A DNA stretch of 64,000 bases, from positions 186,001-250,000 of the forward strand of contig NZ_RKHO01000001.1 in NCBI RefSeq assembly GCF_003752505.1, in the 5' to 3' direction. The notes below the pieces were generated by a model, which was given only the letters and a program-made list of their open reading frames with translations, was not told the DNA's origin and searched no databases. Within the stretch, counting starts at the first letter, position 1, and every line of letters starts with the position of its first letter. The translations under genes were made by a program, and so were the position numbers. The stretch is from Nocardioides aurantiacus. Lineage in GTDB: Bacteria > Actinomycetota > Actinomycetes > Propionibacteriales > Nocardioidaceae. Positions 1-64,000 of the stretch are shown piece by piece.

Positions 1-464
1 ACGATGCCCTCGTAGTAGGACTGGTCGCCGTAGTAGAGGACGAGGTCGTTGCCCGGCGCGTAGTAGCCGACGTCACCGACGTCCGGATCGGCCCCGGAGG
101 GCTGGCCGTCGAGGGACAGGGGCGAGGGGAGACGGCCGGTCTTCTCGACGCCGCCGTGGTCGCTCATCTCGATCGTCACCGGCAGCTGCGCGAGCAGGTC
201 GCGGTTGGCGGCGCTGTCGCGCAGGTCGGCGGTGAACTGCTGGTCGCCGATCGTGATCTCGAGCTGCATCTGGTCCTCCTGACCATCGGTGGGTGGGGTG
301 GGGCTGGACGACGTGGTCTGTGTCGGGATCGGGTCCGTCGAGCTCGACCCGGTCGAGGAAGAGCCGGTGGAACCGGGCGGTGACCCGTCAGCACCGCAGG
401 CGCTGAGCATCAGGGCGAGCAGCGGGATCGTCACCGACGCGCGTGAGGCGGGCCGGAAGGACAT
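1..464 (-). CDS. Cyclophilin-like lipoprotein (3' end cut by window edge)
   Basis: Read on the minus strand from ATG at 464. The product begins with an arginine-containing n-region, a hydrophobic stretch and a lipobox LSAC with Cys at residue 23, so it should be a lipid-anchored exported protein. A Ser/Thr/Pro linker (about residues 27-65) precedes a globular domain starting MQLEITIGDQQF, with TIEMSDHGGVEKTGRLP and a YYAPGNDLVLYYGDQSYY stretch. These resemble the small cyclophilin-like fold family (secreted, with no demonstrated isomerase role). The start lies 5 bases after the stop of the Bcr/CflA gene, with GGAG just upstream, so the two are probably co-transcribed. The C-terminus is outside the window. 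Confidence 0.72.
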   Translation of the reverse strand, partial: MSFRPASRASVTIPLLALMLSACGADGSPPGSTGSSSTGSSSTDPIPTQTTSSSPTPPTDGQEDQMQLEITIGDQQFTADLRDSAANRDLLAQLPVTIEMSDHGGVEKTGRLPSPLSLDGQPSGADPDVGDVGYYAPGNDLVLYYGDQSYYEGI

Positions 465-469
465 GGGTC

Positions 470-1780
470 TCACCGTGCTCCCTCGGAGTGACGCGGAGGC
501 ACGGGACGGGATGCGGACCGGAGTGCGGCGGCGGAGACGAGGACCATTGCGAGGACCGTCAGCGCCATGGGGACGGCGGTCGCGGCGCCCCCCGCCCCGG
601 CGACGGGAGCGACCAGGCCGGCCGTGGACCACTGCACGAAGCCGAGCAGCGCCGAGCCGGTGCCGGGGTCGTCGGGGACGGCCTCCGAGGCGAGGGCGCC
701 GGCGTTGGGGCCGATCAGGCCCTGGGCGGTCATGAGCACGAAGAAGCCCGGCACAGCGGCCCACAGGGGCATGTCGAACCACACAGCACCGACGAGAAGG
801 AGCAACCCGGCCGCCCCGGTGGCAGCCAGACCGACGGCGACGACGAGCGCCGTACGCACCCGACCTGCGAGCCGGGCCGAGAGCAGCGTCGCGCCGACGA
901 GGCCGACGGCGTTGGCGGCGAAGACGAGGGAGTACTGGACGGGCGTGAGCCCGTTCATGGACTGCAGCACGAAGGCCGACGCGGCGACGTAGGCGAAGAT
1001 CACGCCCATCGACAGCGACATCACGACGAGGTGTGCCGTGAAGTGCCGGGTCCGCAGGACGCGAGCCCCTGCGTCGCGGAGGTGGTGGAGACCGCCACTG
1101 CTGCGGTGCTCGGTTGGGAGGGTCTCCGGCAGCACGAAGCGGACCACGACGATCATGACCGCGCTCCAGGCCACCAGCAGCCAGAAGGACATGCGCCAGC
1201 CCGAGTGCTCGAGCAGGGCGGCGCCGAGCAGCGGCCCGAGGACGGGAGCGACTCCGGCGACCCCCTGCACGAGGTTCAGCGAGCGCACCAGCGTGGGGCC
1301 GGAGGCGACGTCGACCACGACCGAGCGGGCGATCACCATGGCCCAGCCGCCGGCGAAGCCCTGCACGAACCGAGCCGCCGTCAGCACGGCCACGGTCGGA
1401 CTCACCGCGCACCCGAGCGAGGCCACCACCATCAGCGCGAGGGCGGTGAACAGGGGGCGGCGGCGACCCAGCTGGTCGGACAGTGGACCGCCCAGGAGCT
1501 GCCCCAGGGCCATGCCCACGAAGTACGTCGTCAACGTGAGCTGGAGGGAGGTCGCCGTCGTCCCCAGGTCCTGCAGCACCAGCGGGAAGGCGGGGACGTA
1601 CATGTCGGTGGCGAGCGGGGCGATCATGGTCAGCGCCGTGACGCTGACCAGGACGCCGACAGGCACGTGTGCCGGACGGTCGCCGGGCGTCGCCGCCCGG
1701 GGGCGACCGTCCCCGCGGGCGGGAGCGGTCGGAGAGGCTTCGGGTCGGGGCGTGGTTCTCGTGGTCATCTCGTCGTCCAC
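470..1780 (-). CDS. Bcr/CflA-type MFS drug exporter
   Basis: A 436-residue, 12-TM major facilitator protein, probably a drug/proton antiporter in the inner membrane. The first helix carries the Bcr/CflA hallmark APLATDMYVPAFP, followed by GQLLGGPLSDQLGRRRP, the loop 2-3 MFS motif. The hydrophilic N-terminal tail of about 40 residues is longer than usual. GTG 1780 has GGAG at a suitable distance; an in-frame ATG at 1768 is the alternative start. It is divergent from an XRE/MmyB-type regulator, and this layout suggests that regulator controls it. The substrate cannot be told from sequence. Confidence 0.85.
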   Translation of the reverse strand: MDDEMTTRTTPRPEASPTAPARGDGRPRAATPGDRPAHVPVGVLVSVTALTMIAPLATDMYVPAFPLVLQDLGTTATSLQLTLTTYFVGMALGQLLGGPLSDQLGRRRPLFTALALMVVASLGCAVSPTVAVLTAARFVQGFAGGWAMVIARSVVVDVASGPTLVRSLNLVQGVAGVAPVLGPLLGAALLEHSGWRMSFWLLVAWSAVMIVVVRFVLPETLPTEHRSSGGLHHLRDAGARVLRTRHFTAHLVVMSLSMGVIFAYVAASAFVLQSMNGLTPVQYSLVFAANAVGLVGATLLSARLAGRVRTALVVAVGLAATGAAGLLLLVGAVWFDMPLWAAVPGFFVLMTAQGLIGPNAGALASEAVPDDPGTGSALLGFVQWSTAGLVAPVAGAGGAATAVPMALTVLAMVLVSAAALRSASRPVPPRHSEGAR

Positions 1781-1883
1781 TACACCCGCTCCGACGCTCG
1801 GGTGGGAGTCCCGCTCATGAGGTGTACTGACAGGGCACCCTTCGCCCTCCGCAGGGATCGATACCGCGACCTACGCTCGTCTG

Positions 1884-2771
1884 GTGGACAACCGTCATGA
1901 GGTTCGTGAGTTCCTGACGTCCCGGCGTGCTCGGCTGACGCCGGGCGACGTGGGCCTGCCCGACATTGGGATCCGTCGTGTCGCGGGGTTGCGTCGCAGC
2001 GAGGTCGCGACCATCGCCGGGTTGAGCGTGGAGTACTACGCCCGGCTCGAGCGCGGTCACGTCGCGGGTGCCTCGACGTCCGTGCTCGACGCACTGGCAC
2101 GGGCGCTGCGCCTGGACGACACCGAGCGCGCCCACCTGTTCGACCTGGCCCGAGCCGCCGACGGCATCCCCACCTCGGGGCGGCCGCGGCGGCGCAGCTC
2201 CTCCAGGGTCGGGGCTCGACCCAGCCTGACGTGGGCCCTGGACGCGATCACCGACGGCGTCGCCGTCGTCCGTGACCCGTGCCAGAACCTCTTGGCCACC
2301 AACGCACTGGGACGAGCCTTCTACACGCCGGTGATCGGTGACGGTGGACGTACGCCGAACCTCGCCCGCTTCCAGTTCCTCGACCCTGCCTCTCGCGACT
2401 TCTACCCGGACTGGGACCGGTTCGCGGAGATGTGCGTCGGCATCATGCGCGCCGAGGCCGGTCGTGATCCGCACGACCGGGGTCTGCAGGAGCTCGTCGG
2501 CGAGCTGTCGACGCGGAGCGAGATCTTCCGTCGGCTGTGGGCCGACCACAACGTGCGCAACCACGGCGCGGGCACCAAGCGCTTCCACCATCCCGTGGTC
2601 GGCGAGCTCACCCTGGTCTACGAGGAGCTCGCGGTCACCGCCGAGCCCGGCCACATCGCCCTGATCTACACCGCCGAGCCGGGGTCACCGTCGGCCGAGC
2701 GGCTGCGCCTGCTGGCCTCGTGGACCGCAGAGATCCCCGCGGTGGAGTCCCACGGGCAGGACCTCACGTGA
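1884..2771 (+). CDS. XRE-type HTH regulator with MmyB-like ligand domain
   Basis: A 295-residue DNA-binding regulator. Residues about 10-75 form an HTH_31-type helix-turn-helix (RRSEVATIAGLSVEYYARLE, then a leucine-rich helix). Residues about 105-275 match the MmyB-like ligand-binding domain, with NLLATNALGRAFY and a closing ELAVTAEPGHIALIYTAEPG. Actinobacterial members usually sit beside a transporter or oxidoreductase gene that they control; here that is the divergent Bcr/CflA exporter. The GTG start at 1884 lies 7 bases after a TACGCT element (1872-1877), so the transcript may be leaderless, although no clear -35 is visible. The ligand is unknown. Confidence 0.85.
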   Translation: MDNRHEVREFLTSRRARLTPGDVGLPDIGIRRVAGLRRSEVATIAGLSVEYYARLERGHVAGASTSVLDALARALRLDDTERAHLFDLARAADGIPTSGRPRRRSSSRVGARPSLTWALDAITDGVAVVRDPCQNLLATNALGRAFYTPVIGDGGRTPNLARFQFLDPASRDFYPDWDRFAEMCVGIMRAEAGRDPHDRGLQELVGELSTRSEIFRRLWADHNVRNHGAGTKRFHHPVVGELTLVYEELAVTAEPGHIALIYTAEPGSPSAERLRLLASWTAEIPAVESHGQDLT

Positions 2772-2787
2772 CAGCGCCCTGAGACCA

Positions 2788-2803
2788 TGGCGTCCCGACG
2801 CCA
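2788..2803. terminator. Short hairpin between convergent genes
   Basis: TGGCGT and ACGCCA form a perfect 6-bp stem with a CCCG loop, 17 bases after the XRE gene stop and before the convergent TetR gene. No U-tract follows, as is usual in high-GC actinobacteria. It may act as a terminator. Confidence 0.35.
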
Positions 2804-2869
2804 CGATCGCCGCACGTCCGGCCCCCACGGCCTTGTGGCCCGCACCGGCCAGCCGAGGATGACACCTGA

Positions 2870-3511
2870 TCAGGCCGGGACGCTCGCCCTGGCCAGCACG
2901 CGGACCGCGCCGGCGGCCTCGTCGGCAACGAGCTCTTCCTCGGTGGCGAAGCCACGCATGTCGGTCGGGAACTGACCCCCGAAACCGCCGGGCGGTCGGT
3001 AGGCGTAGCCGTGGACGACGGCGGTGAAGCTGCGCAGCAGCGGGTTGGCCGCCATCACGCCGCCCGTGACGGTGACGGCGGGCCACAGCAGCTGGTCGAA
3101 CAACCCCCGGGTCACGTCACGGCGCTCGGCGTCGTGGAAGTCGGACAGCTCGTTGGCCAGGACCAGCTCGAAGGCGGCCCCGTGGGCCAGGGCGTAGCGG
3201 ACGTACGCCGCCGCGAGGGCGGCCAGCGTCTCCACCGCGTGCCCGACCTCGTCGGCGGGAGCGGCAGGCACGGCCTCGGCCGCCGCGCGCATCTGCGCGG
3301 ACAGGCGGCGGCCTGACACCGTGGCTGCCGCGGACAGCAGCTCGATCCGGCTGGCGAAGTGCCGGTAGGGGGCTGCCGTGCTCACGCCGATGCGTCGCGC
3401 GACCTCGGCCACGGACAGTCCCGCCACACCCTTCTCGGCGATCAGCTCCAGTGCGCCGCTCACCAGGGCCTCACGCAGGTCGCCGTGGTGGTAGGTCGTA
3501 CGTCGCGCCAC
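2870..3511 (-). CDS. TetR/AcrR regulator with WHG-type C-terminal domain
   Basis: A 213-residue repressor-type protein. The N-terminal HTH (residues about 8-55) reads YHHGDLREALVSGALELIAE, then VAEVARRIGVSTAAPYRHF. The C-terminal half contains LANELSDFHDAERR and ends with a region rich in the W/H/G pattern of the TetR WHG subclass. It is divergent from two aldo/keto reductase genes. The 130-bp gap holds a 24-bp near-palindrome over a promoter, so it probably represses the reductases and itself. The inducer is unknown, plausibly an aldehyde or another electrophile handled by those enzymes. Confidence 0.88.
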   Translation of the reverse strand: MARRTTYHHGDLREALVSGALELIAEKGVAGLSVAEVARRIGVSTAAPYRHFASRIELLSAAATVSGRRLSAQMRAAAEAVPAAPADEVGHAVETLAALAAAYVRYALAHGAAFELVLANELSDFHDAERRDVTRGLFDQLLWPAVTVTGGVMAANPLLRSFTAVVHGYAYRPPGGFGGQFPTDMRGFATEEELVADEAAGAVRVLARASVPA

Positions 3512-3570
3512 GTGCTCTCGCTCCTCTTGTGCCCCGACGCTCGGTGTGCGCGGGTGGGCCAGCCTCGCAC

Positions 3571-3600
3571 TTGACTCAATGTTATAGGGCTCTTACATTG
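3571..3600 (+). promoter_or_regulatory. Promoter with overlapping TetR operator
   Basis: TTGACT (3571-3576) and TACATT (3594-3599) are spaced 17 bp and make a good sigma70-type promoter for the aldo/keto reductases. Embedded from 3577 to 3600 is a 24-bp imperfect palindrome with perfect outer arms CAATGT and ACATTG and further symmetric bases inside. A repressor bound there would cover the -10 and the spacer. This short stretch is notably AT-rich for the window. Confidence 0.68.
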
Positions 3601-3640
3601 GTGTCGAGAAGCCATCACAGTCATTCGAGGAGTCATCCGC

Positions 3641-4540
3641 ATGTCGTCGCCCGTCCCCACCTACGACCTCAACAACGGCGTGCAGATGCCTGCACTCGGC
3701 TTCGGTGTCTTCCAGGACGATCCCGACCAGACGCTCGCCGCGGTGGGCGCGGCGCTGGACGTCGGCTACCGGCACGTCGACACCGCCGCCGGCTACGGCA
3801 ACGAGCGGCAGGTGGGCGAAGCGATCCGCCGGTCGGGCCTGGAGCGGTCCGAGGTGTTCGTCGAGACCAAGGTGTGGGTCAGCGACTACGGCTATGAGGC
3901 GACGTTGCACGCGTTCGACAAGAGCGCCCGCAAGCTGGGCATGCAGCAGATCGACCTGCTGATCCTGCACCAGCCCGCACCCCGGGAGTTCGACCGCACG
4001 CTGGAGGCCTACCGGGCGCTCGAGCGGCTGCTGGCCGACGGCCGGGTCCGCGCCATCGGTGTCAGCAACTTCATGCCCGACCACCTCGCCCGGCTGCTCG
4101 ACGAGCGGACGGTCGTGCCGGCGGTCAACCAGGTCGAGGTGCACCCCTACTTCCAGCAGCCCGACGTGCTCGCGGCCAACGCGGCGAACGGGGTCCTGAC
4201 CCAGGCGTGGTCGCCCATCGGGGGCATCACGTTCTACGCCGGGTTCGGCGACCAGCGCCGGAGCACCCTGTCCGACCCCGTGATCGCCGACATCGCCCGC
4301 GAGCACGACAAGACCCCCGCCCAGGTGATGCTGCGCTGGCACCTCGAGCGCGGACGCCAGGTCATCCCCAAGTCCGTCACGCCGTCCCGCATCGCCGAGA
4401 ACCTCGACGTCGTCGACTTCACCCTCACCGACGCGCAGCTCCAGGCCATCGACGCACTGGACACCGGCGTACGAGGCGGACCGGACCCGGCCGAGATCAC
4501 CAGCCAGAGCTTCGGCGGCATCACCATCCCCGAGGCCTGA
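3641..4540 (+). CDS. Aldo/keto reductase (first of two)
   Basis: A 299-residue cytosolic NADPH-dependent aldo/keto reductase with a TIM-barrel fold. The catalytic tetrad is intact: D47 and Y52 in [11 protein letters not shown]77 in VETKVW and H110 in LLILHQP. The cofactor region shows [20 protein letters not shown] near the C-terminus. The profile fits the AKR5-like 2,5-diketo-D-gluconate reductase group, but the true substrate is uncertain. ATG 3641 has CGAGGAG 8 bases upstream. It is followed by a paralogue after 32 bp, forming an operon under the divergent TetR gene. Confidence 0.9.
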
Positions 4541-4572
4541 ACCCACCCGACCCCCACACGAGAGGAACCACC

Positions 4573-5445
4573 ATGTCGACCCCGACCACACTGACGATCC
4601 CCACCGTCACCCTGAACAACGGCATCGAGATGCCGACCCTCGGGTTCGGCGTCTACGCCGTGTCCCCCGAGGAGACCGAGCGCGTCGTCACCGACGCCCT
4701 CGCTGCCGGCTACCGCCACCTCGACACCGCATCTGCCTACGAGAACGAGGCCGCTGTCGGCCGCGCCATCGCTGCCAGCGGGATCCCCCGCGACGAGCTG
4801 TTCGTCACCACCAAGCTGTGGATCTCCGACGCCGGCGAGGAGCCCGCGCGACGCGCTTTCGGCCGGTCGCTCGAGCGGCTGGGACTGGACCGCCTCGACC
4901 TCTACCTGATCCACCAGCCGTACGGCGACTACTACGGCTCGTGGCGTGCCATGGAAAAGCTGTACGCCGAGGGCGCGACCCGTGCCATCGGGGTCTCGAA
5001 CTTCCACCCCGACCGGCTCGTCGACCTCGACGACCAGAACGAGATCACCCCCGCGGTCGACCAGGTCGAGACCCACCCGTTCTTCCAGCGCACCGTCGAC
5101 CACCAGGTGATGGCCGAGCGCGGCGTGCAGCACGAGTCCTGGGGGCCCCTCGGCCAGGGTCGGAGCGACCTGTTCACCGACCCCGTGCTGACCGGGATCG
5201 CCGCCTCGCACGAGAAGACCGTCGCGCAGGTCGTCCTGCGCTGGCTGCTCCAGCGCGACATTGTCGTGATCCCCAAGTCGGCTCGTCCCGAGCGCATGCG
5301 CGAGAACCTCGACGTCTTCGACTTCGCGCTGACCGACGAGGAGATGGCACGCATCACCACGCTGGACACCGGCGCCAGCACGGCGTTCGACCACCGTGAC
5401 CCGGCCGGTGTCGCCTTTCTGGGCAACGTCCGCTTCGACACCTGA
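4573..5445 (+). CDS. Aldo/keto reductase (second of two)
   Basis: A 290-residue aldo/keto reductase, paralogous to the upstream gene and with the same tetrad (D51, Y56, K81, H114). It also has the N-terminal strand [16 protein letters not shown] and the cofactor loop [24 protein letters not shown] 4573 follows AGAGGAACC. The pair looks like a tandem duplication that has diverged: it shares motifs throughout but has different loops (YGDYYGSW here, PREFDRT in the first), so substrate ranges probably differ. Probably co-transcribed with the first gene. Confidence 0.9.
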
Positions 5446-5586
5446 GAGGCGCCGGCGCAGTCAGGTCAGGTCAGGGTCGGCGGAGTGATCGGAGCGCGTT
5501 GAGCCGAGGTCGTCGACGCTGAGCGCGGAGGACGGTTCACCCCGCCGGGTCTGGCGCGGTGGCGGCCGGGGTGTTGTCATCGCCGG

Positions 5587-6081
5587 GTGATCCACGAGCT
5601 GGCTGAGGTCTATCGGCAGTACCTGGATGAGGTTGCCTGGATCACGCGTTCGGGCGCGTGGGGGACTTACGCCGACCTCTTCGGCGAGGACGCGGTCTTC
5701 CACCGTTCCGGGTTCCGCGATGTTCGCGGGCGGGAGTCGATCAGGGCGATGATCCTGACGGAGACGACCACGCTGCCGGGGTCGTTGATCGAGCGCACCG
5801 ACGTGCTGTGGCACGCGCTCGACCTGCGTCGCGGGCTGGTGGTGCAGGAGATGCGGCACGTCGCCAGAGATCCTGGGGACGGCTCTCATCACCAGGCCCT
5901 GGCCACGAGCGTGCTGCGCCTCGGCGCCGACGGACTGTGGGCGCGGCTTGACGTCGTGCACAGCCCTGAGGCGTACCGCTCGATGTACCGGAAGTGGGCG
6001 CTCGCTGCTCACCGGAGCGGCCGAGACGACGAGGCGCACCGGGTGAGGGAGCTGCTCGAGGTCGCCCACCCCGTCGTCTGA
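5587..6081 (+). CDS. NTF2/SnoaL-like protein
   Basis: A 164-residue protein starting at GTG 5587. Residues about 5-125 read as a SnoaL-like cone fold: a first helix LAEVYRQYLDEVAWI, an aspartate-rich DLFGEDAVFHRSGFRDVRGR, then strands with VLRLGADGLWARLDVVHSPE. SnoaL-like proteins include polyketide cyclases, dehydratases and hydroxylases, and no catalytic assignment is possible here. The 40-residue C-terminal helix (SMYRKWALAAHRSGRDDEAH) is an extension. It is followed by a gene-poor stretch with a tRNA remnant, so its context says nothing about function. Confidence 0.7.
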   Translation: MIHELAEVYRQYLDEVAWITRSGAWGTYADLFGEDAVFHRSGFRDVRGRESIRAMILTETTTLPGSLIERTDVLWHALDLRRGLVVQEMRHVARDPGDGSHHQALATSVLRLGADGLWARLDVVHSPEAYRSMYRKWALAAHRSGRDDEAHRVRELLEVAHPVV

Positions 6082-6130
6082 ATCCCGACCCGCGATCCAC
6101 CTGCGGTCAGCCCGAGACCGTGCCGTCGAC

Positions 6131-6200
6131 TCCCGACGAACGCCAACAAAGTCCCGACAAACGATGCGTACACGTGGGTTCGGGTGCGTAACGGTGCGTA
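6131..6200. repeat. Short direct repeats upstream of tRNA remnant
   Basis: Within the gene-free 6082-6451 interval there are two copies of TCCCGACRAACG (6131-6142 and 6152-6163, start to start 21 bp) and three copies of TGCGTA (6165-6170, 6185-6190, 6195-6200; the last two extended to GGTGCGTA and exactly 10 bp apart). Helical-phase spacing beside a partial tRNA gene resembles arm-type integrase binding sites. That reading is inference; no integrase gene is nearby. Confidence 0.45.
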
Positions 6201-6268
6201 GGGATCTGCTGGGAAAACGCAGGTCAGCTGCCCTTCACGACGCGCTCCACGCGTGGACGAGGTGTCGT

Positions 6269-6315
6269 CACTCGGGATGAGAAGGTCGTCGGTTCGATTC
6301 CGACAGGCGGCTCCA
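6269..6315 (+). other. tRNA-Thr(CGT) 3' fragment, putative attachment-site remnant
   Basis: The segment reads as the 3' half of a tRNA-Thr: an anticodon-loop-like CACTCG, then AAGG, a perfect T-arm (GTCGG, TTCGATT, CCGAC; 6287-6305), the acceptor strand AGGCGGC and TCCA at the end. No matching 5' half exists: the expected GCCGCCT acceptor strand and a D-arm are missing upstream, and the anticodon loop has GG where a real tRNA would have TA. Immediately after CCA, GTCAGC-TC-GCTGAC (6317-6330) forms a hairpin. A 3' tRNA fragment ending in CCA is the usual scar left where an integrative element once recombined. Confidence 0.62.
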
Positions 6316-6451
6316 CGTCAGCTCGCTGACCTGCAGGTCCTCTCCAGGTAGTTGCGCCGTCTCCGAAGCACCTGACCTGCTGGGCGGAACCTGACGGTGC
6401 GGCAGTCGCTCTGCCAGGCCCGGTCGCTGCTAGGCCTGCGAGGATCCGCCC

Positions 6452-7027
6452 ATGGGAGAACAGGCGGACCGGTTGGCGAGGGGCGATTGGTACCTCGACG
6501 ATGCGGAGCTGCAGCGGCGGCGTCGCGACTGCTGGATCGAGCTCGACTGCTTCAACACTGCTCCCGCCGAGGACGACGCCACCCGCGCCCGGGTGCTGTC
6601 CGGGCTCCTGCGTTTCGTCGGTGAGGGAGCCTCGGTGGTGCCCCGGTTCCAGTGCAGCTACGGGAGCAACATCTCGATCGGCCGGCACGCCTTCGTGAAC
6701 GGCAACTCGTTCTTCATGGACGACGCGCCCATCACCGTTGCCGACCACGCGAGGATCGGACCGGGGGTGCAGCTCATGACGGCACTCCACCCGGTCGACG
6801 AGCACCAACGCCGTCGAGAGGGGTGGGAACGAGCGGCGCCGATCACGATCGGAGCCAACGTGTGGCTCGGCGCGGCGGTGACGGTCTGCCCCGGGGTCAC
6901 CATCGGCCGCAACTCCGTCGTCGGCGCTGGCAGCGTCGTCCTGAACGACATTCCCGATCACGCAGTCGCGGTCGGGTCACCTGCGAAGGTCATCCGCGCG
7001 ACCCCTCCCGACGACGGCTGTCGTTGA
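6452..7027 (+). CDS. Maltose/galactoside O-acetyltransferase family protein
   Basis: A 191-residue sugar O-acetyltransferase of the LacA/Maa/NodL type, which transfers acetyl from acetyl-CoA to a sugar hydroxyl. The N-terminal region has the maltose acetyltransferase entry helix (RLARGDWYLDDAELQRRRRD). The rest is a left-handed beta-helix of hexapeptide repeats (ISIGRHAFVNGN, ITVADHARIGPGVQL, ITIGANVWLGAAVTVCPGVT). The catalytic His lies in LMTALHPVDEHQR, and the C-terminus AVAVGSPAKVIR is the typical cap. It stands alone beside the tRNA remnant. Confidence 0.9.
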   Translation: MGEQADRLARGDWYLDDAELQRRRRDCWIELDCFNTAPAEDDATRARVLSGLLRFVGEGASVVPRFQCSYGSNISIGRHAFVNGNSFFMDDAPITVADHARIGPGVQLMTALHPVDEHQRRREGWERAAPITIGANVWLGAAVTVCPGVTIGRNSVVGAGSVVLNDIPDHAVAVGSPAKVIRATPPDDGCR

Positions 7028-7184
7028 CGAGCCGGGCCACCGCACCGCACCGTGCCTGCTCCCAGCCATGAGGGAGCGCCGTCTCGGCGAAGCGACGACA
7101 GCAGTGGCCGACCGGCTGTTCGGGCCCGTCCTCGCACACACGGTCGGCGACACCGCCACGACGACGTGCGTGACGGCCGCCGCG

Positions 7185-7793
7185 TCACGGCGCGATGGTG
7201 CCGCGGAGCAGGCGGCAGGTCTCGGCGTACGTCTCCAGCAGGTCGGTCGTGCGACTGGTCTCGCGCGAGTCGGCCCACCGGTCGAGGGCCACGCGCACCG
7301 CGACGCCGGCTGCCTCGACCGCGACCCGTGGCGCCAGGTCGTCCTCGGCGCCGACGAGGTCGCGGAGCCGGGCGACGAGGGCGTCGGTGCGCTCCTCGTC
7401 GTAGCCGACCGCGGCCAGGCGCAGGGCCGGCTCGTGCTGCATCAGACGGCGTACGCGCAGCAGCAACCGACCCGACTCGCTGCGCCCGTTGTCGAAGTCC
7501 CGCATGACCGCGCGCCACACCTCCTCGAGCTGGTCGAGCAGAGGACGCGACGGGACCAGCTGCTGGAGGAGCGCCTCGACCCGCTCGTCGAGGTCGACGT
7601 GCGGCACCAGAGCAGCGCGCTCCTTGCTCGGGAAGTAGCGGAAGAACGTCCTCGGCGAGATCCCCGCCGCGCGCGCGATGTCGTCGACGGTCGTGCCATC
7701 GACGCCCCGGCTCTCGAACAGCTCCAGCGCGGCGTCGCCGATCTCGCGCTCGGTCTGCCGGCGTCGGCGCTCGCGGAGGGCGGTCTCGGACAC
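7185..7793 (-). CDS. TetR/AcrR regulator of the adjacent efflux gene
   Basis: A 202-residue TetR protein. The HTH spans residues about 14-60 (ELFESRGVDGTTVDDIARAA, then GISPRTFFRYFPSKE). The C-terminal ligand domain has a helix with HEPALRLAAVGYDEERTDAL, common in actinobacterial TetR repressors of DHA2 pumps. It is divergent from a 14-TM exporter over a 94-bp gap containing an inverted repeat, so it most likely represses that pump. The ligand is unknown. Confidence 0.88.
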   Translation of the reverse strand: MSETALRERRRRQTEREIGDAALELFESRGVDGTTVDDIARAAGISPRTFFRYFPSKERAALVPHVDLDERVEALLQQLVPSRPLLDQLEEVWRAVMRDFDNGRSESGRLLLRVRRLMQHEPALRLAAVGYDEERTDALVARLRDLVGAEDDLAPRVAVEAAGVAVRVALDRWADSRETSRTTDLLETYAETCRLLRGTIAP

Positions 7794-7833
7794 GGGTCGA
7801 TCCTACGTGGAACAAAGTCTCGTTGAGCCATGT

Positions 7834-7848
7834 TGGCACTGACTGCCA
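7834..7848. promoter_or_regulatory. Candidate operator between TetR gene and DHA2 exporter
   Basis: TGGCA-CTGAC-TGCCA is a perfect 5-bp-arm inverted repeat centred in the divergent gap. A weaker dyad, AAC-N8-GTT (7811-7824), lies next to it in a locally AT-rich stretch that probably holds the promoters. Either could be the TetR binding site. Confidence 0.4.
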
Positions 7849-7887
7849 GACCGGCACGTGCCGCCATCTCGACCCAGGAGCCCCACC

Positions 7888-9378
7888 GTGACCACCACCC
7901 TCGACGCCGGCCGCACGAAGCGTCTCGTCGCCCTCCTCGTCGGCTCGGCCTTCGTCGTGATCCTCAACGAGACCATCATGAGCGTGGCCCTGCCCGAGCT
8001 GATGCGCGAGTTCGACGTGGAGGCGACCACGGCGCAGTGGCTGACCACGGCGTTCCTGCTGACGATGGCGATCGTCATCCCGGTCACCGGGTTCCTGCTG
8101 ACCCGCTTCCCCCTGCGCACGGTGTTCGTGGCGGCGATGGGCTCCTTCAGTGCCGGCACCCTGGTGGCGGCGCTCGCCCCGACGTTCCCACTGCTCGTCA
8201 CGGGCCGGGTGGTGCAGGCGGTCGGTACGGCGCTGATGATGCCGCTGCTGATCACCACGATCCTCAACGTCGTCGAACCGGAGCGCCGCGGCCGGATGAT
8301 GGGCACGATCTCGATCGTCATCTCGGTGGCCCCCGCGATCGGGCCGACGGTGTCGGGCCTGGTGCTCGACTCCCTGTCGTGGCGCTGGATGTTCTGGCTG
8401 GTGCTGCCCATCGCCCTGGTCGCGCTGGGACTCGGTGCGAGCTGGGTGCGCAACGTGACCGAGCCGCGCCGCGTGCCGGTCGACGTCGTCTCGGTCGTCC
8501 TGTCGGCCCTCGCGTTCGGTGGCCTCATCTACGGCTTGAGCAGCATCGGCGAGAGCGCCGCCGGTGAGGTGCCGCTCGCCCCGTGGATCCCGCTGGCTCT
8601 CGGCGCCGCGGCCCTCGTCGCCTTCGTCGTCCGTCAGCTGACGCTGGAGGACCGGGCACTGCTCGACCTGCGCGCCTTCGCCGTCCCGTCGTTCTCCATC
8701 GCCGTGGCGCTGGTCGCGGTCAGCATGATGGCGTTGTTCGGCACCCTGATCCTCTTGCCGCTGTTCCTCCAGAACGTGCTCGGCCTCACCACGCTGCAGA
8801 CCGGTCTCGTACTGCTGCCCGGCGGACTCGCCATGGGCCTCCTGGCACCTGTCGTCGGACGCGTCTTCGACCGCGTCGGCCCCCGGCCGCTCGTCGCCCC
8901 CGGCGCCGCTGTCACCAGCGCAGCCCTGTGGGGCATGACGACCCTGGACGCCGCGTCGGGCCGTCCGGCGGTCATCGGGCTGCACGTGCTGATGAGCGTC
9001 GGCCTGGCACTGATGTTCACGCCGCTGCTGACCTCGGCGCTGGGCTCGCTCCCGCAGCAGCTCTACTCGCACGGCAGCGCGATCGTCTCGACGCTCCAGC
9101 AGGTCGCCGGTGCCGCCGGCACCGCCCTCTTCATCACGGTGATGACCCGTGGCATCGCTGCCGGCACCGAGGCCGGCACGTCGGTGGTCGACGCGACCGC
9201 CGACGGCATCCACACCGCACTGACGTACGGCGGAGCCATCTCGGCCGTGGCGGTCCTCGTCGCCCTCCTCGTACGACGCCCGTCGGAGTCGCAGTCCCAG
9301 GCAGCGGCGCCCGAGCCCGAGACGGAGCCCGAGTCCGAGCCCGAGTCGGGCAGGGCCGCGGTCGGCGCCCCTCGCTGA
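7888..9378 (+). CDS. DHA2-family MFS multidrug exporter
   Basis: A 14-TM proton-driven exporter of about 496 residues. The first helix reads LVGSAFVVILNETIMSVALP; loop 2-3 is TGFLLTRFPLRTVF; motif C is IVISVAPAIGPTVSGLVLD in helix 5, typical of antiporters. GTG 7888 is preferred over GTG 7858 because AGGAG lies 7 bases before it and the product then starts at the usual place. The C-terminal tail is an acidic Pro-Glu repeat (PEPETEPESEPESG) with no known role. Expression is probably controlled by the divergent TetR gene; a hairpin follows the stop. Confidence 0.9.
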   Translation: MTTTLDAGRTKRLVALLVGSAFVVILNETIMSVALPELMREFDVEATTAQWLTTAFLLTMAIVIPVTGFLLTRFPLRTVFVAAMGSFSAGTLVAALAPTFPLLVTGRVVQAVGTALMMPLLITTILNVVEPERRGRMMGTISIVISVAPAIGPTVSGLVLDSLSWRWMFWLVLPIALVALGLGASWVRNVTEPRRVPVDVVSVVLSALAFGGLIYGLSSIGESAAGEVPLAPWIPLALGAAALVAFVVRQLTLEDRALLDLRAFAVPSFSIAVALVAVSMMALFGTLILLPLFLQNVLGLTTLQTGLVLLPGGLAMGLLAPVVGRVFDRVGPRPLVAPGAAVTSAALWGMTTLDAASGRPAVIGLHVLMSVGLALMFTPLLTSALGSLPQQLYSHGSAIVSTLQQVAGAAGTALFITVMTRGIAAGTEAGTSVVDATADGIHTALTYGGAISAVAVLVALLVRRPSESQSQAAAPEPETEPESEPESGRAAVGAPR

Positions 9379-9384
9379 CGGGTC

Positions 9385-9403
9385 CGCCGGCAGTCAGCCG
9401 GCG
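9385..9403. terminator. Hairpin after the DHA2 exporter
   Basis: CGCCGGC (9385-9391) and GCCGGCG (9397-9403) form a perfect 7-bp GC stem with a 5-nt loop, starting 7 bases after the exporter stop. No U-run follows. It is consistent with a factor-independent actinobacterial terminator separating the exporter from the next gene. Confidence 0.55.
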
Positions 9404-9446
9404 CCTGCCGCGGGAAGCCCGCACGGGGACCGGGTGTTGGCCCCAC

Positions 9447-10478
9447 GTGGAGGTCTCGCTGCTCGACCGGTCGAGGACGCGTGTGCACGTCACGGACGCC
9501 GCGGCGTTGCGCGGGTCGGTGGATCGGGCGGTGCACGCGGAACGGGTCGGCTACACCAGGTTCTGGGTGGCCGAGCACCACGCCGTGCCGGGCATCGCGT
9601 CCGGGTCGCCGGCGGTCCTCCTCGCCGCCGTCGGCGCGCGGACCTCGCGGATCCGGATCGGTGCGGGCGGCGTCATGCTCCCGCTCCACCAGCCGCTCGT
9701 CGTCGCCGAGCAGTTCCTCGCCCTCGAGGCCCTCCACCCGGGTCGGGTGGACCTCGGTCTCGGGCGATCGGTCGGGTTCACCGAGCCCGTCCGCCGTGCC
9801 CTGCGCCGCGACCTCGATGCCGTCGAGACCTTCGCCGACGACCTGGTCGAGCTGCGCGACCACCTCGGCGGCAGGGCCGAGGTGACGGCCCGCCCCGCCT
9901 CGGAGCGGATGGTCCCGATGCACGTCCTCGCCACCCGTCGCGGTGTCGGGCTCGCGGCAGAGCTCGGCCTCCCCGTGGTGGTCGGCGGGCCGCTGCTCGG
10001 CACCGACGAGCTCAGCCGGGCGCTCGACCGGTACCGCCGCGACTTCCAGCCGTACGACGCCAGCTCGCCGCACGTGACGATCTCGCTGGACGTCCTGGTG
10101 GCCGACGACGACGAGTCGGCTCGTCGGCTGGCGCTGCCCGAGGCGTGGGCGATGGCACGGTCACGGCAGACGGGTGAGTTCCCCCCGCTCGAGCCCGTCG
10201 AGGAGATCGAGGCCGCCCCGCGATCGGCGCAGGTGGATCGACGGGTCGAGAGCTGGCTGGGCTCGGCCGTCACGGGAGCTCCCGCCACCGTGCGGCGTCG
10301 CCTCGAGCAGCTGGTCGCCTCGACGGGGGCGGACGAGGTGATGTCGAGTGCCTCCACGTACGACCGCGAGGCGCTGTTCGCCTCCGACGCGATGCTGCTC
10401 GACCTCGTCGCCGAGCCCCCGGACCAGACGGTCGTGCCTCGGCCCACGCCCCAGGATCGTGCTACGAGCCTCCCGTGA
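9447..10478 (+). CDS. LLM-class flavin-dependent oxidoreductase (luciferase-like)
   Basis: A 343-residue luciferase-like monooxygenase domain protein, expected to use FMNH2 or F420. It starts SLLDRSRTRV and contains YTRFWVAEHHAVPGIASGSP (the RFWVAEHH motif of MsnO8-type LLM proteins), RIRIGAGGVMLPLHQPLVVA and HPGRVDLGLGRSVGF. GTG 9447 is chosen because it begins the conserved domain; the open frame extends upstream through the exporter without support. The 3' end overlaps the convergent dehydrogenase by 17 bp. Substrate unknown. Confidence 0.85.
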   Translation: MEVSLLDRSRTRVHVTDAAALRGSVDRAVHAERVGYTRFWVAEHHAVPGIASGSPAVLLAAVGARTSRIRIGAGGVMLPLHQPLVVAEQFLALEALHPGRVDLGLGRSVGFTEPVRRALRRDLDAVETFADDLVELRDHLGGRAEVTARPASERMVPMHVLATRRGVGLAAELGLPVVVGGPLLGTDELSRALDRYRRDFQPYDASSPHVTISLDVLVADDDESARRLALPEAWAMARSRQTGEFPPLEPVEEIEAAPRSAQVDRRVESWLGSAVTGAPATVRRRLEQLVASTGADEVMSSASTYDREALFASDAMLLDLVAEPPDQTVVPRPTPQDRATSLP

Positions 10479-11544
10479 CGTCGAGCTCCTCGACTGCCTC
10501 GTCGAAGGCGCGGTCGGCCGCCTGCCACGGGTCCGACGGGCCGTTCTGCTGGGCCAGCCCGAGCAGGTGCGGGGTCAGGTCGGCACTGAACCCCTCGCTG
10601 GCCTCGCGCGGCAGCAGTGACGGCAGGTTGTCGATGGCGATGACCTCCAGCGGTGGGGTCCCGTGCGCGGGACTGCCGCCGTGCAGTCGCCTGACCGGGT
10701 CGTCCCAGGTGGTGATCTCGGTGTTCACCGGGAGCATGTTGGTGGGCCCGGTGACGTCGCAGGTCACGTCCGCGAGGACCCGGAGCCGGCGCTCGTGGTC
10801 GAGGTCTGCCTGTTCCAGGAACGGCGTCGTGGGGGTGCGCGTCACCACGCAGTTCACCAGCAGGTCGTGGCCGAGGAGCGCCTGCTTGTGCAGGTCCCGG
10901 GTCTCGCGCAGGTCCCACCGGGTGACCGGCACACCGGCCGTCACGAGCGCACCGTGGGCACCACGACCGGAGCGCCCGCGGCCCCCGGTCACGAGCGCGA
11001 GCAGGAGCTCGGCGCCCGACCTCCCCGCGTGCTCCAGCTGCGCGTCGAGCTCGCGCTTGGGCATCGGACCGAGCGGCGCGACCAGCGCGCCGGTCAGCTG
11101 CAGGACGCCGAGTGCGGCACCGACGTAGCCGGCCCAGTACCCGAACGCGACGACCCGCCTGCCGTCCGTGTCCGTGAGGTACTCGATGTCGAGCAGCCGT
11201 CCACCGCCGCGGCGGAACCGCTCCAGGGTGCGCTGGGCGTCCTGCTGACCCTTGAACGCGTGCGCGAAGTAGATGTGCCGGTGGTGCAGCGAGGCCGGCT
11301 CGTCGGGAAGCTCCTTGATCCCGAGCACGTAGGCGTCGTGCGGCGCGTCGGTCCACGTGCCCTCGCCCGCCACGGCCGCCCCGGCCGCGGCGTACTCGTC
11401 GATGGCGAAGATCCGCTGGGGCGACTCCTCGACCGTCACCTCGAACCCGGCGTCCAGCAGGAGCGGGACATCGGCGGGTACGACGGGCGCACGCCGCTCG
11501 GTGCCGCGAGACTCGGAACGGATCCACACATGGACGGGTCGCAT
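10462..11544 (-). CDS. Saccharopine dehydrogenase-like (alanine dehydrogenase/PNT N-terminal) oxidoreductase
   Basis: A 360-residue protein resembling NAD-dependent saccharopine dehydrogenase of the fungal lysine-forming type. The N-terminal domain reads ESRGTERRAPVVPADVPLLL and GFEVTVEESPQRIFAIDEYA; the mid region has HRHIYFAHAFKGQQDA and GGGRLLDIEYLTD. The C-terminal domain has LADVTCDVTGPTNMLPVNTE and IDNLPSLLPREASEGFSADL, strongly typical of the family. Actinobacteria normally make lysine by the diaminopimelate route, so a catabolic role or a different substrate is likely. Monocistronic and convergent with the LLM gene. Confidence 0.82.
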   Translation of the reverse strand: MRPVHVWIRSESRGTERRAPVVPADVPLLLDAGFEVTVEESPQRIFAIDEYAAAGAAVAGEGTWTDAPHDAYVLGIKELPDEPASLHHRHIYFAHAFKGQQDAQRTLERFRRGGGRLLDIEYLTDTDGRRVVAFGYWAGYVGAALGVLQLTGALVAPLGPMPKRELDAQLEHAGRSGAELLLALVTGGRGRSGRGAHGALVTAGVPVTRWDLRETRDLHKQALLGHDLLVNCVVTRTPTTPFLEQADLDHERRLRVLADVTCDVTGPTNMLPVNTEITTWDDPVRRLHGGSPAHGTPPLEVIAIDNLPSLLPREASEGFSADLTPHLLGLAQQNGPSDPWQAADRAFDEAVEELDVTGGS

Positions 11545-11560
11545 GAGGTCAGGATGTCAG

Positions 11561-11590
11561 CGCCGCCCGCGGCCGCCCGCGGCCGCCCGC
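11561..11590. repeat. 10-bp GC-only tandem repeat
   Basis: Three consecutive 10-bp units (consensus GGCCGCCCGC, first unit with one mismatch) sit upstream of the saccharopine dehydrogenase-like start, in its probable promoter region. Copy number could vary by slippage. Confidence 0.5.
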
Positions 11591-11664
11591 GACACCCTGC
11601 CTTCGCGGGCGGGGAACCACGTGGGCTTCGATGTCCGGCGGCGGGACGGGTACGGCCCGAGCGG

Positions 11665-12040
11665 TCAGGCTCTGCGGACGTCGGGCTGGGTCGAGCCACC
11701 GAGGCGCGAGGGGACGTGGCGACGCAGGAACCTGAGCTGGTCCGAGATGACCCGCTCGAAGTTCTCACCGCCGTAGATGTCGAAGTGCCCGGCCTGGTAG
11801 CGGTGGACCTCGCCCTGGGGCGCCTTGGCGGTGTGCCGCAGCGTCGTGGCCGCTGGGGCGACGGTGTCGTGGTCGCACACGCAGAACATGGCGGGCTTGG
11901 TGAGGTCCCTGGTTCGGCGGCCGGGCCGGGCGAGGGGGATGGCGAGGCCGATGCGGGCCGGGACCTGGGACCGGTACTCGGCCTCGGTGAGGCCGGACGC
12001 CTCGTCGCGCCCCGTCGAGCCGAGCAGCACGAGCACGACC
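11665..12040 (-). pseudogene. Alpha/beta hydrolase, C-terminal remnant
   Basis: Only about the last 110 residues of a hydrolase can be read: RDLTKPAMFCVCDHDTVAPA (the acid loop with D), then EVHRYQAGHFDIYGGENFER (His of the triad) and ISDQLRFLRRHVP. The N-terminal half with the GxSxG nucleophile elbow is absent: upstream, the frame turns into unrelated low-quality sequence and meets a broken TetR gene on the other strand. No credible start codon and domain entry exist. Treated as a non-functional remnant. Confidence 0.65.
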
Positions 12041-12061
12041 TGGTCGCGTCGACCTCGGGCA

Positions 12062-12525
12062 GGGAACGCGCGAACGCCACCGCGGCCCGCCAGCTGCCGC
12101 CGGGCCGGCCTCACGCCCAACACTCTGTACTGGCACTTCAGCGACAAGGACGAGCTGTTTGTCGCCCCGTCGGCGACGTCTTCTTGGAGCTGGTCCTCGA
12201 GCAGCACTCGACCGTGGCCGACCAACCGTTGGCCCGGCAGCTCGTGTGGCTCGTCGACAGGCTGCGGCCGGTGCGTCACCCGATCGCCGCCGTGCACGAC
12301 CGCGTGGCTCGCTCACCCGGCATCGCGCGGTGGCACGCCGGCTTCCACGCTCAGGTGGAGGCCCTCTTCGAGCAGCAGCTGGCTCTCGCGGTCCCGGGCG
12401 CGCGACGCGACGCCGAGGTCGCGGTCGTCACGTTCGCCATCGAGGGAGCCGTGACCCACGACCTCGAGGGCCGTGAGACCGCAGCGCTGTGCCACTTGCT
12501 CGCGGACAGGCTGACCGTGCTCTGA
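12062..12525 (+). pseudogene. TetR regulator remnant, N-truncated and frameshifted
   Basis: The second half of a TetR HTH (AGLTPNTLYWHFSDKDELFV) is read in one frame at about 12104-12165. The ligand domain continues in another frame from about 12172 (DVFLELVLEQHSTVADQPLA through TFAIEGAVTHDLEGRETAAL to the stop at 12525). The first HTH helix is missing, and a further frame change seems present near 12095. Two or more indels plus a missing N-terminus make it a clear pseudogene. Its 5' end faces the 5' end of the hydrolase remnant. Confidence 0.72.
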
Positions 12526-12613
12526 GGCAGACCGTCCGGGGGCGTGTCCCCGAGCACGGACATCCGACGTGTCGAGCAGTCATCGGGTCGTGGGCCCGCG
12601 CAGGCCCTGGCCC

Positions 12614-13822
12614 TCAGCCCTCGGTCGGGGTGAGCCGGAGGAGCCGCCCGGAGCCGGCGTCCTCCAGCAGCCAGACCGACCCGTCCGGGCCCTGCTCGAC
12701 GGCTCGGACGCGCTGGCCCATGCCCCACGCCTCGATCTCGCCGGCGCGTCGGCCCGCGAGGTCGACGCGGACGAGGGCCTCGCCTGACAGGGCGCCGAGG
12801 AACGCGTCGCCGCGCCAGTCGGGGAACTGCTCGCCGTCGTAGATCATCAGGCTGCCGGGGGAGATGCTCGGGTCCCACCAGGCGACGGGGGCGGCGAAGC
12901 CGTCGCCGTCGGCGTGGTCCGGGATGTCGCTGCCGTCGTAGTTGCTGCCGTCGGAGGCCTCGGGCCAGCCGTAGTTGCGGCCCTCCTCGATGCGGTTGAG
13001 CTCGTCACCGCCGCGGGGTCCCATCTCCGAGGACCACAGCGTCCCGTCGGGGGCGAACTCCAGGCCGAGGGGGTTGCGGTGTCCCCAGCTCCAGATCTCG
13101 GCCGAGAGGCCGCCCTGGTCGGCGAGCGGGTTGCCCGGGGCGGGCTCGCCGTCGAGGGTCAGCCTCACGATGCTGCCGAGGTTGTTGCTGGTGTCCTGGG
13201 CCGGGTCGAACTGCTGTCGGTCGCCCGAGCTGACGAAGAGGTGACGGCCGTCGGGGGCGACCGCGATCCGGTGCGAGAAGTGGCCGTCGCCGTCGATCGT
13301 GGGGGACTGCCGCCAGATCACCTCGAGGCCGTCCAGCCGCGGCTCGCCGTCGGTGACGAGACGGGCGCGGCCCACCACGGCCCCCGAGGTCCCGCCGTCG
13401 CCGGCCTCGACCCAGCTGAGGTAGACGGTGCCGTCCTCGGCGTACGACGGGCCCGTGACGACGTCGCCGAGCCCGCCCTGCCCGGCGTCGACCACCTCGG
13501 GCACGCCGTCGACCTCGACCCGCTCGCCGGAGTCCTGGTCGCGCAGGTGCAGCACGCCGTCGCGCTCGGTGACGAGCAGGTCGCCCGAGCCGGGGAGGAA
13601 GGTCATCGCCCACGGCTGGTCGAACCGGTCGACCTCCTCGACCTCGAACGGCCGGTCCTCCCCGGACGTGGACGCGTCGGTCTGGGCGCCGGCCGCAGTG
13701 CGACCGCCGTCGAGGGGGTCACCCGATCCCGATCCCGAGCCCGAGGAGCAGCCGGCGACGAGGGCGGCGCTCGCGGCCAGGCCGGCGAGCAGGGCGGGCC
13801 GGGTACGGCGACGTCGGGTCAC
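12614..13822 (-). CDS. PQQ-type soluble aldose/glucose dehydrogenase lipoprotein
   Basis: A 402-residue exported sugar dehydrogenase of the GDH-B/YliI type. GTG 13822 gives a twin-Arg-rich n-region and lipobox LVAGC (Cys25). The six-bladed propeller motifs are visible: DQPWAMTFLPGSGDLLVTER, QGGLGDVV, GDGHFSHRIAVAPDGRHLFV, SNNLGSIVRLTLDG, IWSWGHRNPLGLEF, SSEMGPRGGDELN and NYGWPEAS. The HRNPxGL and GPxGGDE segments carry the metal- and PQQ-side residues in this family. It would oxidise sugars outside the membrane. Gene-specific regulation is not visible. Confidence 0.88.
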   Translation of the reverse strand: MTRRRRTRPALLAGLAASAALVAGCSSGSGSGSGDPLDGGRTAAGAQTDASTSGEDRPFEVEEVDRFDQPWAMTFLPGSGDLLVTERDGVLHLRDQDSGERVEVDGVPEVVDAGQGGLGDVVTGPSYAEDGTVYLSWVEAGDGGTSGAVVGRARLVTDGEPRLDGLEVIWRQSPTIDGDGHFSHRIAVAPDGRHLFVSSGDRQQFDPAQDTSNNLGSIVRLTLDGEPAPGNPLADQGGLSAEIWSWGHRNPLGLEFAPDGTLWSSEMGPRGGDELNRIEEGRNYGWPEASDGSNYDGSDIPDHADGDGFAAPVAWWDPSISPGSLMIYDGEQFPDWRGDAFLGALSGEALVRVDLAGRRAGEIEAWGMGQRVRAVEQGPDGSVWLLEDAGSGRLLRLTPTEG

Positions 13823-13879
13823 GCTCCGATCGTCCCCCGGCGGGCCAAGGGAGGGACCGAGGGTTCCTAGACTGCCGGC

Positions 13880-14563
13880 GTGACGGTGGCCGGGGACGAG
13901 GGAGCGCGCACGGCGTTCCGTCGTGGCCTCCGGCTGGGGGTCCCGTTCGCGGTGGTCGGCTTCCTGCTCAGCCTGTCCTTCGGCGTCCTGGCCCGGCAGG
14001 CCGGCTTCAGCGTCGGGCAGGCCGTCGTCACCTCGGTGATCGTCTTCGCCGGGTCGGCCCAGTTCGCGATGCTCTCGGTGATCACCGTCGGTGGGGGGAT
14101 CCCGGCCGCGCTGACCGCGGCGAGCCTGATGAACACCCGCTTCCTGGCGATGGGCGTCGCGCTGGCGCCGTCGTTGCCGGGCGGCCCGTGGAAGCGGGCG
14201 GCGCAGGGCCAGACCGTCGTCGACTCCTCGTGGGCGCTGGCCAACCGCGGCGACGGCACCTTCGACCGGTGGCTGCTCTTCGGCACGACGGTCCCGCAGT
14301 ACCTCACCTGGACGCTCGGGTCGGTCGTGGGCGCGACCTTCGGCAGCGCCCTGGGTGACACCCACCGGTTCGGGCTCGACGCGATCTACCCGGTGTTCTT
14401 CCTCTCGCTGCTGATCACCGAGCTCCGGGACCCGACGTCGCGCCGGGCGGCGGCGGGCGGCGGCCTGCTCGCCCTCGCGCTGGTGCCGATCAGTCCTCCG
14501 GGCATCCCCATCCTGGCCGCCAGCACCGTGGCGCTCATCGGCCTGATGAGGCGGCCGGCGTGA
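13880..14563 (+). CDS. azlC: AzlC-family amino-acid exporter subunit (copy 1)
   Basis: A 227-residue membrane protein with about seven helices and the AzlC signature LSFGVLARQAGFSVGQAVVT, then FAGSAQFAML and SLMNTRFLAMGVAL. AzlC pairs with AzlD to export branched-chain amino acids or analogues. GTG 13880 is the first start in frame; the stop overlaps the azlD start by 4 bp, showing translational coupling. A second azlCD pair lies on the minus strand at 51418-52478. The gene is divergent from the PQQ dehydrogenase. Confidence 0.85.
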   Translation: MTVAGDEGARTAFRRGLRLGVPFAVVGFLLSLSFGVLARQAGFSVGQAVVTSVIVFAGSAQFAMLSVITVGGGIPAALTAASLMNTRFLAMGVALAPSLPGGPWKRAAQGQTVVDSSWALANRGDGTFDRWLLFGTTVPQYLTWTLGSVVGATFGSALGDTHRFGLDAIYPVFFLSLLITELRDPTSRRAAAGGGLLALALVPISPPGIPILAASTVALIGLMRRPA

Positions 14564-14877
14564 CGCTGACCTACACCCAGGTCTGGGTCCTCATCCTCGG
14601 CTGCGCGGCGCTCACCGCGCTCATCAAGGCCTTCGGCCCGGTGCTCCTCGGCGGCCGGGAGCTGCCGACGTGGTTCACCCGCGTGATCGTGCTGATGGCG
14701 CCGACGCTGCTGTGCGCCCTGGTCGTCACCTCGGTGCTCGCCAGCGGGCGCTCCTGGTCGGTGGGTGCCCACACCGTCGGCGTCGCCGTGGCCGGCGTGA
14801 TGCTCTGGCGGCGATGGCCGCTGGTGCTGTGCGTCGTCGTGGCGGTGGTCGTCACCGCCGGGCTGCGGGCGATCTGA
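14560..14877 (+). CDS. azlD: AzlD-domain protein (copy 1)
   Basis: A 105-residue, four-helix membrane partner of AzlC. It starts at GTG 14560 inside a GTGA overlap with azlC. Diagnostic stretches are ALTALIKAFGPVLLGGRELP and FTRVIVLMAPTLLCALVVTS, plus a C-terminal helix pair. Length and position match AzlD subunits. It ends 13 bases before the convergent helicase gene. Confidence 0.82.
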   Translation: MTLTYTQVWVLILGCAALTALIKAFGPVLLGGRELPTWFTRVIVLMAPTLLCALVVTSVLASGRSWSVGAHTVGVAVAGVMLWRRWPLVLCVVVAVVVTAGLRAI

Positions 14878-14890
14878 GGCAGGGGACCGG

Positions 14891-16618
14891 TCAGGTCCCG
14901 TCCTCGGTCAGGGCCGCGGCCGGCAGCCAGTCGGCACCGAGGAGCCGGGCGAGGTCGGTGAGGCCGCTCGTGTCGCTGCCGACCGTGTCGGAGGCGGCGG
15001 CGATCCGCTCGACCATCACCTTGCCGACCTCCTCCTCGACGGTGCCCTCGGCGTACGCGACGTGCCAGGGCGAGACCTGGTGGTCGCGGTGGGTGCGGCC
15101 GGTCACCTGCCTCCCGGCGATCCCCGAGAAGCGCGCCTGGTGGAAGACGCCGACGCGCGGCTCGGGGCTGGCCCGGTGGCCGTCGGGGAGGGTCTCGCCC
15201 GCGTGCAGGCTGATCGAGGCGACCGTCGTGAACACGCACACCTTCGCCTGGCCGGTCTGGAACCGGAGCCGCTCGGCCTCGGGGTCGAACCGGTCGCGGC
15301 CGTAGATCGTGGCGACGTCGATGCCGGAGTCGCGCAGCCGGTCGGCGATCGGGTCGGCCGCGGTGGCGACGAACTCCACCGAGCACGCCACCTGTCGCTC
15401 GGCCTGGACCTGCTGGGCGATCCAGGCGACCGTCGAGTCCACCCGGATCAGCCCGGCCTTCTGCCGGAAGCGCAGCAGCGCGGAGCGGCCCTTCGCGACG
15501 CTGCGACCGCGTCGCGCGATCTCCATCTCGCGGCAGAACTCGCCCCACTCGGCGTCGTACGCCGCCCGTTCCGTCGGCGTCAGCGCCACCGGCATGCCGG
15601 AGATCGGCACCGGTCCCCACGGCGCGGCGCGGTGCAGCATCGCCGGGGGCCGCTCGTCGGCGAGCCACCCGCGCACCAGCTTCAGGTCGGCCGCGCGCCG
15701 CCCCGCGTCGGTGGTCCAGGTCGCGCCGTGACGCCCCTGCTCCACGCCGACGCCGTGGCGCTCGAGCGCGGTGGCGAACGCGTCGGCCGGTCGGGCCGCC
15801 GACGTCCACCCCCGCATCGGCTCGTCGTGGACCTGCGCGTACGCCGGGGCGAGGTAGGGCAGCTCCAGCGGCGTGTGCCCGGGCGTCGCGGTGGTCGCGA
15901 TGACGAACGGTGCCGTGTCGTGCGACCGCCCGTGCCCCGAGATCCGCACCCAGTGCTTCCACCGCTTCGTCGTCGTGCGCCGCAGCGCGTGCGCCTCGTC
16001 GGCGATGATCACGTCCCAGTCGTGGCCCGCGACCTTCTCCAGCCGGTCCCACGTGATCACGACCCACTCCAGGCCCCCGTCGCCCAGCGCGTCGATGGTG
16101 CGGCACCAGTGGCCGATGGTGATCGCGGCGGGCCGGTCCGCCACGACGAGCACCCGTCGTGCGCCCCGGAGGTCGCCGACCGCCGTCGCCCCGAGGACCG
16201 CGGAGATCGTCTTGCCCACGCCCGGCTCGTCGGCCAGCAGGAACTGACGTCCGCCCGCCGCGGCGCGCGCCGCGATCGCGTCGGCCGCCTCGTACTGGTG
16301 CTGCCGCGGCTCGAGCACCCCGGTCGGCTCCGGGGCGTGAGCCGGGCCGTCGGGGTCGAGCGTGTTCTCCAGGAACCGCCCCAGCGTGTGCGGCCCCGGC
16401 GCGTACGGCGCGAGGTGCGTCGGCAGCGCGCGGCCGACGTACAGGTGGGTCCTGACCGCCGGGTGCCAGGCCGCGCCCTCGACCTGGGTCCCGTAGGGGA
16501 CGTCGAGCACCCACACCCGCTCGCCCGGCCCGGCGACCGGGAGCGGTCGCGTGCTCGCCCCGCTCCGCCGCTGCGACGTCGGACGTCGTCGAGCACCGGC
16601 GGTACGGCGACTGGGCAC
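14891..16618 (-). CDS. SF2/SNF2-like DNA helicase, stand-alone
   Basis: A 575-residue superfamily 2 ATPase. Walker A EPGVGKT lies at residues 131-137, the DEAH box (VIIADEAHALR) at 207-210, motif III at IATTATPGHTPLELPYL, and a motif VI-like QVTGRTHR near residue 508. The layout resembles the compact SNF2-type helicases of actinophages and mobile elements: a short N-terminus, no nuclease, no accessory domain. GTG 16618 is chosen because no family-like sequence precedes it. It lies 107 bp after the MFS gene on the same strand, so it may be read through from the GntR-MFS unit. Role unknown. Confidence 0.8.
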   Translation of the reverse strand: MPSRRTAGARRRPTSQRRSGASTRPLPVAGPGERVWVLDVPYGTQVEGAAWHPAVRTHLYVGRALPTHLAPYAPGPHTLGRFLENTLDPDGPAHAPEPTGVLEPRQHQYEAADAIAARAAAGGRQFLLADEPGVGKTISAVLGATAVGDLRGARRVLVVADRPAAITIGHWCRTIDALGDGGLEWVVITWDRLEKVAGHDWDVIIADEAHALRRTTTKRWKHWVRISGHGRSHDTAPFVIATTATPGHTPLELPYLAPAYAQVHDEPMRGWTSAARPADAFATALERHGVGVEQGRHGATWTTDAGRRAADLKLVRGWLADERPPAMLHRAAPWGPVPISGMPVALTPTERAAYDAEWGEFCREMEIARRGRSVAKGRSALLRFRQKAGLIRVDSTVAWIAQQVQAERQVACSVEFVATAADPIADRLRDSGIDVATIYGRDRFDPEAERLRFQTGQAKVCVFTTVASISLHAGETLPDGHRASPEPRVGVFHQARFSGIAGRQVTGRTHRDHQVSPWHVAYAEGTVEEEVGKVMVERIAAASDTVGSDTSGLTDLARLLGADWLPAAALTEDGT

Positions 16619-16725
16619 CCCCGGACGGTATCGGCCCGCCTGGCCCACGACGGTCGGCTCGCCCACGCGGCGGCGCGGGTCGCGTCGGCCCGGCAGGGCG
16701 TCCGGTCCGCGGCGGCGCGGACCGC

Positions 16726-17886
16726 TCAGGTCCCGGGGGCGCGGATCCGGCGTGCCGCCAGGGCCACGGCGCCGAGGGCGGCGGCGGTCGCCCACAGGAC
16801 GGCCCCGGCGCCGGCGCTCGCGGCGAAGGCGCCCGCCGCGGTCGGCACGACGACCTGGCCCAGCCGGTTGCCGGTGAGCCGCAGCGACATCGCCCGTCCC
16901 CGCAGCCCGGGTGGGGTGGCGTCGGCCAGCCAGGACATGGTCATGGGTTGACCCACGCCCAGCCCGAAGCCCATGACGGCCACGACGACGAACAGCGACC
17001 AGGTGGGCAGGGGGGCCGGCAGCAGGGCCATGCCGACAGCGGCCCCGGCCACGCTCCCGACCAGCAGCCGACCCCGGCCCAGGAGCGCCGCGAGCTGCCC
17101 GAGGAACAGCCTCGAGGCCATCGAGAACACGGCCCGCACCGACAGCAGGGCCCCGATCGTGGCGGCCGAGACGTCGCGCTCGGCTCCGAGGGCCGGCAGG
17201 TAGACCAGCGAGATGTCGACCGCCGCCAGGACCACCGAGCTCACCGTGAGCGCGCGCACCAGGCCCGGTCGCCGGAGCAGGGTGCGCACCGACCCCTGGT
17301 CGCCGGTCCGGCCACGCGAGCCCGTCGTCCGCGGTAGGGCGAGCGTGACGAGGAGCAGCGCCGCCGCCACGGCGCCGGAGGCGAGGAAGATCGCGTCGGT
17401 GTCGGGGATCGCCGAGCGTCCCCCGAACAGGGCGATGAAGCCCGGCCCCGCGGCCTGTCCCGCCGAGGCCGCGAACGTGTAGTGGCCGAACGCGGTGTCG
17501 TAGCGCGAGCTGTCGGAGACGTTGGCGACGTAGGCCTGCTGCCCCACCACCGAGCACAGGTGCCCCACGCCGAGGGTGACCGTGGCGAGCAGCAGGCCGG
17601 GGATGGTGCTGCCCAGGAGGGCGAAGCAGGCGGTGCTGCCGAGGAGGACGACGCCGCCGGTGATCATCAGCGACTTCTCGCCGAGCCGGTCGGTCAGGGT
17701 GCCGATGCCCACGGCGAGGAGCAGCGGGACCACGGCGAAGCTGGCGCCGATCGCACCCAGGAGCTGCGCGGGTGCGTCCAGCTCGATGGCGCGGTAGATC
17801 GCGGTCGGGCGCAGGATGAAGGTGACGACCTGGACCAGCAGGGTGGAGCCGTAGAGGCTGGCCAGGCCGAGGGGTGGTCGCCTCAC
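16726..17886 (-). CDS. MFS transporter in a GntR-MFS operon
   Basis: A 386-residue, 12-TM transporter. Loop 2-3 reads GTLTDRLGEKSLM; helix 5 has AASAGQAAGPGFIALFGGR; the second half repeats the pattern at LFLGQLAALLGRGRLLVGSV. The GTG start (17886) overlaps the GntR stop by 4 bp, so translation is coupled. No close functional relative is recognisable; a small-molecule exporter is most likely, and the FCD-type GntR partner hints that the substrate or inducer is a carboxylic acid. Confidence 0.82.
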   Translation of the reverse strand: MRRPPLGLASLYGSTLLVQVVTFILRPTAIYRAIELDAPAQLLGAIGASFAVVPLLLAVGIGTLTDRLGEKSLMITGGVVLLGSTACFALLGSTIPGLLLATVTLGVGHLCSVVGQQAYVANVSDSSRYDTAFGHYTFAASAGQAAGPGFIALFGGRSAIPDTDAIFLASGAVAAALLLVTLALPRTTGSRGRTGDQGSVRTLLRRPGLVRALTVSSVVLAAVDISLVYLPALGAERDVSAATIGALLSVRAVFSMASRLFLGQLAALLGRGRLLVGSVAGAAVGMALLPAPLPTWSLFVVVAVMGFGLGVGQPMTMSWLADATPPGLRGRAMSLRLTGNRLGQVVVPTAAGAFAASAGAGAVLWATAAALGAVALAARRIRAPGT

Positions 17887-18581
17887 GGCGCGTTGGAACG
17901 GGACGGGGCCGTCCCCGCACCCGGCTCCCCGAGGGCCCGGACAGCGACGTCGCGGGCGCCGAGGACGTGGCGGGAGGCGAGGTCGGCGGCCGCCACGTCG
18001 TCGCCGGCGATGATCGCCGCGCAGATGTCGTGGTGCTCGCCCAGCGCGGCGGTACGCCGCTCCTCGCTGGCGTTGGTGGCGAGCTTGTAGCGCCGCATCT
18101 GGTCCGAGACCTGCCGGTGGAGGTGCTGGGCCCAGGCGTTGCCGGCGATCTCCCCGATGCGGTCGTGGATCGCCGTGCCCGCGACCATGGCGTCGTCGCG
18201 GAAGTGCACCAGTGCCTCGTTGCGCGCGAGCAGCCCGCGCAGCGCGTCGTGGTCGGCCCCGGTCGCCCTCCGCGCCGCCGTGCCCGCCATCAGGCCCTCG
18301 AGCGCGGCGCGGACGTCGTAGAGCTCGACGACGTCGCGGGCGTCGAGGAGCGGGACGAGGACCGCCCCCGTCGGCTGCTGCTCGAGCAGGTTCTCGGCGA
18401 TGAGCCGGCGCACGGCCTCGCGCAGCGGCGTACGGCTGACCCCGAGCTCGGTGGTGAGCGCCGGCTCGTGGAGCCGCGCGCCGGGCTCCAGCTCGAGGTC
18501 GAGGATCCGCCGCTTGAGCTCGACGTAGACGACGTGGGCGCCCGACGCGCGCGCTCCGCCCGGCCGCCGCACCTGGGTCAT
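17883..18581 (-). CDS. GntR-family (FCD) regulator
   Basis: A 232-residue regulator. The winged HTH covers residues about 15-80 (VYVELKRRILDLELEPGARL, ELGVSRTPLREAVRRLIAEN). The FCD ligand domain follows with DVRAALEGLMAGTAARRA and the metal-binding pattern D..H (IHDRIGEIAGN), then EHHDICAAIIAGD and ASRHV. ATG 18581 is the natural domain start. A TTGTATACGA site lies 35-44 bp upstream, between this gene and the divergent TauE-like permease, and fits autoregulation plus control of the neighbours. Confidence 0.88.
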   Translation of the reverse strand: MTQVRRPGGARASGAHVVYVELKRRILDLELEPGARLHEPALTTELGVSRTPLREAVRRLIAENLLEQQPTGAVLVPLLDARDVVELYDVRAALEGLMAGTAARRATGADHDALRGLLARNEALVHFRDDAMVAGTAIHDRIGEIAGNAWAQHLHRQVSDQMRRYKLATNASEERRTAALGEHHDICAAIIAGDDVAAADLASRHVLGARDVAVRALGEPGAGTAPSRSNAP

Positions 18582-18615
18582 GTCGGGCAGACTACGGGAT
18601 CGTGGACATCCGTAC

Positions 18616-18625
18616 TTGTATACGA
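18616..18625. promoter_or_regulatory. GntR/FCD operator TTGTATACGA
   Basis: A 10-bp site around a perfect GTATAC core, with the TnGTATACnA form typical of FCD-type GntR regulators. It lies in the 109-bp divergent gap between the GntR gene (start 18581) and the TauE-like gene (start 18691), and is the most AT-rich patch there. Confidence 0.65.
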
Positions 18626-18690
18626 AACGTCGGTCAGGCCGTGGCGCCCCGGTCCGAGGGCTCCCCGGTCGGCGTCGTGCCCGTCCCCGG

Positions 18691-19446
18691 GTGAGCCCCA
18701 CGGAGGTCCTGCTCCTCGTCGCGGCCGGGGTGGGTGCCGGGCTCACCGGGTCCGTCGCCGGACTCGCGTCGCTGATCAGCTATCCCGCGCTGCTCGCGGC
18801 CGGCCTGCCGCCCCTGGTCGCCAACGTGAGCAACACCGTGGCGCTGACGGGCAACGCGCTCGGCACGACCGTCGGCTCCCGCCGCGAGCTGGTGGGCCAG
18901 TGGCCGCGCCTGCGGCTGCTGATGCTGCTCTGCGCCACGGGCGGCGGCCTCGGCGCGGCCCTGCTCCTGCTGACCGACCCCGCGGTGTTCGAGGCCGTCG
19001 TGCCGTGGCTGGTCGCGCTCGGGTCGGCCCTGCTGCTCCTCCGTGACCGGCTGCGGCGGTGGTCGGAGACCCGCCGCGCGACCGCGGGCCCGCCCCGTGC
19101 CTGGCGCGGTCACCTCGTGGTCGGCGCAATCGGCGTGTACGGCGGCTACTTCGGCGCCGCCGCCGGGGTGATCATGCTTGCCGTCCTGGCGTTGCGGACC
19201 ACCGAGCCGATGGCGGTCACCAACGCGGTCAAGAACGTCGCGACCAGCACCGCCAACCTGGTGGCGGCGATCGCCTACGTCGTGCTCGCCCCGGTCGACT
19301 GGGCGGCGGTCGTGCCCCTGGCCGGTGGCGCCGTCCTCGGCGGGTGGCTGGGGCCGCAGGTGGTGAGGCTGCTGCCCGAGCGGCCGCTGCGCTGGGGCAT
19401 CGCCCTCGCCGGGTTCGGGCTCGCGATCCGGCTCCAGCTCGGCTGA
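18691..19446 (+). CDS. TauE/SafE-family permease
   Basis: A 251-residue membrane protein with eight predicted helices in two halves. It carries AGVGAGLTGSVAGLASLISY near the N-terminus and YGGYFGAAAGVIMLAVLAL after residue 145, the duplicated GxxxG motifs of the TauE/SafE family. Members export sulfite, sulfoacetate or other organic anions. GTG 18691 begins the first helix; GTG 18675 is possible. It is divergent from the GntR-MFS unit across a GntR operator, suggesting both transporters answer the same compound. Confidence 0.83.
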   Translation: MSPTEVLLLVAAGVGAGLTGSVAGLASLISYPALLAAGLPPLVANVSNTVALTGNALGTTVGSRRELVGQWPRLRLLMLLCATGGGLGAALLLLTDPAVFEAVVPWLVALGSALLLLRDRLRRWSETRRATAGPPRAWRGHLVVGAIGVYGGYFGAAAGVIMLAVLALRTTEPMAVTNAVKNVATSTANLVAAIAYVVLAPVDWAAVVPLAGGAVLGGWLGPQVVRLLPERPLRWGIALAGFGLAIRLQLG

Positions 19447-19479
19447 CGCCGGTCCCGGGGGCGACGTGTCGGTCCCTGC

Positions 19480-20433
19480 TCAGGCGCCCTCGTCCACCGC
19501 GAACCGACGGCGGTAGGACGTCGGTGTCGTGCCGTAGGCGTCGGCGAAGCGCTGCCGGAACGTGACGGCGCTGCCGAAGCCGGTGCGTGCGGCGATCGTG
19601 CCCACCGGCAGGGTCGAGCGCTCCAGGAGCCGGCGGGACTCGTCGAGGCGCCGGCTCGTCAGCCACTGCGCGGGGCTGGCCCCCGTCGCCTCCCCGAAGC
19701 GGCGGGTGAAGTTGCGCCGGCTCATCCCGGCGTGCGCGGCCATCGCCTCCACCGTGACCTGCTCCTCCAGGTGCGCCAGCGCCCAGTCGATCGTGGCGCC
19801 GAGCTGCCCCACGCCGTCCGGCTCGGGCAGGGGACGACGGATGTACTGCGCCTGGCCGCCGTCGCGGTGCGGGGCGACGACGAGGTGACGGGCCAGGGTC
19901 GCCGCGGCCTCCGAGCCGAGCTCGCGGCGTACGACGTGCAGGCAGGCGTCCAGCGCGGACGCGGTCCCCGCGGAGGTCAGCACGTCGCCGTGGTCGACGT
20001 AGATCGCGTCGGGGTTGACCTCGACGGCGGGGTAGCGCGTCGCCAGCTCCTGCGCCGCGCCCCAGTGGGTGACCACCGCGCGTCCGTCGAGCAGGCCGGA
20101 ACCGGCGAGGGGGAAGGCGCCGAGGCAGAGTCCCACCAGGCGTGCTCCCCGGTCGACCGCGTCCTGCACGGCCGACGACAGCTCGGCCCCGGGCGGGCGG
20201 AGGTCCGGGTGCCACGACGGGAAGACCAGGAGGTCGGCGTCGAGCAGGGCCTCGGGGCCGGCGAGGCCGTCGAGCGAGAGGCCCTCGGAGGTGGTCACCC
20301 GGGGGTCGGTGCTCCACACCGTCGTCCGCCACCCGGGGGCCAGCCCGAGCGCGCCCACCTCGCAGAAGACGGTCGAGGGGACCGCGAGGTGGAACATGCT
20401 GATGCCCTCGAAGGCGTGGATCGCGATCTTCAC
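19480..20433 (-). CDS. GlxA-type AraC regulator with DJ-1/PfpI domain
   Basis: A 317-residue regulator. Residues about 1-170 are a DJ-1/PfpI (amidotransferase-like) sensor domain with IHAFEGISMFHLAVPSTVF and the nucleophile-elbow-like VGLCLGAFPLAGSGLLDG. Residues about 215-312 are an AraC HTH pair (VEAMAAHAGMSRRNFTRRFG and GTIAARTGFGSAVTFRQRF). GTG 20433 begins where homologues begin; in-frame starts at 20466 and 20475 would add up to 14 unconserved residues. It is divergent from a cysteine hydrolase of the isochorismatase family, a pairing often seen, so that gene is its likely target. Confidence 0.86.
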   Translation of the reverse strand: MKIAIHAFEGISMFHLAVPSTVFCEVGALGLAPGWRTTVWSTDPRVTTSEGLSLDGLAGPEALLDADLLVFPSWHPDLRPPGAELSSAVQDAVDRGARLVGLCLGAFPLAGSGLLDGRAVVTHWGAAQELATRYPAVEVNPDAIYVDHGDVLTSAGTASALDACLHVVRRELGSEAAATLARHLVVAPHRDGGQAQYIRRPLPEPDGVGQLGATIDWALAHLEEQVTVEAMAAHAGMSRRNFTRRFGEATGASPAQWLTSRRLDESRRLLERSTLPVGTIAARTGFGSAVTFRQRFADAYGTTPTSYRRRFAVDEGA

Positions 20434-20538
20434 GTGGCGTGTCCCAGATCCATCGTAGGTCGGCATTCGCGCCACTCACGATAGTGCCTCCGCGGCGGGG
20501 ACGATGGTGGTCCGTTCCCCGACCCAGGAGGTTCCCCC

Positions 20539-21174
20539 GTGACCACCCCACGCCGCGCGCTGGTCGTCGTCGACGTCCAGAACGAGTACTTCGACGGCCC
20601 GCTGCAGGTCCAGCACCCGCCGCGCGAGGTCACCCTGGCCAACATCACGCGGGCGATGGACGCCGCGGTCGAGCTGGGCCTGCCCGTCGTCGTGCTCCAG
20701 CACGAGCTGCCCGAGGGCGCGCCGGTCTTCGCCGTCGGCTCGCACGGCTGGTCGCTGCACCCCGAGGTGGAGCGGCGGCTGCGGCCTGAGTTCCAGCGGG
20801 CGTCGAAGTCCTTCGGGAGCGCCTTCTCCGGCGACGGTGTCGCCGACTGGCTCCAGGAGCAGGAGGTCGACACCATCACCGTCGTGGGCTACATGACCAA
20901 CAACTGCGACATCGCCACCGCCGTCGACGCCGAGACCCGAGGTGTCGCGGCGGAGGTGCTCGCGGACGCCTCGGGGGCCATCCACCTCGCCAACGACGCC
21001 GGGAGTGCGTCCGCCCAGCAGGTCCACGAGACCCTGATGGTGCTGCTCCACTCCAACTTCGCGGCGGTCGCCGACACCGACGCGTGGGTGGCCGCGGCCC
21101 GGGCGGGCGACCCGCTGCCCAAGAGCGACCTGGGGACCTCTGCCGTGCAGGGCCGGGCGCGGTACGGCGGCTGA
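20539..21174 (+). CDS. Isochorismatase-family cysteine hydrolase
   Basis: A 211-residue cytosolic hydrolase with the family triad: D in LVVVDVQNEYFDG, K in RASKSFGSAF and C in VGYMTNNCDIATAVDAE, with the cis-peptide pattern before the Cys. AGGAGG lies 7 bases before GTG 20539, a strong ribosome site. Family members hydrolyse amides such as nicotinamide, N-carbamoyl compounds and ureidoacrylate, as well as vinyl ethers; the exact substrate is unknown. Divergent GlxA-type regulator upstream; convergent PAS-LuxR gene 11 bp downstream. Confidence 0.88.
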   Translation: MTTPRRALVVVDVQNEYFDGPLQVQHPPREVTLANITRAMDAAVELGLPVVVLQHELPEGAPVFAVGSHGWSLHPEVERRLRPEFQRASKSFGSAFSGDGVADWLQEQEVDTITVVGYMTNNCDIATAVDAETRGVAAEVLADASGAIHLANDAGSASAQQVHETLMVLLHSNFAAVADTDAWVAAARAGDPLPKSDLGTSAVQGRARYGG

Positions 21175-21185
21175 GTCCCGCCCCC

Positions 21186-22562
21186 TCAGCGGCGGCCGGT
21201 CTCCCGGGGAGCCGCGGGGTCCGGGGGCGCCTCGAGCGGGGCGACCCGTGCCACGGCGTGCGCGCGCTCGGTGACCTCGAGCTTGCGGAGCACGCTCTGG
21301 ACGTGGTGCTTCACGGTGTGGATGCTCACGTGGAGCGCCCCGGCGATGTCGCGGTTGCGCAGTCCCCGGACGAGCAGGCCGAGCACCTCCTGCTCGCGGG
21401 GGGAGAGCAGGGCCCAGGCCCGCTCGGCGTCCTTGCGGGCGGTGACGTCGGTGACGCTCACCACCAGCAGGTCGGAGAGCACCGAGGCCACGACGGGACG
21501 CTGCACGGTCGAGCTGACCCAGGCCACCGTCCCGTCGGGCCGCAGGAAGCGCCACTCGCGGGCCCGGGGCGACCCGCCGTCGGCCACGCGCCGCACCTCG
21601 GCCCGGTGCCCCTCGCGGTCCTCGGGGTGCACGGCCTCGCCGAGGTCGGCGAGCCCCAGCAACGCCTCGCGGGAGCGGCCGAGGACCTCGGCGAACCGGT
21701 CGTTGAAGCGGACCGGCCGGCCGTCGGTCCCGATGTTGGCGACGCCGGCCGCGGGCCCGTCCAGCGCGGTGAGGCCGTCGAAGTAGCTCGCGCCCAGCTG
21801 CTCGACCCGGTGGGTGATGTCGCGGAAGTGGACCGTCGAACCACCCACCTCCGGGTCCTCGGACAGGTCGCGGAGCATGACCTCGAGGTGGCGCCAGCGG
21901 CCGTCGCGGTGCCGGACCCGGAACACCACCGGCTCGGCCGGGCCGGTGGTGCCGCCGACCGCGAGCATCGCGTCGATCATCGGCTCGACGTCGTCGGGGT
22001 GGACCAGGTCGATGGTGACCTGCCCGGTCATCTCCTCCGGCGCGTAGCCGAGCACGTCGGTGACCGAGGGGCTGATGTAGCGCAGCGTCCCGTCGGCCTC
22101 GTAGAGCGCCACGACGTCGGGCGAGTGGTGGAGGGGGTGGCGGGACCACTGTCGCTCCAGCCCGGTCGGCACCTGGCGGTCCACGTCGTACTCCAGCACC
22201 GCGAGGTCCCGCGGCCCGGCGACCTCGACGTCGGTCCCGTCGACCGAGGTGACCGACACGGTGGCCTCGAAGGGTGTCCCCTCCTTGGGCTGGAGCCGCA
22301 GCCGCCCCGCGAACCGGCCCGTACGACGCTGCTCCTCGCGCGCCGGGCCGAGCCGGTCGTCGGTGGGGTCGAACACCGCGGTGGTGCCGGCGAGGATGTC
22401 CTCGCGCGACAGGCGCAGCTGGAAGCGGCACGTCGTGCTGGCGTCCAGGGCCCGGGACCAGTCGGGCGTGAGGAGCACGATCCGGGGTGCCGGGTCGCCG
22501 TGCGGGGGGTCGGGCGCGGAGGCGGGCGCGGCGTCGTCGTGCTGGGGGATGGGGCTGCCCAC
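21186..22562 (-). CDS. PAS-domain LuxR-type transcriptional regulator
   Basis: A 458-residue single-polypeptide sensor-regulator. An N-terminal region of about 135 residues has an irregular fold entry (LVLEYD-type end). PAS domains follow at about 145-265 (SPDVVALYEADGTLRYISPS, PEEMTGQVTIDLVHPDDVEP) and 275-390 (NIGTDGRPVRFNDRFAEVLG). A LuxR HTH closes it at 390-440 (LLSPREQEVLGLLVRGLRNR and VSIHTVKHHVQSVLRKLEVT). It has no kinase or receiver domain, so it may sense a ligand or redox state directly. No obvious target lies beside it. Confidence 0.85.
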   Translation of the reverse strand: MGSPIPQHDDAAPASAPDPPHGDPAPRIVLLTPDWSRALDASTTCRFQLRLSREDILAGTTAVFDPTDDRLGPAREEQRRTGRFAGRLRLQPKEGTPFEATVSVTSVDGTDVEVAGPRDLAVLEYDVDRQVPTGLERQWSRHPLHHSPDVVALYEADGTLRYISPSVTDVLGYAPEEMTGQVTIDLVHPDDVEPMIDAMLAVGGTTGPAEPVVFRVRHRDGRWRHLEVMLRDLSEDPEVGGSTVHFRDITHRVEQLGASYFDGLTALDGPAAGVANIGTDGRPVRFNDRFAEVLGRSREALLGLADLGEAVHPEDREGHRAEVRRVADGGSPRAREWRFLRPDGTVAWVSSTVQRPVVASVLSDLLVVSVTDVTARKDAERAWALLSPREQEVLGLLVRGLRNRDIAGALHVSIHTVKHHVQSVLRKLEVTERAHAVARVAPLEAPPDPAAPRETGRR

Positions 22563-22619
22563 CTGTCGTGCCGGGCCGGACGCCGTGCGCCGGGAGGAGG
22601 GATCGGGGGTCGCGCCGCG

Positions 22620-22799
22620 TCAGCCTAGCCGCGGATCGAAGATGGGTCGCCCGGCTAGTACCGGTGTGCCTCGGCCCCGCCGAGACTGGGCAGGACCCAC
22701 TCGTCCCCCGACAGGCATGGAGCCCCACCACGTGACGACCGACCGCACCACCCCCAGGACCGCCAGCGCCCCCACGACGAGGACCACCCGCTCCCGCAT
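22620..22799 (-). CDS. Possible small membrane protein (59 aa)
   Basis: A 60-codon frame from ATG 22799 encodes MRERVVLVVGALAVLGVVRS followed by VVTWWGS, a single credible transmembrane helix, then a basic tail. It sits 57 bp before the PAS-LuxR start on the same strand. On the opposite strand a 24-residue basic Thr/Arg-rich peptide (GTG 22732 to stop 22806, GGAG upstream) ends 7 bp before a strong hairpin. At most one of these is likely real. No homology is recognised for either. Confidence 0.25.
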   Translation of the reverse strand: MRERVVLVVGALAVLGVVRSVVTWWGSMPVGGRVGPAQSRRGRGTPVLAGRPIFDPRLG

Positions 22800-22813
22800 C
22801 CGCTGAGGGACGC

Positions 22814-22849
22814 CGTCGCGACCGGTACCGGGGGGAACCGGTCGCGACG
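22814..22849. terminator. Strong 13-bp stem-loop terminator
   Basis: CGTCGCGACCGGT (22814-22826) and ACCGGTCGCGACG (22837-22849) are perfectly complementary around a 10-nt loop. The hairpin lies 17 bp after the amine oxidase stop (minus strand). It also follows a short plus-strand frame ending at 22806. It should block transcription from the amine oxidase side and perhaps from both. Confidence 0.75.
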
Positions 22850-22865
22850 ACGCCCGTGACGCGGG

Positions 22866-24245
22866 TCAGGCGGAGGCGGCGATCTCCTCGGCGACGGCTC
22901 GGCCGCGGCGCAGGGCGCCGTCGACGTGTTGGTAGCCCTCGGCGGCGGTGTCGGAGCTGGCCCAGTGGATCCGCCCGACCGGGGCGGTCTGGTCCTTGCC
23001 GTAGCGGGAGAGGCCACCGAGGTCGAAGCTCGCGGCGTACGCCCCACGGGTCCACTCCTCGCTCGCCCAGTCCGACTCGTGGTAGACGAGCGGCTCGAGC
23101 GCCTGCGGCCCGAGGTAGTCGGCGATGGAGGCGAGCACCTCGGCCCGGCGGTCGGCGGGGTCGAGCTCGAGGAGCCGGTCGGCCTTCTCGTCGGAGACGA
23201 AGCCGACGAGGGTGCCGCGGTCGTCGCCGTGGTTGGTGTTGTCGTAGACCTCCTGCACCAGCGCGGTCGCACCGAAGCAGGTGCCCGACAGGCCGGCGTC
23301 GCGCCAGAACGGCGTCGTGTAGACGGCGTGCACCTTGATCACCAGGCCGAGCGAGAGGTGCTGGTGCATCTGGTGCTGGCGACGGGGCAGCGGCGGGTCG
23401 TAGCTGATCCGGCTGTAGAGGTTGGGCGGCACGGCGACCACGACGTGGCGGGCCGTGACGGTGACGTGGTCGGACTCGACGACCACGCCGTCGGCGGTGG
23501 TGCGGATGGTGCGCACCGGCGTCGCGAGGCGTACGTCGAGCCGGTCGGCCATCGTCTCGGAGACCGACTGCATGCCGCCGACGACACGGCGGTCGAGGAT
23601 GAAGGCGTCGTCGAGCAGGTTGCTGAACGACCCGGCCGAGGCCGCCATGAGCACCGCCTGCAGCGCCGAGAAGGCGTGCGCCGGCTTGGTCAGCATGCCG
23701 CCGGCGATGAAGAGCCCGATGTTGTCGCAGGCCTGCTCGTCGGCGGAGACCTCGCGCAGCCAGTGGTGGAAGGAGATCCGGTCGAGCTCAGTGGCGCGGG
23801 GGTGGGCCCACGGCTCGTGGCACCCGATCTCGGCGGCGAGGTCGTCCAGCAGCGCGGTCAGGCGACGCATCTCGGCGGCGGTCCTCTCCCCGACGGGCAG
23901 CTCGAGGCCGTCGTACTGCACCACCTCGCCCTCGGGCGTGCGGTAGACCGAACGGCCCTCGCGGTAGCGGGGGAAGGTGCTCAGGCCGAGCTCGTCGACC
24001 AGGCCCAGCAGCTCGGTCTGGTCCGGCGAGACCCACTGCCCGCCGATCTCCAGGAACGCGCCGTCCACCACGTCGCTCCAGGTGCGCCCGCCCACGCGGT
24101 CGCGGGCCTCGAGGACCACGACGCTGCGCCCGGCCGCGGCGAGCGTGCGGGCCGCCATCAGGCCCGCGGGCCCGGCGCCGACCACGACCACGTCGCGGTC
24201 CAGGGGCGCGGTCGGGGCGTCGCCGGGGAGGTGCTGGCTGGTCAT
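22866..24245 (-). CDS. Flavin monoamine oxidase, probable putrescine oxidase
   Basis: A 459-residue FAD amine oxidase. Residues 18-50 form the dinucleotide fold (DVVVVGAGPAGLMAARTLAA, then VLEARDRVGGRTWS). GGQWVSPDQ and the mid-domain FHHWLREVSADEQACDNIGL match bacterial putrescine/tyramine oxidases. The C-terminal FAD motif is VGRIHWASSDTAAEGYQHVD, with GALRRGRAVAEEI. It would oxidise a primary amine to the aldehyde plus H2O2 and NH3. Next to it are a PucR regulator and, divergently, mmsA and an aminotransferase gene, fitting amine or omega-amino-acid catabolism. ATG 24245 begins the family domain. Confidence 0.85.
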   Translation of the reverse strand: MTSQHLPGDAPTAPLDRDVVVVGAGPAGLMAARTLAAAGRSVVVLEARDRVGGRTWSDVVDGAFLEIGGQWVSPDQTELLGLVDELGLSTFPRYREGRSVYRTPEGEVVQYDGLELPVGERTAAEMRRLTALLDDLAAEIGCHEPWAHPRATELDRISFHHWLREVSADEQACDNIGLFIAGGMLTKPAHAFSALQAVLMAASAGSFSNLLDDAFILDRRVVGGMQSVSETMADRLDVRLATPVRTIRTTADGVVVESDHVTVTARHVVVAVPPNLYSRISYDPPLPRRQHQMHQHLSLGLVIKVHAVYTTPFWRDAGLSGTCFGATALVQEVYDNTNHGDDRGTLVGFVSDEKADRLLELDPADRRAEVLASIADYLGPQALEPLVYHESDWASEEWTRGAYAASFDLGGLSRYGKDQTAPVGRIHWASSDTAAEGYQHVDGALRRGRAVAEEIAASA

Positions 24246-24319
24246 GGTGGCTCCGTCGGGGTGTGGCGGCTCGTGCTGCGCTGGATCAGTGGGTCGACGT
24301 CGGGCTTTGGTGCGGAATG

Positions 24320-25954
24320 CTAGTCCACAGCGGGTTGTGACGACGAATTCCGCAGGTCGTCGGCGAGCAGGGCGAGGTGGAGCGAGGTGCGTACCTCGGC
24401 GTCGGCCAGGTCGACCCCCAGCGCCCGCTCGACGCGCGCGATGCGGTCGTAGAGCGCGGGCCGGGACAGCCGCAGCCGGGCCGCCGCGGCCGACTTGTTG
24501 CCCCACTCCTCCACCACGACCCGGGCGGCCTCGCGCAGGTCGGTCCGGGCGGCCGAGCCGCCGGTGCCGTCGGGCCCCCGCAGCGGCTGCAGCTCGCGGT
24601 CGACGAAGGACCGCAGCCGCTCGTCGTCGGCCAGCAGCGCCAGCAGGCCGCGCACGTGGACGTCGGCGAGGCGGTGGAGCACGCCGGCGTCGGACCCGGC
24701 GTCGGACCGGGCGTCGGACCGGGCTCCGTTCTCCGGGGGCAGGGAAGCGAGCACGTGGGCCGCCTCGCGCAGCGTGCGGCCGGCGGCGGCGAGGCCGTCG
24801 ACGACGCTGCCGGCGGCCGCGGTCGCCACCGGGGCGCGCGAGCGCACCCGGGCGACCAGCCGGTCGGCCGTCCGGTCGGGGTCCTGGCGCGCCGGCACCG
24901 GCAGCAGCACGCGTACGTCGGACCCGAACGCCGCGACCAGGAGCGGGGTGTGCAGCAGCTCGGCCGCCCGCAACGTCGCCGCGACCACCTCGTCGGGCGA
25001 CGCGCCCGCACCGCCCGGGCCGCGGAGCACGAGACCGACGAGCCGGCGTCGCTCCACCGGCACCCCGGCCAGCTCCAGGCGCTGCGCCGTGGCCGGACCG
25101 GAGGCGTCGGCGAGCAGCTGCACCAGCAGCTCGTGGTGCAGCCGACGCAGGTGGCCGTCGCGGGTGCGGTCGTGCAGCCGGTGCAGCGCCAGCGCCGCGG
25201 CGGCCCGCTCGACCAGGGCGGTGAGCCGCTGCGGCGGCTCGTCGGGAGACTCCACGACCAGCCGCCCCCAGGCGCGCTCGCGGCGGCCGAGCCGGGTCAC
25301 CAGCCAGCCGTTGCTGCGGTCCCAGGTGGTCCGGTCGGCGACCACGACGCTGCGCGAGCGACGCTCCCAGTCGGCCAGGAAGGCGGTCGGGTCGCCCGGC
25401 CCGGCACGGTAGTCGAGCACCTGGTGCTCCTCGCTCTCCAGCACCACCGTCGCCCCGGCCAGCCGCTGCGCGGCGGTGAGCACGTCGTCGGGCCCGGCCT
25501 CGGCCACGCTGAGCTCGGTGAAGGTGTCGTGCACCCGCTGCGCCTCGCGCAGCTCGGCGAGCTGGCGGTCGACGAGCCGTTCGCCGACGGCCTGGCTGAC
25601 GGCCGCGAACCGCACCTCGCGGCGCAGCGCGACCAGCAGCAGCCCCAGCCGCTCGCACTCGGCGACGAGGTGGTCGGGCAGCACCCGCCACCGCCGCCCC
25701 AGCTCGACGACCAGGCCGGCGGCCCCGGACTCGACCAGGCTCCCGACGTACGCCGTGACGGCCGCGTCGTCGCCCGGCAGCGCGACGCCGGTCGTCAGCA
25801 CCAGGTCGCCGCCGCGCAGCAGCGGCGCGATGTCGGCCAGCTCGGTCGGGTGCACCCAGCGGACGACGCCCTGCACGCCCCCCTCCCAGGCCAGCACGAC
25901 GGGGTCGGCGGCGCGCAGGACCGGCAGCTCCAGGACGTCGGCGACGGTCAGCAC
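24320..25954 (-). CDS. PucR-family regulator of the amine-catabolism unit
   Basis: A 544-residue PucR regulator. The N-terminal PucR domain (1-125) starts MLTVADVLELPVLRAADPVV and includes GGDLVLTTGVALPG. A central GGDEF-like region follows, and the C-terminal HTH_30 domain reads EWGNKSAAAARLRLSRPALY then DRIARVERALGVDL. A 12-bp tandem repeat (GCGTCGGACCGG units, 24687-24722) encodes an S-D-A-type linker around residue 415. PucR proteins activate or repress adjacent catabolic genes in response to pathway metabolites. It is divergent from mmsA across a GTGTCAG operator set. Confidence 0.87.
   Translation of the reverse strand: MLTVADVLELPVLRAADPVVLAWEGGVQGVVRWVHPTELADIAPLLRGGDLVLTTGVALPGDDAAVTAYVGSLVESGAAGLVVELGRRWRVLPDHLVAECERLGLLLVALRREVRFAAVSQAVGERLVDRQLAELREAQRVHDTFTELSVAEAGPDDVLTAAQRLAGATVVLESEEHQVLDYRAGPGDPTAFLADWERRSRSVVVADRTTWDRSNGWLVTRLGRRERAWGRLVVESPDEPPQRLTALVERAAAALALHRLHDRTRDGHLRRLHHELLVQLLADASGPATAQRLELAGVPVERRRLVGLVLRGPGGAGASPDEVVAATLRAAELLHTPLLVAAFGSDVRVLLPVPARQDPDRTADRLVARVRSRAPVATAAAGSVVDGLAAAGRTLREAAHVLASLPPENGARSDARSDAGSDAGVLHRLADVHVRGLLALLADDERLRSFVDRELQPLRGPDGTGGSAARTDLREAARVVVEEWGNKSAAAARLRLSRPALYDRIARVERALGVDLADAEVRTSLHLALLADDLRNSSSQPAVD
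24687..24722. repeat. 12-bp tandem repeat inside the PucR gene
   Basis: Three in-frame 12-bp units (GCGTCGGACCCG, then two GCGTCGGACCGG) encode a short Ser-Asp-Ala linker between the central and C-terminal parts of the regulator. Because the unit is a multiple of 3, copy-number changes would only alter linker length. Confidence 0.6.
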
Positions 25955-25963
25955 CCTTCCAGG

Positions 25964-26001
25964 GTGTCAGAACACCGAGTCAGGAGCTGACACGGTGTCA
26001 G
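25964..26001. promoter_or_regulatory. GTGTCAG operator set between PucR gene and mmsA
   Basis: CTGACAC (25987-25993) and GTGTCAG (25995-26001) form a perfect 7-bp palindrome around one base. A third copy, GTGTCAG (25964-25970), lies 16 bp before the CTGACAC arm and can also pair with it. The set lies in the 105-bp gap between the two divergent starts, 10 bp from the PucR start codon, and is the natural PucR binding site. Confidence 0.68.
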
Positions 26002-26059
26002 CCCCGTGGGGTCGTCGGGCGGGACGAGACTGGCGGGGACCCCGAGAGAGGACCACCCC

Positions 26060-27577
26060 ATGAGCACCACCATCGCCCACTGGGCGTCGGGCGCGTCGTA
26101 CGCCGGCTCCGGCGACCGCCGCGCCGACGTCACCAACCCCGCCACCGGCGAGGTGACCGGCTCGCTGCTGCTGGCCACCCGCGAGGACGCCGACGCCGTC
26201 ATCGCCGCGGCGACGGCCGCGGCCCCGGAGTGGGGGCGCACGTCGCTCGCCCGCCGCACCCAGGTCCTCTTCGCCTTCCGCGAGCTGCTCAACTCCCGCC
26301 GCGAGGAGCTCGCCGCGATCATCACCGCCGAGCACGGCAAGGTGCTCTCGGACGCGCTCGGCGAGATCGCGCGCGGCCAGGAGGTGGTGGAGTTCGCCTG
26401 CGGGCTGTCGCACCTGCTCAAGGGCGGTCACTCCGAGGGCGTCTCGACCGGGGTCGACGTGCACTCCAAGCGCGACCCGCTGGGCGTGGTCGGCATCATC
26501 TCGCCCTTCAACTTCCCGGCCATGGTGCCGATGTGGTTCTTCCCGATCGCGATCGCCGCCGGCAACGCCGTGGTCCTCAAGCCCAGCGAGAAGGACCCGT
26601 CGGCCGCGCTGTGGCTGGCACGGCTGTGGCAGGAGGCCGGGCTGCCCGACGGCGTCTTCAACGTGCTGCAGGGCGACAAGGTCGCGGTCGACGCACTGCT
26701 GCAGAGCCCGGACGTGCAGGCGATCAGCTTCGTCGGCTCGACGCCGGTCGCGGAGTACGTCTACTCCGAGGCGACGCAGCGGGGCAAGCGCGTGCAGGCC
26801 CTGGGCGGCGCCAAGAACCACATGGTGGTGCTGCCCGACGCCGACCTCGACCTCGCGGCCGACTCGGCCGTCAACGCCGGCTACGGCAGTGCGGGGGAGC
26901 GGTGCATGGCGATCAGCGTCCTCGTGGCCGTCGGGCCGGTCGCCGACGACCTGGTCGCCCGCATCGCCGACCGCACCCGCGGCCTGGTGATCGGCGACGG
27001 CGGCGAGACCGGGGAGGAGAAGGAGGCCGACATGGGCCCCCTGGTCACCCGGGAGCACCGCGACCGCGTCGCCTCCTTCGTGGAGTCCGGCGAGCAGGAG
27101 GGGGCCAAGGTCGTGGTCGACGGTCGCGAGGTCCGGCCGCGCGGTGCGCAGGACGGCTTCTGGCTCGGCCCCACGCTGCTCGACCACGTCACCCCGGAGA
27201 TGGGCGTCTACACCGAGGAGATCTTCGGCCCGGTGCTCAGCGTCGTCCGCGTGGAGACCTACGAGGAGGCGGTGGCGCTGGTCAACGCCAACCCCTACGG
27301 CAACGGCACCGCAGTGTTCACCAACGACGGCGGGGCGGCCCGCCGCTACGAGGCCGACGTGCAGGTCGGGATGATCGGCGTCAACGTGCCGGTGCCGGTG
27401 CCCGTCGCGTCGTACTCCTTCGGCGGGTGGAAGCGCTCGCTGTTCGGCGACACCCACGCGCACGGCACCGAGGGCGTCCACTTCTTCACCCGCGGCAAGG
27501 TCGTCACCACCCGCTGGGTCGACCCCGCCAACCGGCCGCAGGGCGGCCTCGAGCTGGGGTTCCCGCGCAATGTCTGA
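26060..27577 (+). CDS. mmsA: CoA-acylating methylmalonate-semialdehyde dehydrogenase
   Basis: A 505-residue aldehyde dehydrogenase. The class hallmarks are present: GVVGIISPFNFPAMVPMWFF, the cofactor-loop Lys in VVLKPSEKDPSAALW, GSTPVAEYVY, and the catalytic Cys in GSAGERCMAISVLV, which with SAGERCMA is specific to MmsA-type CoA-acylating enzymes. It converts methylmalonate or malonate semialdehyde to propionyl- or acetyl-CoA. ATG 26060 follows GAGAGGACC; the longer frame from 26006 has no support. Its stop overlaps the aminotransferase start by 8 bp. In this context it would finish beta-alanine or related omega-amino-acid degradation. Confidence 0.92.
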   Translation: MSTTIAHWASGASYAGSGDRRADVTNPATGEVTGSLLLATREDADAVIAAATAAAPEWGRTSLARRTQVLFAFRELLNSRREELAAIITAEHGKVLSDALGEIARGQEVVEFACGLSHLLKGGHSEGVSTGVDVHSKRDPLGVVGIISPFNFPAMVPMWFFPIAIAAGNAVVLKPSEKDPSAALWLARLWQEAGLPDGVFNVLQGDKVAVDALLQSPDVQAISFVGSTPVAEYVYSEATQRGKRVQALGGAKNHMVVLPDADLDLAADSAVNAGYGSAGERCMAISVLVAVGPVADDLVARIADRTRGLVIGDGGETGEEKEADMGPLVTREHRDRVASFVESGEQEGAKVVVDGREVRPRGAQDGFWLGPTLLDHVTPEMGVYTEEIFGPVLSVVRVETYEEAVALVNANPYGNGTAVFTNDGGAARRYEADVQVGMIGVNVPVPVPVASYSFGGWKRSLFGDTHAHGTEGVHFFTRGKVVTTRWVDPANRPQGGLELGFPRNV

Positions 27578-28943
27578 CCGGAAGGGGCCCACCACCACCC
27601 ACCGCAGCGAGCTCGTCGACCTCGACGCCGAGCAGACCTTCGAGCTCGACCGCCGCCACGTCTTCCACTCCTGGTCGGCCCAGGCGGCCCTCGCGCCGAT
27701 GGTGATCACCAAGGCGCAGGGCTCCCACGTCTGGGACGGCGAGGGCCACCGGCTGCTCGACTTCACCTCGCAGCTGGTCTTCACCAACCTGGGCCACCAG
27801 CACCCGCGGGTCGTCTCGGCCGTCCAGGAGCAGGCCGCCCACCTGTGCACGGTCGCGCCGCAGCACGCCAACGCCGCGCGCTCGGAGGCGGCGCGGCTGG
27901 TCGCCTCCCACACCCCCGAGGGCCTCGACAAGGTCTTCTTCACCAACGGTGGTGCCGACGCCAACGAGCACGCGGTGCGGATGGCGCGGCTGCACACCGG
28001 CCGGCCCAAGGTGCTCTCGACCTACCGCAGCTACCACGGCGGCACCCAGCTCGCGATCAACCTGACGGGCGACCCGCGGCGCTGGCCCAACGACCAGGCT
28101 GCGAGCGGGACGGTCCACTTCTTCGGGCCCTACCTCTACCGCAGCGCCTTCCACGCCACCACGCAGGAGGAGGAGGGGGAGCGGGCGCTGGAGCACCTCG
28201 CCCAGGTGATCGCGCTCGAGGGTCCCGGCACCATCGCCGCGATCGTGCTCGAGAGCATCCCCGGCACCGCCGGCATCATGGTGCCGCCGCCGGGCTACCT
28301 CAGCGGCGTCCGGGAGCTGTGCGACCGCCACGGCATCCTGCTCGTGCTCGACGAGGTGATGGCCGGCTTCGGCCGGGCCGGGCGCTGGTTCGCCTGCGAG
28401 CACGACGCCGTCGTGCCCGACCTGCTCACCTTCGCCAAGGGTGTCAACTCCGGCTACGTCCCGCTCGGCGGCGTCGCGATCAGCGCCGAGGTCGCCGCGA
28501 CCTTCGCCGAGCGCCCCTACCCGGGGGGCCTGACCTACTCGGGCCACCCGCTCGCGTGCGCCGCGGCCGTCGCCACGATCCGCACGATGGAGGACGACCG
28601 GGTGGTCGAGCACGCCGCTGCCCTGGGCGAGGAGGTCTTCGCCCCCGGGCTGGAGGCGCTGCGCGCGGAGCACGAGTGGATCGGCGACGTGCGCGGCACC
28701 GGCGCGTTCTGGGCCGTCGAGCTGGTGGCCGACCGGGCCACGCGGGAGCCGCTGGCGCCGTACGTCGGCACCAGCCCGCAGCTGGGCGCCGTGGTGGCCG
28801 CCTGCAAGCGCCGCGGGCTGCTGCCGCTCGCGGCGGGCAACCGGATCCACCTCGTGCCGCCGCTGACCACGTCGGCCACCGAGGTCCAGGAGGCGATCGG
28901 CATCCTCGGCGAGGCGCTCGGCGAGGCGGCCGCCACCGCGTGA
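27570..28943 (+). CDS. Class III omega-amino-acid aminotransferase
   Basis: A 457-residue PLP enzyme of the class III (omega-amino acid:pyruvate) type. The PLP-phosphate loop is FFTNGGADANEHAVRMARL, the Asp contact is LLVLDEVMAGFGRAG, and the Schiff-base Lys is in LTFAKGVNSGYVPLGGV. The C-terminal half has GTGAFWAVELV. It overlaps mmsA, so the pair forms a pathway: amine or omega-amino acid to semialdehyde (this enzyme), then to acyl-CoA (MmsA). The amine oxidase on the other side would supply an alternative entry. Probable donors are beta-alanine or related compounds. Confidence 0.87.
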   Translation: MSDRKGPTTTHRSELVDLDAEQTFELDRRHVFHSWSAQAALAPMVITKAQGSHVWDGEGHRLLDFTSQLVFTNLGHQHPRVVSAVQEQAAHLCTVAPQHANAARSEAARLVASHTPEGLDKVFFTNGGADANEHAVRMARLHTGRPKVLSTYRSYHGGTQLAINLTGDPRRWPNDQAASGTVHFFGPYLYRSAFHATTQEEEGERALEHLAQVIALEGPGTIAAIVLESIPGTAGIMVPPPGYLSGVRELCDRHGILLVLDEVMAGFGRAGRWFACEHDAVVPDLLTFAKGVNSGYVPLGGVAISAEVAATFAERPYPGGLTYSGHPLACAAAVATIRTMEDDRVVEHAAALGEEVFAPGLEALRAEHEWIGDVRGTGAFWAVELVADRATREPLAPYVGTSPQLGAVVAACKRRGLLPLAAGNRIHLVPPLTTSATEVQEAIGILGEALGEAAATA

Positions 28944-28962
28944 GCGGCCGCCGACCCCGACG

Positions 28963-31203
28963 CTAGGCGGTGGGGCGGCGACCGATCAGCACCTGGCCGG
29001 CGCCGAGCAGCAGCAGCGCGAGGCCGCCGGCCAGCAGGTCCCAGCGCGGGCCGCCGGTGTCGGGCAGGGCCGACGTGGTCGTCCCGGTCGTGGTGGTGCC
29101 CGGGGCCGGCGCGGCCTGCGCCCCGCCGTCGCTGTCGGCCCCGTTGCCTGAGCCGTTGCCTGAGCCGCCACCCGAGCCGTCGCCGGTGTTGCCGCCGCTG
29201 CCGCTGCCGCTGCCGTTGCCGGAGCCGTTGCCGCCGGAGCCGGGGCCGTCCGTCCCGCCGCCGGGCGCGCCCGTGTCGGGCGTGCTGCCGGCCCCGGAGG
29301 AGGGGACGCCACCTGAGGTGGTCGGCAGGGTGAGGCTCTGCAGTGGCAGCGGCTCGGTGGAGTCCTCGCCAGCGGCGGTGGTGACGCTGACCGGGACCGG
29401 TGCGGTGTTGCCGCGGTAGTTGGGCGAGGCTCCGGCGACGAGCAGCCGGATCCGGTGGCCCCGGTCGAAGCGGTGCGCGAAGGCGGGCACCGTGACCGTG
29501 AACGGCTTCGTGACGTCCTCGACCCGCACGGGCGCCGCCAGGTTGCGCACCACCGTCGAGGTGCCGTCAGGTGCGACGTCGGCCACCTTCAGGTAGAGCA
29601 CCAGCTTGCCCGTGTCCTCTCCCTGCGTGGCCTGGGCGCTCGGGGCTCGGACCTGCAGCCGGACCTGGGGAGAGCCGACGACGTCGACGGCACGCGTCAG
29701 CCGCGCGGTGTCGTAGCGCGCCGAGGTGCCCGGCTCCTCCGCACGCGGCTCGAGCTCCTCGGGCTGCTCGAACAGTGAGCTGATCACGTCGAGCTGCTCG
29801 GCGGCCGAGAGCGGACCGCCCGGGGCGACGAAGGCCTCGCGGCCCGCCGTGACGTCGCCGCGGTCGGTCACCAGCGACCCGCCGGTGAGCGCGCTCGTGG
29901 GCGTGCTGGAGAGGTGGTAGGTCGAGGTCGAGCCGACGGGGTAGGAGGGTGCGCTGCCGTAGGCGCCCGCGGCGCTGTCGGTGGGGTCGTAGTCGATCCA
30001 GTCGCGGAAGTAGGAGAACTCCGGACCGGTCGGGGCCGAGTCGTCCTGCTTCAGGTAGTGGTCGAACCAGTCGACGATGCGCCGGGTGATGTGCTGCGAC
30101 TCGTAGTCCGGGTCCTCGAAGTCGATCTCGCCCGGGGCAGGGTCGCCGGAGTGGCCGTACTCGGTCCAGCTCATCTTCACCGGAGTGCCCTGCGCCTCGA
30201 GCTCCCGGTAGGTGGCGATCGCCTCGTTCAGGTTGAACAGGGTGTCGGCCTGGCCCTGGAGGATCAGCGTCGGGATCGTCACGTCGTCGACGTAGCTGGC
30301 CACGGAGGCCCGCCGCAACGCCTGCACGCTGGCGTCGTCGAGGGCACCTGACGCCGCGCCGTTGACCAGCGCGGGGCAGACGAAGTCGGCGAAGTTGGGA
30401 CAGCCCCGGGGGATCGGGTCCTGCTGGTTCTGCACGTCGCCGGTCAGGCCGATCGCGGAGAAGCCGAGCGCCCAGTTCGTCTTCACCGAGCCGGGGGTGT
30501 CGGTGCTGACACCGACCCGCTCCTGGCCCGGCAGGGCGACCTGGTCGGTGTTGTTGGGGCCGAGGGAGTAGCTGAGGTCGTTCCAGGTGATCAACGGGAT
30601 GATCGTGTCGAGCTTGTCGGTGACCGACGCGGCGGCGTACTGCACCTGGCCGCCGTAGGAGCCGCCGACCATGCCCACGCGGGGGTCGCCCGGACCGTCT
30701 TGTGCGACGACGTCGAGGGGGGCGACTGCCTGCGCCTCGGTGTGCTCCTCGCCGGTGAAGGCGATCCCGTCTGCACCGCCGAGGTAGTCGATGAGCTGGG
30801 CGGCCGCATCCCCGTCGTAGGCCGGGTCGTCCAGCGTGATCTCGCAGCCGGAGCCGCCGAAGCCGAGGCCGGAGTAGCTGAGCACGACGTAGCCGCGCTT
30901 CGCGAACAGCGTGGCCAGCCCGGCCTGGTCGTCCTTGCTGCCACCGAAGCCGTTGGTGGTGAGGATGGCCGGCGCCCGGGTCGACGACGTCGCACCCTCC
31001 GGGACGTAGAGGTCGCCGACGACGTCGCAGGGCTCGTTCCCCGGGCCCACCTCGAGGGCGAAGTGTCGCTCGAGGACGTCGAACCGCTGGTCGACGGACT
31101 CGGCGGCCCTGGCGGGGGAGGCGGCCCCGACCCCGCCGGCGAGGCCGGTCAGGGCGGTGAGGGACGCGAGGGCGAGGGCGGCGATGCGGCGTGAGCGGGA
31201 CAT
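28963..31203 (-). CDS. Secreted CocE/X-Pro-dipeptidyl-peptidase-like hydrolase with LPDTG sorting signal
   Basis: A 746-residue surface enzyme. ATG 31203 (AAAGGA upstream) gives a Sec signal peptide (MSRSRRIAALALASLTALTG, cleavage near ARA-AE at 33). Residues about 40-400 are an S15-type alpha/beta hydrolase: nucleophile Ser182 in GGSYGGQ, acid in QGQADTLFN, His in EYGHSGDP. Residues about 440-630 form the galactose-binding-like jelly roll (PPD C-terminal type). A Gly/Ser/Thr-rich linker of about 80 residues leads to LPDTG (713-717), a hydrophobic helix and a basic tail, so a sortase should attach it to the wall. Its 3' end faces the aminotransferase gene. Confidence 0.85.
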   Translation of the reverse strand: MSRSRRIAALALASLTALTGLAGGVGAASPARAAESVDQRFDVLERHFALEVGPGNEPCDVVGDLYVPEGATSSTRAPAILTTNGFGGSKDDQAGLATLFAKRGYVVLSYSGLGFGGSGCEITLDDPAYDGDAAAQLIDYLGGADGIAFTGEEHTEAQAVAPLDVVAQDGPGDPRVGMVGGSYGGQVQYAAASVTDKLDTIIPLITWNDLSYSLGPNNTDQVALPGQERVGVSTDTPGSVKTNWALGFSAIGLTGDVQNQQDPIPRGCPNFADFVCPALVNGAASGALDDASVQALRRASVASYVDDVTIPTLILQGQADTLFNLNEAIATYRELEAQGTPVKMSWTEYGHSGDPAPGEIDFEDPDYESQHITRRIVDWFDHYLKQDDSAPTGPEFSYFRDWIDYDPTDSAAGAYGSAPSYPVGSTSTYHLSSTPTSALTGGSLVTDRGDVTAGREAFVAPGGPLSAAEQLDVISSLFEQPEELEPRAEEPGTSARYDTARLTRAVDVVGSPQVRLQVRAPSAQATQGEDTGKLVLYLKVADVAPDGTSTVVRNLAAPVRVEDVTKPFTVTVPAFAHRFDRGHRIRLLVAGASPNYRGNTAPVPVSVTTAAGEDSTEPLPLQSLTLPTTSGGVPSSGAGSTPDTGAPGGGTDGPGSGGNGSGNGSGSGSGGNTGDGSGGGSGNGSGNGADSDGGAQAAPAPGTTTTGTTTSALPDTGGPRWDLLAGGLALLLLGAGQVLIGRRPTA

Positions 31204-31285
31204 GGGGTCCTTTCGACGTGACCACGACCACAACGACGCGGGGGCCTGCGAGGTCACGTGCCCAGCGGTCGGACACCATGGCCGG

Positions 31286-31942
31286 GTGACGGTGGGGACC
31301 CGGCGGGTCGACGGGCTCCTGGCGAGCGCCATCGGGCTCCGGGCGGTCTACGGCCTGGCGATGCTGCCGCTGATCCCGCTGCTGATCGCCTCCCACCCGC
31401 TGCTGCTCACCCTGCTGAGCGGCTCGACCGTGGCCGAGGTGGCCCTGGGCGCGCAGGTGCGGATCGGCGCGGTCTCCTGGCCGGTCGCCGTGCTCGCCGG
31501 GGTGCCGGTGTGGGTGCTCACCGACTGGCTCTACTGGCTGGCCGGCCGTCGCTGGGGCGACCGGGCGCTGCGGCTGCTGGTCGGTCGCGGACGCGCCGGT
31601 CGGGGCGACCCCGCCCGGGCCGAGCGCCGGGTCGAGAAGGCCGAGCGGGCGGCGTACCGCTTCGGGCCGGCGGGGGTCGTGCTCGCGCCGTTCCTGCCGG
31701 TCCCCGGCCCGCTGGTGTACGCCGCGGCCGGGACCGCCGGCGTGCGGCTGCCGGTCTTCGTCGCGCTCGACGTGCTCGGGCGGCTGGCCTCCTCGGTCCT
31801 CGTGGTGACGCTCGGCTACGCCCTGGGGCGTCGGGCGGTGGAGCTGCTCGACCTGGTGCGCCAGTACGCCCTCGTGACGACGCTGGTCGTCGTCGCGGTG
31901 CTGGTCCTGGCCCACGTCGTACGCCGCCGGCGCACCGCCTGA
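31286..31942 (+). CDS. DedA/VTT-like membrane protein
   Basis: A 218-residue membrane protein with five or six helices. The central part reads WPVAVLAGVPVWVLTDWLYW, then LAGRRWGDRALRLL, a basic amphipathic loop (ERRVEKAERAAYRFGPAGVV) and FLPVPGPLVYAAAGTAGV. This order (helix, positively charged reentrant loop, F/G-P-G-P loop) matches DedA/SNARE-associated proteins, which include lipid scramblases. GTG 31286 is chosen because it precedes the first helix. It is divergent from the wall-anchored hydrolase. Confidence 0.7.
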   Translation: MTVGTRRVDGLLASAIGLRAVYGLAMLPLIPLLIASHPLLLTLLSGSTVAEVALGAQVRIGAVSWPVAVLAGVPVWVLTDWLYWLAGRRWGDRALRLLVGRGRAGRGDPARAERRVEKAERAAYRFGPAGVVLAPFLPVPGPLVYAAAGTAGVRLPVFVALDVLGRLASSVLVVTLGYALGRRAVELLDLVRQYALVTTLVVVAVLVLAHVVRRRRTA

Positions 31943-31946
31943 GCCC

Positions 31947-32138
31947 TCAGCGTCGGCGCAGCGCCACCACGGGGATGGTGCGCGAGGTCTTCTCCTCGTA
32001 GGAGCGGAACCCCTCGCTCAGCTGCGTGAACCGCTCCCACGCCCGGTCGCGGTCCTCGCCCCGGAGCTCTTCTGCCCGCACCTCCACCACGCCGTCGTCG
32101 GGGGTCTCGATCGAGACCTCCGGGTGGGTGCGGAGGTT
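31947..32138 (-). pseudogene. Deazaflavin-dependent nitroreductase, C-terminal remnant
   Basis: The last 63 codons of a DUF385/F420H2-dependent nitroreductase-type protein are intact: NLRTHPEVSIETPDDG, RGEDRDRAWERFTQL, then FRSYEEKTSRTIPVVALRR at the stop. The N-terminal 80-100 residues are absent; the sequence upstream is out of family and quickly meets the promoter of the HNH gene. The preserved 3' end with no start suggests truncation by the event that brought in the HNH gene. Confidence 0.7.
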
Positions 32139-32215
32139 GGTCCTCGGCGTGCGACAGCCTGGCGTCGGTCGTCCGGGCTGTCCAGCAGGTGGCGCGGCAC
32201 CCGCCGTCCGCATGA

Positions 32216-32261
32216 CGAACAGGTGTTCGATAGTGTCGGTGAGTCCGGTTAGAATCGAGCC
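32216..32261 (+). promoter_or_regulatory. LexA/SOS box and leaderless promoter of the HNH gene
   Basis: CGAACAGGTGTTCG (32216-32229) is a perfect palindrome matching the Gram-positive SOS box CGAAC-N4-GTTCG. It overlaps a -35-like TTCGAT (32226-32231). TAGAAT (32250-32255) follows after 18 bp and is a near-consensus -10. The ATG at 32262 lies 7 bases after the -10, so transcription should start at or next to the start codon. LexA bound here would block the promoter, making the gene damage-inducible. Confidence 0.8.
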
Positions 32262-33644
32262 ATGGTTCCCGCATCCCGTTCGCAGAAGGCGCGTCTGGTC
32301 GACGCCGCCTGGGAGGCGCGTCTGGTCGACGCCGCCTGGGAGGCGCGGGCCGACGAGCACGAGGCGCAGCTGCGACAGCTCCGGGTCGCGCTGCAGTGGG
32401 CGCTGCTCCACCCCGCCCCGGTGGACGCCGACGGGGTGGTCGAGCACGCCGGGTGGGGCGAGATTCGGCTGGTCGGCGACCCGGCACCGCTGCGGCCTTT
32501 GGCGGGTGAGGGTGCGCCGTTGGTGGCGCACGAGGCGCCGGTGGAGCTGGCGGCGGCGCTGGGGGTGCCGGTGCTGCACGCCCAGCAGCTGATCGCCGAC
32601 GCCCTCGAGCTCGCGTTCCGGCTGCCGCGGCTGTGGACCCTGCTCGACGAGGCCACCGGGTTCTCGGGGCCGCGGGTGTGGCAGGCCCGGCAGATCTCGC
32701 ACGAGACCCACGACCTGTCCCTGGACGCAGCCCTGCACGCCGACCGGCTGATCTGCGCCGTCCCCGACCGGATCGGGCTGGTCGACGCCCGCCGACTGGC
32801 CCACGAGGCGCGGCTGCACGCCGACCCCGACCGCGCGGTCGCCGAGGAGGACGACGCCCTGGCCAAGCGGGGCGTGTGGCTGCACCGTGACGGCGCTGCG
32901 CCGGCGACGACCGAGGTCGTGATGACGCTGGACACCCCCGACGCGCAGCTGCTGGACCAGAGCGTGACCCGGATCGCGGCCGACCTGAAGCAGCTGGGTG
33001 ACACCGACCCTCTGGACGTACGCCGCGCCCGCGCCGTCGGCGTCCTGGCCGACCCCCAGCACGCCCTGGACCTCATGTCCGGTCGACCCGACGCCGCACC
33101 CAGTCCCGGCGGCACCGGCTCGCTCGACCTCGTCGTCCACCTCACCCCCGCCGACCTGACCGCCGACCTGACCGACCAGCGCGGCGTCGCGTCCGTCGAA
33201 GGCCTCGGCGCGGTCTCGACCCGGCTGCTGGCCGACTGGCTCGCCCGCCACCGGCTCACCGACGGCCGGATCTCGGTGCGGGCCGTGGTCGACCTCGCCG
33301 ACACCCGCGCCCTCGACGCCCACGACCCGCCACCGCTGCAGCGCGAGCAGGTGCTGCAGCGCGACGCCCACTGCGTGTTCCCCGGCTGCCGGGTCGACTC
33401 CCGCCGCTGCGACCTCGACCACGTCGTCCCCTACCTCGACCCGGCCGAGGGTGGGCCGCCCGGCCAGACCACCGCCCCCAACCTCGCACCGCTGTGCAGG
33501 CGGCACCACAACGCCAAGACCCACGGCGGCTGGACCTACCACCGCCGCGACGGGTCCTACGCCTGGACCTCACCCACCGGCCATCCCTACGACGTGACCC
33601 CGGTCAGCCGGGCCCCGATCCCCACCGGCGCCCGAAGAGCCTGA
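32262..33644 (+). CDS. DUF222/HNH endonuclease-domain protein (13E12 type)
   Basis: A 460-residue member of the actinobacterial 13E12/DUF222 family. DUF222 covers residues about 30-330 and the HNH domain residues about 365-440: QREQVLQRDAHCVFPGCRVD, DLDHVVPYLDP (the DH of HNH), LAPLCRRHHNAKTHGGWTY. The zinc-type CxxxC and RRHH residues are present. The family occurs in many copies per genome and moves readily; its biochemical role is unproven. ATG 32262 is a leaderless start. An in-frame 27-bp tandem duplication near the 5' end repeats RLVDAAWEA. A LexA box overlaps the promoter. Confidence 0.88.
   Translation: MVPASRSQKARLVDAAWEARLVDAAWEARADEHEAQLRQLRVALQWALLHPAPVDADGVVEHAGWGEIRLVGDPAPLRPLAGEGAPLVAHEAPVELAAALGVPVLHAQQLIADALELAFRLPRLWTLLDEATGFSGPRVWQARQISHETHDLSLDAALHADRLICAVPDRIGLVDARRLAHEARLHADPDRAVAEEDDALAKRGVWLHRDGAAPATTEVVMTLDTPDAQLLDQSVTRIAADLKQLGDTDPLDVRRARAVGVLADPQHALDLMSGRPDAAPSPGGTGSLDLVVHLTPADLTADLTDQRGVASVEGLGAVSTRLLADWLARHRLTDGRISVRAVVDLADTRALDAHDPPPLQREQVLQRDAHCVFPGCRVDSRRCDLDHVVPYLDPAEGGPPGQTTAPNLAPLCRRHHNAKTHGGWTYHRRDGSYAWTSPTGHPYDVTPVSRAPIPTGARRA
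32288..32341. repeat. 27-bp perfect tandem duplication in the HNH gene
   Basis: Units 32288-32314 and 32315-32341 are identical, each encoding nine residues around ARLVDAAWE. A perfect copy with no drift implies a recent slippage duplication or a hypervariable N-terminus. Confidence 0.85.
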
Positions 33645-33653
33645 CCGCCCCGT

Positions 33654-33673
33654 CCGGACCCACCCAGGTCCGG
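33654..33673. terminator. Hairpin between HNH gene and convergent VOC gene
   Basis: CCGGACC (33654-33660) and GGTCCGG (33667-33673) form a 7-bp perfect stem with a 6-nt loop, 9 bp after the HNH gene stop. A GGGC-AT-GCCC palindrome follows at once. Then GGCTCGACCGAC is repeated twice. Likely bidirectional terminator region. Confidence 0.55.
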
Positions 33674-33744
33674 GCCACGGGCATGCCCGGACGTGGTCCC
33701 GACGGGCTCGACCGACTGGCTCGACCGACGGGCGGTGGAGCCGG

Positions 33745-34146
33745 TCAGGCGGGCGGGGCGAAGAGCTCCAGCGCAATGCCGTCGGGGTCGCGGAACGACA
33801 GGCCCGAGCCGTACGGCGCGTCGACGACGCCGCCGTGGGCGACGCCGAGCCCGTCGAGGCGCTCGGCCCAGGACTCCAGCTCGGCGCGGTCGCGGCAGCC
33901 GAAGGCGACGTGGTCCAGGCCCGTGCGCCGCTCGTCGAACCGCTCGCCGGGGGCGGCGTCGACGTGGGCGTGGAGGCCGAACAGCTGGCCCGACGCCAGG
34001 GCGAACACGGCGTGGTGGAAGGTGCCCTGCTGCTCCAGCTCGTCGAGCACCGGGTCAGTGCCGAACAGGGCGGCGTACCAGCGGCGGCTGGCCTCCAGGT
34101 CGGACACCGTCACGGCGACGTGGGCCAGGGCGGGGAACTCGGGCAT
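33745..34146 (-). CDS. VOC/glyoxalase-fold protein
   Basis: A 133-residue single vicinal-oxygen-chelate protein: LAHVAVTVSDLEASRRWYAA, then GTFHHAVFAL and LFGLHAHVD, followed by LDHVAFGCRDRAELESW and FRDPDGIALELFAPP. The three usual metal positions are H (first strand), H (LDHVAF) and E (ALELF). ATG 34146 is preferred over GTG 34152, since AGGAG is well spaced only for the ATG. Function (dioxygenase, glyoxalase or resistance) cannot be told. It is convergent with the HNH gene and isolated. Confidence 0.82.
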   Translation of the reverse strand: MPEFPALAHVAVTVSDLEASRRWYAALFGTDPVLDELEQQGTFHHAVFALASGQLFGLHAHVDAAPGERFDERRTGLDHVAFGCRDRAELESWAERLDGLGVAHGGVVDAPYGSGLSFRDPDGIALELFAPPA

Positions 34147-34388
34147 GCGCACTCCTGCTCGACGAGGCCGGTGCGGTCACCGACGCGGTCCTCGTCACGC
34201 TAGGCGCCGTCCCGGGGCGGCGGACCTGCCTGATCGGGCTGCACCGACCCCCTCCGCCGGTGGGCGCGGTGACCGTCCGCGCGGTCCTCGGCGCCGGATC
34301 GTTTCGCGTTCAACCTCTCGGGGAACGCAGGACGTACGCCGCAGCACCTCGCTCGCGGCTCTCGGACTTCCCCACGAGGAGAACCCCC

Positions 34389-34982
34389 ATGAGCACCCAC
34401 GAGCAGACCCCGCTCGCCCGCAAGGACGTCGTCGCCCGCGAGAAGGAGAGGTACGGCGGCGTCAAGGTCGTCTGCGCCTTCTTCGGCTGGCTGACCGCGA
34501 CCGGCATGACCGTCCTGCTCACCGCGCTGCTCGCCGCCCTCGGTGCGGGCGTCGGGCTGGTCTCCAGCGCCTCGGAGGTGGCCGACGCCGCGTCGGCCCG
34601 CGGCGTCTCGACCCAGGACATCGGCTGGTTCGGCGCGATCCTGGTGATCGCGGTCGTGCTGGTCGCCTACTACAGCGGCGGCTACGTCGCCGGCCGGATG
34701 GCGCGCTTCGACGGGGCCCGCCAGGGCGCGGCCGTCTTCGGCTGGGCCGTGCTCACCGCGATCGTCGTGGCCGTGCTCGGTGCCATCGGCGGCGCCAAGT
34801 TCGACGTGCTCGAGCAGCTCAACAGCTTTCCCCGGCTGCCCGGCAGCCTGTCCGACCTGAGCCTGCTCGCCGTGGTCGTCCTGGTCGGCGTCGTCGTGGC
34901 CAGCCTCGTCGGCGCGGTCCTCGGCGGCATCGCCGGCATGCACTTCCACCGCAAGGTCGACCGCACCGGCCTCGGTCGCTGA
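34389..34982 (+). CDS. Integral membrane protein, four-helix, unknown function
   Basis: A 197-residue protein with a hydrophilic N-terminus (PLARKDVVAREKERYGGVKV) and four helices at about 26-55, 75-100, 110-135 and 155-180. It has small-residue-rich repeats (GYVAGRMARFDGARQGAAVF and GAVLGGIAGMHFHRKVDR). It resembles the actinobacterial YrzE-like/TIGR-type membrane proteins of unknown role. GAGGAG 7 bases before ATG 34389 supports the start. No linked function; promoter region 34200-34388 shows no clear motif. Confidence 0.75.
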   Translation: MSTHEQTPLARKDVVAREKERYGGVKVVCAFFGWLTATGMTVLLTALLAALGAGVGLVSSASEVADAASARGVSTQDIGWFGAILVIAVVLVAYYSGGYVAGRMARFDGARQGAAVFGWAVLTAIVVAVLGAIGGAKFDVLEQLNSFPRLPGSLSDLSLLAVVVLVGVVVASLVGAVLGGIAGMHFHRKVDRTGLGR

Positions 34983-35087
34983 GGTCGGAGGAGATCGCCA
35001 GCCCACGCACCCCCCTGGGGTGAGGTGGGTCGGGGCCGTGCCGGGGTTCAATGCCGGCATGGCCCCGACGTGCACCCACCCCTGCTG

Positions 35088-35729
35088 ATGGCGCTGCTCG
35101 ACGAGGCGGCGGGGCTGGTCCTCACAGCGGCCCCGGGCACGGGCAGCACCGCGCTGCGCGAGGCGTTCCTGACGCGGCCCTCGGTGCGCGAGCTGCCCGG
35201 CGGCGCGGACGACGTCCGGGTCGCCCGAGCGGCCGGGGTCGACGTCAAGCACGGGACGGTCGGCGAGCTGGTGGCCTGCGGCCTGCTGCCGGCCGACCAC
35301 GGGCTGCGGGTCGTCTCGACCACGCGCAACCCCTTCGACTTCTACGTCGCCGAGCACGAGCGCACCCGCACCCGCTGGGTCCACGAGCTGCGCGACCCGG
35401 AGTCCTGGGTTCACACCACCCCCGGAGCGGTCGACGGCATCGTCGCGGCGGTGACCCTCGACTTCCCCGCCTGGCTCGCCCGGGCGGTGGGCGACCCGCG
35501 CGGCACCCGACGGATCAACCGCGGCCACGTCGAGGAGGCCGACGTGGTGCTGCGCATGGAGCACCTCGAGGACGACGTCCGCGCGCTGCTCGGGCTCGAG
35601 CTGGCCGTGCCGCCGACCAACGTCACCGAGCGGGAGCGGGCCTACTGGCGCGCCTACGACGTCGAGGGGCGCCGGCTGGTGCAGGAGGCGCACGCCGAGG
35701 ACCTCGCCCGCTTCGGCTACGTGTTCTAG
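35088..35729 (+). CDS. Sulfotransferase-like P-loop protein
   Basis: A 213-residue protein. GLVLTAAPGTGSTALREAFL is a plausible 5'-PSB/P-loop-like segment, VVSTTRNPFDFYVAEHERTR resembles the 3'-phosphate-binding motif (TRNP), and the C-terminus VVLRMEHLEDDVRALLGLEL matches sulfotransferase-2 type proteins. The similarity is partial, so sulfuryl transfer is an inference. The start is uncertain: ATG 35088 begins the conserved part, while GTG 35070 and GTG 35025 are in frame; none has a clear ribosome site. Confidence 0.6.
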   Translation: MALLDEAAGLVLTAAPGTGSTALREAFLTRPSVRELPGGADDVRVARAAGVDVKHGTVGELVACGLLPADHGLRVVSTTRNPFDFYVAEHERTRTRWVHELRDPESWVHTTPGAVDGIVAAVTLDFPAWLARAVGDPRGTRRINRGHVEEADVVLRMEHLEDDVRALLGLELAVPPTNVTERERAYWRAYDVEGRRLVQEAHAEDLARFGYVF

Positions 35730-35790
35730 GCGACACCGACCGCGCGCCCCGCGAGCGCGCACGCGGTCGCGGGTTGGGTACCGATGACGG

Positions 35791-37149
35791 GTGACCGCCG
35801 ACCTCGTCTACGTCGTGGCGGGCGGCGCCCTCCTGCTGGCCGTCGTCCTGCCCCAGCTGCTGCGCCACTGGGCGATCTCCGCGCCGATGGTGCTGGTCGT
35901 GGTCGGGATGCTCATCGGGCTCACCCCGCTGCCCGACGGCATGCCGCTGGACCCGCAGGACAACCGCGCCACGATCGAGCACGTCACCGAGCTGACGGTG
36001 CTGATCGCGTTGATGGGGGTGGGGCTGGCCATCGACCGGCCGCTCAGCCTGCTGCGTCGCTCCTCGTGGCGCGGGTGGTCGCCGACCTGGCGGCTGCTCG
36101 TGGTCGCGATGCCGCTCACGATCGGTGCGGTCGCGCTGCTGGGGTGGTGGGTCGCCGGGCTCGCGCCCGCCGTCGCGCTGCTCCTCGGCGCCGTGCTCTC
36201 GCCCACCGACCCGGTGCTCGCCTCCGACGTGCAGGTGGAGGGCCCGCGGACCGGCTCCGAGGATCCCGGCGTGGAGGGCCACGACGACGTGCGGTTCGGC
36301 CTCACCTCCGAGGCCGGGCTCAACGACGGCCTGGCGTTCCCCTTCGTCTACGCCGCGATCCTGCTGGCGACCGAGGGCGCCGTCGGCGGGTGGGTGTGGG
36401 AGTGGGTCGGCTTCTACCTCGTCGGCAAGGTCGTGATCGGGGTCCTCGTCGGGCTCGCGGTCGGGTGGGCCCTGGCCAAGGTGGCGTTCCGCGGGCGGCG
36501 TCGGACCGAGGCGCCCAGCGTGGCCGAGCGCGGGGAGTCGCTGCTCGTGCTGGCGGCCCTGGTCTCGGCGTACGGCGTGGGGGAGGTGGCGGGCGGCTAC
36601 GGCTTCCTGTCGGTCTTCGTCTGCGCCATGACGCTGCGCTCGGCCGAGCGCGGGCACGAGTACCACAAGGCGATGCACGAGGTCGTCGAGCGGCTGGAGC
36701 GGCTGTTCACGCTGTTCGTGCTGCTCGTCCTCGGCATCGCGCTCACCCGCGGGCTGCTCGCGACCCTCGACTGGCGGGGCGTGCTGGTGGGCCTCGCGCT
36801 GGTCCTCGTCGTGCGGCCGCTGGCGGGGTACGTCGCGCTGGCGCCGTGGGCGCGCCACCCCGACGAGGTCGGCGGCACCACCGGGCCCGAGCGCTGGGCG
36901 GTGTCGTTCTTCGGCGTCCGCGGCGTCGGCTCCCTGTTCTACCTCGCGTACGCCGCCGGCGAGTCCGGCGACCTCGGCACGGACTGGCTCTGGTCGACGG
37001 TCGCGTTCACGATCGTGCTCTCGGTGATGCTCCACGGGGTGCTGGCCACCCCGGTGATGAAGCGCCTGGACCGCGCGCGTGGTCGAGGCGCGGACGCCGA
37101 CCCCGACCGCGACGTCCCGGGACGCTCGGCCTCACCCCTCGCTTCCTGA
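35791..37149 (+). CDS. CPA-type cation:proton antiporter
   Basis: A 452-residue, about 12-TM sodium(potassium)/proton antiporter. Key stretches are GAVLSPTDPVLASDVQVEGP (the TDP of the unwound helix) and RFGLTSEAGLNDGLAFPFVY (the ND pair that binds the ion), with FFGVRGVGSLFYLAYAAGES near the end. It starts at GTG 35791. A Paa-type operator begins within its last codons (37145), so the downstream paaK promoter overlaps its 3' end. Likely role: pH or sodium homeostasis. Confidence 0.87.
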   Translation: MTADLVYVVAGGALLLAVVLPQLLRHWAISAPMVLVVVGMLIGLTPLPDGMPLDPQDNRATIEHVTELTVLIALMGVGLAIDRPLSLLRRSSWRGWSPTWRLLVVAMPLTIGAVALLGWWVAGLAPAVALLLGAVLSPTDPVLASDVQVEGPRTGSEDPGVEGHDDVRFGLTSEAGLNDGLAFPFVYAAILLATEGAVGGWVWEWVGFYLVGKVVIGVLVGLAVGWALAKVAFRGRRRTEAPSVAERGESLLVLAALVSAYGVGEVAGGYGFLSVFVCAMTLRSAERGHEYHKAMHEVVERLERLFTLFVLLVLGIALTRGLLATLDWRGVLVGLALVLVVRPLAGYVALAPWARHPDEVGGTTGPERWAVSFFGVRGVGSLFYLAYAAGESGDLGTDWLWSTVAFTIVLSVMLHGVLATPVMKRLDRARGRGADADPDRDVPGRSASPLAS

Positions 37150-37167
37150 CCGGTCGGTCCGTAGCCT
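37145..37167 (+). promoter_or_regulatory. TetR-type operator and -10 before paaK
   Basis: CCTGACCGGTCGGTC (37145-37159) is a near-palindrome (GACCGGTC core) overlapping the upstream stop codon. TAGCCT (37162-37167) follows as a -10. The same 15-mer occurs in inverse orientation before paaA (38522-38536), also directly before a TAGNCT element. Shared sites imply one repressor, probably a PaaR-type TetR protein encoded outside the window. Confidence 0.72.
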
Positions 37168-37200
37168 CGCCTCCACGCGCCGGCGAGCCGAGGAGTGGAC

Positions 37201-38511
37201 GTGGACGACCTGAGCCCCCGACCGGGTGACCTGGAGCCGGTCGAGACCGCGTCGCTCGACGAGCTCCGGGCGCTGCAGACCGAGCGGTTGGTCTGGTCGG
37301 TGCGCCACGCCTACTCCTGCGTCCCGCACTACCGCGCCTCCCTCGACGCGGCCGGGGTCCATCCCGACGACGTGACCGGACTCGACGACCTGGCGCGGCT
37401 GCCGTTCACCACCAAGGCCGACCTGCGCGAGAACTACCCCTTCGGGATGTTCGCGGTGCCCCGCGAGCAGGTGGTGCGGATCCACGCCTCGTCCGGCACG
37501 ACCGGCAAGCCGACCGTCGTCGGCTACACCCGCGACGACGTCGAGACCTGGGCGACGGTGGTGGCGCGCAGCATCCGGGCCGCCGGGGGTCGGGCCGGCC
37601 ACGTGCTGCACAACGCCTACGGCTACGGCCTGTTCACCGGCGGCCTCGGAGCGCACTACGGCGCCGAGAAGCTGGGGTGCACCGTGGTGCCGGTCAGCGG
37701 CGGCATGACCGAGCGGCAGGTGCAGCTGATCCAGGACTTCCGGCCCGACGTCATCATGGTGACGCCGTCCTACATGCTCGCGCTGGTCGACGAGATGGAG
37801 CGGCAGGGCGTCGACCCGCGCTCCACCTCGCTCAAGGTCGGGATCTTCGGCGCCGAGCCGTGGACCAACGACATGCGGCGCGAGGTCGAGGGCCGGCTCG
37901 ACATGCACGCCGTCGACATCTACGGGCTCTCGGAGGTGATCGGCCCCGGCGTCGCCAGCGAGTGCGTGGAGACCAAGGACGGGCTGCACGTCTGGGAGGA
38001 CCACTTCTACCCCGAGGTGATCGACCCGGTCACCGGCGAGGTGCTGCCCGACGGCGAGGAGGGCGAGCTGGTGCTGACCTCGCTGACCAAGCAGGCGATG
38101 CCGGTGCTGCGCTACCGCACCCGCGACCTCACCCGGCTGCTGCCCGGCACCGCGCGGACGATGCGGCGGATGGAGAAGATCACCGGCCGCACCGACGACA
38201 TGATCATCCTGCGCGGGGTCAACCTGTTCCCGACCCAGGTCGAGGAGCTGATCCTCTCGGCCACCACGGAGCTCTCGCCGCACTTCCAGTGCGTGCTCGA
38301 GCGCGAGGGCCACCTCGACTTCATGACCGTGGTGGTGGAGCGGCGCGAGACCGCCGGCGACGAGGCGGCCCGGTCGGCCGGCGTACGCCTGCAGCACCTC
38401 GTGAAGAGCTCGATCGGCGTCTCCGTCGGGGTCCACGTCGTCGACCCCGGGACGATCGAGCGCTCGGTCGGCAAGATGAAGCGCATCGTCGACGCCCGCG
38501 CGCCGCGCTGA
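37201..38511 (+). CDS. paaK: Phenylacetate-CoA ligase
   Basis: A 436-residue adenylate-forming enzyme that activates phenylacetate with CoA and ATP, the first step of the Paa pathway. Motifs: VRIHASSGTTGKPTVVGYTR (P-loop), VDIYGLSEVIGPGVASEC, the hinge VLRYRTRDLTRLLPG and LRGVNLFPTQVEELIL. GTG 37201 is chosen because AGGAG (37191-37195) is 5 bp before it; the in-frame GTG 37195 overlaps that site. Length and motifs are normal for PaaK. The operator upstream and paaA downstream place it in one regulon. Confidence 0.94.
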   Translation: MDDLSPRPGDLEPVETASLDELRALQTERLVWSVRHAYSCVPHYRASLDAAGVHPDDVTGLDDLARLPFTTKADLRENYPFGMFAVPREQVVRIHASSGTTGKPTVVGYTRDDVETWATVVARSIRAAGGRAGHVLHNAYGYGLFTGGLGAHYGAEKLGCTVVPVSGGMTERQVQLIQDFRPDVIMVTPSYMLALVDEMERQGVDPRSTSLKVGIFGAEPWTNDMRREVEGRLDMHAVDIYGLSEVIGPGVASECVETKDGLHVWEDHFYPEVIDPVTGEVLPDGEEGELVLTSLTKQAMPVLRYRTRDLTRLLPGTARTMRRMEKITGRTDDMIILRGVNLFPTQVEELILSATTELSPHFQCVLEREGHLDFMTVVVERRETAGDEAARSAGVRLQHLVKSSIGVSVGVHVVDPGTIERSVGKMKRIVDARAPR

Positions 38512-38521
38512 GGCCTTTGCT

Positions 38522-38544
38522 GACCGACCGGTCAGGAATAGACT
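38522..38544 (+). promoter_or_regulatory. TetR-type operator and -10 before paaA
   Basis: GACCGACCGGTCAGG (38522-38536) is the exact reverse complement of the site before paaK; with the preceding CT it reads as CTGACC-GACC-GGTCAG. TAGACT (38539-38544) lies right after it as the -10. A repressor would occlude RNA polymerase. This gives paaABCDE its own promoter, separate from paaK. Confidence 0.75.
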
Positions 38545-38571
38545 CGCCACCAGTCCCTCCTGGAGGTCCGC

Positions 38572-39558
38572 ATGAGCACCACCGCACCCGACGCGACCGC
38601 GCCCGACGAGACCGCGCTCGTCGAGCAGTTCGAGCAGGTCCTCGCCCGCCACGACCGGATCGAGCCGCGCGACTGGATGCCGGAGAAGTACCGCGCCACC
38701 CTGGTGCGCCAGATCGCCCAGCACGCGCACTCCGAGATCATCGGGATGCAGCCCGAGGGCAACTGGATCACCCGTGCACCGTCGCTGCGCCGCAAGGCGA
38801 TCCTCCTGGCCAAGGTGCAGGACGAGGCCGGCCACGGGCTCTACCTCTACTCGGCGTGCGAGACGCTCGGCGTCTCGCGCCAGGAGCTGACCGAGAAGCT
38901 GGTCTCGGGCCAGCAGAAGTACTCCTCGATCTTCAACTACCCGACGCTGTCGTACGCCGACGTCGGCACCATCGGATGGCTCGTCGACGGCGCGGCCATC
39001 GCCAACCAGGTGCCGCTGTGCCGCACGTCGTACGGCCCCTACGGCCGGTCGATGATCCGGATCTGCAAGGAGGAGTCCTTCCACCAGCGGCAGGGCTACG
39101 AGCTGCTGATGACGATGATGCGCGGGAGCGACGCCCAGCGCGCCATGGTCCAGGAGTCGGTCGACCGGTTCTGGTGGCCCGCGCTGATGATGTTCGGCCC
39201 GCCCGACGACGACTCGCCCAACACCGCGCAGTCGATGGCGTGGGGGATCAAGCGCGACACCAACGACGAGCTGCGCCAGAAGTTCGTCGACATGAGCGTC
39301 CCGCAGGCCGAGCGGCTCGGCGTCACCCTGCCCGACCCCGACCTCGTCTGGAACGCCGAGCGCGGCCACCACGACTTCGGCCAGCCCGACTGGGAGGAGT
39401 TCCGCGCCGTGGTCACGGGCGCCGGCCCCTGCAACGCCCAGCGGATCGCGCACCGCCGTCGCGCCCACGAGGACGGCGCCTGGGTCCGCGACGCCGCCAC
39501 CGCCTTCGCCGCCCGCTCGTCGGCCGAGCCCGTCGAGACCCGCGAGGCCCGCGCATGA
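38572..39558 (+). CDS. paaA: 1,2-phenylacetyl-CoA epoxidase, catalytic subunit A
   Basis: A 328-residue diiron oxygenase subunit. Iron-ligand segments are visible: [37 protein letters not shown] (ExxH), and [20 protein letters not shown] (ExxH). PaaA with PaaC binds phenylacetyl-CoA and inserts one oxygen to give the ring epoxide. ATG 38572 is preceded by a good CTGGAGG site. The stop overlaps the paaB start by 4 bp. Length matches the family closely. Confidence 0.95.
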
Positions 39559-39935
39559 CCGGCCCGGGTGAGGGAGGCGAGGACTTCGCCGCCGAGGGCG
39601 GGCACGGCGCCGTGCCGCTCGAGGGCGTGCCCACCGCGCTGGGGGAGACCCCGCGCGGCGAGTGGCCGCTCTACGAGGTGTTCGTGCGCGGCAAGCGCGG
39701 CCTCAACCACGTGCACGTCGGGTCGCTGCACGCCGCCGACGACGAGATGGCGCTGCGCCACGCCCGCGACGTCTACACCCGCCGCAACGAGGGCGTCAGC
39801 ATCTGGGCGGTCCGCGCCGACCGGATCGCGGCGTCGAGCCCCGACGAGAAGGACCCGCTGTTCGCCCCCGCCGGCGACAAGGTCTACCGGCACCCGACGT
39901 TCTACGCCGTCCCCGACGACGTCCCCCACATGTGA
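39555..39935 (+). CDS. paaB: 1,2-phenylacetyl-CoA epoxidase subunit B
   Basis: A 126-residue protein. The conserved core [40 protein letters not shown] and [12 protein letters not shown] is typical PaaB. The extra 35 N-terminal residues are longer than the usual 95-residue form. PaaB links the two AC heterodimers in the complex. ATG 39555 sits in an ATGA overlap with paaA. Confidence 0.94.
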
Positions 39936-39948
39936 GCGGGCGGCGACG

Positions 39949-40863
39949 ATGAGCGAGCACGAGAGCGTGTACGACGGCCTGCTGGGCGGCGACGACTCGC
40001 AGTGGGCCTTCGGCACCTCCTTCGAGGACCCCCTGGCCGGGGTGGACACCACCGTCCCCGACGGCGTCGACGCGGGCGCGCTCGCGGCGTACTGCCTGAT
40101 GCTCGGCGACGACGCGCTCGTCCACTCCCACCGGCTCTCCCAGTGGGCCAGCAACGCGCCCGACCTGGAGGAGGACATCGCGCTGTCCAACGTCGCGCTC
40201 GACCTCCTCGGCCAGGCGCGGCTGCTGCTGGCCCGGGCCGCCGCCGCCGACCCGGACCTGGTGCCCGCCCTGCCGGAGGGCTCGCCGGTCCCGCCCGAGG
40301 ACGCGCTGGCGTTCTTCCGCGACGAGGCGGCGTTCCGCAACGTGCGGCTCGCCGAGCAGGAGAACGGCGACTTCGCGGCGACCGTGGTGCGGCTGCTGCT
40401 GCTCTCCAGCCACCGGCTCGCGCTGCTGCAGCGGCTGGTGGCCAGCAGCGACCAGGTGCTCGCGGCGATCGCCGCCAAGGGCGTCAAGGAGCTGACCTAC
40501 CACCGCGACTACGCCGGGCGCTGGTTCCTGACGCTGGCGCAGGGCACCGCGGAGTCGCGCCGCCGGTTGCTGGCGGGCCTCGCGCTGGTCTGGCCGCTGC
40601 GGGCCGAGCTGGCCCGCACCCACCCCGTCGAGCGCCTCGTCGCCGAGCAGGGCGTCGGCGTCGACCCGGCATCGGTGACCGACGAGGTCGACGTGCTGCT
40701 CGAGCAGGTGTTCTCGGTCAGCGGGGTCGAGCGCCCCGGGCTGCCGGCCACCGGGACCGTGGCCGGTGGCGCCGGCCGGGAGGGCCGCCACAGCGAGGCG
40801 ATGGGGCGGCTGCTCGCCGAAATGCAGGTCGTCGCCCGCGCCCACCCGACGGGACTCTGGTGA
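39949..40863 (+). CDS. paaC: 1,2-phenylacetyl-CoA epoxidase, structural subunit C
   Basis: A 304-residue, ferritin-like, catalytically inactive partner of PaaA. Family stretches: LGDDALVHSHRLSQWASNAP, EEDIALSNVALDLLGQARLL, FRNVRLAEQENGDFAATVVR and VKELTYHRDYAGRWFLTLAQ. ATG 39949 follows GGGCGGCGACG after a 13-bp gap. Its stop overlaps paaD by 4 bp. The N-terminal 30 residues are variable. Confidence 0.93.
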   Translation: MSEHESVYDGLLGGDDSQWAFGTSFEDPLAGVDTTVPDGVDAGALAAYCLMLGDDALVHSHRLSQWASNAPDLEEDIALSNVALDLLGQARLLLARAAAADPDLVPALPEGSPVPPEDALAFFRDEAAFRNVRLAEQENGDFAATVVRLLLLSSHRLALLQRLVASSDQVLAAIAAKGVKELTYHRDYAGRWFLTLAQGTAESRRRLLAGLALVWPLRAELARTHPVERLVAEQGVGVDPASVTDEVDVLLEQVFSVSGVERPGLPATGTVAGGAGREGRHSEAMGRLLAEMQVVARAHPTGLW

Positions 40864-41366
40864 CCACCGCGACCCGATCCGACGTCGGTGACCTCGCGCG
40901 CTCGGTCACGGACCCGGAGATGCCGATGCTCACCCTCGAGGACCTGGGCGTGCTGCGCGACGTCGCCGTCGAGGACGGCGGGCGGGTGGTCCTCACCATC
41001 ACGCCGACCTACTCCGGGTGCCCGGCCATGGCCACGATGCGCGACGACCTGGTGCACGTGCTGCACGACGCCGGCCACGACCGCGTCGAGGTCCGCGTCC
41101 GCCTGCACCCGGCCTGGTCGAGCGACTGGATCACCGAGCGCGGCCGGCAGGCGCTGCGTGACCACGGCCTCTCGGCGCCCGGCCCGGCGCCGCGCCACGA
41201 CGGCCCGGTGCCGCTGACGCTGCTGCCCGTGCGCCGCGACCTGGCCTGTCCGCGCTGCGGCTCCGACGCGGTCGCGCTGACCTCGGAGTTCGGCCCGACG
41301 GCGTGCAAGGCGATGTACCGCTGCACCTCGTGCGCGGAGCCCTTCGAGCACGTCAAGGAGATCTGA
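40860..41366 (+). CDS. paaD: Paa epoxidase maturation protein D (SufT-like)
   Basis: A 168-residue protein. The MIP18/DUF59 domain (1-100) has SVTDPEMPMLTLEDLGVLRD, then VVLTITPTYSGCPAMATMRD with the conserved Cys. The C-terminal zinc-ribbon has CPRCGSDAVAL and YRCTSCAEPFEHVKEI. PaaD helps assemble or insert the iron-sulfur centre of the reductase. GTG 40860 overlaps the paaC stop. One base separates its stop from the paaE start. Confidence 0.93.
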   Translation: MTTATRSDVGDLARSVTDPEMPMLTLEDLGVLRDVAVEDGGRVVLTITPTYSGCPAMATMRDDLVHVLHDAGHDRVEVRVRLHPAWSSDWITERGRQALRDHGLSAPGPAPRHDGPVPLTLLPVRRDLACPRCGSDAVALTSEFGPTACKAMYRCTSCAEPFEHVKEI

Positions 41367-41367
41367 G

Positions 41368-42438
41368 ATGACCTCGGTCCGGGTCCGCGCGCGGTTCCAC
41401 GAGCTCCGGGTGGCCGCCGTCGAGCGCCTCACCGACGACGCCGCCGCGATCACCTTCGAGGTGCCCGAGGAGCTGCGCGCGGCGTACGCCTTCGAGGCCG
41501 GCCAGTCGCTGACGCTGCGGCGCACGGTCGAGGGCCAGGAGCACCGCCGCTCCTACTCCATCTGCGCCCCCGCGGGCGCCCGGCCCCGCGTCGGGGTGCG
41601 CGAGGTCCCCGACGGGCTGTTCTCCCGCTGGCTGGTCCGCGAGCTGCGGGTCGGCGACGTGGTCGAGGTGCAGACGCCGACGGGGAGCTTCCGGGCCGAC
41701 CCCGCCACCCCCGGCCGCCACCTGTGCATCGCCGCGGGCTCGGGCATCACCCCGATGCTCTCGATCGCCAGCTCGGTGCTGGCGCACCCCGAGAGCCGGG
41801 TGACGCTGCTCTACGGCAACCGCACCACCGGCTCGGTGATGTTCGCCGAGGAGCTGGCCGACCTGAAGAACCGCCACGGCGCTCAGCTCGACCTGGTCCA
41901 CGTGCTCTCCCGCGAGCCCCGCGACGTGGAGCTGTTCTCGGGCCGGCTCGACGCCCAGCGGCTGCGCACGCTGCTGACGGTGCTGGTGCCCGTCGACGAC
42001 CTCGACCACGTCTGGCTGTGCGGTCCCTTCGGGATGGTCGCCGACGCCCGGGCCGTGCTGGAGGAGCTCGGCGTGCCTGCCGACCGGGTGCACGTCGAGC
42101 TGTTCTACGTCGACGAGCCGCCGCCCGAGCTCGAGCGCCCCGACGCCGTCGTGGAGGGGGAGACCAGCGAGGTCACCGTCGTGCTCGACGGCCGCTCGAC
42201 GACCGCCCCGATGAGCACGGGCGCCAGCGTCCTGGACGGCGCCGCGGCCACCCGCCACGACCTGCCGTTCGCCTGCAAGGGGGGCGTGTGCGGCACCTGC
42301 CGCGCGCGCGTCACCGCGGGCGAGGTCGACATGCGCCGCAACTACGCCCTCGACGACGACGAGGTCGAGCGCGGGTTCGTGCTGACCTGCCAGTCCTTCC
42401 CGGTCGGCGACGCCGTGACCGTCGACTTCGACGCGTGA
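41368..42438 (+). CDS. paaE: Phenylacetyl-CoA epoxidase reductase (FAD, 2Fe-2S)
   Basis: A 356-residue reductase of the class IA type. The FAD domain (1-110) has HRRSYSICAPAGARPRVGVR. The NAD domain (110-230) has LCIAAGSGITPMLSIASSVL and VWLCGPFGM. The C-terminal plant-type 2Fe-2S ferredoxin domain has CKGGVCGTCRARV and FVLTCQSFPVGD, giving all four Cys ligands. It passes NADPH electrons to PaaA. Last gene of the operon in the window. Confidence 0.95.
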   Translation: MTSVRVRARFHELRVAAVERLTDDAAAITFEVPEELRAAYAFEAGQSLTLRRTVEGQEHRRSYSICAPAGARPRVGVREVPDGLFSRWLVRELRVGDVVEVQTPTGSFRADPATPGRHLCIAAGSGITPMLSIASSVLAHPESRVTLLYGNRTTGSVMFAEELADLKNRHGAQLDLVHVLSREPRDVELFSGRLDAQRLRTLLTVLVPVDDLDHVWLCGPFGMVADARAVLEELGVPADRVHVELFYVDEPPPELERPDAVVEGETSEVTVVLDGRSTTAPMSTGASVLDGAAATRHDLPFACKGGVCGTCRARVTAGEVDMRRNYALDDDEVERGFVLTCQSFPVGDAVTVDFDA

Positions 42439-42511
42439 GCCCGCGGTGGCCCCCGACGGAGGGCGACGAGCACCCCTGAGCACCTCGGGCCCCGGTGGGT
42501 ACGACGAGACG

Positions 42512-43279
42512 GTGACCCCCTCGACGAAGGCCCGCCCCGCCGCCGGCACCCCCGACGCCGACCGCGCCCACGCACCCCGCCCCCACCTGTGGCTCCGCGA
42601 GGGGCTGACCGGTCTCGAGCTGGCCCACTCGGCGGCGTCGCGGCGCTACCTCGCCGGACTGCCGAGCGGCGACGGCCACCCCGTGCTCGTGCTGCCCGGC
42701 TTCCTCGCCGGCGCCAGCTCGACCGGCTTCTTGCGCGGGTTCCTGCGCAGCAAGGGCTACCGCGTCTACGACTGGGGCCAGGGTCGCAACATGGGCGTCC
42801 GGCAGGGGCTGCGAGGTCGGCTGAGCGAGCGGCTCGACCACATCGCGCAGCGCTCCGGCGAGCCGATGAGCATCGTCGGCTGGAGCGCGGGCGGCATCTA
42901 CGCCCGCGAGATCGCGCGCGAGAACCCCGACCGGGTCCGCTCGGTGATCACGATGGGCACCCCGATGCGCGGCAACCTCCGGGCGACGTCGGCCTGGCCG
43001 GCGTACACGCTGCTCAACCGGGGCCGCAACGCCGTCGACCTGACGCCCGAGGTGCTCGGCAGCCGGGCGGCGCCGCTGTCCGTGCCGACCACCTGCATCT
43101 ACAGCCGCTACGACGGCATCGTCGCCTGGGAGCTGTGCACCAGCCTGCCGGCGCCGACCACCGAGAACGTCGAGGTGCGCTCGACCCACCTGGGCTTCGG
43201 CCACCACCGCGCCACCCTCGCCGTCGTGGCCGACCGGCTCGCGCAGCCGGTGGGGGAGTGGCGGCCCTACGCGGGCTGA
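42512..43279 (+). CDS. Alpha/beta hydrolase, lipase/esterase-like
   Basis: A 255-residue hydrolase. HPVLVLPGFLAGASSTGFLR starts the fold, SIVGWSAGGIYAREIARENP carries the nucleophile Ser in GWSAG, followed by SVITMGTPMRGN. The acid is in YSRYDGIVAW and the His in STHLGFGHH. The pattern (GFLAG, GTPMRG) is close to actinobacterial PGAP1-like or triacylglycerol lipase-like esterases. Start is uncertain: GTG 42512 or GTG 42446. It follows paaE by 73 bp, so may be read through; its 3' end overlaps a convergent gene by 13 bp. Confidence 0.8.
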   Translation: MTPSTKARPAAGTPDADRAHAPRPHLWLREGLTGLELAHSAASRRYLAGLPSGDGHPVLVLPGFLAGASSTGFLRGFLRSKGYRVYDWGQGRNMGVRQGLRGRLSERLDHIAQRSGEPMSIVGWSAGGIYAREIARENPDRVRSVITMGTPMRGNLRATSAWPAYTLLNRGRNAVDLTPEVLGSRAAPLSVPTTCIYSRYDGIVAWELCTSLPAPTTENVEVRSTHLGFGHHRATLAVVADRLAQPVGEWRPYAG

Positions 43280-44394
43280 GGCCAGGTCCGCCCGACGACC
43301 TCCGCCACCGTCGCGCGAGCGGTGCGCCCGACGCCGATCAGCGTCGCGGAGGCGGGTCCGGTCCAGTCGCCGTACCCCACGAGGTGGACGCGGTGGTCGC
43401 GCTCGGCCCGGGTGCCCGACGTGCCGCCCACGGGGACCCGGCCGTCGGCGTCGCGCAGCCGCAGCGGCGCGAGGTGGCGCAGCGCCGGCCGGAAGCCGGT
43501 GCACCAGAGCACCACGTCGGCCCGCTCGGTGGTGCCGTCGGCCCAGGCGACGCCGTCGCGGGTGAGCCGCTCGAACATCGGGCGCGCGTGGAGCACCCCG
43601 CGGTCGCGGGCCTCGCGCACCTCCGGGACGACCACGACGTCGCCCAGGCCGCCGACCCCGTCGTGCGGCGTACCCCCCTCGCGGGCGCGGACCCGCGCGG
43701 TGGCCGCGTCGAAGAGGGCCCGCCCGTCCACGTCGTCGGGCAGGAACCGCGGCGGTCGCGTCGCGACCCAGGTGGTGTCGGCGACGCGGGAGACCAGGGC
43801 CAGCAGCTGGGCCGCGGAGTTGCCGCCGCCGACCACCACGACCCGCTGCCCCGCCAGCTCCTCGGGCGAGCGCAGGTCCGCGGCGTGCAGCTGGCGCCCG
43901 GCGTACAGCCCGCTCCCGGGGTACGCCGGCCGGAACGGGCGGTCCCACGTGCCGGTCGCCGACACCACCACCCGGGCCCTCACCGCCAGCCCGGGGGCAC
44001 GCACGAGCAGCGGGCCGCCCGCGTCGTCGTCGGCCGCGACCACCTCGCTCACCCGGTGCGGGCGCAGCGGCGCCAGGCCGTAGCGCTGCTCGTACGCCGT
44101 CAGGTAGGCCACCACGTGGTCGCGCGGCGGGTAGCCGTCGTGGACGCCGGTCGGGTCCCGCCACGGCGGCATCATCCAGCCGGGCAGCGAGGAGTACGCC
44201 GGGGGCGAGAACAGGTGGAGGCCGTCCCACGTCCGGGGCCACGCGCCACCGGGACGGTCGGCGGCGTCGAGGAGGAGGAAGTCCTGCCGGGGGACCCGGC
44301 CGAGCCGCTGCAGGTGGTAGCCGACGGCCAGGCCCGCCTGTCCGGCCCCGACGACCACGACGGGGACCTCGAGGTGCTGCGTCCGCCCCGCCAC
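43267..44394 (-). CDS. FAD-dependent flavin-containing monooxygenase-like oxidoreductase
   Basis: A 375-residue flavoprotein. Two dinucleotide folds are clear: VPVVVVGAGQAGLAVGYHLQ (FAD) and RVVVVGGGNSAAQLLALVSR (NADPH). The loop GGAWPRTWDGLHLFSPPAYS is typical of FMO/CzcO-like proteins. It probably hydroxylates or oxygenates a small molecule; no substrate can be given. It ends head to head with the lipase-like gene and is divergent from the epimerase gene. Confidence 0.85.
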   Translation of the reverse strand: MAGRTQHLEVPVVVVGAGQAGLAVGYHLQRLGRVPRQDFLLLDAADRPGGAWPRTWDGLHLFSPPAYSSLPGWMMPPWRDPTGVHDGYPPRDHVVAYLTAYEQRYGLAPLRPHRVSEVVAADDDAGGPLLVRAPGLAVRARVVVSATGTWDRPFRPAYPGSGLYAGRQLHAADLRSPEELAGQRVVVVGGGNSAAQLLALVSRVADTTWVATRPPRFLPDDVDGRALFDAATARVRAREGGTPHDGVGGLGDVVVVPEVREARDRGVLHARPMFERLTRDGVAWADGTTERADVVLWCTGFRPALRHLAPLRLRDADGRVPVGGTSGTRAERDHRVHLVGYGDWTGPASATLIGVGRTARATVAEVVGRTWPQPA

Positions 44395-44460
44395 CGAGCC
44401 AGGCTACGGCGCGGACCTCGAGGCCCGCCTGAGCCGCCGCCGCCTGGGTACGACGGGCCC

Positions 44461-45366
44461 ATGCGCATCTTCTTCACCGGCGGCAGCGGCAAGGCCGGCC
44501 GGCACGTGGCCCCCTTCCTCGCCGACCAGGGCCACCAGGTCACCAACGCCGACCTCGTCCCGCTCGACCACCCCGGGGTCAGCGACCTGCGGGTCGACCT
44601 GACCGACGCGGGGGAGACCTGGTCGGCCCTCGCCGGCATGGCCACCTTCGAGGAGCTCGAGCACACCGAGGCGCTGCGCTACGACGCGGTCGTCCACTTC
44701 GCCGCGGTGCCGCGGATCCTGCTGACCAGCGACGCGGCGACGTACGCCACCAACGTGCTCAGCACCTACCACGTCCTCGAGGCCGCCACCCGGCTCGGGA
44801 TCCCCAAGATCGTCTTCGCCTCCTCCGAGACGACCTACGGCATCTGCTTCGCCCGCGGCGAGCGCAAGCCGCTCCACGTCCCGGTCGACGAGGAGCACCC
44901 GACGGTGCCCGAGGACGCCTACGCGATGTCCAAGGTCGCGGGCGAGGTCACCGCACGCTCGTTCCAGGCCCGCACCGGCACCGACGTCTACGGGCTGCGG
45001 ATCAACAACGTCATCGAGCCCCACGAGTACGCCGAGATGTTCCCGCCCTTCCTCACCGATCCCGGCCGCCGGCGCCGCAACGTCTTCGCCTACATCGACA
45101 CCCGCGACCTCGGCCAGATGGTGCAGCGCTGCCTGGAGACCGACGGGCTGGGCTACCAGGTCTTCAACGTCGCCAACGCCGACATGTCCACCGCCGCCAC
45201 GACCGAGCAGGTCCGCGAGCAGTTCTACGACGGCGTCGAGGTGCGCCGCGAGATGGGCCGCGACGAGACCTTCTACGCCATCGACAAGGCCCGCGAGCTG
45301 CTCGGCTTCGAGCCGCAGCACTCCTGGCGCGACGTGCTCGACGACCCGGGCGCAGGCGAGGGCTGA
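44461..45366 (+). CDS. NAD-dependent epimerase/dehydratase (extended SDR)
   Basis: A 301-residue extended SDR. The Rossmann motif is FFTGGSGKAGRHVAPFLADQ; the catalytic YxxxK is YAMSKVAG, with Ser/Thr in VFASSETTYG. The region ending ERKPLHVPVDEEHPTVPEDA is close to UDP-sugar epimerase-like proteins of unassigned substrate in actinobacteria. ATG 44461. It is isolated: 50 bp before the ABC transporter genes, 67 bp from the divergent monooxygenase start. Confidence 0.87.
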   Translation: MRIFFTGGSGKAGRHVAPFLADQGHQVTNADLVPLDHPGVSDLRVDLTDAGETWSALAGMATFEELEHTEALRYDAVVHFAAVPRILLTSDAATYATNVLSTYHVLEAATRLGIPKIVFASSETTYGICFARGERKPLHVPVDEEHPTVPEDAYAMSKVAGEVTARSFQARTGTDVYGLRINNVIEPHEYAEMFPPFLTDPGRRRRNVFAYIDTRDLGQMVQRCLETDGLGYQVFNVANADMSTAATTEQVREQFYDGVEVRREMGRDETFYAIDKARELLGFEPQHSWRDVLDDPGAGEG

Positions 45367-45416
45367 CCCGGGCGCCCGCGCGGGCGTAGCGTGCCCAGCG
45401 GAGGAGGGGACGACCG

Positions 45417-46328
45417 ATGCCGGGGACCCACGCGATCCGCACGCACGGGCTGGTCAAGCGGTTCGGCCGTGCCACCGCGCTCGACGGGCTCGACCTCGAG
45501 GTGGCCCGCGGGGAGGTGCACGGCTTCCTGGGCCCCAACGGCGCCGGCAAGTCGACGGCGCTGCGGGTCCTGCTCGGGCTGCTCCGCGCCGACGCCGGCA
45601 CGGCCGAGCTGCTGGGCGGCGACCCGTGGCGCGACGTGGTCGAGCTGCACCGCCGGCTGGCCTACGTGCCCGGCGACGTGGTGCTGTGGCCCTCGCTGAC
45701 CGGCGGCGAGGCGATCGACCTCATCGGCAACCTCCGGGGCGGCCTGGACCGGGCGCGTCGCGACGACCTCGTCGAGCGCTTCGAGCTCGACCCGACCAAG
45801 CGGGGCCGGCACTACTCCAAGGGCAACCGCCAGAAGGTCGCGATCGTCGTTGCGCTCGCAGCCGACGTCGAGCTGCTCGTCCTCGACGAGCCGACCTCGG
45901 GCCTCGACCCGCTGATGGAGGCGGCCTTCCAGGACGAGGTCGCGCGGCTGCCGGCCGAGGGCCGCACGGTGCTGCTGTCGAGCCACATCCTCGGCGAGGT
46001 GCAGGCGCTCGCCGACCGGGTGAGCATCATCCGCCGCGGCCGCGTCGTGCAGACCGGCACGCTGGCCGACCTGCGTGGGCAGACCCGGTGGGGCGTCGAG
46101 GCGGTCCTCGCCCGGCCGCCGGCCGACCCGGGCGCTCTGCCCGGCCTGCACGACGTGGTGCTCGACGACCGCGGCGGGCTGCGCGCGACCGTCGACCCCG
46201 GCGAGGTCAACCGGGCCATGGCCGCGCTGGTGGCGCACGACCTGCTCTCCATCACCGTCTCGCCGGCCTCGCTGGAGGACCTCTTCCTCCGGCAGTACGG
46301 CGATGCGCAGGCCGGCGCCACGCCGTGA
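45417..46328 (+). CDS. ABC transporter ATP-binding protein (exporter)
   Basis: A 303-residue ATPase. Walker A is GFLGPNGAGKSTALRVLLGL, the signature YSKGNRQKVAIVVALAADVE, Walker B LLVLDEPTSGLDP, and the switch His in VLLSSHILGEV. About 70 C-terminal residues with a HDVVLDDRG region are an accessory domain of the DrrA/ABC-2 type. It pairs with the overlapping permease (GTGA). Such two-gene pairs export antibiotics or lipids; the substrate here is unknown. ATG 45417 follows GGAGGAGGGG. Confidence 0.9.
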   Translation: MPGTHAIRTHGLVKRFGRATALDGLDLEVARGEVHGFLGPNGAGKSTALRVLLGLLRADAGTAELLGGDPWRDVVELHRRLAYVPGDVVLWPSLTGGEAIDLIGNLRGGLDRARRDDLVERFELDPTKRGRHYSKGNRQKVAIVVALAADVELLVLDEPTSGLDPLMEAAFQDEVARLPAEGRTVLLSSHILGEVQALADRVSIIRRGRVVQTGTLADLRGQTRWGVEAVLARPPADPGALPGLHDVVLDDRGGLRATVDPGEVNRAMAALVAHDLLSITVSPASLEDLFLRQYGDAQAGATP

Positions 46329-47917
46329 GCACCCGCCTGGCCGGGGTCGGCCCGCTGCTGCGGGTCTCGCTGCGCCAGGACGCCCTGCGCACCGTGCCCT
46401 GGGTGCTGCTGGTCTGCCTGCTGCCGGTCTCCTCGGTGGTGGCCTACGACCTCGTGTTCCCCGCCGCCCGCGACCGGGCCGCGCTGGCCGCCAGCATGGG
46501 CAGCAACCCGGCGCTGTCGCTGCTGCTCGGCCCGGCCCGCGACCTGTCCACGGCCGACGGCTTCGCCGGCTGGCGCTCGGGACAGGTGGGTGCGGTGTTC
46601 GCAGGGCTGATGACGGTCCTCGTCGTGGTGCGTCACAGCCGGGCCCAGGAGGACTCCGGCCAGGCCGAGCTGCTCGCGTCCGCGGTGATGGCCCGCGGGT
46701 CGCGGCTGGCGGTCGCGCTCCTCGTCGCGGGGCTGGCCGCCGGGGCGACCGGGGTGACCTGCGCGGTCGCGACCGTGTCCGCCGGCGGCGACCCGCGGTC
46801 GTCGTGGCTGCTCGCCGCGACCTTCACCGCGTCCGGGCTGGTGTTCGCCGGCGTCGCGGCCGTCACCGCGCAGCTGGCCTCCGACGCCCGCACCGCCACG
46901 GGCCTCGCGGTCGCGGTGCTGGGCCTGTCCTACGTGCTGCGCGGCTACCTCGACGCCGCGGGAGCCCCGGCCTGGACCACCTGGCTGACGCCGCTGGGCT
47001 GGCTGGAGGCGACCCGGCCCGGAGCCGGTGACCGGCCGGCGCCGCTCCTGCTCGCCCTCGTCGCCTCGGTGGCGCTGGCCGCCGCCGCCTTCGTGCTGCA
47101 GTCCCGCCGTGACTTCGGTCAGGGCCTGCTCGCCGCGCGCACGGGCCCGGCCGAGGCCGGGTCGGTGGGCTCGCCCTGGGGCCTGGCCGTCCGGCTGCAG
47201 CGCGGACCGGTGCTGGCGTGGGTCCTCGCCGTCGTCGGGACGGGGCTGCTCCTGGGGAGCCTCACCGGCTCCGTGGGCGACCTCGTCGCCGAGAACCCCA
47301 CGATGGCCGCGCTGCTGGCCTCGGGGGCGCTGAGCGCCGGCGGGCTGGCCTTCGCCTTCGTGGTCACGATGCTGCAGGTGCTCGCCCTGCTGGCGGCGGT
47401 CGCGGGCGTCCAGGTGGTGGTGCGCGCGCACGCCGAGGAGGCCGCCCACCGGCTCGAGCAGCTGCTGGCGGCCGGCCTGCGCCGGCGTACGCACCTCGCC
47501 ACGCACGCGGTGATCGCGCTCGGTGCGCCGTCGCTCGCGCTGCTGCTCGCCGGCGCGGCGCTGGGGGTGGTCGCCCACGGACAGGAGCCGGACGTCGCGA
47601 CCGGCGACGTGGTGCTGCAGGCCGCGGCGACCCTGCCGGCGGTGTGGCTGCTCGTCGGCCTCGCCCTCGCGGCGGTCGGCGCCGCCCCCCGCCTGCGCGC
47701 GGTCGGCTGGCTGGCCGTGGTGGGGACCTTCGTCCTCACCGTCCTGGGCCCGACGCTCGACCTGCCCGGGTGGGCGCTCGACCTGAGCCCGCTGCGCCAC
47801 GTGCCCGACGTCGCGGCTCCGGGCCTCGCGTGGGGCGGCTCGGCGGCGCTGGCCGCGGTCGCGGCAGGGTTGGTCGCGGTGGCCTTCGTCGGCCTCGAGC
47901 GGCGCGACGTCGGCTAG
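46325..47917 (+). CDS. ABC-2-type permease with duplicated transmembrane half
   Basis: A 530-residue permease with about 12 helices, roughly twice the size of a single ABC-2 half. The two halves each start with a soluble stretch followed by a long helix series (VPWVLLVCLLPVSSVVAYDL and GPVLAWVLAVVGTGLLLGSL). It resembles the polyketide-antibiotic exporter permeases of actinobacteria. The fused duplicate probably makes a full transmembrane unit with one or two copies of the ATPase. The start GTG 46325 overlaps the ATPase stop by 4 bp. Confidence 0.85.
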   Translation: MSTRLAGVGPLLRVSLRQDALRTVPWVLLVCLLPVSSVVAYDLVFPAARDRAALAASMGSNPALSLLLGPARDLSTADGFAGWRSGQVGAVFAGLMTVLVVVRHSRAQEDSGQAELLASAVMARGSRLAVALLVAGLAAGATGVTCAVATVSAGGDPRSSWLLAATFTASGLVFAGVAAVTAQLASDARTATGLAVAVLGLSYVLRGYLDAAGAPAWTTWLTPLGWLEATRPGAGDRPAPLLLALVASVALAAAAFVLQSRRDFGQGLLAARTGPAEAGSVGSPWGLAVRLQRGPVLAWVLAVVGTGLLLGSLTGSVGDLVAENPTMAALLASGALSAGGLAFAFVVTMLQVLALLAAVAGVQVVVRAHAEEAAHRLEQLLAAGLRRRTHLATHAVIALGAPSLALLLAGAALGVVAHGQEPDVATGDVVLQAAATLPAVWLLVGLALAAVGAAPRLRAVGWLAVVGTFVLTVLGPTLDLPGWALDLSPLRHVPDVAAPGLAWGGSAALAAVAAGLVAVAFVGLERRDVG

Positions 47918-47939
47918 GGGCCGGGTGGGGTCCGGCGCC

Positions 47940-48659
47940 TCAGACGGGCGGGGCGATCCCCTGGCGGTGCTGCTCGATCACGTCGGCGGCGAGCTGGGAG
48001 AGCTTGACGTTCATCTGCTGCGAGAGCCGCGAGAGCACCCCGAACGCCTCGGCGTCGGTGAGGTCGTGGGTCTGCATCAGCAGGCCGAGCGCGGTGCCGA
48101 TGGTGCGGTTGCTCTGCAGCCCCGCCCGCATCGTCTCGGCCTCCTCGCCGTGCAGCGCGGCGGTGACCGCGACCGACGCGAACGCCGCCAGCACCGCGGC
48201 CTGGGCCATCGACTCCTCGCCGAGCGCCCCCGGGGTGCTGCTGAACAGGTTGAGCGCGCCCAGGTGGCGGCCGGCGGTGCGGAGCCGGAAGCCGCCCATG
48301 CCGCGCACGGGCGTCTCGGCCACGAGGCGGCTCGCGAGGGCCGGCCACCGGTTGGGTGCCGTGAGGTCGGCGCACAGGTGCAGGTCGGGCTCGTCGTCGC
48401 GCAGCGCGTCGAGGCAGGGCCCGTCGCCGAGCTCGAGCTCGATGGCGTCGCCGCGGCGGGCGACGTCGTCGGAGGCGGCGGCGGTGCGGCCGCGCCCGTC
48501 GGCCAGCAGCATGAGCGACGCGTGGTCGCAGCCGTCGACGACCTCGACGGCACCGCGGCACAGCACCTCGTAGGTGTCGGCCACCGACGCGGCCCGGCCG
48601 ACGGCCTCGGCGAGGCGCGTGAAGGAGTCGACCAGCTCCGGGGGGTAGTCGACGGTCAC
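47940..48659 (-). CDS. GAF-ANTAR RNA-binding regulator
   Basis: A 239-residue protein. The GAF-like domain (10-160) has VDGCDHASLMLLADGRGRTA and DGPCLDALRDDEPDLHLCAD. The ANTAR domain (175-235) reads ETMRAGLQSNRTIGTALGLL and TDAEAFGVLSRLSQQMNVKL. ANTAR domains bind double stem-loop RNA and antiterminate transcription. GTG 48659 has AGAGGAG 5 bases before it and gives the usual short N-terminus. Its own upstream region contains an 8-bp palindrome (48677-48694). No target operon is obvious nearby. Confidence 0.85.
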   Translation of the reverse strand: MTVDYPPELVDSFTRLAEAVGRAASVADTYEVLCRGAVEVVDGCDHASLMLLADGRGRTAAASDDVARRGDAIELELGDGPCLDALRDDEPDLHLCADLTAPNRWPALASRLVAETPVRGMGGFRLRTAGRHLGALNLFSSTPGALGEESMAQAAVLAAFASVAVTAALHGEEAETMRAGLQSNRTIGTALGLLMQTHDLTDAEAFGVLSRLSQQMNVKLSQLAADVIEQHRQGIAPPV

Positions 48660-48676
48660 GCGCACTCCTCTCGCGA

Positions 48677-48694
48677 CGCCCGGGCACCCGGGCG
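48677..48694. promoter_or_regulatory. GC palindrome upstream of the GAF-ANTAR gene
   Basis: CGCCCGGG-CA-CCCGGGCG is an 8-bp inverted repeat 18 bp before the GAF-ANTAR start. It could be an operator or an RNA hairpin in the leader. It is one stem only, not the double stem-loop known as an ANTAR target. Confidence 0.35.
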
Positions 48695-48808
48695 ACACCG
48701 GATCTTGTCACACCACGGCGTGGCGGACCGTCCGACCGGGTGTGAACGTGCCTGGAGTGGGCACCCGAGAGGTGGGCACAGATCGAGGTCTTCCTCGTCC
48801 CGCACCCC

Positions 48809-48846
48809 GACGCCTCCGCGGTGAAGCAGTCCGCCGCGGAGGCGTC
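48809..48846 (-). terminator. 13-bp stem-loop terminator of the P450 gene
   Basis: GACGCCTCCGCGG (48809-48821) and CCGCGGAGGCGTC (48834-48846) pair perfectly around a 12-nt loop. On the minus strand the hairpin begins inside the P450 stop codon. No poly-U follows. It should end the P450 transcript before the oppositely encoded flank. Confidence 0.75.
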
Positions 48847-50200
48847 ACCCCGTCGCGACGGGCTGCGTCTGCAGCCGCGCGGGAAGGGCGCCCCACCCGC
48901 GCAGGATCCGGGTCGGCCGCCGCCGCGCCCCGGGCTCGAGGGCCAGGTCGGGGAACCGGTAGAAGACCGCGCGCAGCCCGACCTCGCCCTCCATCCGCGC
49001 CAGCGCCGCCCCGAGGCAGTAGTGGCGGCCGGACGAGAACGACACGTGGTCGCCCGCGTTGGCCCGGGCGACGTCGAACACGTCGGGGTCGGTGAAGACC
49101 TCCGGGTCGCGGTTGGCCCCGGCCAGCAGCGTGGTCACCACCGCGCCGCGGGGCACGGTCGTCCCCGCCAGCTCGGTGTCGCGCACCACGGTCCGGCCGG
49201 TCAGCAGCACCGGCGGGTCGTGCCGCAGCACCTCGTCGACGGCGTTGGGCCACAGCGCGGGGTCGTCCTGGAGGGCCCGCAGCTGGTCCGGGTGCTCGTG
49301 CAGCAGCCAGATGCCGTTGCCGAGCAGGTTGACCGTGGTCTCGAAGCCGGCGGCCAGGACCAGCCCGGCGGTGGCCTTGAGCTCCGCGTCGTCGAGACCG
49401 CGTCCGTCCTCGTCCCGGGCGGTGACGAGCTGGCTGAGGAGGTCGGCGCCGGGCGAGCGGCGTACGTCCTCGATGTGGGTGTGCAGCCACCGCTCGAACT
49501 CCGTCAGCGAGGCCTCGACCTCGCGGAAGTGGCGCCACCCCAGGCCCAGGTCGAGGCTGGGGGCGGCGCCCTCGCCGAAGCGCAGCACCCGGTCGCGGTC
49601 GGCGGCCGGCACCCCGAGGATCTCGGCGATCACCGTGACGGGCAGCAGCGCGCAGTAGCGCTCGACCAGGTCGACGGGGTGGCCGGCGCGGGCGTCGGCC
49701 CCGAGGTCGTCGAGGAGCTCGGTGGCGATCTGCTCGGTCCGCTCGCGCAGCTGCTGCACCGCGCGGGCGCTGAAGACCCGGGTGACCAGCTTGCGGTAGC
49801 GGGTGTGGTCGGGCGGCTCGGTCACCAGCAGCGACGGCGGGGTCAGCGGCCCGATGGGCGCCCGGCGTCCGGCCCACGTGGACAGCCGTCCCAGCGGGCC
49901 GGGCGCGGAGCCGATGTCGACGCCGGCGCGGACGTCGTTGCTGGTGAGCACCTCCTTCACCGTGGGGAGCGAGGCGGTGACGTAGGCGAACTGCGAGCGG
50001 TGCAGCGGGCCGTCGGCGCGGACCTCCTCGAACAGCTCGAGCGGGGCCGCGTCGCTGGAGGCGGTCGCCTCGATCAGCCGGCCGTGCAGGTCGCCGCGCT
50101 TCGCCGAGCCGCGGATCGCCCACCGCGGCAGCGCGTGGCCCAGGCCCCACCGCAGCGTGGAGGCGACCTGTCCCTCGAGTCCTGCTCGTACGCCGCTCAT
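48845..50200 (-). CDS. Cytochrome P450
   Basis: A 451-residue soluble bacterial P450. The heme-binding loop is VSFSSGRHYCLGAALARMEG (axial Cys), the I-helix oxygen groove is LVLAAGFETTVNLLGNGIWL, the ExxR is in VDEVLRHDPP, and the C-helix is PPDHTRYRKLVTRVFSARAV. It would need a ferredoxin and reductase from elsewhere. The N-terminal 50 residues are typical of CYP107-like enzymes, though no subfamily can be fixed by eye. It is divergent from a TetR gene across two 16-bp palindromes, so it is probably an inducible enzyme. Confidence 0.92.
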   Translation of the reverse strand: MSGVRAGLEGQVASTLRWGLGHALPRWAIRGSAKRGDLHGRLIEATASSDAAPLELFEEVRADGPLHRSQFAYVTASLPTVKEVLTSNDVRAGVDIGSAPGPLGRLSTWAGRRAPIGPLTPPSLLVTEPPDHTRYRKLVTRVFSARAVQQLRERTEQIATELLDDLGADARAGHPVDLVERYCALLPVTVIAEILGVPAADRDRVLRFGEGAAPSLDLGLGWRHFREVEASLTEFERWLHTHIEDVRRSPGADLLSQLVTARDEDGRGLDDAELKATAGLVLAAGFETTVNLLGNGIWLLHEHPDQLRALQDDPALWPNAVDEVLRHDPPVLLTGRTVVRDTELAGTTVPRGAVVTTLLAGANRDPEVFTDPDVFDVARANAGDHVSFSSGRHYCLGAALARMEGEVGLRAVFYRFPDLALEPGARRRPTRILRGWGALPARLQTQPVATG

Positions 50201-50224
50201 GTCGGGTCCCGTCCTCGTCTGCTC

Positions 50225-50257
50225 GATACCGTTCGGTATCCAATACCTTTCGGTATC
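50225..50257. promoter_or_regulatory. Two tandem 16-bp operators in the P450-TetR gap
   Basis: GATACCGTTCGGTATC (50225-50240) is a perfect 7-bp-arm palindrome. AATACCTTTCGGTATC (50242-50257) is a second copy with one weaker arm; the centres are 17 bp apart. They lie 24 bp from the P450 start and just before the TetR gene start, which allows one repressor to control both. Confidence 0.78.
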
Positions 50258-50266
50258 GTGCCGCTC

Positions 50267-50881
50267 GTGTCAACCGTCGGTCCAGGTCGCCGCCCCCCGC
50301 GCGAGGAGGTGCGCCGCGCGCTCCTCGACGCCGCGGCGCAGGTGTTCGCCCGGCAGGGGGTCGACGGGGCCAGCGTCGGTGACGTCGCCGCCGCGGCGGG
50401 CTTCACCAAGGGCGCCGTCTACTCCAACTTCGGCAGCAAGGACGACCTGGTCGCCGCGCTCGTGGAGGACAGGGTCTCGGCCTACCTCGAGCTCGGTCTG
50501 GCCGCGGTCAGCGACACCGACGCCTCGCTCGGCGAGAAGGCCCGCGCGCTCGGCGACCGCCTGACGCGGGCCGCCGACGAGCAGCGCGACTGGCAGCTGC
50601 TCTTCCTCGAGCTGTGGCAGCGGGCCGTGCGCAGCGGCGCGGTGGACGGCGCCTTCGTCGACCGCCGGCGCGAGCTGCACGCCGCGGTCACCGACGCGGT
50701 GACCGCCCACCTCGACCAGGCCGGGGCGGAGCCGCCGCTGCCGCCCGCGGAGCTGGCCACGCTGCTGATGGCACTGTCCAACGGGCTGGCGCTGGAGCGG
50801 CAGATCGACCCCGCCGGGGTGCCCGACGACCTGTTCGGGCGGGTGCTCGCGCTGGTGGTCGGGGACCGGTCCGCGTCCTGA
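50267..50881 (+). CDS. TetR regulator of the P450 gene
   Basis: A 204-residue repressor. The HTH (14-60) reads ALLDAAAQVFARQGVDGASV, then GDVAAAAGFTKGAVYSNFGS. The C-terminal half contains LLFLELWQRAVRSGAVDGAF, typical of a ligand domain. GTG 50267 is the start that follows the operators; GTG 50258 is possible and would place the second operator over the start region. Controls the divergent P450 and itself by position. The ligand is unknown, possibly the P450 substrate. Confidence 0.87.
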   Translation: MSTVGPGRRPPREEVRRALLDAAAQVFARQGVDGASVGDVAAAAGFTKGAVYSNFGSKDDLVAALVEDRVSAYLELGLAAVSDTDASLGEKARALGDRLTRAADEQRDWQLLFLELWQRAVRSGAVDGAFVDRRRELHAAVTDAVTAHLDQAGAEPPLPPAELATLLMALSNGLALERQIDPAGVPDDLFGRVLALVVGDRSAS

Positions 50882-50888
50882 GCAATCG

Positions 50889-50916
50889 TTTGAAGTTTCA
50901 ACTGATGCGGTAGGAT
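50889..50916 (+). promoter_or_regulatory. Leaderless promoter of the MarR gene with overlapping dyad
   Basis: TTTGAA (50889-50894) and TAGGAT (50911-50916) are spaced 16 bp. The ATG at 50923 is 7 bases after the -10, so transcription is expected to start at the start codon. TTGAA-GT-TTCAA (50890-50901) is a perfect dyad over the -35 and is a likely MarR operator for autoregulation. Confidence 0.6.
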
Positions 50917-50922
50917 GGGCCC

Positions 50923-51408
50923 ATGGACGCACCGCAGTGGCTCGACGACGAGCAGCAGGCCGCCTGGCGCGCCTACCTGTTCGCCAACCAGGCGCTGCAG
51001 TCGTCCCTGGACCGGCAGCTGTCCCAGGTCGCCGGCATGCCGCACAGCGTCTACCTCGTGCTGGCGATGCTGAGCGAGGCGCCCGAGCGCACCCTCTCGA
51101 TGGGCGTCTTGGCCGAGATGGTGCGCTCCTCGCCGTCGCGGCTCTCGCACGCGGTGGCCAAGCTGGAGTCGCAGGGCTGGGTCACCCGGGCCCGCCGGCC
51201 CGACAACGCCCGGGTGGTCGTCGCCACGCTCACCGACGCCGGCTTCGCCCGCGTCGAGGAGGTCGCGCCGCACCACGTCGCCCAGGTCCGTGAGGTGTTC
51301 TTCGACCGGCTCACCCGCGAGCAGGTGACGCAGCTGCGCGAGATCTTCGAGGCGGTGGGCGGTCCGCTCGCCCACGAGACCTCGGTCCCGCCGCCGGTGT
51401 GCGACTGA
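50923..51408 (+). CDS. MarR-family regulator
   Basis: A 161-residue MarR protein. Residues about 45-105 form the winged HTH: TLSMGVLAEMVRSSPSRLSH, then LESQGWVTRARRPDNARVVV (wing), with flanking dimerisation helices. Length is normal. The ATG is at the predicted transcription start, with no leader. An operator dyad overlaps its -35. Target genes besides itself are not evident; the next genes run in the opposite direction. Confidence 0.86.
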   Translation: MDAPQWLDDEQQAAWRAYLFANQALQSSLDRQLSQVAGMPHSVYLVLAMLSEAPERTLSMGVLAEMVRSSPSRLSHAVAKLESQGWVTRARRPDNARVVVATLTDAGFARVEEVAPHHVAQVREVFFDRLTREQVTQLREIFEAVGGPLAHETSVPPPVCD

Positions 51409-51417
51409 GCGGCTCGC

Positions 51418-51729
51418 TCAGGTGACCAGCCGCAGCAGCGCCGTCACCGCCACGGCCGCCACGAAGACGACCAGGACGCCCTGCCGCAGCAGCAGTGCCA
51501 CCACGGCAGCGGCCATCCCGGCCAGGGTCCGCCAGTCCGCGCCGTAGCGACCTCCGTCGTCGAGCAGCTCCACCACGACCAGCCCCGCGAGCATCGCCAC
51601 CGGGAGCAGGCCGGCCACCCGGCGTACGACGGGGTGGTCGAGGACCGCGGCCGGCAGTGCCACCCCGGCCAGCTTGAGCAGGTAGCAGCCGAGCGCGGCC
51701 ACGACGACGCCGGTCCAGAGCCCGGTCAC
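51418..51729 (-). CDS. azlD: AzlD-domain protein (copy 2)
   Basis: A 103-residue four-helix membrane protein with LLKLAGVALPAAVLDHPVVR and LLPVAMLAGLVVVELLDDGG, the AzlD pattern. GTG 51729 overlaps the azlC stop by 4 bp. It is a partner of the adjacent AzlC and paralogous to the 14560-14877 copy, though the sequences are clearly different, so the two pairs likely export different amino acids. Confidence 0.82.
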   Translation of the reverse strand: MTGLWTGVVVAALGCYLLKLAGVALPAAVLDHPVVRRVAGLLPVAMLAGLVVVELLDDGGRYGADWRTLAGMAAAVVALLLRQGVLVVFVAAVAVTALLRLVT

Positions 51730-52478
51730 GCCCGGGCTCCCGGTCGGGCCCCGGGTCGGGCCCCGGGTCGGGCTCCGGGTCGGGCCAGGCCGAGCACCAG
51801 TGCCACGGCGGCGGCCGCCAGCACCGGGACGCCCGGCGGGGCGAGGGGGATCAGCACCAGCGCGACCGCGGCGCCGAGCAGCGCGGTCACGGGGGCGGTG
51901 CGCTCGCGCAGCTGCGGCCAGAGCAGGGCGAGGAAGACCGCCGGTGCGGCGACGTCGAGGCCCAGCGCCTCGGCGTCGACGCCCCGCCCGAGCAGCGCCC
52001 CGGCGAGGGTGCCTGCGTTCCACAGCACGCACAGCACCACGCCGGTGATCCAGAACGCCCGGCGACCCAGCGCCGGGTCGCGCTCGGCGACGGCCATCGC
52101 GGTGGTCTCGTCGATGACGAGGTGCGCGGCCAGCGGGCGTCGTACGCCGCGGGGCCGGACCAGCCGGCTCACCGGGATGCCGTAGAACGCGTTGCGCACC
52201 CCGAGCAGCAGCGCCGCCGACACCGCCGCGACGGCCGTGCCGCCCGCGGCGACCACCCCCACGAAGGCGAACTGCGAGGCGCCGGTGAACATCAGCAGGC
52301 TCAGCAGCATCGTCTGGCCGAGGTCGACGCCCGACCCGGTGGACACCGCGCCGAACGTCGCACCGAACGCCCCGGCGTACAGCGCGATGCCGGCGGCCGC
52401 GCGGTCGACCCGCCGCCGGTCGGCGGCGCTGGGACCAGGGGTGGGGCCGGGGGACGGGCCGGTGGTCGGGGTGGGCAC
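51726..52478 (-). CDS. azlC: AzlC-family amino-acid exporter subunit (copy 2)
   Basis: A 250-residue, about seven-helix membrane protein with GAFGATFGAVSTGSGVDLGQ and MFTGASQFAFVGVVAAGGTA, then LLGVRNAFYGIPVS, all AzlC hallmarks. The last 16 residues are four copies of RPGA coded by a 12-bp tandem repeat (51742-51789). The Pro-rich N-terminus before the first helix is also unusual. It starts from ATG 52478 and overlaps azlD. Confidence 0.85.
   Translation of the reverse strand: MPTPTTGPSPGPTPGPSAADRRRVDRAAAGIALYAGAFGATFGAVSTGSGVDLGQTMLLSLLMFTGASQFAFVGVVAAGGTAVAAVSAALLLGVRNAFYGIPVSRLVRPRGVRRPLAAHLVIDETTAMAVAERDPALGRRAFWITGVVLCVLWNAGTLAGALLGRGVDAEALGLDVAAPAVFLALLWPQLRERTAPVTALLGAAVALVLIPLAPPGVPVLAAAAVALVLGLARPGARPGARPGARPGARA
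51742..51789. repeat. 12-bp tandem repeat at the azlC 3' end
   Basis: Four 12-bp units (GGTCGGGCCCCG twice, then GGTCGGGCTCCG and GGTCGGGCCAGG) code for a C-terminal RPGA repeat. The copy number is free to change without shifting frame. Confidence 0.75.
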
Positions 52479-52549
52479 GGGGCCAGCCTCCCAGCGCGCC
52501 GCCGCTCCGCGGCGCCGTCCCCGGGGTGCCCGCCGGTAGCGTTCGGCCC

Positions 52550-53599
52550 GTGGCGGGGATGGTGAGGGCGGCCGACGACGCCCAGCGCAGGTTTCCAGGG
52601 CTCGGCTTCCCCCTGGCGGTGGTCTACAAGTACTTCGACGACCAGGGCCCCTACCTGGCGGCGATCATCACCTACTACACCTTCGTCGCGGTCTTCCCGC
52701 TGCTGCTGCTCGGCACCTCGATCCTGGGCTTCGTGCTCCAGGGCGACCCGGAGCTGCAGCAGGCGGCGCTGGACTCCACGCTGCGGCAGTTCCCGATCGT
52801 CGGTGACCAGCTCGGTCGGCCCGAGGGGCTGCAGGGGTCGGTCGCCGCGGTGGTCACCGGTGGCCTGATCGCGCTCTACGGCTCGCTCGGCCTCGGCACC
52901 GCCATCCAGAACGCGATGAACGTCGCCTGGTCGGTGCCGCGCAACAGCCGCCCCAACCCGTTCCTGCTGCGGCTCAAGAGCCTGTTCCTGCTGCTGATCG
53001 CCGGTGGTGCGGTGCTGGCCGTCACGGCCGTCTCGGTCACCGGCCAGAAGCTGCTCTCCGACGCCGGCGTCGGCGGCGGTCGCACGCTGGTCTCGGTCGT
53101 CACGGTGCTGCTGGTCGGCGGCATCCTGACGGTGCTGTTCCGGCTCGCCACCGCGCGCGAGCACCCGTGGTACTACGCCGCTCCCGGTGGCTTCTTCGTC
53201 GCGGTGCTCTGGCAGGGGCTGCAGCTGCTGTCCACGGCGTACGTCAACCGGGTGCTGAGCGAGACCTCCTCGATGAACCAGACCTTCGGCCTGGTCCTCG
53301 GCCTGATCGGCCTGATCTTCCTCGCCGCCGTCATCGCCGTCCTCGGCATGGAGCTCAACGTCGTGCTCGTGCGCCACCTGTGGCCGCGCGCCCTGCTCAC
53401 GCCCTTCACCGACTCCGTCGAGCTCACCGAGGCCGACCGCAAGGCCTACACCAGCTACGCCCGCGCCCAGCGCCACAAGGGCTTCGAGCAGGTGAAGGTC
53501 TCCTTCGGCGAGCCCCCCAGCATCCTCGGCTCCGGCTCCGAGGACCACCACGACACCGACTCCGCCCCCGAGCCCGAGCCCGAGCCCGATCGCTCCTAG
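52550..53599 (+). CDS. YihY/BrkB-family membrane protein
   Basis: A 349-residue membrane protein with six helices of the YihY/virulence factor BrkB family (older annotations call it RNase BN, which is not supported). Motifs: FDDQGPYLAAIITYYTFVAV at the first helix, SLGLGTAIQNAMNVAWSVPR and YYAAPGGFFVAVLWQGLQLL. The C-terminal acidic tail has PEPEPEPD. GTG 52550 is the start, with the alternative ATG 52559. The role is unproven; members are linked to envelope transport. Confidence 0.87.
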   Translation: MAGMVRAADDAQRRFPGLGFPLAVVYKYFDDQGPYLAAIITYYTFVAVFPLLLLGTSILGFVLQGDPELQQAALDSTLRQFPIVGDQLGRPEGLQGSVAAVVTGGLIALYGSLGLGTAIQNAMNVAWSVPRNSRPNPFLLRLKSLFLLLIAGGAVLAVTAVSVTGQKLLSDAGVGGGRTLVSVVTVLLVGGILTVLFRLATAREHPWYYAAPGGFFVAVLWQGLQLLSTAYVNRVLSETSSMNQTFGLVLGLIGLIFLAAVIAVLGMELNVVLVRHLWPRALLTPFTDSVELTEADRKAYTSYARAQRHKGFEQVKVSFGEPPSILGSGSEDHHDTDSAPEPEPEPDRS

Positions 53600-53643
53600 G
53601 CCCCGGCGTCTTCGTGGACCCGGCCGGGCACGACGGTGGCGGG

Positions 53644-54654
53644 TCAGGTGGGGGCGGGGCCCGACGAGGCGCGGACGACGAGCTGGGTGGGCAGCACCCG
53701 GACGGGAGCGTCCTCGCCGGTGGGGGTGGCGCCGGGGCGGGTGAGGGCGGCGAGCGCCTCGACGGCGCGGGCGCCGGCCTCGGTGGTGCGCTCGGCGAGC
53801 GTGGTCAGCGGGGGGTGGCAGAAGTCGGCGCCGAAGACGTCGTCGAAGCCGACGACGCTCAGCTGCTCCGGGACGCGTACGCCGCGCTCGGCCAGGCGCT
53901 GGAGCACGCCGATCGCCAGCACGTCGTTGTGCGCCACGACCGCGGTCGCGCGGGTGGTGAGGACGGCGTCGGCGGCGGCCGGGCCGGAGGCGGTGGTGGG
54001 CGTGTAGGGCCCGAACCGGGTGGCCTCGAGGCCGTGCTCCGCCGCGGCCGCGTGCAGCCCGGCCCAGCGTCGCGCGCCCGACCACGACTCGGCCGGGCCG
54101 CCGAGGAAGACGAAGGAGCGGTGGCCGTGGGAGGCGAGGTGGGCGACGATCTGGCCGGTGCCGGAGGCGAAGTCGGCGACCACGCTGGTCAGCCCGGGTG
54201 AGGCCCGGTTGACCAGCACGATCCGGTTGAGCTCGCTCGCCCGCTGCAGCGCCTCGTCGGGCATCCGGGAGGCGGTCAGCACGAACCCGTCGACGGCCGC
54301 GCCCAGCCGCCTGACCAGGCGTTCCTCGTGCACGGGGTTCTCCTGGGCGTCGCCGATGACCAGCGTCAGTCGGGCCTCGGCGGCGGCGCGCTCGGCGCCC
54401 TTGACCACCCCGGAGAAGTAGGGGTTGGTGATGTCGGGGACGACCAGCGCGACGGTGTTCGTGCGGCCGGACTCGAGGGCCTGCGCCGTGGGGTTGGGGG
54501 AGTAGCCGAGCCGCTCGGCGACGGCGAGCACGTGCTCCCGCGTGACGTGGTTGACCCGGCCCGGGTTGCTGAACGCGCGCGACACCGTCGAGGTCGCGAC
54601 CCCGGCCGCCTCGGCGACCGAGGTGATGGTGGCGCGACGGCGGGGGGCGGGCAC
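53644..54654 (-). CDS. LacI-family regulator of the quinate/shikimate cluster
   Basis: A 336-residue LacI repressor. The HTH and hinge (8-60) read TITSVAEAAGVATSTVSRAF and RVNHVTREHVLAVAERLGYS. The periplasmic-binding-like sensor domain follows, with VALVVPDITNPYFSGVVKGA and FVFLGGPAESWSGARRWAGL, and QLSVVGFDDVFGADFCHPPL near the end. GTG 54654 begins the HTH; a longer frame from ATG 54702 would start inside the operator and is unlikely. It is divergent from the MHS transporter over a perfect LacI operator. Confidence 0.87.
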   Translation of the reverse strand: MPAPRRRATITSVAEAAGVATSTVSRAFSNPGRVNHVTREHVLAVAERLGYSPNPTAQALESGRTNTVALVVPDITNPYFSGVVKGAERAAAEARLTLVIGDAQENPVHEERLVRRLGAAVDGFVLTASRMPDEALQRASELNRIVLVNRASPGLTSVVADFASGTGQIVAHLASHGHRSFVFLGGPAESWSGARRWAGLHAAAAEHGLEATRFGPYTPTTASGPAAADAVLTTRATAVVAHNDVLAIGVLQRLAERGVRVPEQLSVVGFDDVFGADFCHPPLTTLAERTTEAGARAVEALAALTRPGATPTGEDAPVRVLPTQLVVRASSGPAPT

Positions 54655-54685
54655 GAGGCCATGCTGGCACGCGTCTGGCAACTTT

Positions 54686-54701
54686 TGGCAAACGATTGCC
54701 A
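54686..54701. promoter_or_regulatory. LacI operator TGGCAAACGATTGCCA
   Basis: A 16-bp palindrome with perfect TGGCAA and TTGCCA arms and the central CG typical of LacI-family sites. It lies between the LacI gene and the MHS transporter gene, so one repressor can control the whole quinate/shikimate unit and its own gene. Confidence 0.78.
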
Positions 54702-54795
54702 TGTGACGGCGGCCACACCTACGTTCGCCCGGACCGCGAGGAGCGAGACCTCGGGCCGGGAGACAAGTCGGCGAGGCCGACGGAGAGGCACCACC

Positions 54796-56166
54796 ATGAG
54801 CACCATCGACACCGCCGCCGCGGGGCACCACGACGAGTCCCGCCGTACGCCGAAGCGCGCGGCCCTCGCCGCCTGGAGCGGCTCCGCGCTGGAGTACTAC
54901 GACCTGGCGATCTACGGCACCGCCGCCGCCCTGGTCTTCCCCCAGATCTTCTTCCCCGAGGGCAACGACTCGGCCGCCACGATCGCGGCGTTCGCGACCT
55001 TCGGCGTCGCCTACGTCGCCCGGCCGTTCGGGTCCTTCCTGATGGGCCACATCGGCGACCGGCTCGGCCGCAAGACGATCCTGATCGGCACGCTGCTGCT
55101 GATGGGCGTCTCCACGTTCCTCATCGGCTGCCTCCCGACGTACAGCCAGATCGGGCTGTGGGCCCCGGCGCTGCTCGTGCTGCTCCGGCTGCTCCAGGGC
55201 CTCTCGGCCGCGGGCGAGCAGGCCGGCGCCAACTCGATGTCCTTCGAGCACGCCCCCGACGACCGTCGCGGCTTCTTCACCAGCTGGACCCTCAGCGGCA
55301 CCCAGGGCGGCCAGGTGCTGGCGCCCGCGATCTTCCTGCCGCTGGCCGCGGTGCTGCCCGAGGACGCGCTGCTCAGCTGGGGCTGGCGGGTGCCGTTCTG
55401 GCTCAGCGCCGTCATCGTCGTGCTGGGCTTCGTGATCCGGGCCCGCCTCGACGAGACGCCCGCCTTCCAGGACGACGTCGCCGACAGCGACGAGCCGAAG
55501 CGGGCGCCGCTCAAGGAGCTGTTCGCCGACCACTCGCCCGCGGTGCTGCGCGTCTTCTTCGCCGCCTTCATCGCGATGGTCAACACCATGTTCCAGGTCT
55601 TCGCGCTCAACTTCGCGACGGCCGACGACTACGGCATCGGCTTCGACTCCTCCTTCATGCTGTGGCTGGCGATCGTGGCCAACCTGGTCGCCATCGCGGT
55701 GATCCCGTTCTGGGCGATGCTCTCGGACAAGGTCGGTCGCAAGCCGGTCTTCCTGACCGGTCTGGCCGGCAGCGCCGTGCTCGTCACCGCCTTCCTCGGC
55801 GCGATCCGGGCGGGCAACGAGCCGCTCACCTTCGTGCTCGGCGTGGCCCTGGCCGGCGTCGTCTACTCGATGCCCAACGCGGTGTGGCCCGCCACCTACG
55901 CGGAGTACTTCCCCACCAGCGTCCGCCTCTCCGGCATGGCCATCGGCACCCAGTTCGGCTTCGCGCTGGCCGGGTTCACCCCGACCATCGCCGGTGCCCT
56001 GATGGGCGGCGAGGCCGACAACTGGTGGCGCGTGGCGGCCTTCGCCGTCGGGGCCTGCGTGATCTCCGCGATCGCGGTGCTCACCGGGCCCGGCAGGACG
56101 CACACCGTGCCGACGCACCTGGTCGGCGTCCGTGCGGCCCGCACCCCCGCCCCGGCCGCGGCATGA
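54796..56166 (+). CDS. MHS-family (shikimate/quinate-type) proton symporter
   Basis: A 456-residue, 12-TM transporter of the metabolite:H+ symporter family. Signatures: SALEYYDLAIYGTAAALVFP, loop motif GHIGDRLGRKTILI, RLLQGLSAAGEQAGANSMSF, and the second-half loop MLSDKVGRKPVF. MHS members include shikimate (ShiA), citrate and dicarboxylate carriers. Here the downstream genes point to quinate or shikimate uptake. ATG 54796 follows GGAGAGGCACC. Its stop overlaps the dehydrogenase start by 4 bp. Confidence 0.87.
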   Translation: MSTIDTAAAGHHDESRRTPKRAALAAWSGSALEYYDLAIYGTAAALVFPQIFFPEGNDSAATIAAFATFGVAYVARPFGSFLMGHIGDRLGRKTILIGTLLLMGVSTFLIGCLPTYSQIGLWAPALLVLLRLLQGLSAAGEQAGANSMSFEHAPDDRRGFFTSWTLSGTQGGQVLAPAIFLPLAAVLPEDALLSWGWRVPFWLSAVIVVLGFVIRARLDETPAFQDDVADSDEPKRAPLKELFADHSPAVLRVFFAAFIAMVNTMFQVFALNFATADDYGIGFDSSFMLWLAIVANLVAIAVIPFWAMLSDKVGRKPVFLTGLAGSAVLVTAFLGAIRAGNEPLTFVLGVALAGVVYSMPNAVWPATYAEYFPTSVRLSGMAIGTQFGFALAGFTPTIAGALMGGEADNWWRVAAFAVGACVISAIAVLTGPGRTHTVPTHLVGVRAARTPAPAAA

Positions 56167-57023
56167 GCATCGGCTCGTTCTCGCTCGGCCTGGTCGGCGG
56201 TGGCATCGCCCGCTCGCTCACCCCGGCGATGCAGGAGCGGGAGGGTCGCGAGCAGGGCCTCGCCCTGACCTACCGGCTCGTCGACGCCGAGCGGCCCGAC
56301 GGGCGGGGCTTCGGGGTCGACGACCTGCCCGAGGTGCTGACCGGGGCGGAGCGGTTCGGCCTCGACGGGCTCAACGTCACCCACCCGTTCAAGCAGGCCG
56401 TGGTGCCGCTGCTCGACGACCTCTCCGAGGCCGCGGCCGACCTCGGTGCCGTCAACACCGTGGTGCTGCGCGACGGGAAGCGGGTCGGCCACAACACCGA
56501 CACCACGGGGTACGCCGCGGCCCTCGCCGCCGGGCTGCCCGACGCGCCCCGGGACCGCGTGGTGCTGGTCGGGGCGGGCGGCGCCGGGGTCGCCGTCGGC
56601 TACGGCCTGCTCGCCGAGGGGGTGGGCCGGCTCGGCGTCCACGACGTCGACGCGGACCGGGCGCACGCGTGCGTCGTACGGCTGGCGAAGCGGTACGGCG
56701 ACCACGCCGTGGAGGTCGTCACCGACCTGCCCGGCGCGCTCGCCGGGGCCGACGGCTTGGTCAACGCCACGCCGGTCGGGATGCACGGCCACGCCGGCCT
56801 GCCGGTCCCGGCCGAGCTGGTGCGCGGGGACCTGTGGGTCTCCGACGTCGTCTACTTCCCGCTCGAGACCGAGCTGGTCGCGCTGGCCCGCTCGCGGGGC
56901 TGCCGGGTGCTGCCCGGTGGCGCGATGGCGGTGCAGCAGGCCGTCGGCGCGTTCGAGCTGTTCACCGGCCGACCGGCCGACGCGGAGCGGATGCAGCGCC
57001 ACTTCCGGGAGCTGACCGCCTGA
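56163..57023 (+). CDS. Quinate/shikimate dehydrogenase
   Basis: A 286-residue AroE-fold dehydrogenase. The substrate-binding SLTPAMQERE, the catalytic Lys in LNVTHPFKQAV and Asp in VGHNTDTTGYAAAL are intact. The nucleotide fold is VVLVGAGGAGVAVGYGLLAE. By cluster position it should oxidise quinate or shikimate to the dehydro form in the catabolic direction (QsuD/QuiB-like) rather than act in biosynthesis. Overlaps the transporter and (by one base, TGATG) the next gene. Confidence 0.88.
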   Translation: MSIGSFSLGLVGGGIARSLTPAMQEREGREQGLALTYRLVDAERPDGRGFGVDDLPEVLTGAERFGLDGLNVTHPFKQAVVPLLDDLSEAAADLGAVNTVVLRDGKRVGHNTDTTGYAAALAAGLPDAPRDRVVLVGAGGAGVAVGYGLLAEGVGRLGVHDVDADRAHACVVRLAKRYGDHAVEVVTDLPGALAGADGLVNATPVGMHGHAGLPVPAELVRGDLWVSDVVYFPLETELVALARSRGCRVLPGGAMAVQQAVGAFELFTGRPADAERMQRHFRELTA

Positions 57024-58855
57024 TGCGCACCGGCGTCGCCACGCTGTCCCTCAGCGGTCGCCTCGTGGACAAGCTGCACGCGGCGGCCACGGCGGGGTTC
57101 GACGGCGTCGAGGTCTTCGACAACGACCTCATCGGGTGCCCGCTGTCCCCGGCCGAGGTGGCCCGGCTCGCGGCTGACCTCGGCCTGACGATCGACCTCT
57201 TCCAGCCGGTGCGCGACGCGGCCGGCGTCGCCCCGGACGCCTGGCCCGCGACCCGGCGCCGGGTGGTGGCCAAGCTCGAGGTCGCCCGCGAGCTCGGCGC
57301 GCCCGTGGTGCTGCTGTGCTCCCACGTCGGCGCCGGCTCGGTCGACGACCCCGACCTCACCGCGTCCCAGCTGGCCGAGCTGGGCGACGAGGCGGCGGGA
57401 CGCGGGCTGGTGCTGGCCTACGAGGCGCTGGCCTGGGGACGCCACGTCAATCGGCTCGCCCAGGCCTGGGACGTCGTACGCCGCGCCGACCACGCGGCCG
57501 TCACCGTGGCGGTCGACACCTTCCACGTGCTGGCCCGGGGCGACGACGCGACCGCGCTCGACGGCGTGCCGGGGGAGCGGATCGGCTTCCTCCAGGTGGC
57601 CGACGCGCCGCTGAAGCAGATGGACGTCCTGGAGTGGAGCCGCCACTTCCGCTGCTTCCCCGGCCAGGGGATGCTCGACGTCACCGGCGTCGTGGCCGCC
57701 ACCTTGGAGGCCGGCTACCGCGGACCGGTCTCGCTCGAGGTGTTCAGCGACGTGGTCCGCGAGTCCGACCAGGCCGTCACGGCGCGCGACGCCTACCGCT
57801 CCCTGGTCTTCCTCGCCGACGAGCTCGCCGCCCGGTTGACCGGCCCGGCCGCCGCGCTGGTCGAGCCGGCCCCGCCCGCCCCCGAGCGGGTCGGCCTGGC
57901 CTTCCTCGAGGTCGCCGACCCCACCGGCGACCCCGCCCTGGAGGCGCTGCTGCGCGGGCTCGGCCTCACCCGGGTCGGCCGGCACCGCAGCAAGCCGGTG
58001 CAGTGGTGGCGCCAGGGGGAGGCCCACGTGGTGGTCAACCAGACCCCCGGCACCGATCCGCGGGCGCACGCCGTCGGGCTGGCCACGCCCCGGGTCGACA
58101 CCGTCGCCGCCCGGGCCGAGGCGCTGCTCTGGCCCGAGGTCGACCGGACCCGCGGGGCGGGGGAGGCGCTGCTGCCCGGCATCACCACGCCCGGCGAGAC
58201 CCACCTGTTCCTCTCCGCCGACCCCGGCGCCCCCGACCACTGGCAGGACGACTTCGTCGTCGAGGACGAGCCGGCGACCGAGGGGCGCTGGACCGGGCTC
58301 GACCACGTCGGCCTGGCCGTGCCGCCGCGCCGGCTGGACGAGGAGATCGGCTTCCTGCGCACCGTGCTGGGCCTGGAGGCCGCCCCGGTGGAGGAGTTCT
58401 GGGAGCCGCAGGGCCGGCTGCGCAGCCGCGCGCTCGAGCCCCGTCACGGTGGTGCGCGCATCGTCGTCAACGTGGCCGAGGGGCCCGACGGCGGCGCCGT
58501 CGACCCGGTCGTCGGAGTGACCCAGGCGGCCTTCGCCTGCACCGACCTGCTGGCCGAGGTGCGCGCCCTGCGCCAGCGCGGCGTACGCCTGATGCAGGTA
58601 CCCGACAACTACTACGTCGACGTCGCCGCCCGCACCGGCCTCGACGCCGACCGCGTCGCCGAGCTGCGTGAGCACCAGGTGCTCTGCGACCGGGTGGGCG
58701 ACGGGGACGCAGGGGCCGCCGAGCTGCTGCACGTCTACACCGACGTGCTCGCCACCGGGTTCTACGTCGAGCTGCTGGAGCGTCGGGGCGGGTACGCCGG
58801 CTACGGCAGCGCGAACACGCAGGTCAGGCTGGCCGTCCAGCGCGGCCCGGCGTAG
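57023..58855 (+). CDS. 3-dehydroshikimate dehydratase fused to an HPPD-like domain
   Basis: A 610-residue two-domain protein. Residues about 1-265 form an AP-endonuclease-2-type TIM barrel with metal-ligand segments (GLVLAYEALAWGRH, VAVDTFHVLARG, VSLEVFSDVVRE); this is the QuiC/QsuB-type dehydratase that yields protocatechuate. Residues about 300-600 form a VOC/HPPD-like domain with TGLDHVGLAV and FYVELLERRGGYAGYGSANT. The usual second iron His appears replaced: VTQAAFACTD where HPPD has a His. Start ATG 57023 overlaps the upstream stop. End of the cluster: a gene-free 117 bp follows. Confidence 0.88.
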   Translation: MRTGVATLSLSGRLVDKLHAAATAGFDGVEVFDNDLIGCPLSPAEVARLAADLGLTIDLFQPVRDAAGVAPDAWPATRRRVVAKLEVARELGAPVVLLCSHVGAGSVDDPDLTASQLAELGDEAAGRGLVLAYEALAWGRHVNRLAQAWDVVRRADHAAVTVAVDTFHVLARGDDATALDGVPGERIGFLQVADAPLKQMDVLEWSRHFRCFPGQGMLDVTGVVAATLEAGYRGPVSLEVFSDVVRESDQAVTARDAYRSLVFLADELAARLTGPAAALVEPAPPAPERVGLAFLEVADPTGDPALEALLRGLGLTRVGRHRSKPVQWWRQGEAHVVVNQTPGTDPRAHAVGLATPRVDTVAARAEALLWPEVDRTRGAGEALLPGITTPGETHLFLSADPGAPDHWQDDFVVEDEPATEGRWTGLDHVGLAVPPRRLDEEIGFLRTVLGLEAAPVEEFWEPQGRLRSRALEPRHGGARIVVNVAEGPDGGAVDPVVGVTQAAFACTDLLAEVRALRQRGVRLMQVPDNYYVDVAARTGLDADRVAELREHQVLCDRVGDGDAGAAELLHVYTDVLATGFYVELLERRGGYAGYGSANTQVRLAVQRGPA

Positions 58856-58972
58856 TCATTGTTGGTCATTTATAGAGCGACCTGTCCGGATAAGTCCGTT
58901 TTCGACAGTTGAGAACCGAACTTTCTGGTCAGCGACGTCGCGCACACCCGTCCACCGACCTACCCTGGCAGC

Positions 58973-60004
58973 ATGACCGCGATCTGGGAGTCCCCTGCCC
59001 TGGGCGGCATCCCCCTCGACCCGCGGGTCATGGCCGAGGAGGTCGCGGCCGACCTGGGCCTGCTGTCCGGCTCGGTCATCGAGGTCGTCCGGCTCCACCT
59101 CGAGGCGCTCGACAGCGCGTTGTCGCTCGGCGTCCCGGAGCTCCTGGCCGACCAGCTGCGGTGGCAGACCGTGCGGCTCGAGAGCGCCGGCGCCCCCTTC
59201 GGCCCCGAGGACGTCGACAAGGCGGTCCGCGAGGCGCTCGGACCCCACCTCACCCCGCGCCAGCTGGCCCAGGTCGAGGAGCTGCAGAACAGCGCGGCCG
59301 TGCTCGGCGCCAGTGGTGCCCACGCCGACTCGCTGGTCGCCCTGCCCGTCGGACCGGCCCACGACTACCTCGCGGCCGCCCTCGCCGGCCACCGCGACGA
59401 GGCGATCGCCGTGGTCCGCGAGGCGATGATGTCCGAGGTCAGCGTCGCCGACATCATGCTCGGCATCCTCCAGCCCGCCCAGGTCGAGCTCGGTCGGCTC
59501 TGGGAGGCGGGCGAGATCTCGATCGCCCACGAGCACTACACCACCGCCATCACCCAGCTCGCCCTGTCGCTGCTCTACCCGCGGCTGCTGCTCAACCGCA
59601 CCCTGCTGGGCAGGAGCGTCGTGGCGACCAGCGTCGGCTCGGAGGCCCACGAGGTGGGCATCCGGATGATCTCCGACCTCATGGAGCAGGCCGGGTGGCG
59701 CACCGCCTACCTCGGCGCCGACGTCCCGCACGCCGACGTCATCGAGCGGGTCGCGCAGCACCGCGCCGACGTGCTGGCCGTCTCGGCCACCATGGCCGGC
59801 CACATCCGCGGGGTCCGCGAGCTGATCACGCTGCTGCGGGCCGACCCGCGCTGCGCCGGCGTCCGCGTCCTCGTCGGAGGACGCCCGTTCACCATCAACC
59901 CACAGCTGGCCGACCTGGTCGGTGCCGACGGCTGGGCCCCCGGGGCCGCCGAGGCGCTCGAGATCTGCCGGACGTGGACGGAGGACAGGTCCCGTGCCCG
60001 TTGA
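58973..60004 (+). CDS. CarH-type cobalamin-binding sensor without DNA-binding domain
   Basis: A 343-residue cytosolic protein. Residues about 125-210 form the helical cap of B12-binding photoreceptors, with the exact W-x9-E-H motif (W177, E187, H188 in LWEAGEISIAHEHYTT). Residues about 213-335 form the Rossmann-type B12 domain: E-x-H-xx-G (EAHEVG, lower-ligand candidate H226), then SATM (271-274) and VGGRP (301-305). Unlike CarH/LitR it has no MerR HTH; the first 110 residues are an unrelated helical region. It overlaps a histidine kinase by 11 bp. It is probably the sensing partner of that kinase, possibly light-responsive through adenosylcobalamin. Photochemistry is inference. Confidence 0.85.
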   Translation: MTAIWESPALGGIPLDPRVMAEEVAADLGLLSGSVIEVVRLHLEALDSALSLGVPELLADQLRWQTVRLESAGAPFGPEDVDKAVREALGPHLTPRQLAQVEELQNSAAVLGASGAHADSLVALPVGPAHDYLAAALAGHRDEAIAVVREAMMSEVSVADIMLGILQPAQVELGRLWEAGEISIAHEHYTTAITQLALSLLYPRLLLNRTLLGRSVVATSVGSEAHEVGIRMISDLMEQAGWRTAYLGADVPHADVIERVAQHRADVLAVSATMAGHIRGVRELITLLRADPRCAGVRVLVGGRPFTINPQLADLVGADGWAPGAAEALEICRTWTEDRSRAR

Positions 60005-60761
60005 GGAGCCCGGACACGAGCTGCTCCTGAGGGAGCTGGGTCGCATCAACAGCGAGCTGGCCTCCCAGCGACGCCTCAGCGCCATGACGGTGCACGACCT
60101 CGGCAACCCCGCGCAGGTGATCATGGGGCTGAGCGAGCTGCTGCTCGACCACCCCACGCTCGACCCGTTCGTGCGCACCCGCGTGGAGCAGCTGCACCGC
60201 TCCGCGCTCACGATGTCGGCGCTGATCTCCGACCTCAACAACGGCTTCTCGATCGACGACCAGAACCACCTCGACGTGCAGCGCATCGACCTCGTCGAGC
60301 TGGTCACCTCGCTGGTGGAGCGTCAGCGGGTGCTGGCCAACGCCAAGGACATGACGATCCTGCTGCTGGTCGACCAGCCGCGTGACGCCGGCTGCTGGGT
60401 CGACGGCGACCCGGTCAAGCTGGAGCGCGCGCTGGGCAACCTGCTCGGCAACGCCATCAAGTTCTCCCCGCCGCGCAGCACCGTCTCGGTGGCGCTCGAC
60501 CGCGGGCTCGACAACGCCAAGATCGCCGTCCACGACGAGGGCCCCGGCATCAGCCGGCTCGGCCTGCAGCGCATCTTCGAGGTCTTCCACCGCGAGCGCG
60601 GCACCGACCACGTGCCGGGCCTGGGCCTCGGGCTGTTCATCACCAAGCAGATCGCCGAGAGCCACGGCGGCTCGGTCGACGCCCGCTCCGAGCCGGGCCG
60701 CGGCTCGACCTTCCTGCTCGAGATCCCGCTGGCCGTCGAGGCCTACGCCGACCTTGCCTGA
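59994..60761 (+). CDS. Small soluble histidine kinase partner of the B12 sensor
   Basis: A 255-residue kinase with no transmembrane or PAS domain. The dimerisation/phosphoacceptor helix has H34 in MTVHDLGNPAQVIMGLSELL. The catalytic domain has the N-box GNLLGNAIKFSP, D-box DEGPGIS, F-box IFEVFHRERG and G-box GLGLGLFITK. A short 28-residue N-terminal helix is the only non-kinase part, so it should rely on a partner for input. GTG 59994 overlaps the B12 gene by 11 bp. No response regulator gene follows in the window. Confidence 0.87.
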   Translation: MPVEEPGHELLLRELGRINSELASQRRLSAMTVHDLGNPAQVIMGLSELLLDHPTLDPFVRTRVEQLHRSALTMSALISDLNNGFSIDDQNHLDVQRIDLVELVTSLVERQRVLANAKDMTILLLVDQPRDAGCWVDGDPVKLERALGNLLGNAIKFSPPRSTVSVALDRGLDNAKIAVHDEGPGISRLGLQRIFEVFHRERGTDHVPGLGLGLFITKQIAESHGGSVDARSEPGRGSTFLLEIPLAVEAYADLA

Positions 60762-61824
60762 CCGGGTCGCTCCCCGCGACCTGCCCAGCACGGGACGCGG
60801 CGCGTGGGCCGAGCCCGGGGTCGAGGAGGTCGCGCCCGGCGTCCACCGGCTGCCGCTGCCGCTGCCGATGGACGGCCTGCGCGCGGTCAACGTCTACGTC
60901 GTCGAGGGCGAGGACGGCCTGACCCTGGTCGACGGCGGCTGGGCGATCCCGACCTCGCGCCAGGTCTTCGAGGACGGGCTGCGCCGGCTCGGGCACGCGC
61001 CCTCCGACGTACGCCGGTTCCTGGTCACCCACATGCACCGCGACCACTACACCCAGGCCCGCGTCCTCGGCACCGAGCTGGGCTGCCCGGTCGTGCTGGG
61101 CTCCGGCGAGCGGCCCAACCTCGCGAGCGTGCACGCCGACGCCGAGGCCGGCGACACCCGGCAGGCCGGCACCCACGCGCGGCTGCGCTCCGCCGGGGCC
61201 GAGCACCTGCACGAGGCGTGGCTGGAGCTGGCGCCGCGCCGTCCCGACGCCCTCGACGCCTACGCCGCCCCCGACACCTGGCTCGAGCACGACCAGGACC
61301 TCGACGTGGCCGGCCGTCGGCTGCGCGCCGTGGCGACGCCCGGGCACACCCGCGGCCACTACGTCTTCGCCGACGAGGCCGCCTCGCTGCTCTTCGCCGG
61401 CGACCACGTGCTCTCGACGATCACGCCCTCGATCGGGTTCGAGCCGGCGTACGTCCGGCAGCCGCTGCGCGACTACCTCTCCTCGCTCGCCAAGGTCCTG
61501 GCGCTGCCCGACCTCACGCTGCTGCCCGCCCACGGCCCGGTCACCGCCTCCTCCCACGCCCGCGTCCACGAGCTGCTCGAGCACCACGACGTGCGGCTCG
61601 CGCAGTCGCTCGAGGCCGTGCGCGCCGGCGCCCGCACGGCCTGGGAGGTGGCCTGCGCGCTGCCCTGGACCCGCCGCGAGCGACACATCGACGAGCTCGG
61701 CCCGTTCGACCAGGCGCTGGCCGCCTTCGAGACGCTCGCCCACCTCGAGCTGCTCGCGCTGCGGGCCGACCTCGCCCGGGTCGCGGGGGACACCGTGCAG
61801 TTCGCGCTCCCGCGCCGCGGCTAG
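60754..61824 (+). CDS. MBL-fold metallohydrolase downstream of the B12-kinase pair
   Basis: A 356-residue metallo-beta-lactamase-fold protein. The metal motif HxHxDH is intact (FLVTHMHRDHYTQAR, residues 93-98), with further ligands in TPGHTRGHYVFADE, FAGDHVLS and PAHGP. A 90-residue helical C-terminus (SLEAVRAGARTAWEVACALP) is the LACTB2-like cap. The start is uncertain: TTG 60754 overlaps the kinase stop by 8 bp, and no ATG or GTG exists in the proper place. The function is unclear; close packing suggests translation with the sensor pair. Confidence 0.82.
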   Translation: MPDRVAPRDLPSTGRGAWAEPGVEEVAPGVHRLPLPLPMDGLRAVNVYVVEGEDGLTLVDGGWAIPTSRQVFEDGLRRLGHAPSDVRRFLVTHMHRDHYTQARVLGTELGCPVVLGSGERPNLASVHADAEAGDTRQAGTHARLRSAGAEHLHEAWLELAPRRPDALDAYAAPDTWLEHDQDLDVAGRRLRAVATPGHTRGHYVFADEAASLLFAGDHVLSTITPSIGFEPAYVRQPLRDYLSSLAKVLALPDLTLLPAHGPVTASSHARVHELLEHHDVRLAQSLEAVRAGARTAWEVACALPWTRRERHIDELGPFDQALAAFETLAHLELLALRADLARVAGDTVQFALPRRG

Positions 61825-61837
61825 GGTGGGCAGCGTC

Positions 61838-61937
61838 CGACAGGGGAGCGCCGGGGGCCAGTGAGCCGGAGGCGCTGAGAGTGCGGGAGAGCCGCAGACC
61901 CTCGAACCTGCTCCGGTTAGTACCGGCGAAGGAAGTC
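61838..61937 (+). promoter_or_regulatory. TPP riboswitch (THI element)
   Basis: The conserved blocks of the thiamine pyrophosphate riboswitch are all present: GGGGAGC (P1/P2 side), GCTGAGAG at 61874, a short variable stem with GCGGGAG and CCGCAGACC, then GAACCTG at 61914 and CCGGTTAGTACCGGCG before GGAAG. It lies 14 bp before thiB, whose ribosome site (AAGGAG) follows immediately. In this position, TPP binding would repress translation or transcription of the transporter genes. Confidence 0.93.
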
Positions 61938-61951
61938 GAAGGAGACTCCCG

Positions 61952-63016
61952 ATGCGCATCCGCGTGCGTTCCCTGTCCACCCTGCTCACCGTCGGTGCCC
62001 TCACCGCGACCCTGGCCGCGTGCGGCTCGTCGGGATCCTCCGACGCCGGCGCGACCGAGGATCGCACGACCCTCACCGTCGTCACCCACGACAGCTGGGC
62101 CGTCCCCGACGACGTGCTCGCCGCGTTCACCGAGCAGAGCGGCATCACGGTGAAGGTCCAGCCGCAGGGTGACGCGGGCCAGCTGACCAACAAGCTGGTG
62201 CTGACCAAGGACTCGCCGCTGGCCGACGGGGTCTACGGCATCGACAACACCTTCGGGTCCCGCGCCGTCGACGAGGGCGTGCTCGCGGCGTACGACGCGG
62301 ACCTGCCCGCCTCGGCCGAGCAGCTCCGGCTCCCCGGCGGCGAGGACCGGCTGACCCCGGTCGACTACAGCGACGTGTGCGTCAACGTCGACGACAGCTG
62401 GTTCGAGAAGGAGGGCAAGCAGCCGCCCACGGACCTCGACGACCTGACCGACCCGGCCTACGAGGGCCTGTTCGTGACCCCCGGCGCCACCACCTCCTCG
62501 CCGGGCCTGGCCTTCCTGCTCGCCACCGTGGCCGCCAAGGGCGCCGACTGGCCCGACTACTGGCAGGCGCTGGTCGACAACGGCGCCAAGGTGACCTCCG
62601 GCTGGTCCGACGCCTACGAGGTCGACTTCACCGCCGGCGGCGGCGGGGGCGACCGGCCGATCGTGCTGTCCTACTCCTCCTCGCCGCCGTTCACCGTGCC
62701 CGAGGGCGGCACCGAGCCGACCACGAGCGCGCTGCTGGACACCTGCTTCCGACAGGTGGAGTACGCCGGGGTGCTGGCCGGCGCCGAGAACCCCGAGGGC
62801 ATGCAGGAGTTCATCGACTTCATGCTCGGGCGGGAGTTCCAGCAGGCGCTGCCCGACACCATGTACGTCTACCCCGTCGACGCCGACGTGGCCCTGCCCG
62901 AGGCCTGGGCGGAGTTCGCCCCGGCGGCCGAGGAGCCGCTCGCCGTCGAGCCGGCCGACCTCGACGCGAACCGCGAGAAGTGGCTGCGCGAGTGGCGCGA
63001 CATCGTCACGCAGTAG
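61952..63016 (+). CDS. thiB: Thiamine ABC transporter, substrate-binding lipoprotein
   Basis: A 354-residue lipoprotein with lipobox LAAC (Cys24) and a type 2 periplasmic-binding fold: LTVVTHDSWAVPDDVLAAFT, YGIDNTFGSRAVDEGVLAAY, VDYSDVCVNVDDSWFEK, SYSSSPPFTVPEGG and MQEFIDFMLGREFQQALPDT. The sequence matches ThiB/TbpA, which bind thiamine, TMP and TPP. ATG 61952 follows AAGGAG. The TPP riboswitch upstream supports the assignment. Its 3' end overlaps thiP by 25 bp. Confidence 0.93.
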   Translation: MRIRVRSLSTLLTVGALTATLAACGSSGSSDAGATEDRTTLTVVTHDSWAVPDDVLAAFTEQSGITVKVQPQGDAGQLTNKLVLTKDSPLADGVYGIDNTFGSRAVDEGVLAAYDADLPASAEQLRLPGGEDRLTPVDYSDVCVNVDDSWFEKEGKQPPTDLDDLTDPAYEGLFVTPGATTSSPGLAFLLATVAAKGADWPDYWQALVDNGAKVTSGWSDAYEVDFTAGGGGGDRPIVLSYSSSPPFTVPEGGTEPTTSALLDTCFRQVEYAGVLAGAENPEGMQEFIDFMLGREFQQALPDTMYVYPVDADVALPEAWAEFAPAAEEPLAVEPADLDANREKWLREWRDIVTQ

Positions 63017-64000
63017 CCACCGCGCTGCTGGCGGCGCTGCCGCTGGCGGCCCTCGCGCTGTTCTTCGTCTACCCGGTCGCCGGGATGGTGGGGCGCGGGT
63101 TCGTGCCCGACGGACGGTTCGAGCCGGGCGCGGTGCTCGAGGTGCTGACCCGACCGCGGGTGCACCGGGTGCTGTGGTTCACGCTCTGGTCGGCCACGGC
63201 GGGGACCCTGCTGTCGCTGGTGCTGGGGCTGCCCACGGCGTACGCCCTGCACCGGCTGCGGTTCCCCGGACGCGACCTGCTCCGGGCCGTGGTGGTGGTG
63301 CCGTTCGTGCTGCCGACCGTGGTCGTGGGCGTGGCCTTCCGCCAGCTGATCGCGTCCTCGGGCCCGCTGGGCGGGCTGGGGCTCGACGGCAGCGCGGTGG
63401 CGATCGTCGCGGCGCTGGCGTTCTTCAACGTCAGCGTCGTGGTGCGCACCGTCGGCACCTTCTGGGAGTCGATGGACCCGCGGCGCGAGGAGGCCGCCGC
63501 GGCGCTGGGCGCCACCCCGTGGCAGGTGCTGCGCACCGTGACGCTGCCGGCGCTGCGCCCGGGCGTCGTCTCGGCCGCCAGCGTGGTGTTCCTGTTCTGC
63601 TCGACCGCGTTCGGGGTGGTGCTGACCATGGGCGGGCTGCGCTACGCCAACGTCGAGACCGAGATCTACCTGCTCACCACCCAGGAGCTCGACCTGACCG
63701 CCGCGGCCGCCCTGTCGGTGCTGCAGCTGCTCGTGGTCACCGGCCTGCTCGTCCTGGCCGCGCGCGTACGCCGCTCCCCGCCGACCGCCCGCACCGCCCG
63801 GCCGCTGCCCCGGCCGCGCTGGACCCACGCCCCGGTGCTGCTGTGGACCGCGCTCACCCTGGTGCTGCTGCTCGCCCCGCTGGCCTCGCTCGTGGCCGCC
63901 TCGCTGCGCCGCGGCGAGGACTGGGGACTGCAGAACTACCGCGCGCTGGCGACGACCGGCGCCGACAACGCGCTGCTGGTGCCGGTGACCGAGGCGCTGG
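62992..64000 (+). CDS. thiP: Thiamine ABC transporter permease (cut by window end)
   Basis: Starts at GTG 62992 inside thiB and runs to the window edge (at least 336 residues). A first helix (VATALLAALPLAALALFFVY) is followed by helices and the EAA loop EEAAAALGATPWQVLRTVTL PALRPG, the ATPase contact. A second set begins near residue 280 (APVLLWTALTLVLLLAPLAS), matching the fused two-half ThiP architecture. The second EAA loop lies beyond 64000. It is in the riboswitch-controlled operon with thiB; thiQ would follow outside. Confidence 0.9.
   Translation, partial: MARHRHAVATALLAALPLAALALFFVYPVAGMVGRGFVPDGRFEPGAVLEVLTRPRVHRVLWFTLWSATAGTLLSLVLGLPTAYALHRLRFPGRDLLRAVVVVPFVLPTVVVGVAFRQLIASSGPLGGLGLDGSAVAIVAALAFFNVSVVVRTVGTFWESMDPRREEAAAALGATPWQVLRTVTLPALRPGVVSAASVVFLFCSTAFGVVLTMGGLRYANVETEIYLLTTQELDLTAAAALSVLQLLVVTGLLVLAARVRRSPPTARTARPLPRPRWTHAPVLLWTALTLVLLLAPLASLVAASLRRGEDWGLQNYRALATTGADNALLVPVTEAL

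Follow-up and report, generated by a model that had tools for sequence, protein, structure and literature searches.

Photocobilins (SasPcob and AbPcob; PDB 8J2W, 8J2X and 8J2Y; structures from 2024) join a B12 domain carrying W-EH and ExH motifs to a phycobiliprotein-like globin, a combination also present in the locus described here. Their chromophores are adenosylcobalamin (AdoCbl) and biliverdin (PMC10979010, available part). Because globin-B12 photoreceptors have already been described and crystallised (same part of PMC10979010), an earlier note on this DNA, which called the locus an undescribed system, went too far. Work on CarH and photocobilins provides the basis for adenosyl release and movement of the E-H helix by light, as described in the available parts of PMC10979010 and PMC11796333. 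For relatives, the latter gives an AdoCbl band at about 540 nm with a shoulder near 560 nm, which 530 nm light replaces by one near 356 nm. Isolated photocobilins alter the activity of a separate diguanylate cyclase domain through contact (PMC10979010, available part), which is the direct precedent for a sensor acting in trans. In the literature consulted, the demonstrated targets of AdoCbl photochemistry are DNA-binding repressors and a diguanylate cyclase.

In this study, we analysed a window of 64,000 nucleotides from Nocardioides aurantiacus, whose genome is one contig of 4.06 Mb. Domains, motifs, fold, gene adjacency, conservation, the loss of Asp and Cys at the bilin site and the absence of PF01126 were computed. 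With moderate confidence, we believe that two genes of the window encode a split photosensory kinase, in which a photocobilin derivative would use AdoCbl photochemistry only and control a minimal kinase in trans.

Gene order and the B12 domain of the sensor

The features of the locus, all on the + strand, are as follows.

58973..60004, +, sensor gene, 343 aa, with an N-terminal globin domain and a C-terminal B12-binding domain
58973..59338, +, phycobiliprotein-like globin ("photoglobin"), residues 1-122, five helices
59084..59086, +, Val38, where SasPcob has its bilin-contacting Asp (D270; D of the phycobiliprotein CxRD), in ungapped register to W64
59162..59164, +, Trp64, equivalent to SasPcob Trp296
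59354..59587, +, four-helix cap bundle of the B12 domain, residues 128-205
59501..59503, +, Trp177, adenosyl-stacking Trp of W-x9-EH (GRLW)
59531..59536, +, Glu187-His188 of W-x9-EH
59609..59998, +, Rossmann-type B12-binding domain, residues 213-342
59648..59650, +, His226, predicted lower cobalt ligand
59994..60761, +, 255-aa soluble histidine kinase with a GTG start (HisKA 4.3e-8 and HATPase_c 3.8e-26, both above cut-off)
60045..60059, +, I-N-S-E-L segment 5' of the H box, candidate docking helix, common to many partner kinases
60093..60095, +, His34, predicted phospho-acceptor, invariant in the 43-row kinase alignment
60754..61824, +, MBL-fold hydrolase, in the same direction as sensor and kinase (Lactamase_B 3.2e-24, above cut-off)

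Several readings of the earlier note held. The 343-aa frame contains W177, E187, H188, E224-A-H226-EV-G229, S271-x-x-M274 and G302-G303, and no HTH appeared in it in a Pfam scan at E up to 1. The 255-aa kinase overlaps it by 11 bp, has the catalytic boxes and, by sequence and Pfam, is without a sensor domain of its own. Read from a TTG start, the MBL-fold hydrolase overlaps the kinase by 8 bp; alignment from residue 1 in G089 and G084 supports this start. Sensor and kinase are under purifying selection in three orthologue pairs. The closest named relatives among the matches listed were Marmoricola sp. Leaf446 (97%, sensor) and Nocardioides aequoreus (77%); the kinase of Leaf446 is 99.6% identical to that of the window. 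A TAYCCT-like -10 stretch lies at 58962-58973, a few bases 5' of the sensor ATG, and is partly conserved in orthologues; the sensor transcript is possibly leaderless. An alignment of four sequences upstream of the sensor, searched for a conserved operator, gave little beyond this stretch.

The hydrolase is conserved in G089 (94% identity) and G084 (70%), and perhaps shares a transcript with sensor and kinase. The three-gene order pictured earlier did not hold as a conserved unit: 11 kb surrounding the N. aequoreus pair (L038) contained no match to the hydrolase, a thiamine-type binding gene following the kinase there, and the metallo-hydrolase was rejected as a core member. Further downstream in the window, a TPP riboswitch (RF00059, 61832-61951, +, 58.1 bits) precedes a gene at 61952-63016 named from sequence as a thiamine-type ABC substrate-binding protein.

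Both B12-binding_2 (1.3e-15) and B12-binding (PF02310, 4.5e-26) were found in the sensor by Pfam above cut-off. Its B12 domain carries the W-(x9/10)-EH and E/DxH motifs of photocobilins. The signature published for light-responsive cobalamin domains includes W-x9-EH and GxxxP (PMC11796333, available part); of its elements the sensor has GxxW (G174RLW177), EH (E187H188) and GxxxP (G248ADVP252). Its GxxH element is not matched, the sensor reading S223EAH226 there, with His226 itself present; Gly occupies position 223 in 43/64 rows. These rows were aligned from 73 full-length candidates after L008, L010 and L015 were dropped as copies, together with L069, L071, L072, L088, L109 and the second L045 copy. 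Selection accounts for part of the invariance of W, E and H in this set, since the scan patterns were written with these residues. Neither H226 nor GG302-303 figured in the patterns, and His226, which aligns with SasPcob His108, is present in 64/64 rows. Since W177, E187, H188 and H226 are also invariant in 11 homologues chosen by similarity and not by motif, the motif is not due to chance. The adenosyltransferase PF01923 was present in 9/9 genomes searched, which makes a supply of AdoCbl likely.

The same cap would also tell AdoCbl from other cobalamins, and AppA and AerR, which are redox- or B12-linked regulators, have the same fold as the sensor. The protein might then sense cobalamin (AdoCbl level, or redox or ligand state) and not light, the loss of AdoCbl altering the kinase. 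We consider this unlikely, because W-x9-EH and GxxxP belong to the light signature, and a control protein without that signature bound only hydroxocobalamin (PMC11796333, available part).

The globin domain and the bilin site

Residues 1-122 form a second sensor-type domain, which had been overlooked earlier. The family profile and the predicted fold identify it as a fused phycobiliprotein-like globin. This assignment is based on the family profile and VIA-align; the globin row of the window sensor taken by itself gave no Pfam match, and Foldseek with the isolated domain gave no match below E 0.001. As the globin is joined to the B12 domain, the sensor has the photocobilin architecture in reversed domain order.

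Between the CxxD motif and the conserved Trp, the register has no gaps. D264 closes the motif in the SasPcob chain, and W290 is the Trp. The lower-ligand His carries the number 102 there against 108 in PMC10979010, and with this offset of 6 the two residues correspond to Asp270 and Trp296 of the paper. According to the available part of that paper, both residues lie near the bilin, Trp296 being close to the D ring. The Asp column holds His in AbPcob, in agreement with the same part, and Val38 in the window sensor, which is thus without the bilin-contacting Asp of photocobilins; Val35 stands at the Cys position of the motif. Across the 64 rows, Asp is found in 42/64, Cys in 17/64 and Trp in 62/64; a separate globin alignment comprised 63 rows, L116 also being dropped. 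Val38 and Val35 are identical in the window sensor and three close orthologues (G089, G084 and G004). In a maximum-likelihood tree, the window sensor falls in a clade of nine Nocardioidaceae rows, all nine without Asp (support 100/99), and N. szechwanensis and G047, with Asp present, fall in a distant clade. The missing Asp lowers the case for bilin binding and not that for family membership, because AbPcob, with His there, is still counted as a photocobilin.

A source of biliverdin was searched for as heme oxygenase PF01126 only, in 57 of the 62 carrier genomes, and was found in 7/57. Within Nocardioidaceae, both Asp-bearing genomes (G047 and G128) have one copy each and the 7 window-clade genomes have none (2/2 versus 0/7). 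Outside the family this link is reversed (PF01126 for 2/39 Asp rows and 3/9 others), so that its absence is supporting evidence only inside Nocardioidaceae. At the genus level PF01126 occurs in 2/24 genomes, neither of which has a full-length sensor match.

The sensor could still be a two-chromophore photocobilin, its globin holding biliverdin or a different linear tetrapyrrole through alternative contacts, in which case red light would act too. The globin fold is predicted to be intact and under constraint, Trp64 is conserved, and AbPcob, with His at the Asp position, is a weak bilin binder yet red-light responsive (PMC10979010, available part). The absence of PF01126 is compatible with a bilin, since 37/41 Asp-bearing rows of a wider set come from genomes without it. 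Against this stand the apolar residues shared by the window sensor and its three orthologues, the lack of Asp throughout the clade and the lack of PF01126 in its genomes, and we regard the reading as rather improbable. The globin domain of this Nocardioidaceae clade has most likely lost the ability to bind a bilin and would be a structural or docking module. In this group, the sensor's site for a second light-absorbing pigment seems to have disappeared.

Pairing with a histidine kinase and the output

The kinase has a phospho-acceptor His and a HATPase_c domain with N, G1 and G2 boxes, as in HisKA-class kinases. The pair is conserved in G089, G084, G004 and G081. Relatives were collected by a contig scan, from which the best 80 of at least 535 candidate stretches, spread over many bacterial phyla, were taken as loci. 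Adjacency meant a kinase within 110 nt between open-frame edges, and some kinase-less loci lie near contig ends. A same-strand kinase was adjacent or fused in 44 of these best 80 loci: downstream in 37, upstream only in 6, fused in 1 and none in 36. For the 61 of the best 80 with globin-bearing frames, the numbers were 28 downstream, 5 upstream only, 1 fused and 27 none. Distant kinases may escape this count, because the detection profile was built from six kinases of the same set. The sensor and the kinase are the conserved unit.

This pairing, including fusions in L013 and L043, bears out one half of the earlier picture of a CarH-like AdoCbl-type sensor beside a separate soluble kinase. The other half has to be revised: the protein is not a CarH relative merely without HTH but a globin-B12 protein, closest in the PDB to photocobilins. 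That it is the corrinoid protein of a B12-dependent methyltransferase, with the kinase as a chance neighbour, is hardly credible in view of this pairing, NCBIfam MtgC/MtbC scores far under the curated thresholds (78.1 of 370 and 75.4 of 350 bits), PDB scores that place photocobilins above methyltransferase proteins, the absence of a methyltransferase among the neighbouring ORFs seen and a separate corrinoid protein in the same genome; fold scores alone would be insufficient to exclude the role, which was rejected on the NCBIfam, PDB and L007 results. The L007 stretch (5597-9612) carries a trimethylamine-methyltransferase-like gene, the corrinoid protein and a pterin-type methyltransferase, all named from sequence.

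Among 43 aligned partner kinases, HATPase_c was found in 43/43, HisKA in 41/43 and PAS families in few. Partner frames are mostly about 400-450 aa long, and the window kinase, with 255 aa, starts almost at R-I-N-S-E-L. In the best 80 of at least 535 loci, an L/I-N-N/S-E-L motif precedes the H box in 29/47 partner kinases whose H box was recognised, against 2/28 of the remaining kinases at these loci (p = 2e-6, an optimistic value because the pattern was defined after inspection). One of the two non-partner carriers is the kinase upstream of the L085 sensor. One of the 43 partner kinases contains an ABM domain (PF03992, 2.9e-14), a family that includes heme-degrading enzymes.

Proteins of the window type are rare: with a threshold of E 1e-25 they were found in 3/394 class genomes, the own genome included and one matching over the B12 part only, and in 9/149 genomes of the family sample. 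Sensor genes without an adjacent kinase were also observed. A paralogue in the same genome (48%; L006 7652-8839, -; C1:1723651-1724838) is extended at its C-terminus by about 60 aa to which no Pfam family matched, and it has no kinase as a neighbour. G040 (C1:1790235-1793470; L012/L121) carries a tandem array of two full-length sensor genes plus a third, weaker match, with no kinase match near them. In G023, sensor and kinase form one 595-aa protein (L013 718-2502, -) in which the H-box His is apparently Arg; judged by this residue, the globin-B12-kinase fusion is perhaps a pseudokinase.

In 7/8 Azospirillum loci (L047, L055, L064, L065, L066, L069 and L071), the sensor frame is directly preceded on its own strand by a receiver-domain frame, which overlaps it or lies at most 141 nt away; in the eighth, L053, one lies 1.8 kb upstream. 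Each of these frames ends in the receiver, as would fit single-domain regulators, and the row of receiver, sensor and kinase looks like a complete split phosphorelay. In G081, a convergent single-domain regulator adjoins the kinase. Together, the Azospirillum and G081 regulators suggest a single-domain regulator as the output. For N. aurantiacus itself no specific partner was singled out, because its genome has 28 receiver domains and the G081 regulator as a query (E 1e-20) had matches in 22/24 genus genomes.

Proposed mechanism and comparison with known systems

For the split photosensory kinase that we favour, we infer AdoCbl binding, the light response, the sensor-kinase contact, the direction of control and the target regulator. 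The sensor, presumably descended from two-chromophore photocobilins, would bind AdoCbl base-off/His-on between His226 and the cap with W177 and E187-H188. Light would break the Co-C bond and the adenosyl group would depart. The cap helix and the dimer interface would then move and alter the contact with the separate kinase, probably at the I-N-S-E-L helix that immediately precedes the phospho-acceptor His34. The kinase would change in its autophosphorylation or phosphatase activity, and the signal would pass to an unlinked, perhaps single-domain, response regulator. More tentatively, split two-chromophore photoreceptor kinases with L-N-N-E-L docking may be widespread, one Nocardioidaceae clade having lost the bilin site and become B12-only, with a formerly light-absorbing globin that now only holds or gates a minimal kinase.

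If true, AdoCbl photochemistry would be linked to two-component signalling by its direct control over a separate histidine kinase, and a compact kinase switch for green light would result. For the role of the globin in the absence of a bilin, the clade with Val in the bilin site is a natural comparison. A split kinase pair was named in no title or abstract start found in the open-licence literature, and neither the shared kinase helix motif nor a clade with a lost bilin site was found in those titles and abstract starts. The component parts are of known kinds, and globin-B12 sensors were earlier proposed for signal transduction: a 2022 photoglobin paper reportedly places globin and B12 domains together with signal-transduction domains, and its title is said to point to signal-transduction systems.

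Compared with SasPcob and AbPcob, the window sensor has the globin first and Val at the bilin Asp and Cys positions, and its neighbour is a histidine kinase, not a cyclase. With CarH/LitR and CtMerR it shares the AdoCbl cap with W-x9-EH, the lower His and GxxxP. Unlike them, it has no HTH or DNA-binding domain and no second His beside W177, and it contains a globin. The MerR-type HTH of CarH/LitR is replaced at its N-terminus by the globin, and the NCBIfam CarH score was 43.7 against a cut-off of 400 bits. H-NOX is a standalone heme/NO sensor encoded beside a separate histidine kinase, HnoK, which it regulates. The likeness is one of working and not of membership, since H-NOX uses heme and NO where the window sensor would use AdoCbl and light, and the sensor folds are unrelated. 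As an analogy for a sensor-kinase gene pair, H-NOX/HnoK is the best one.
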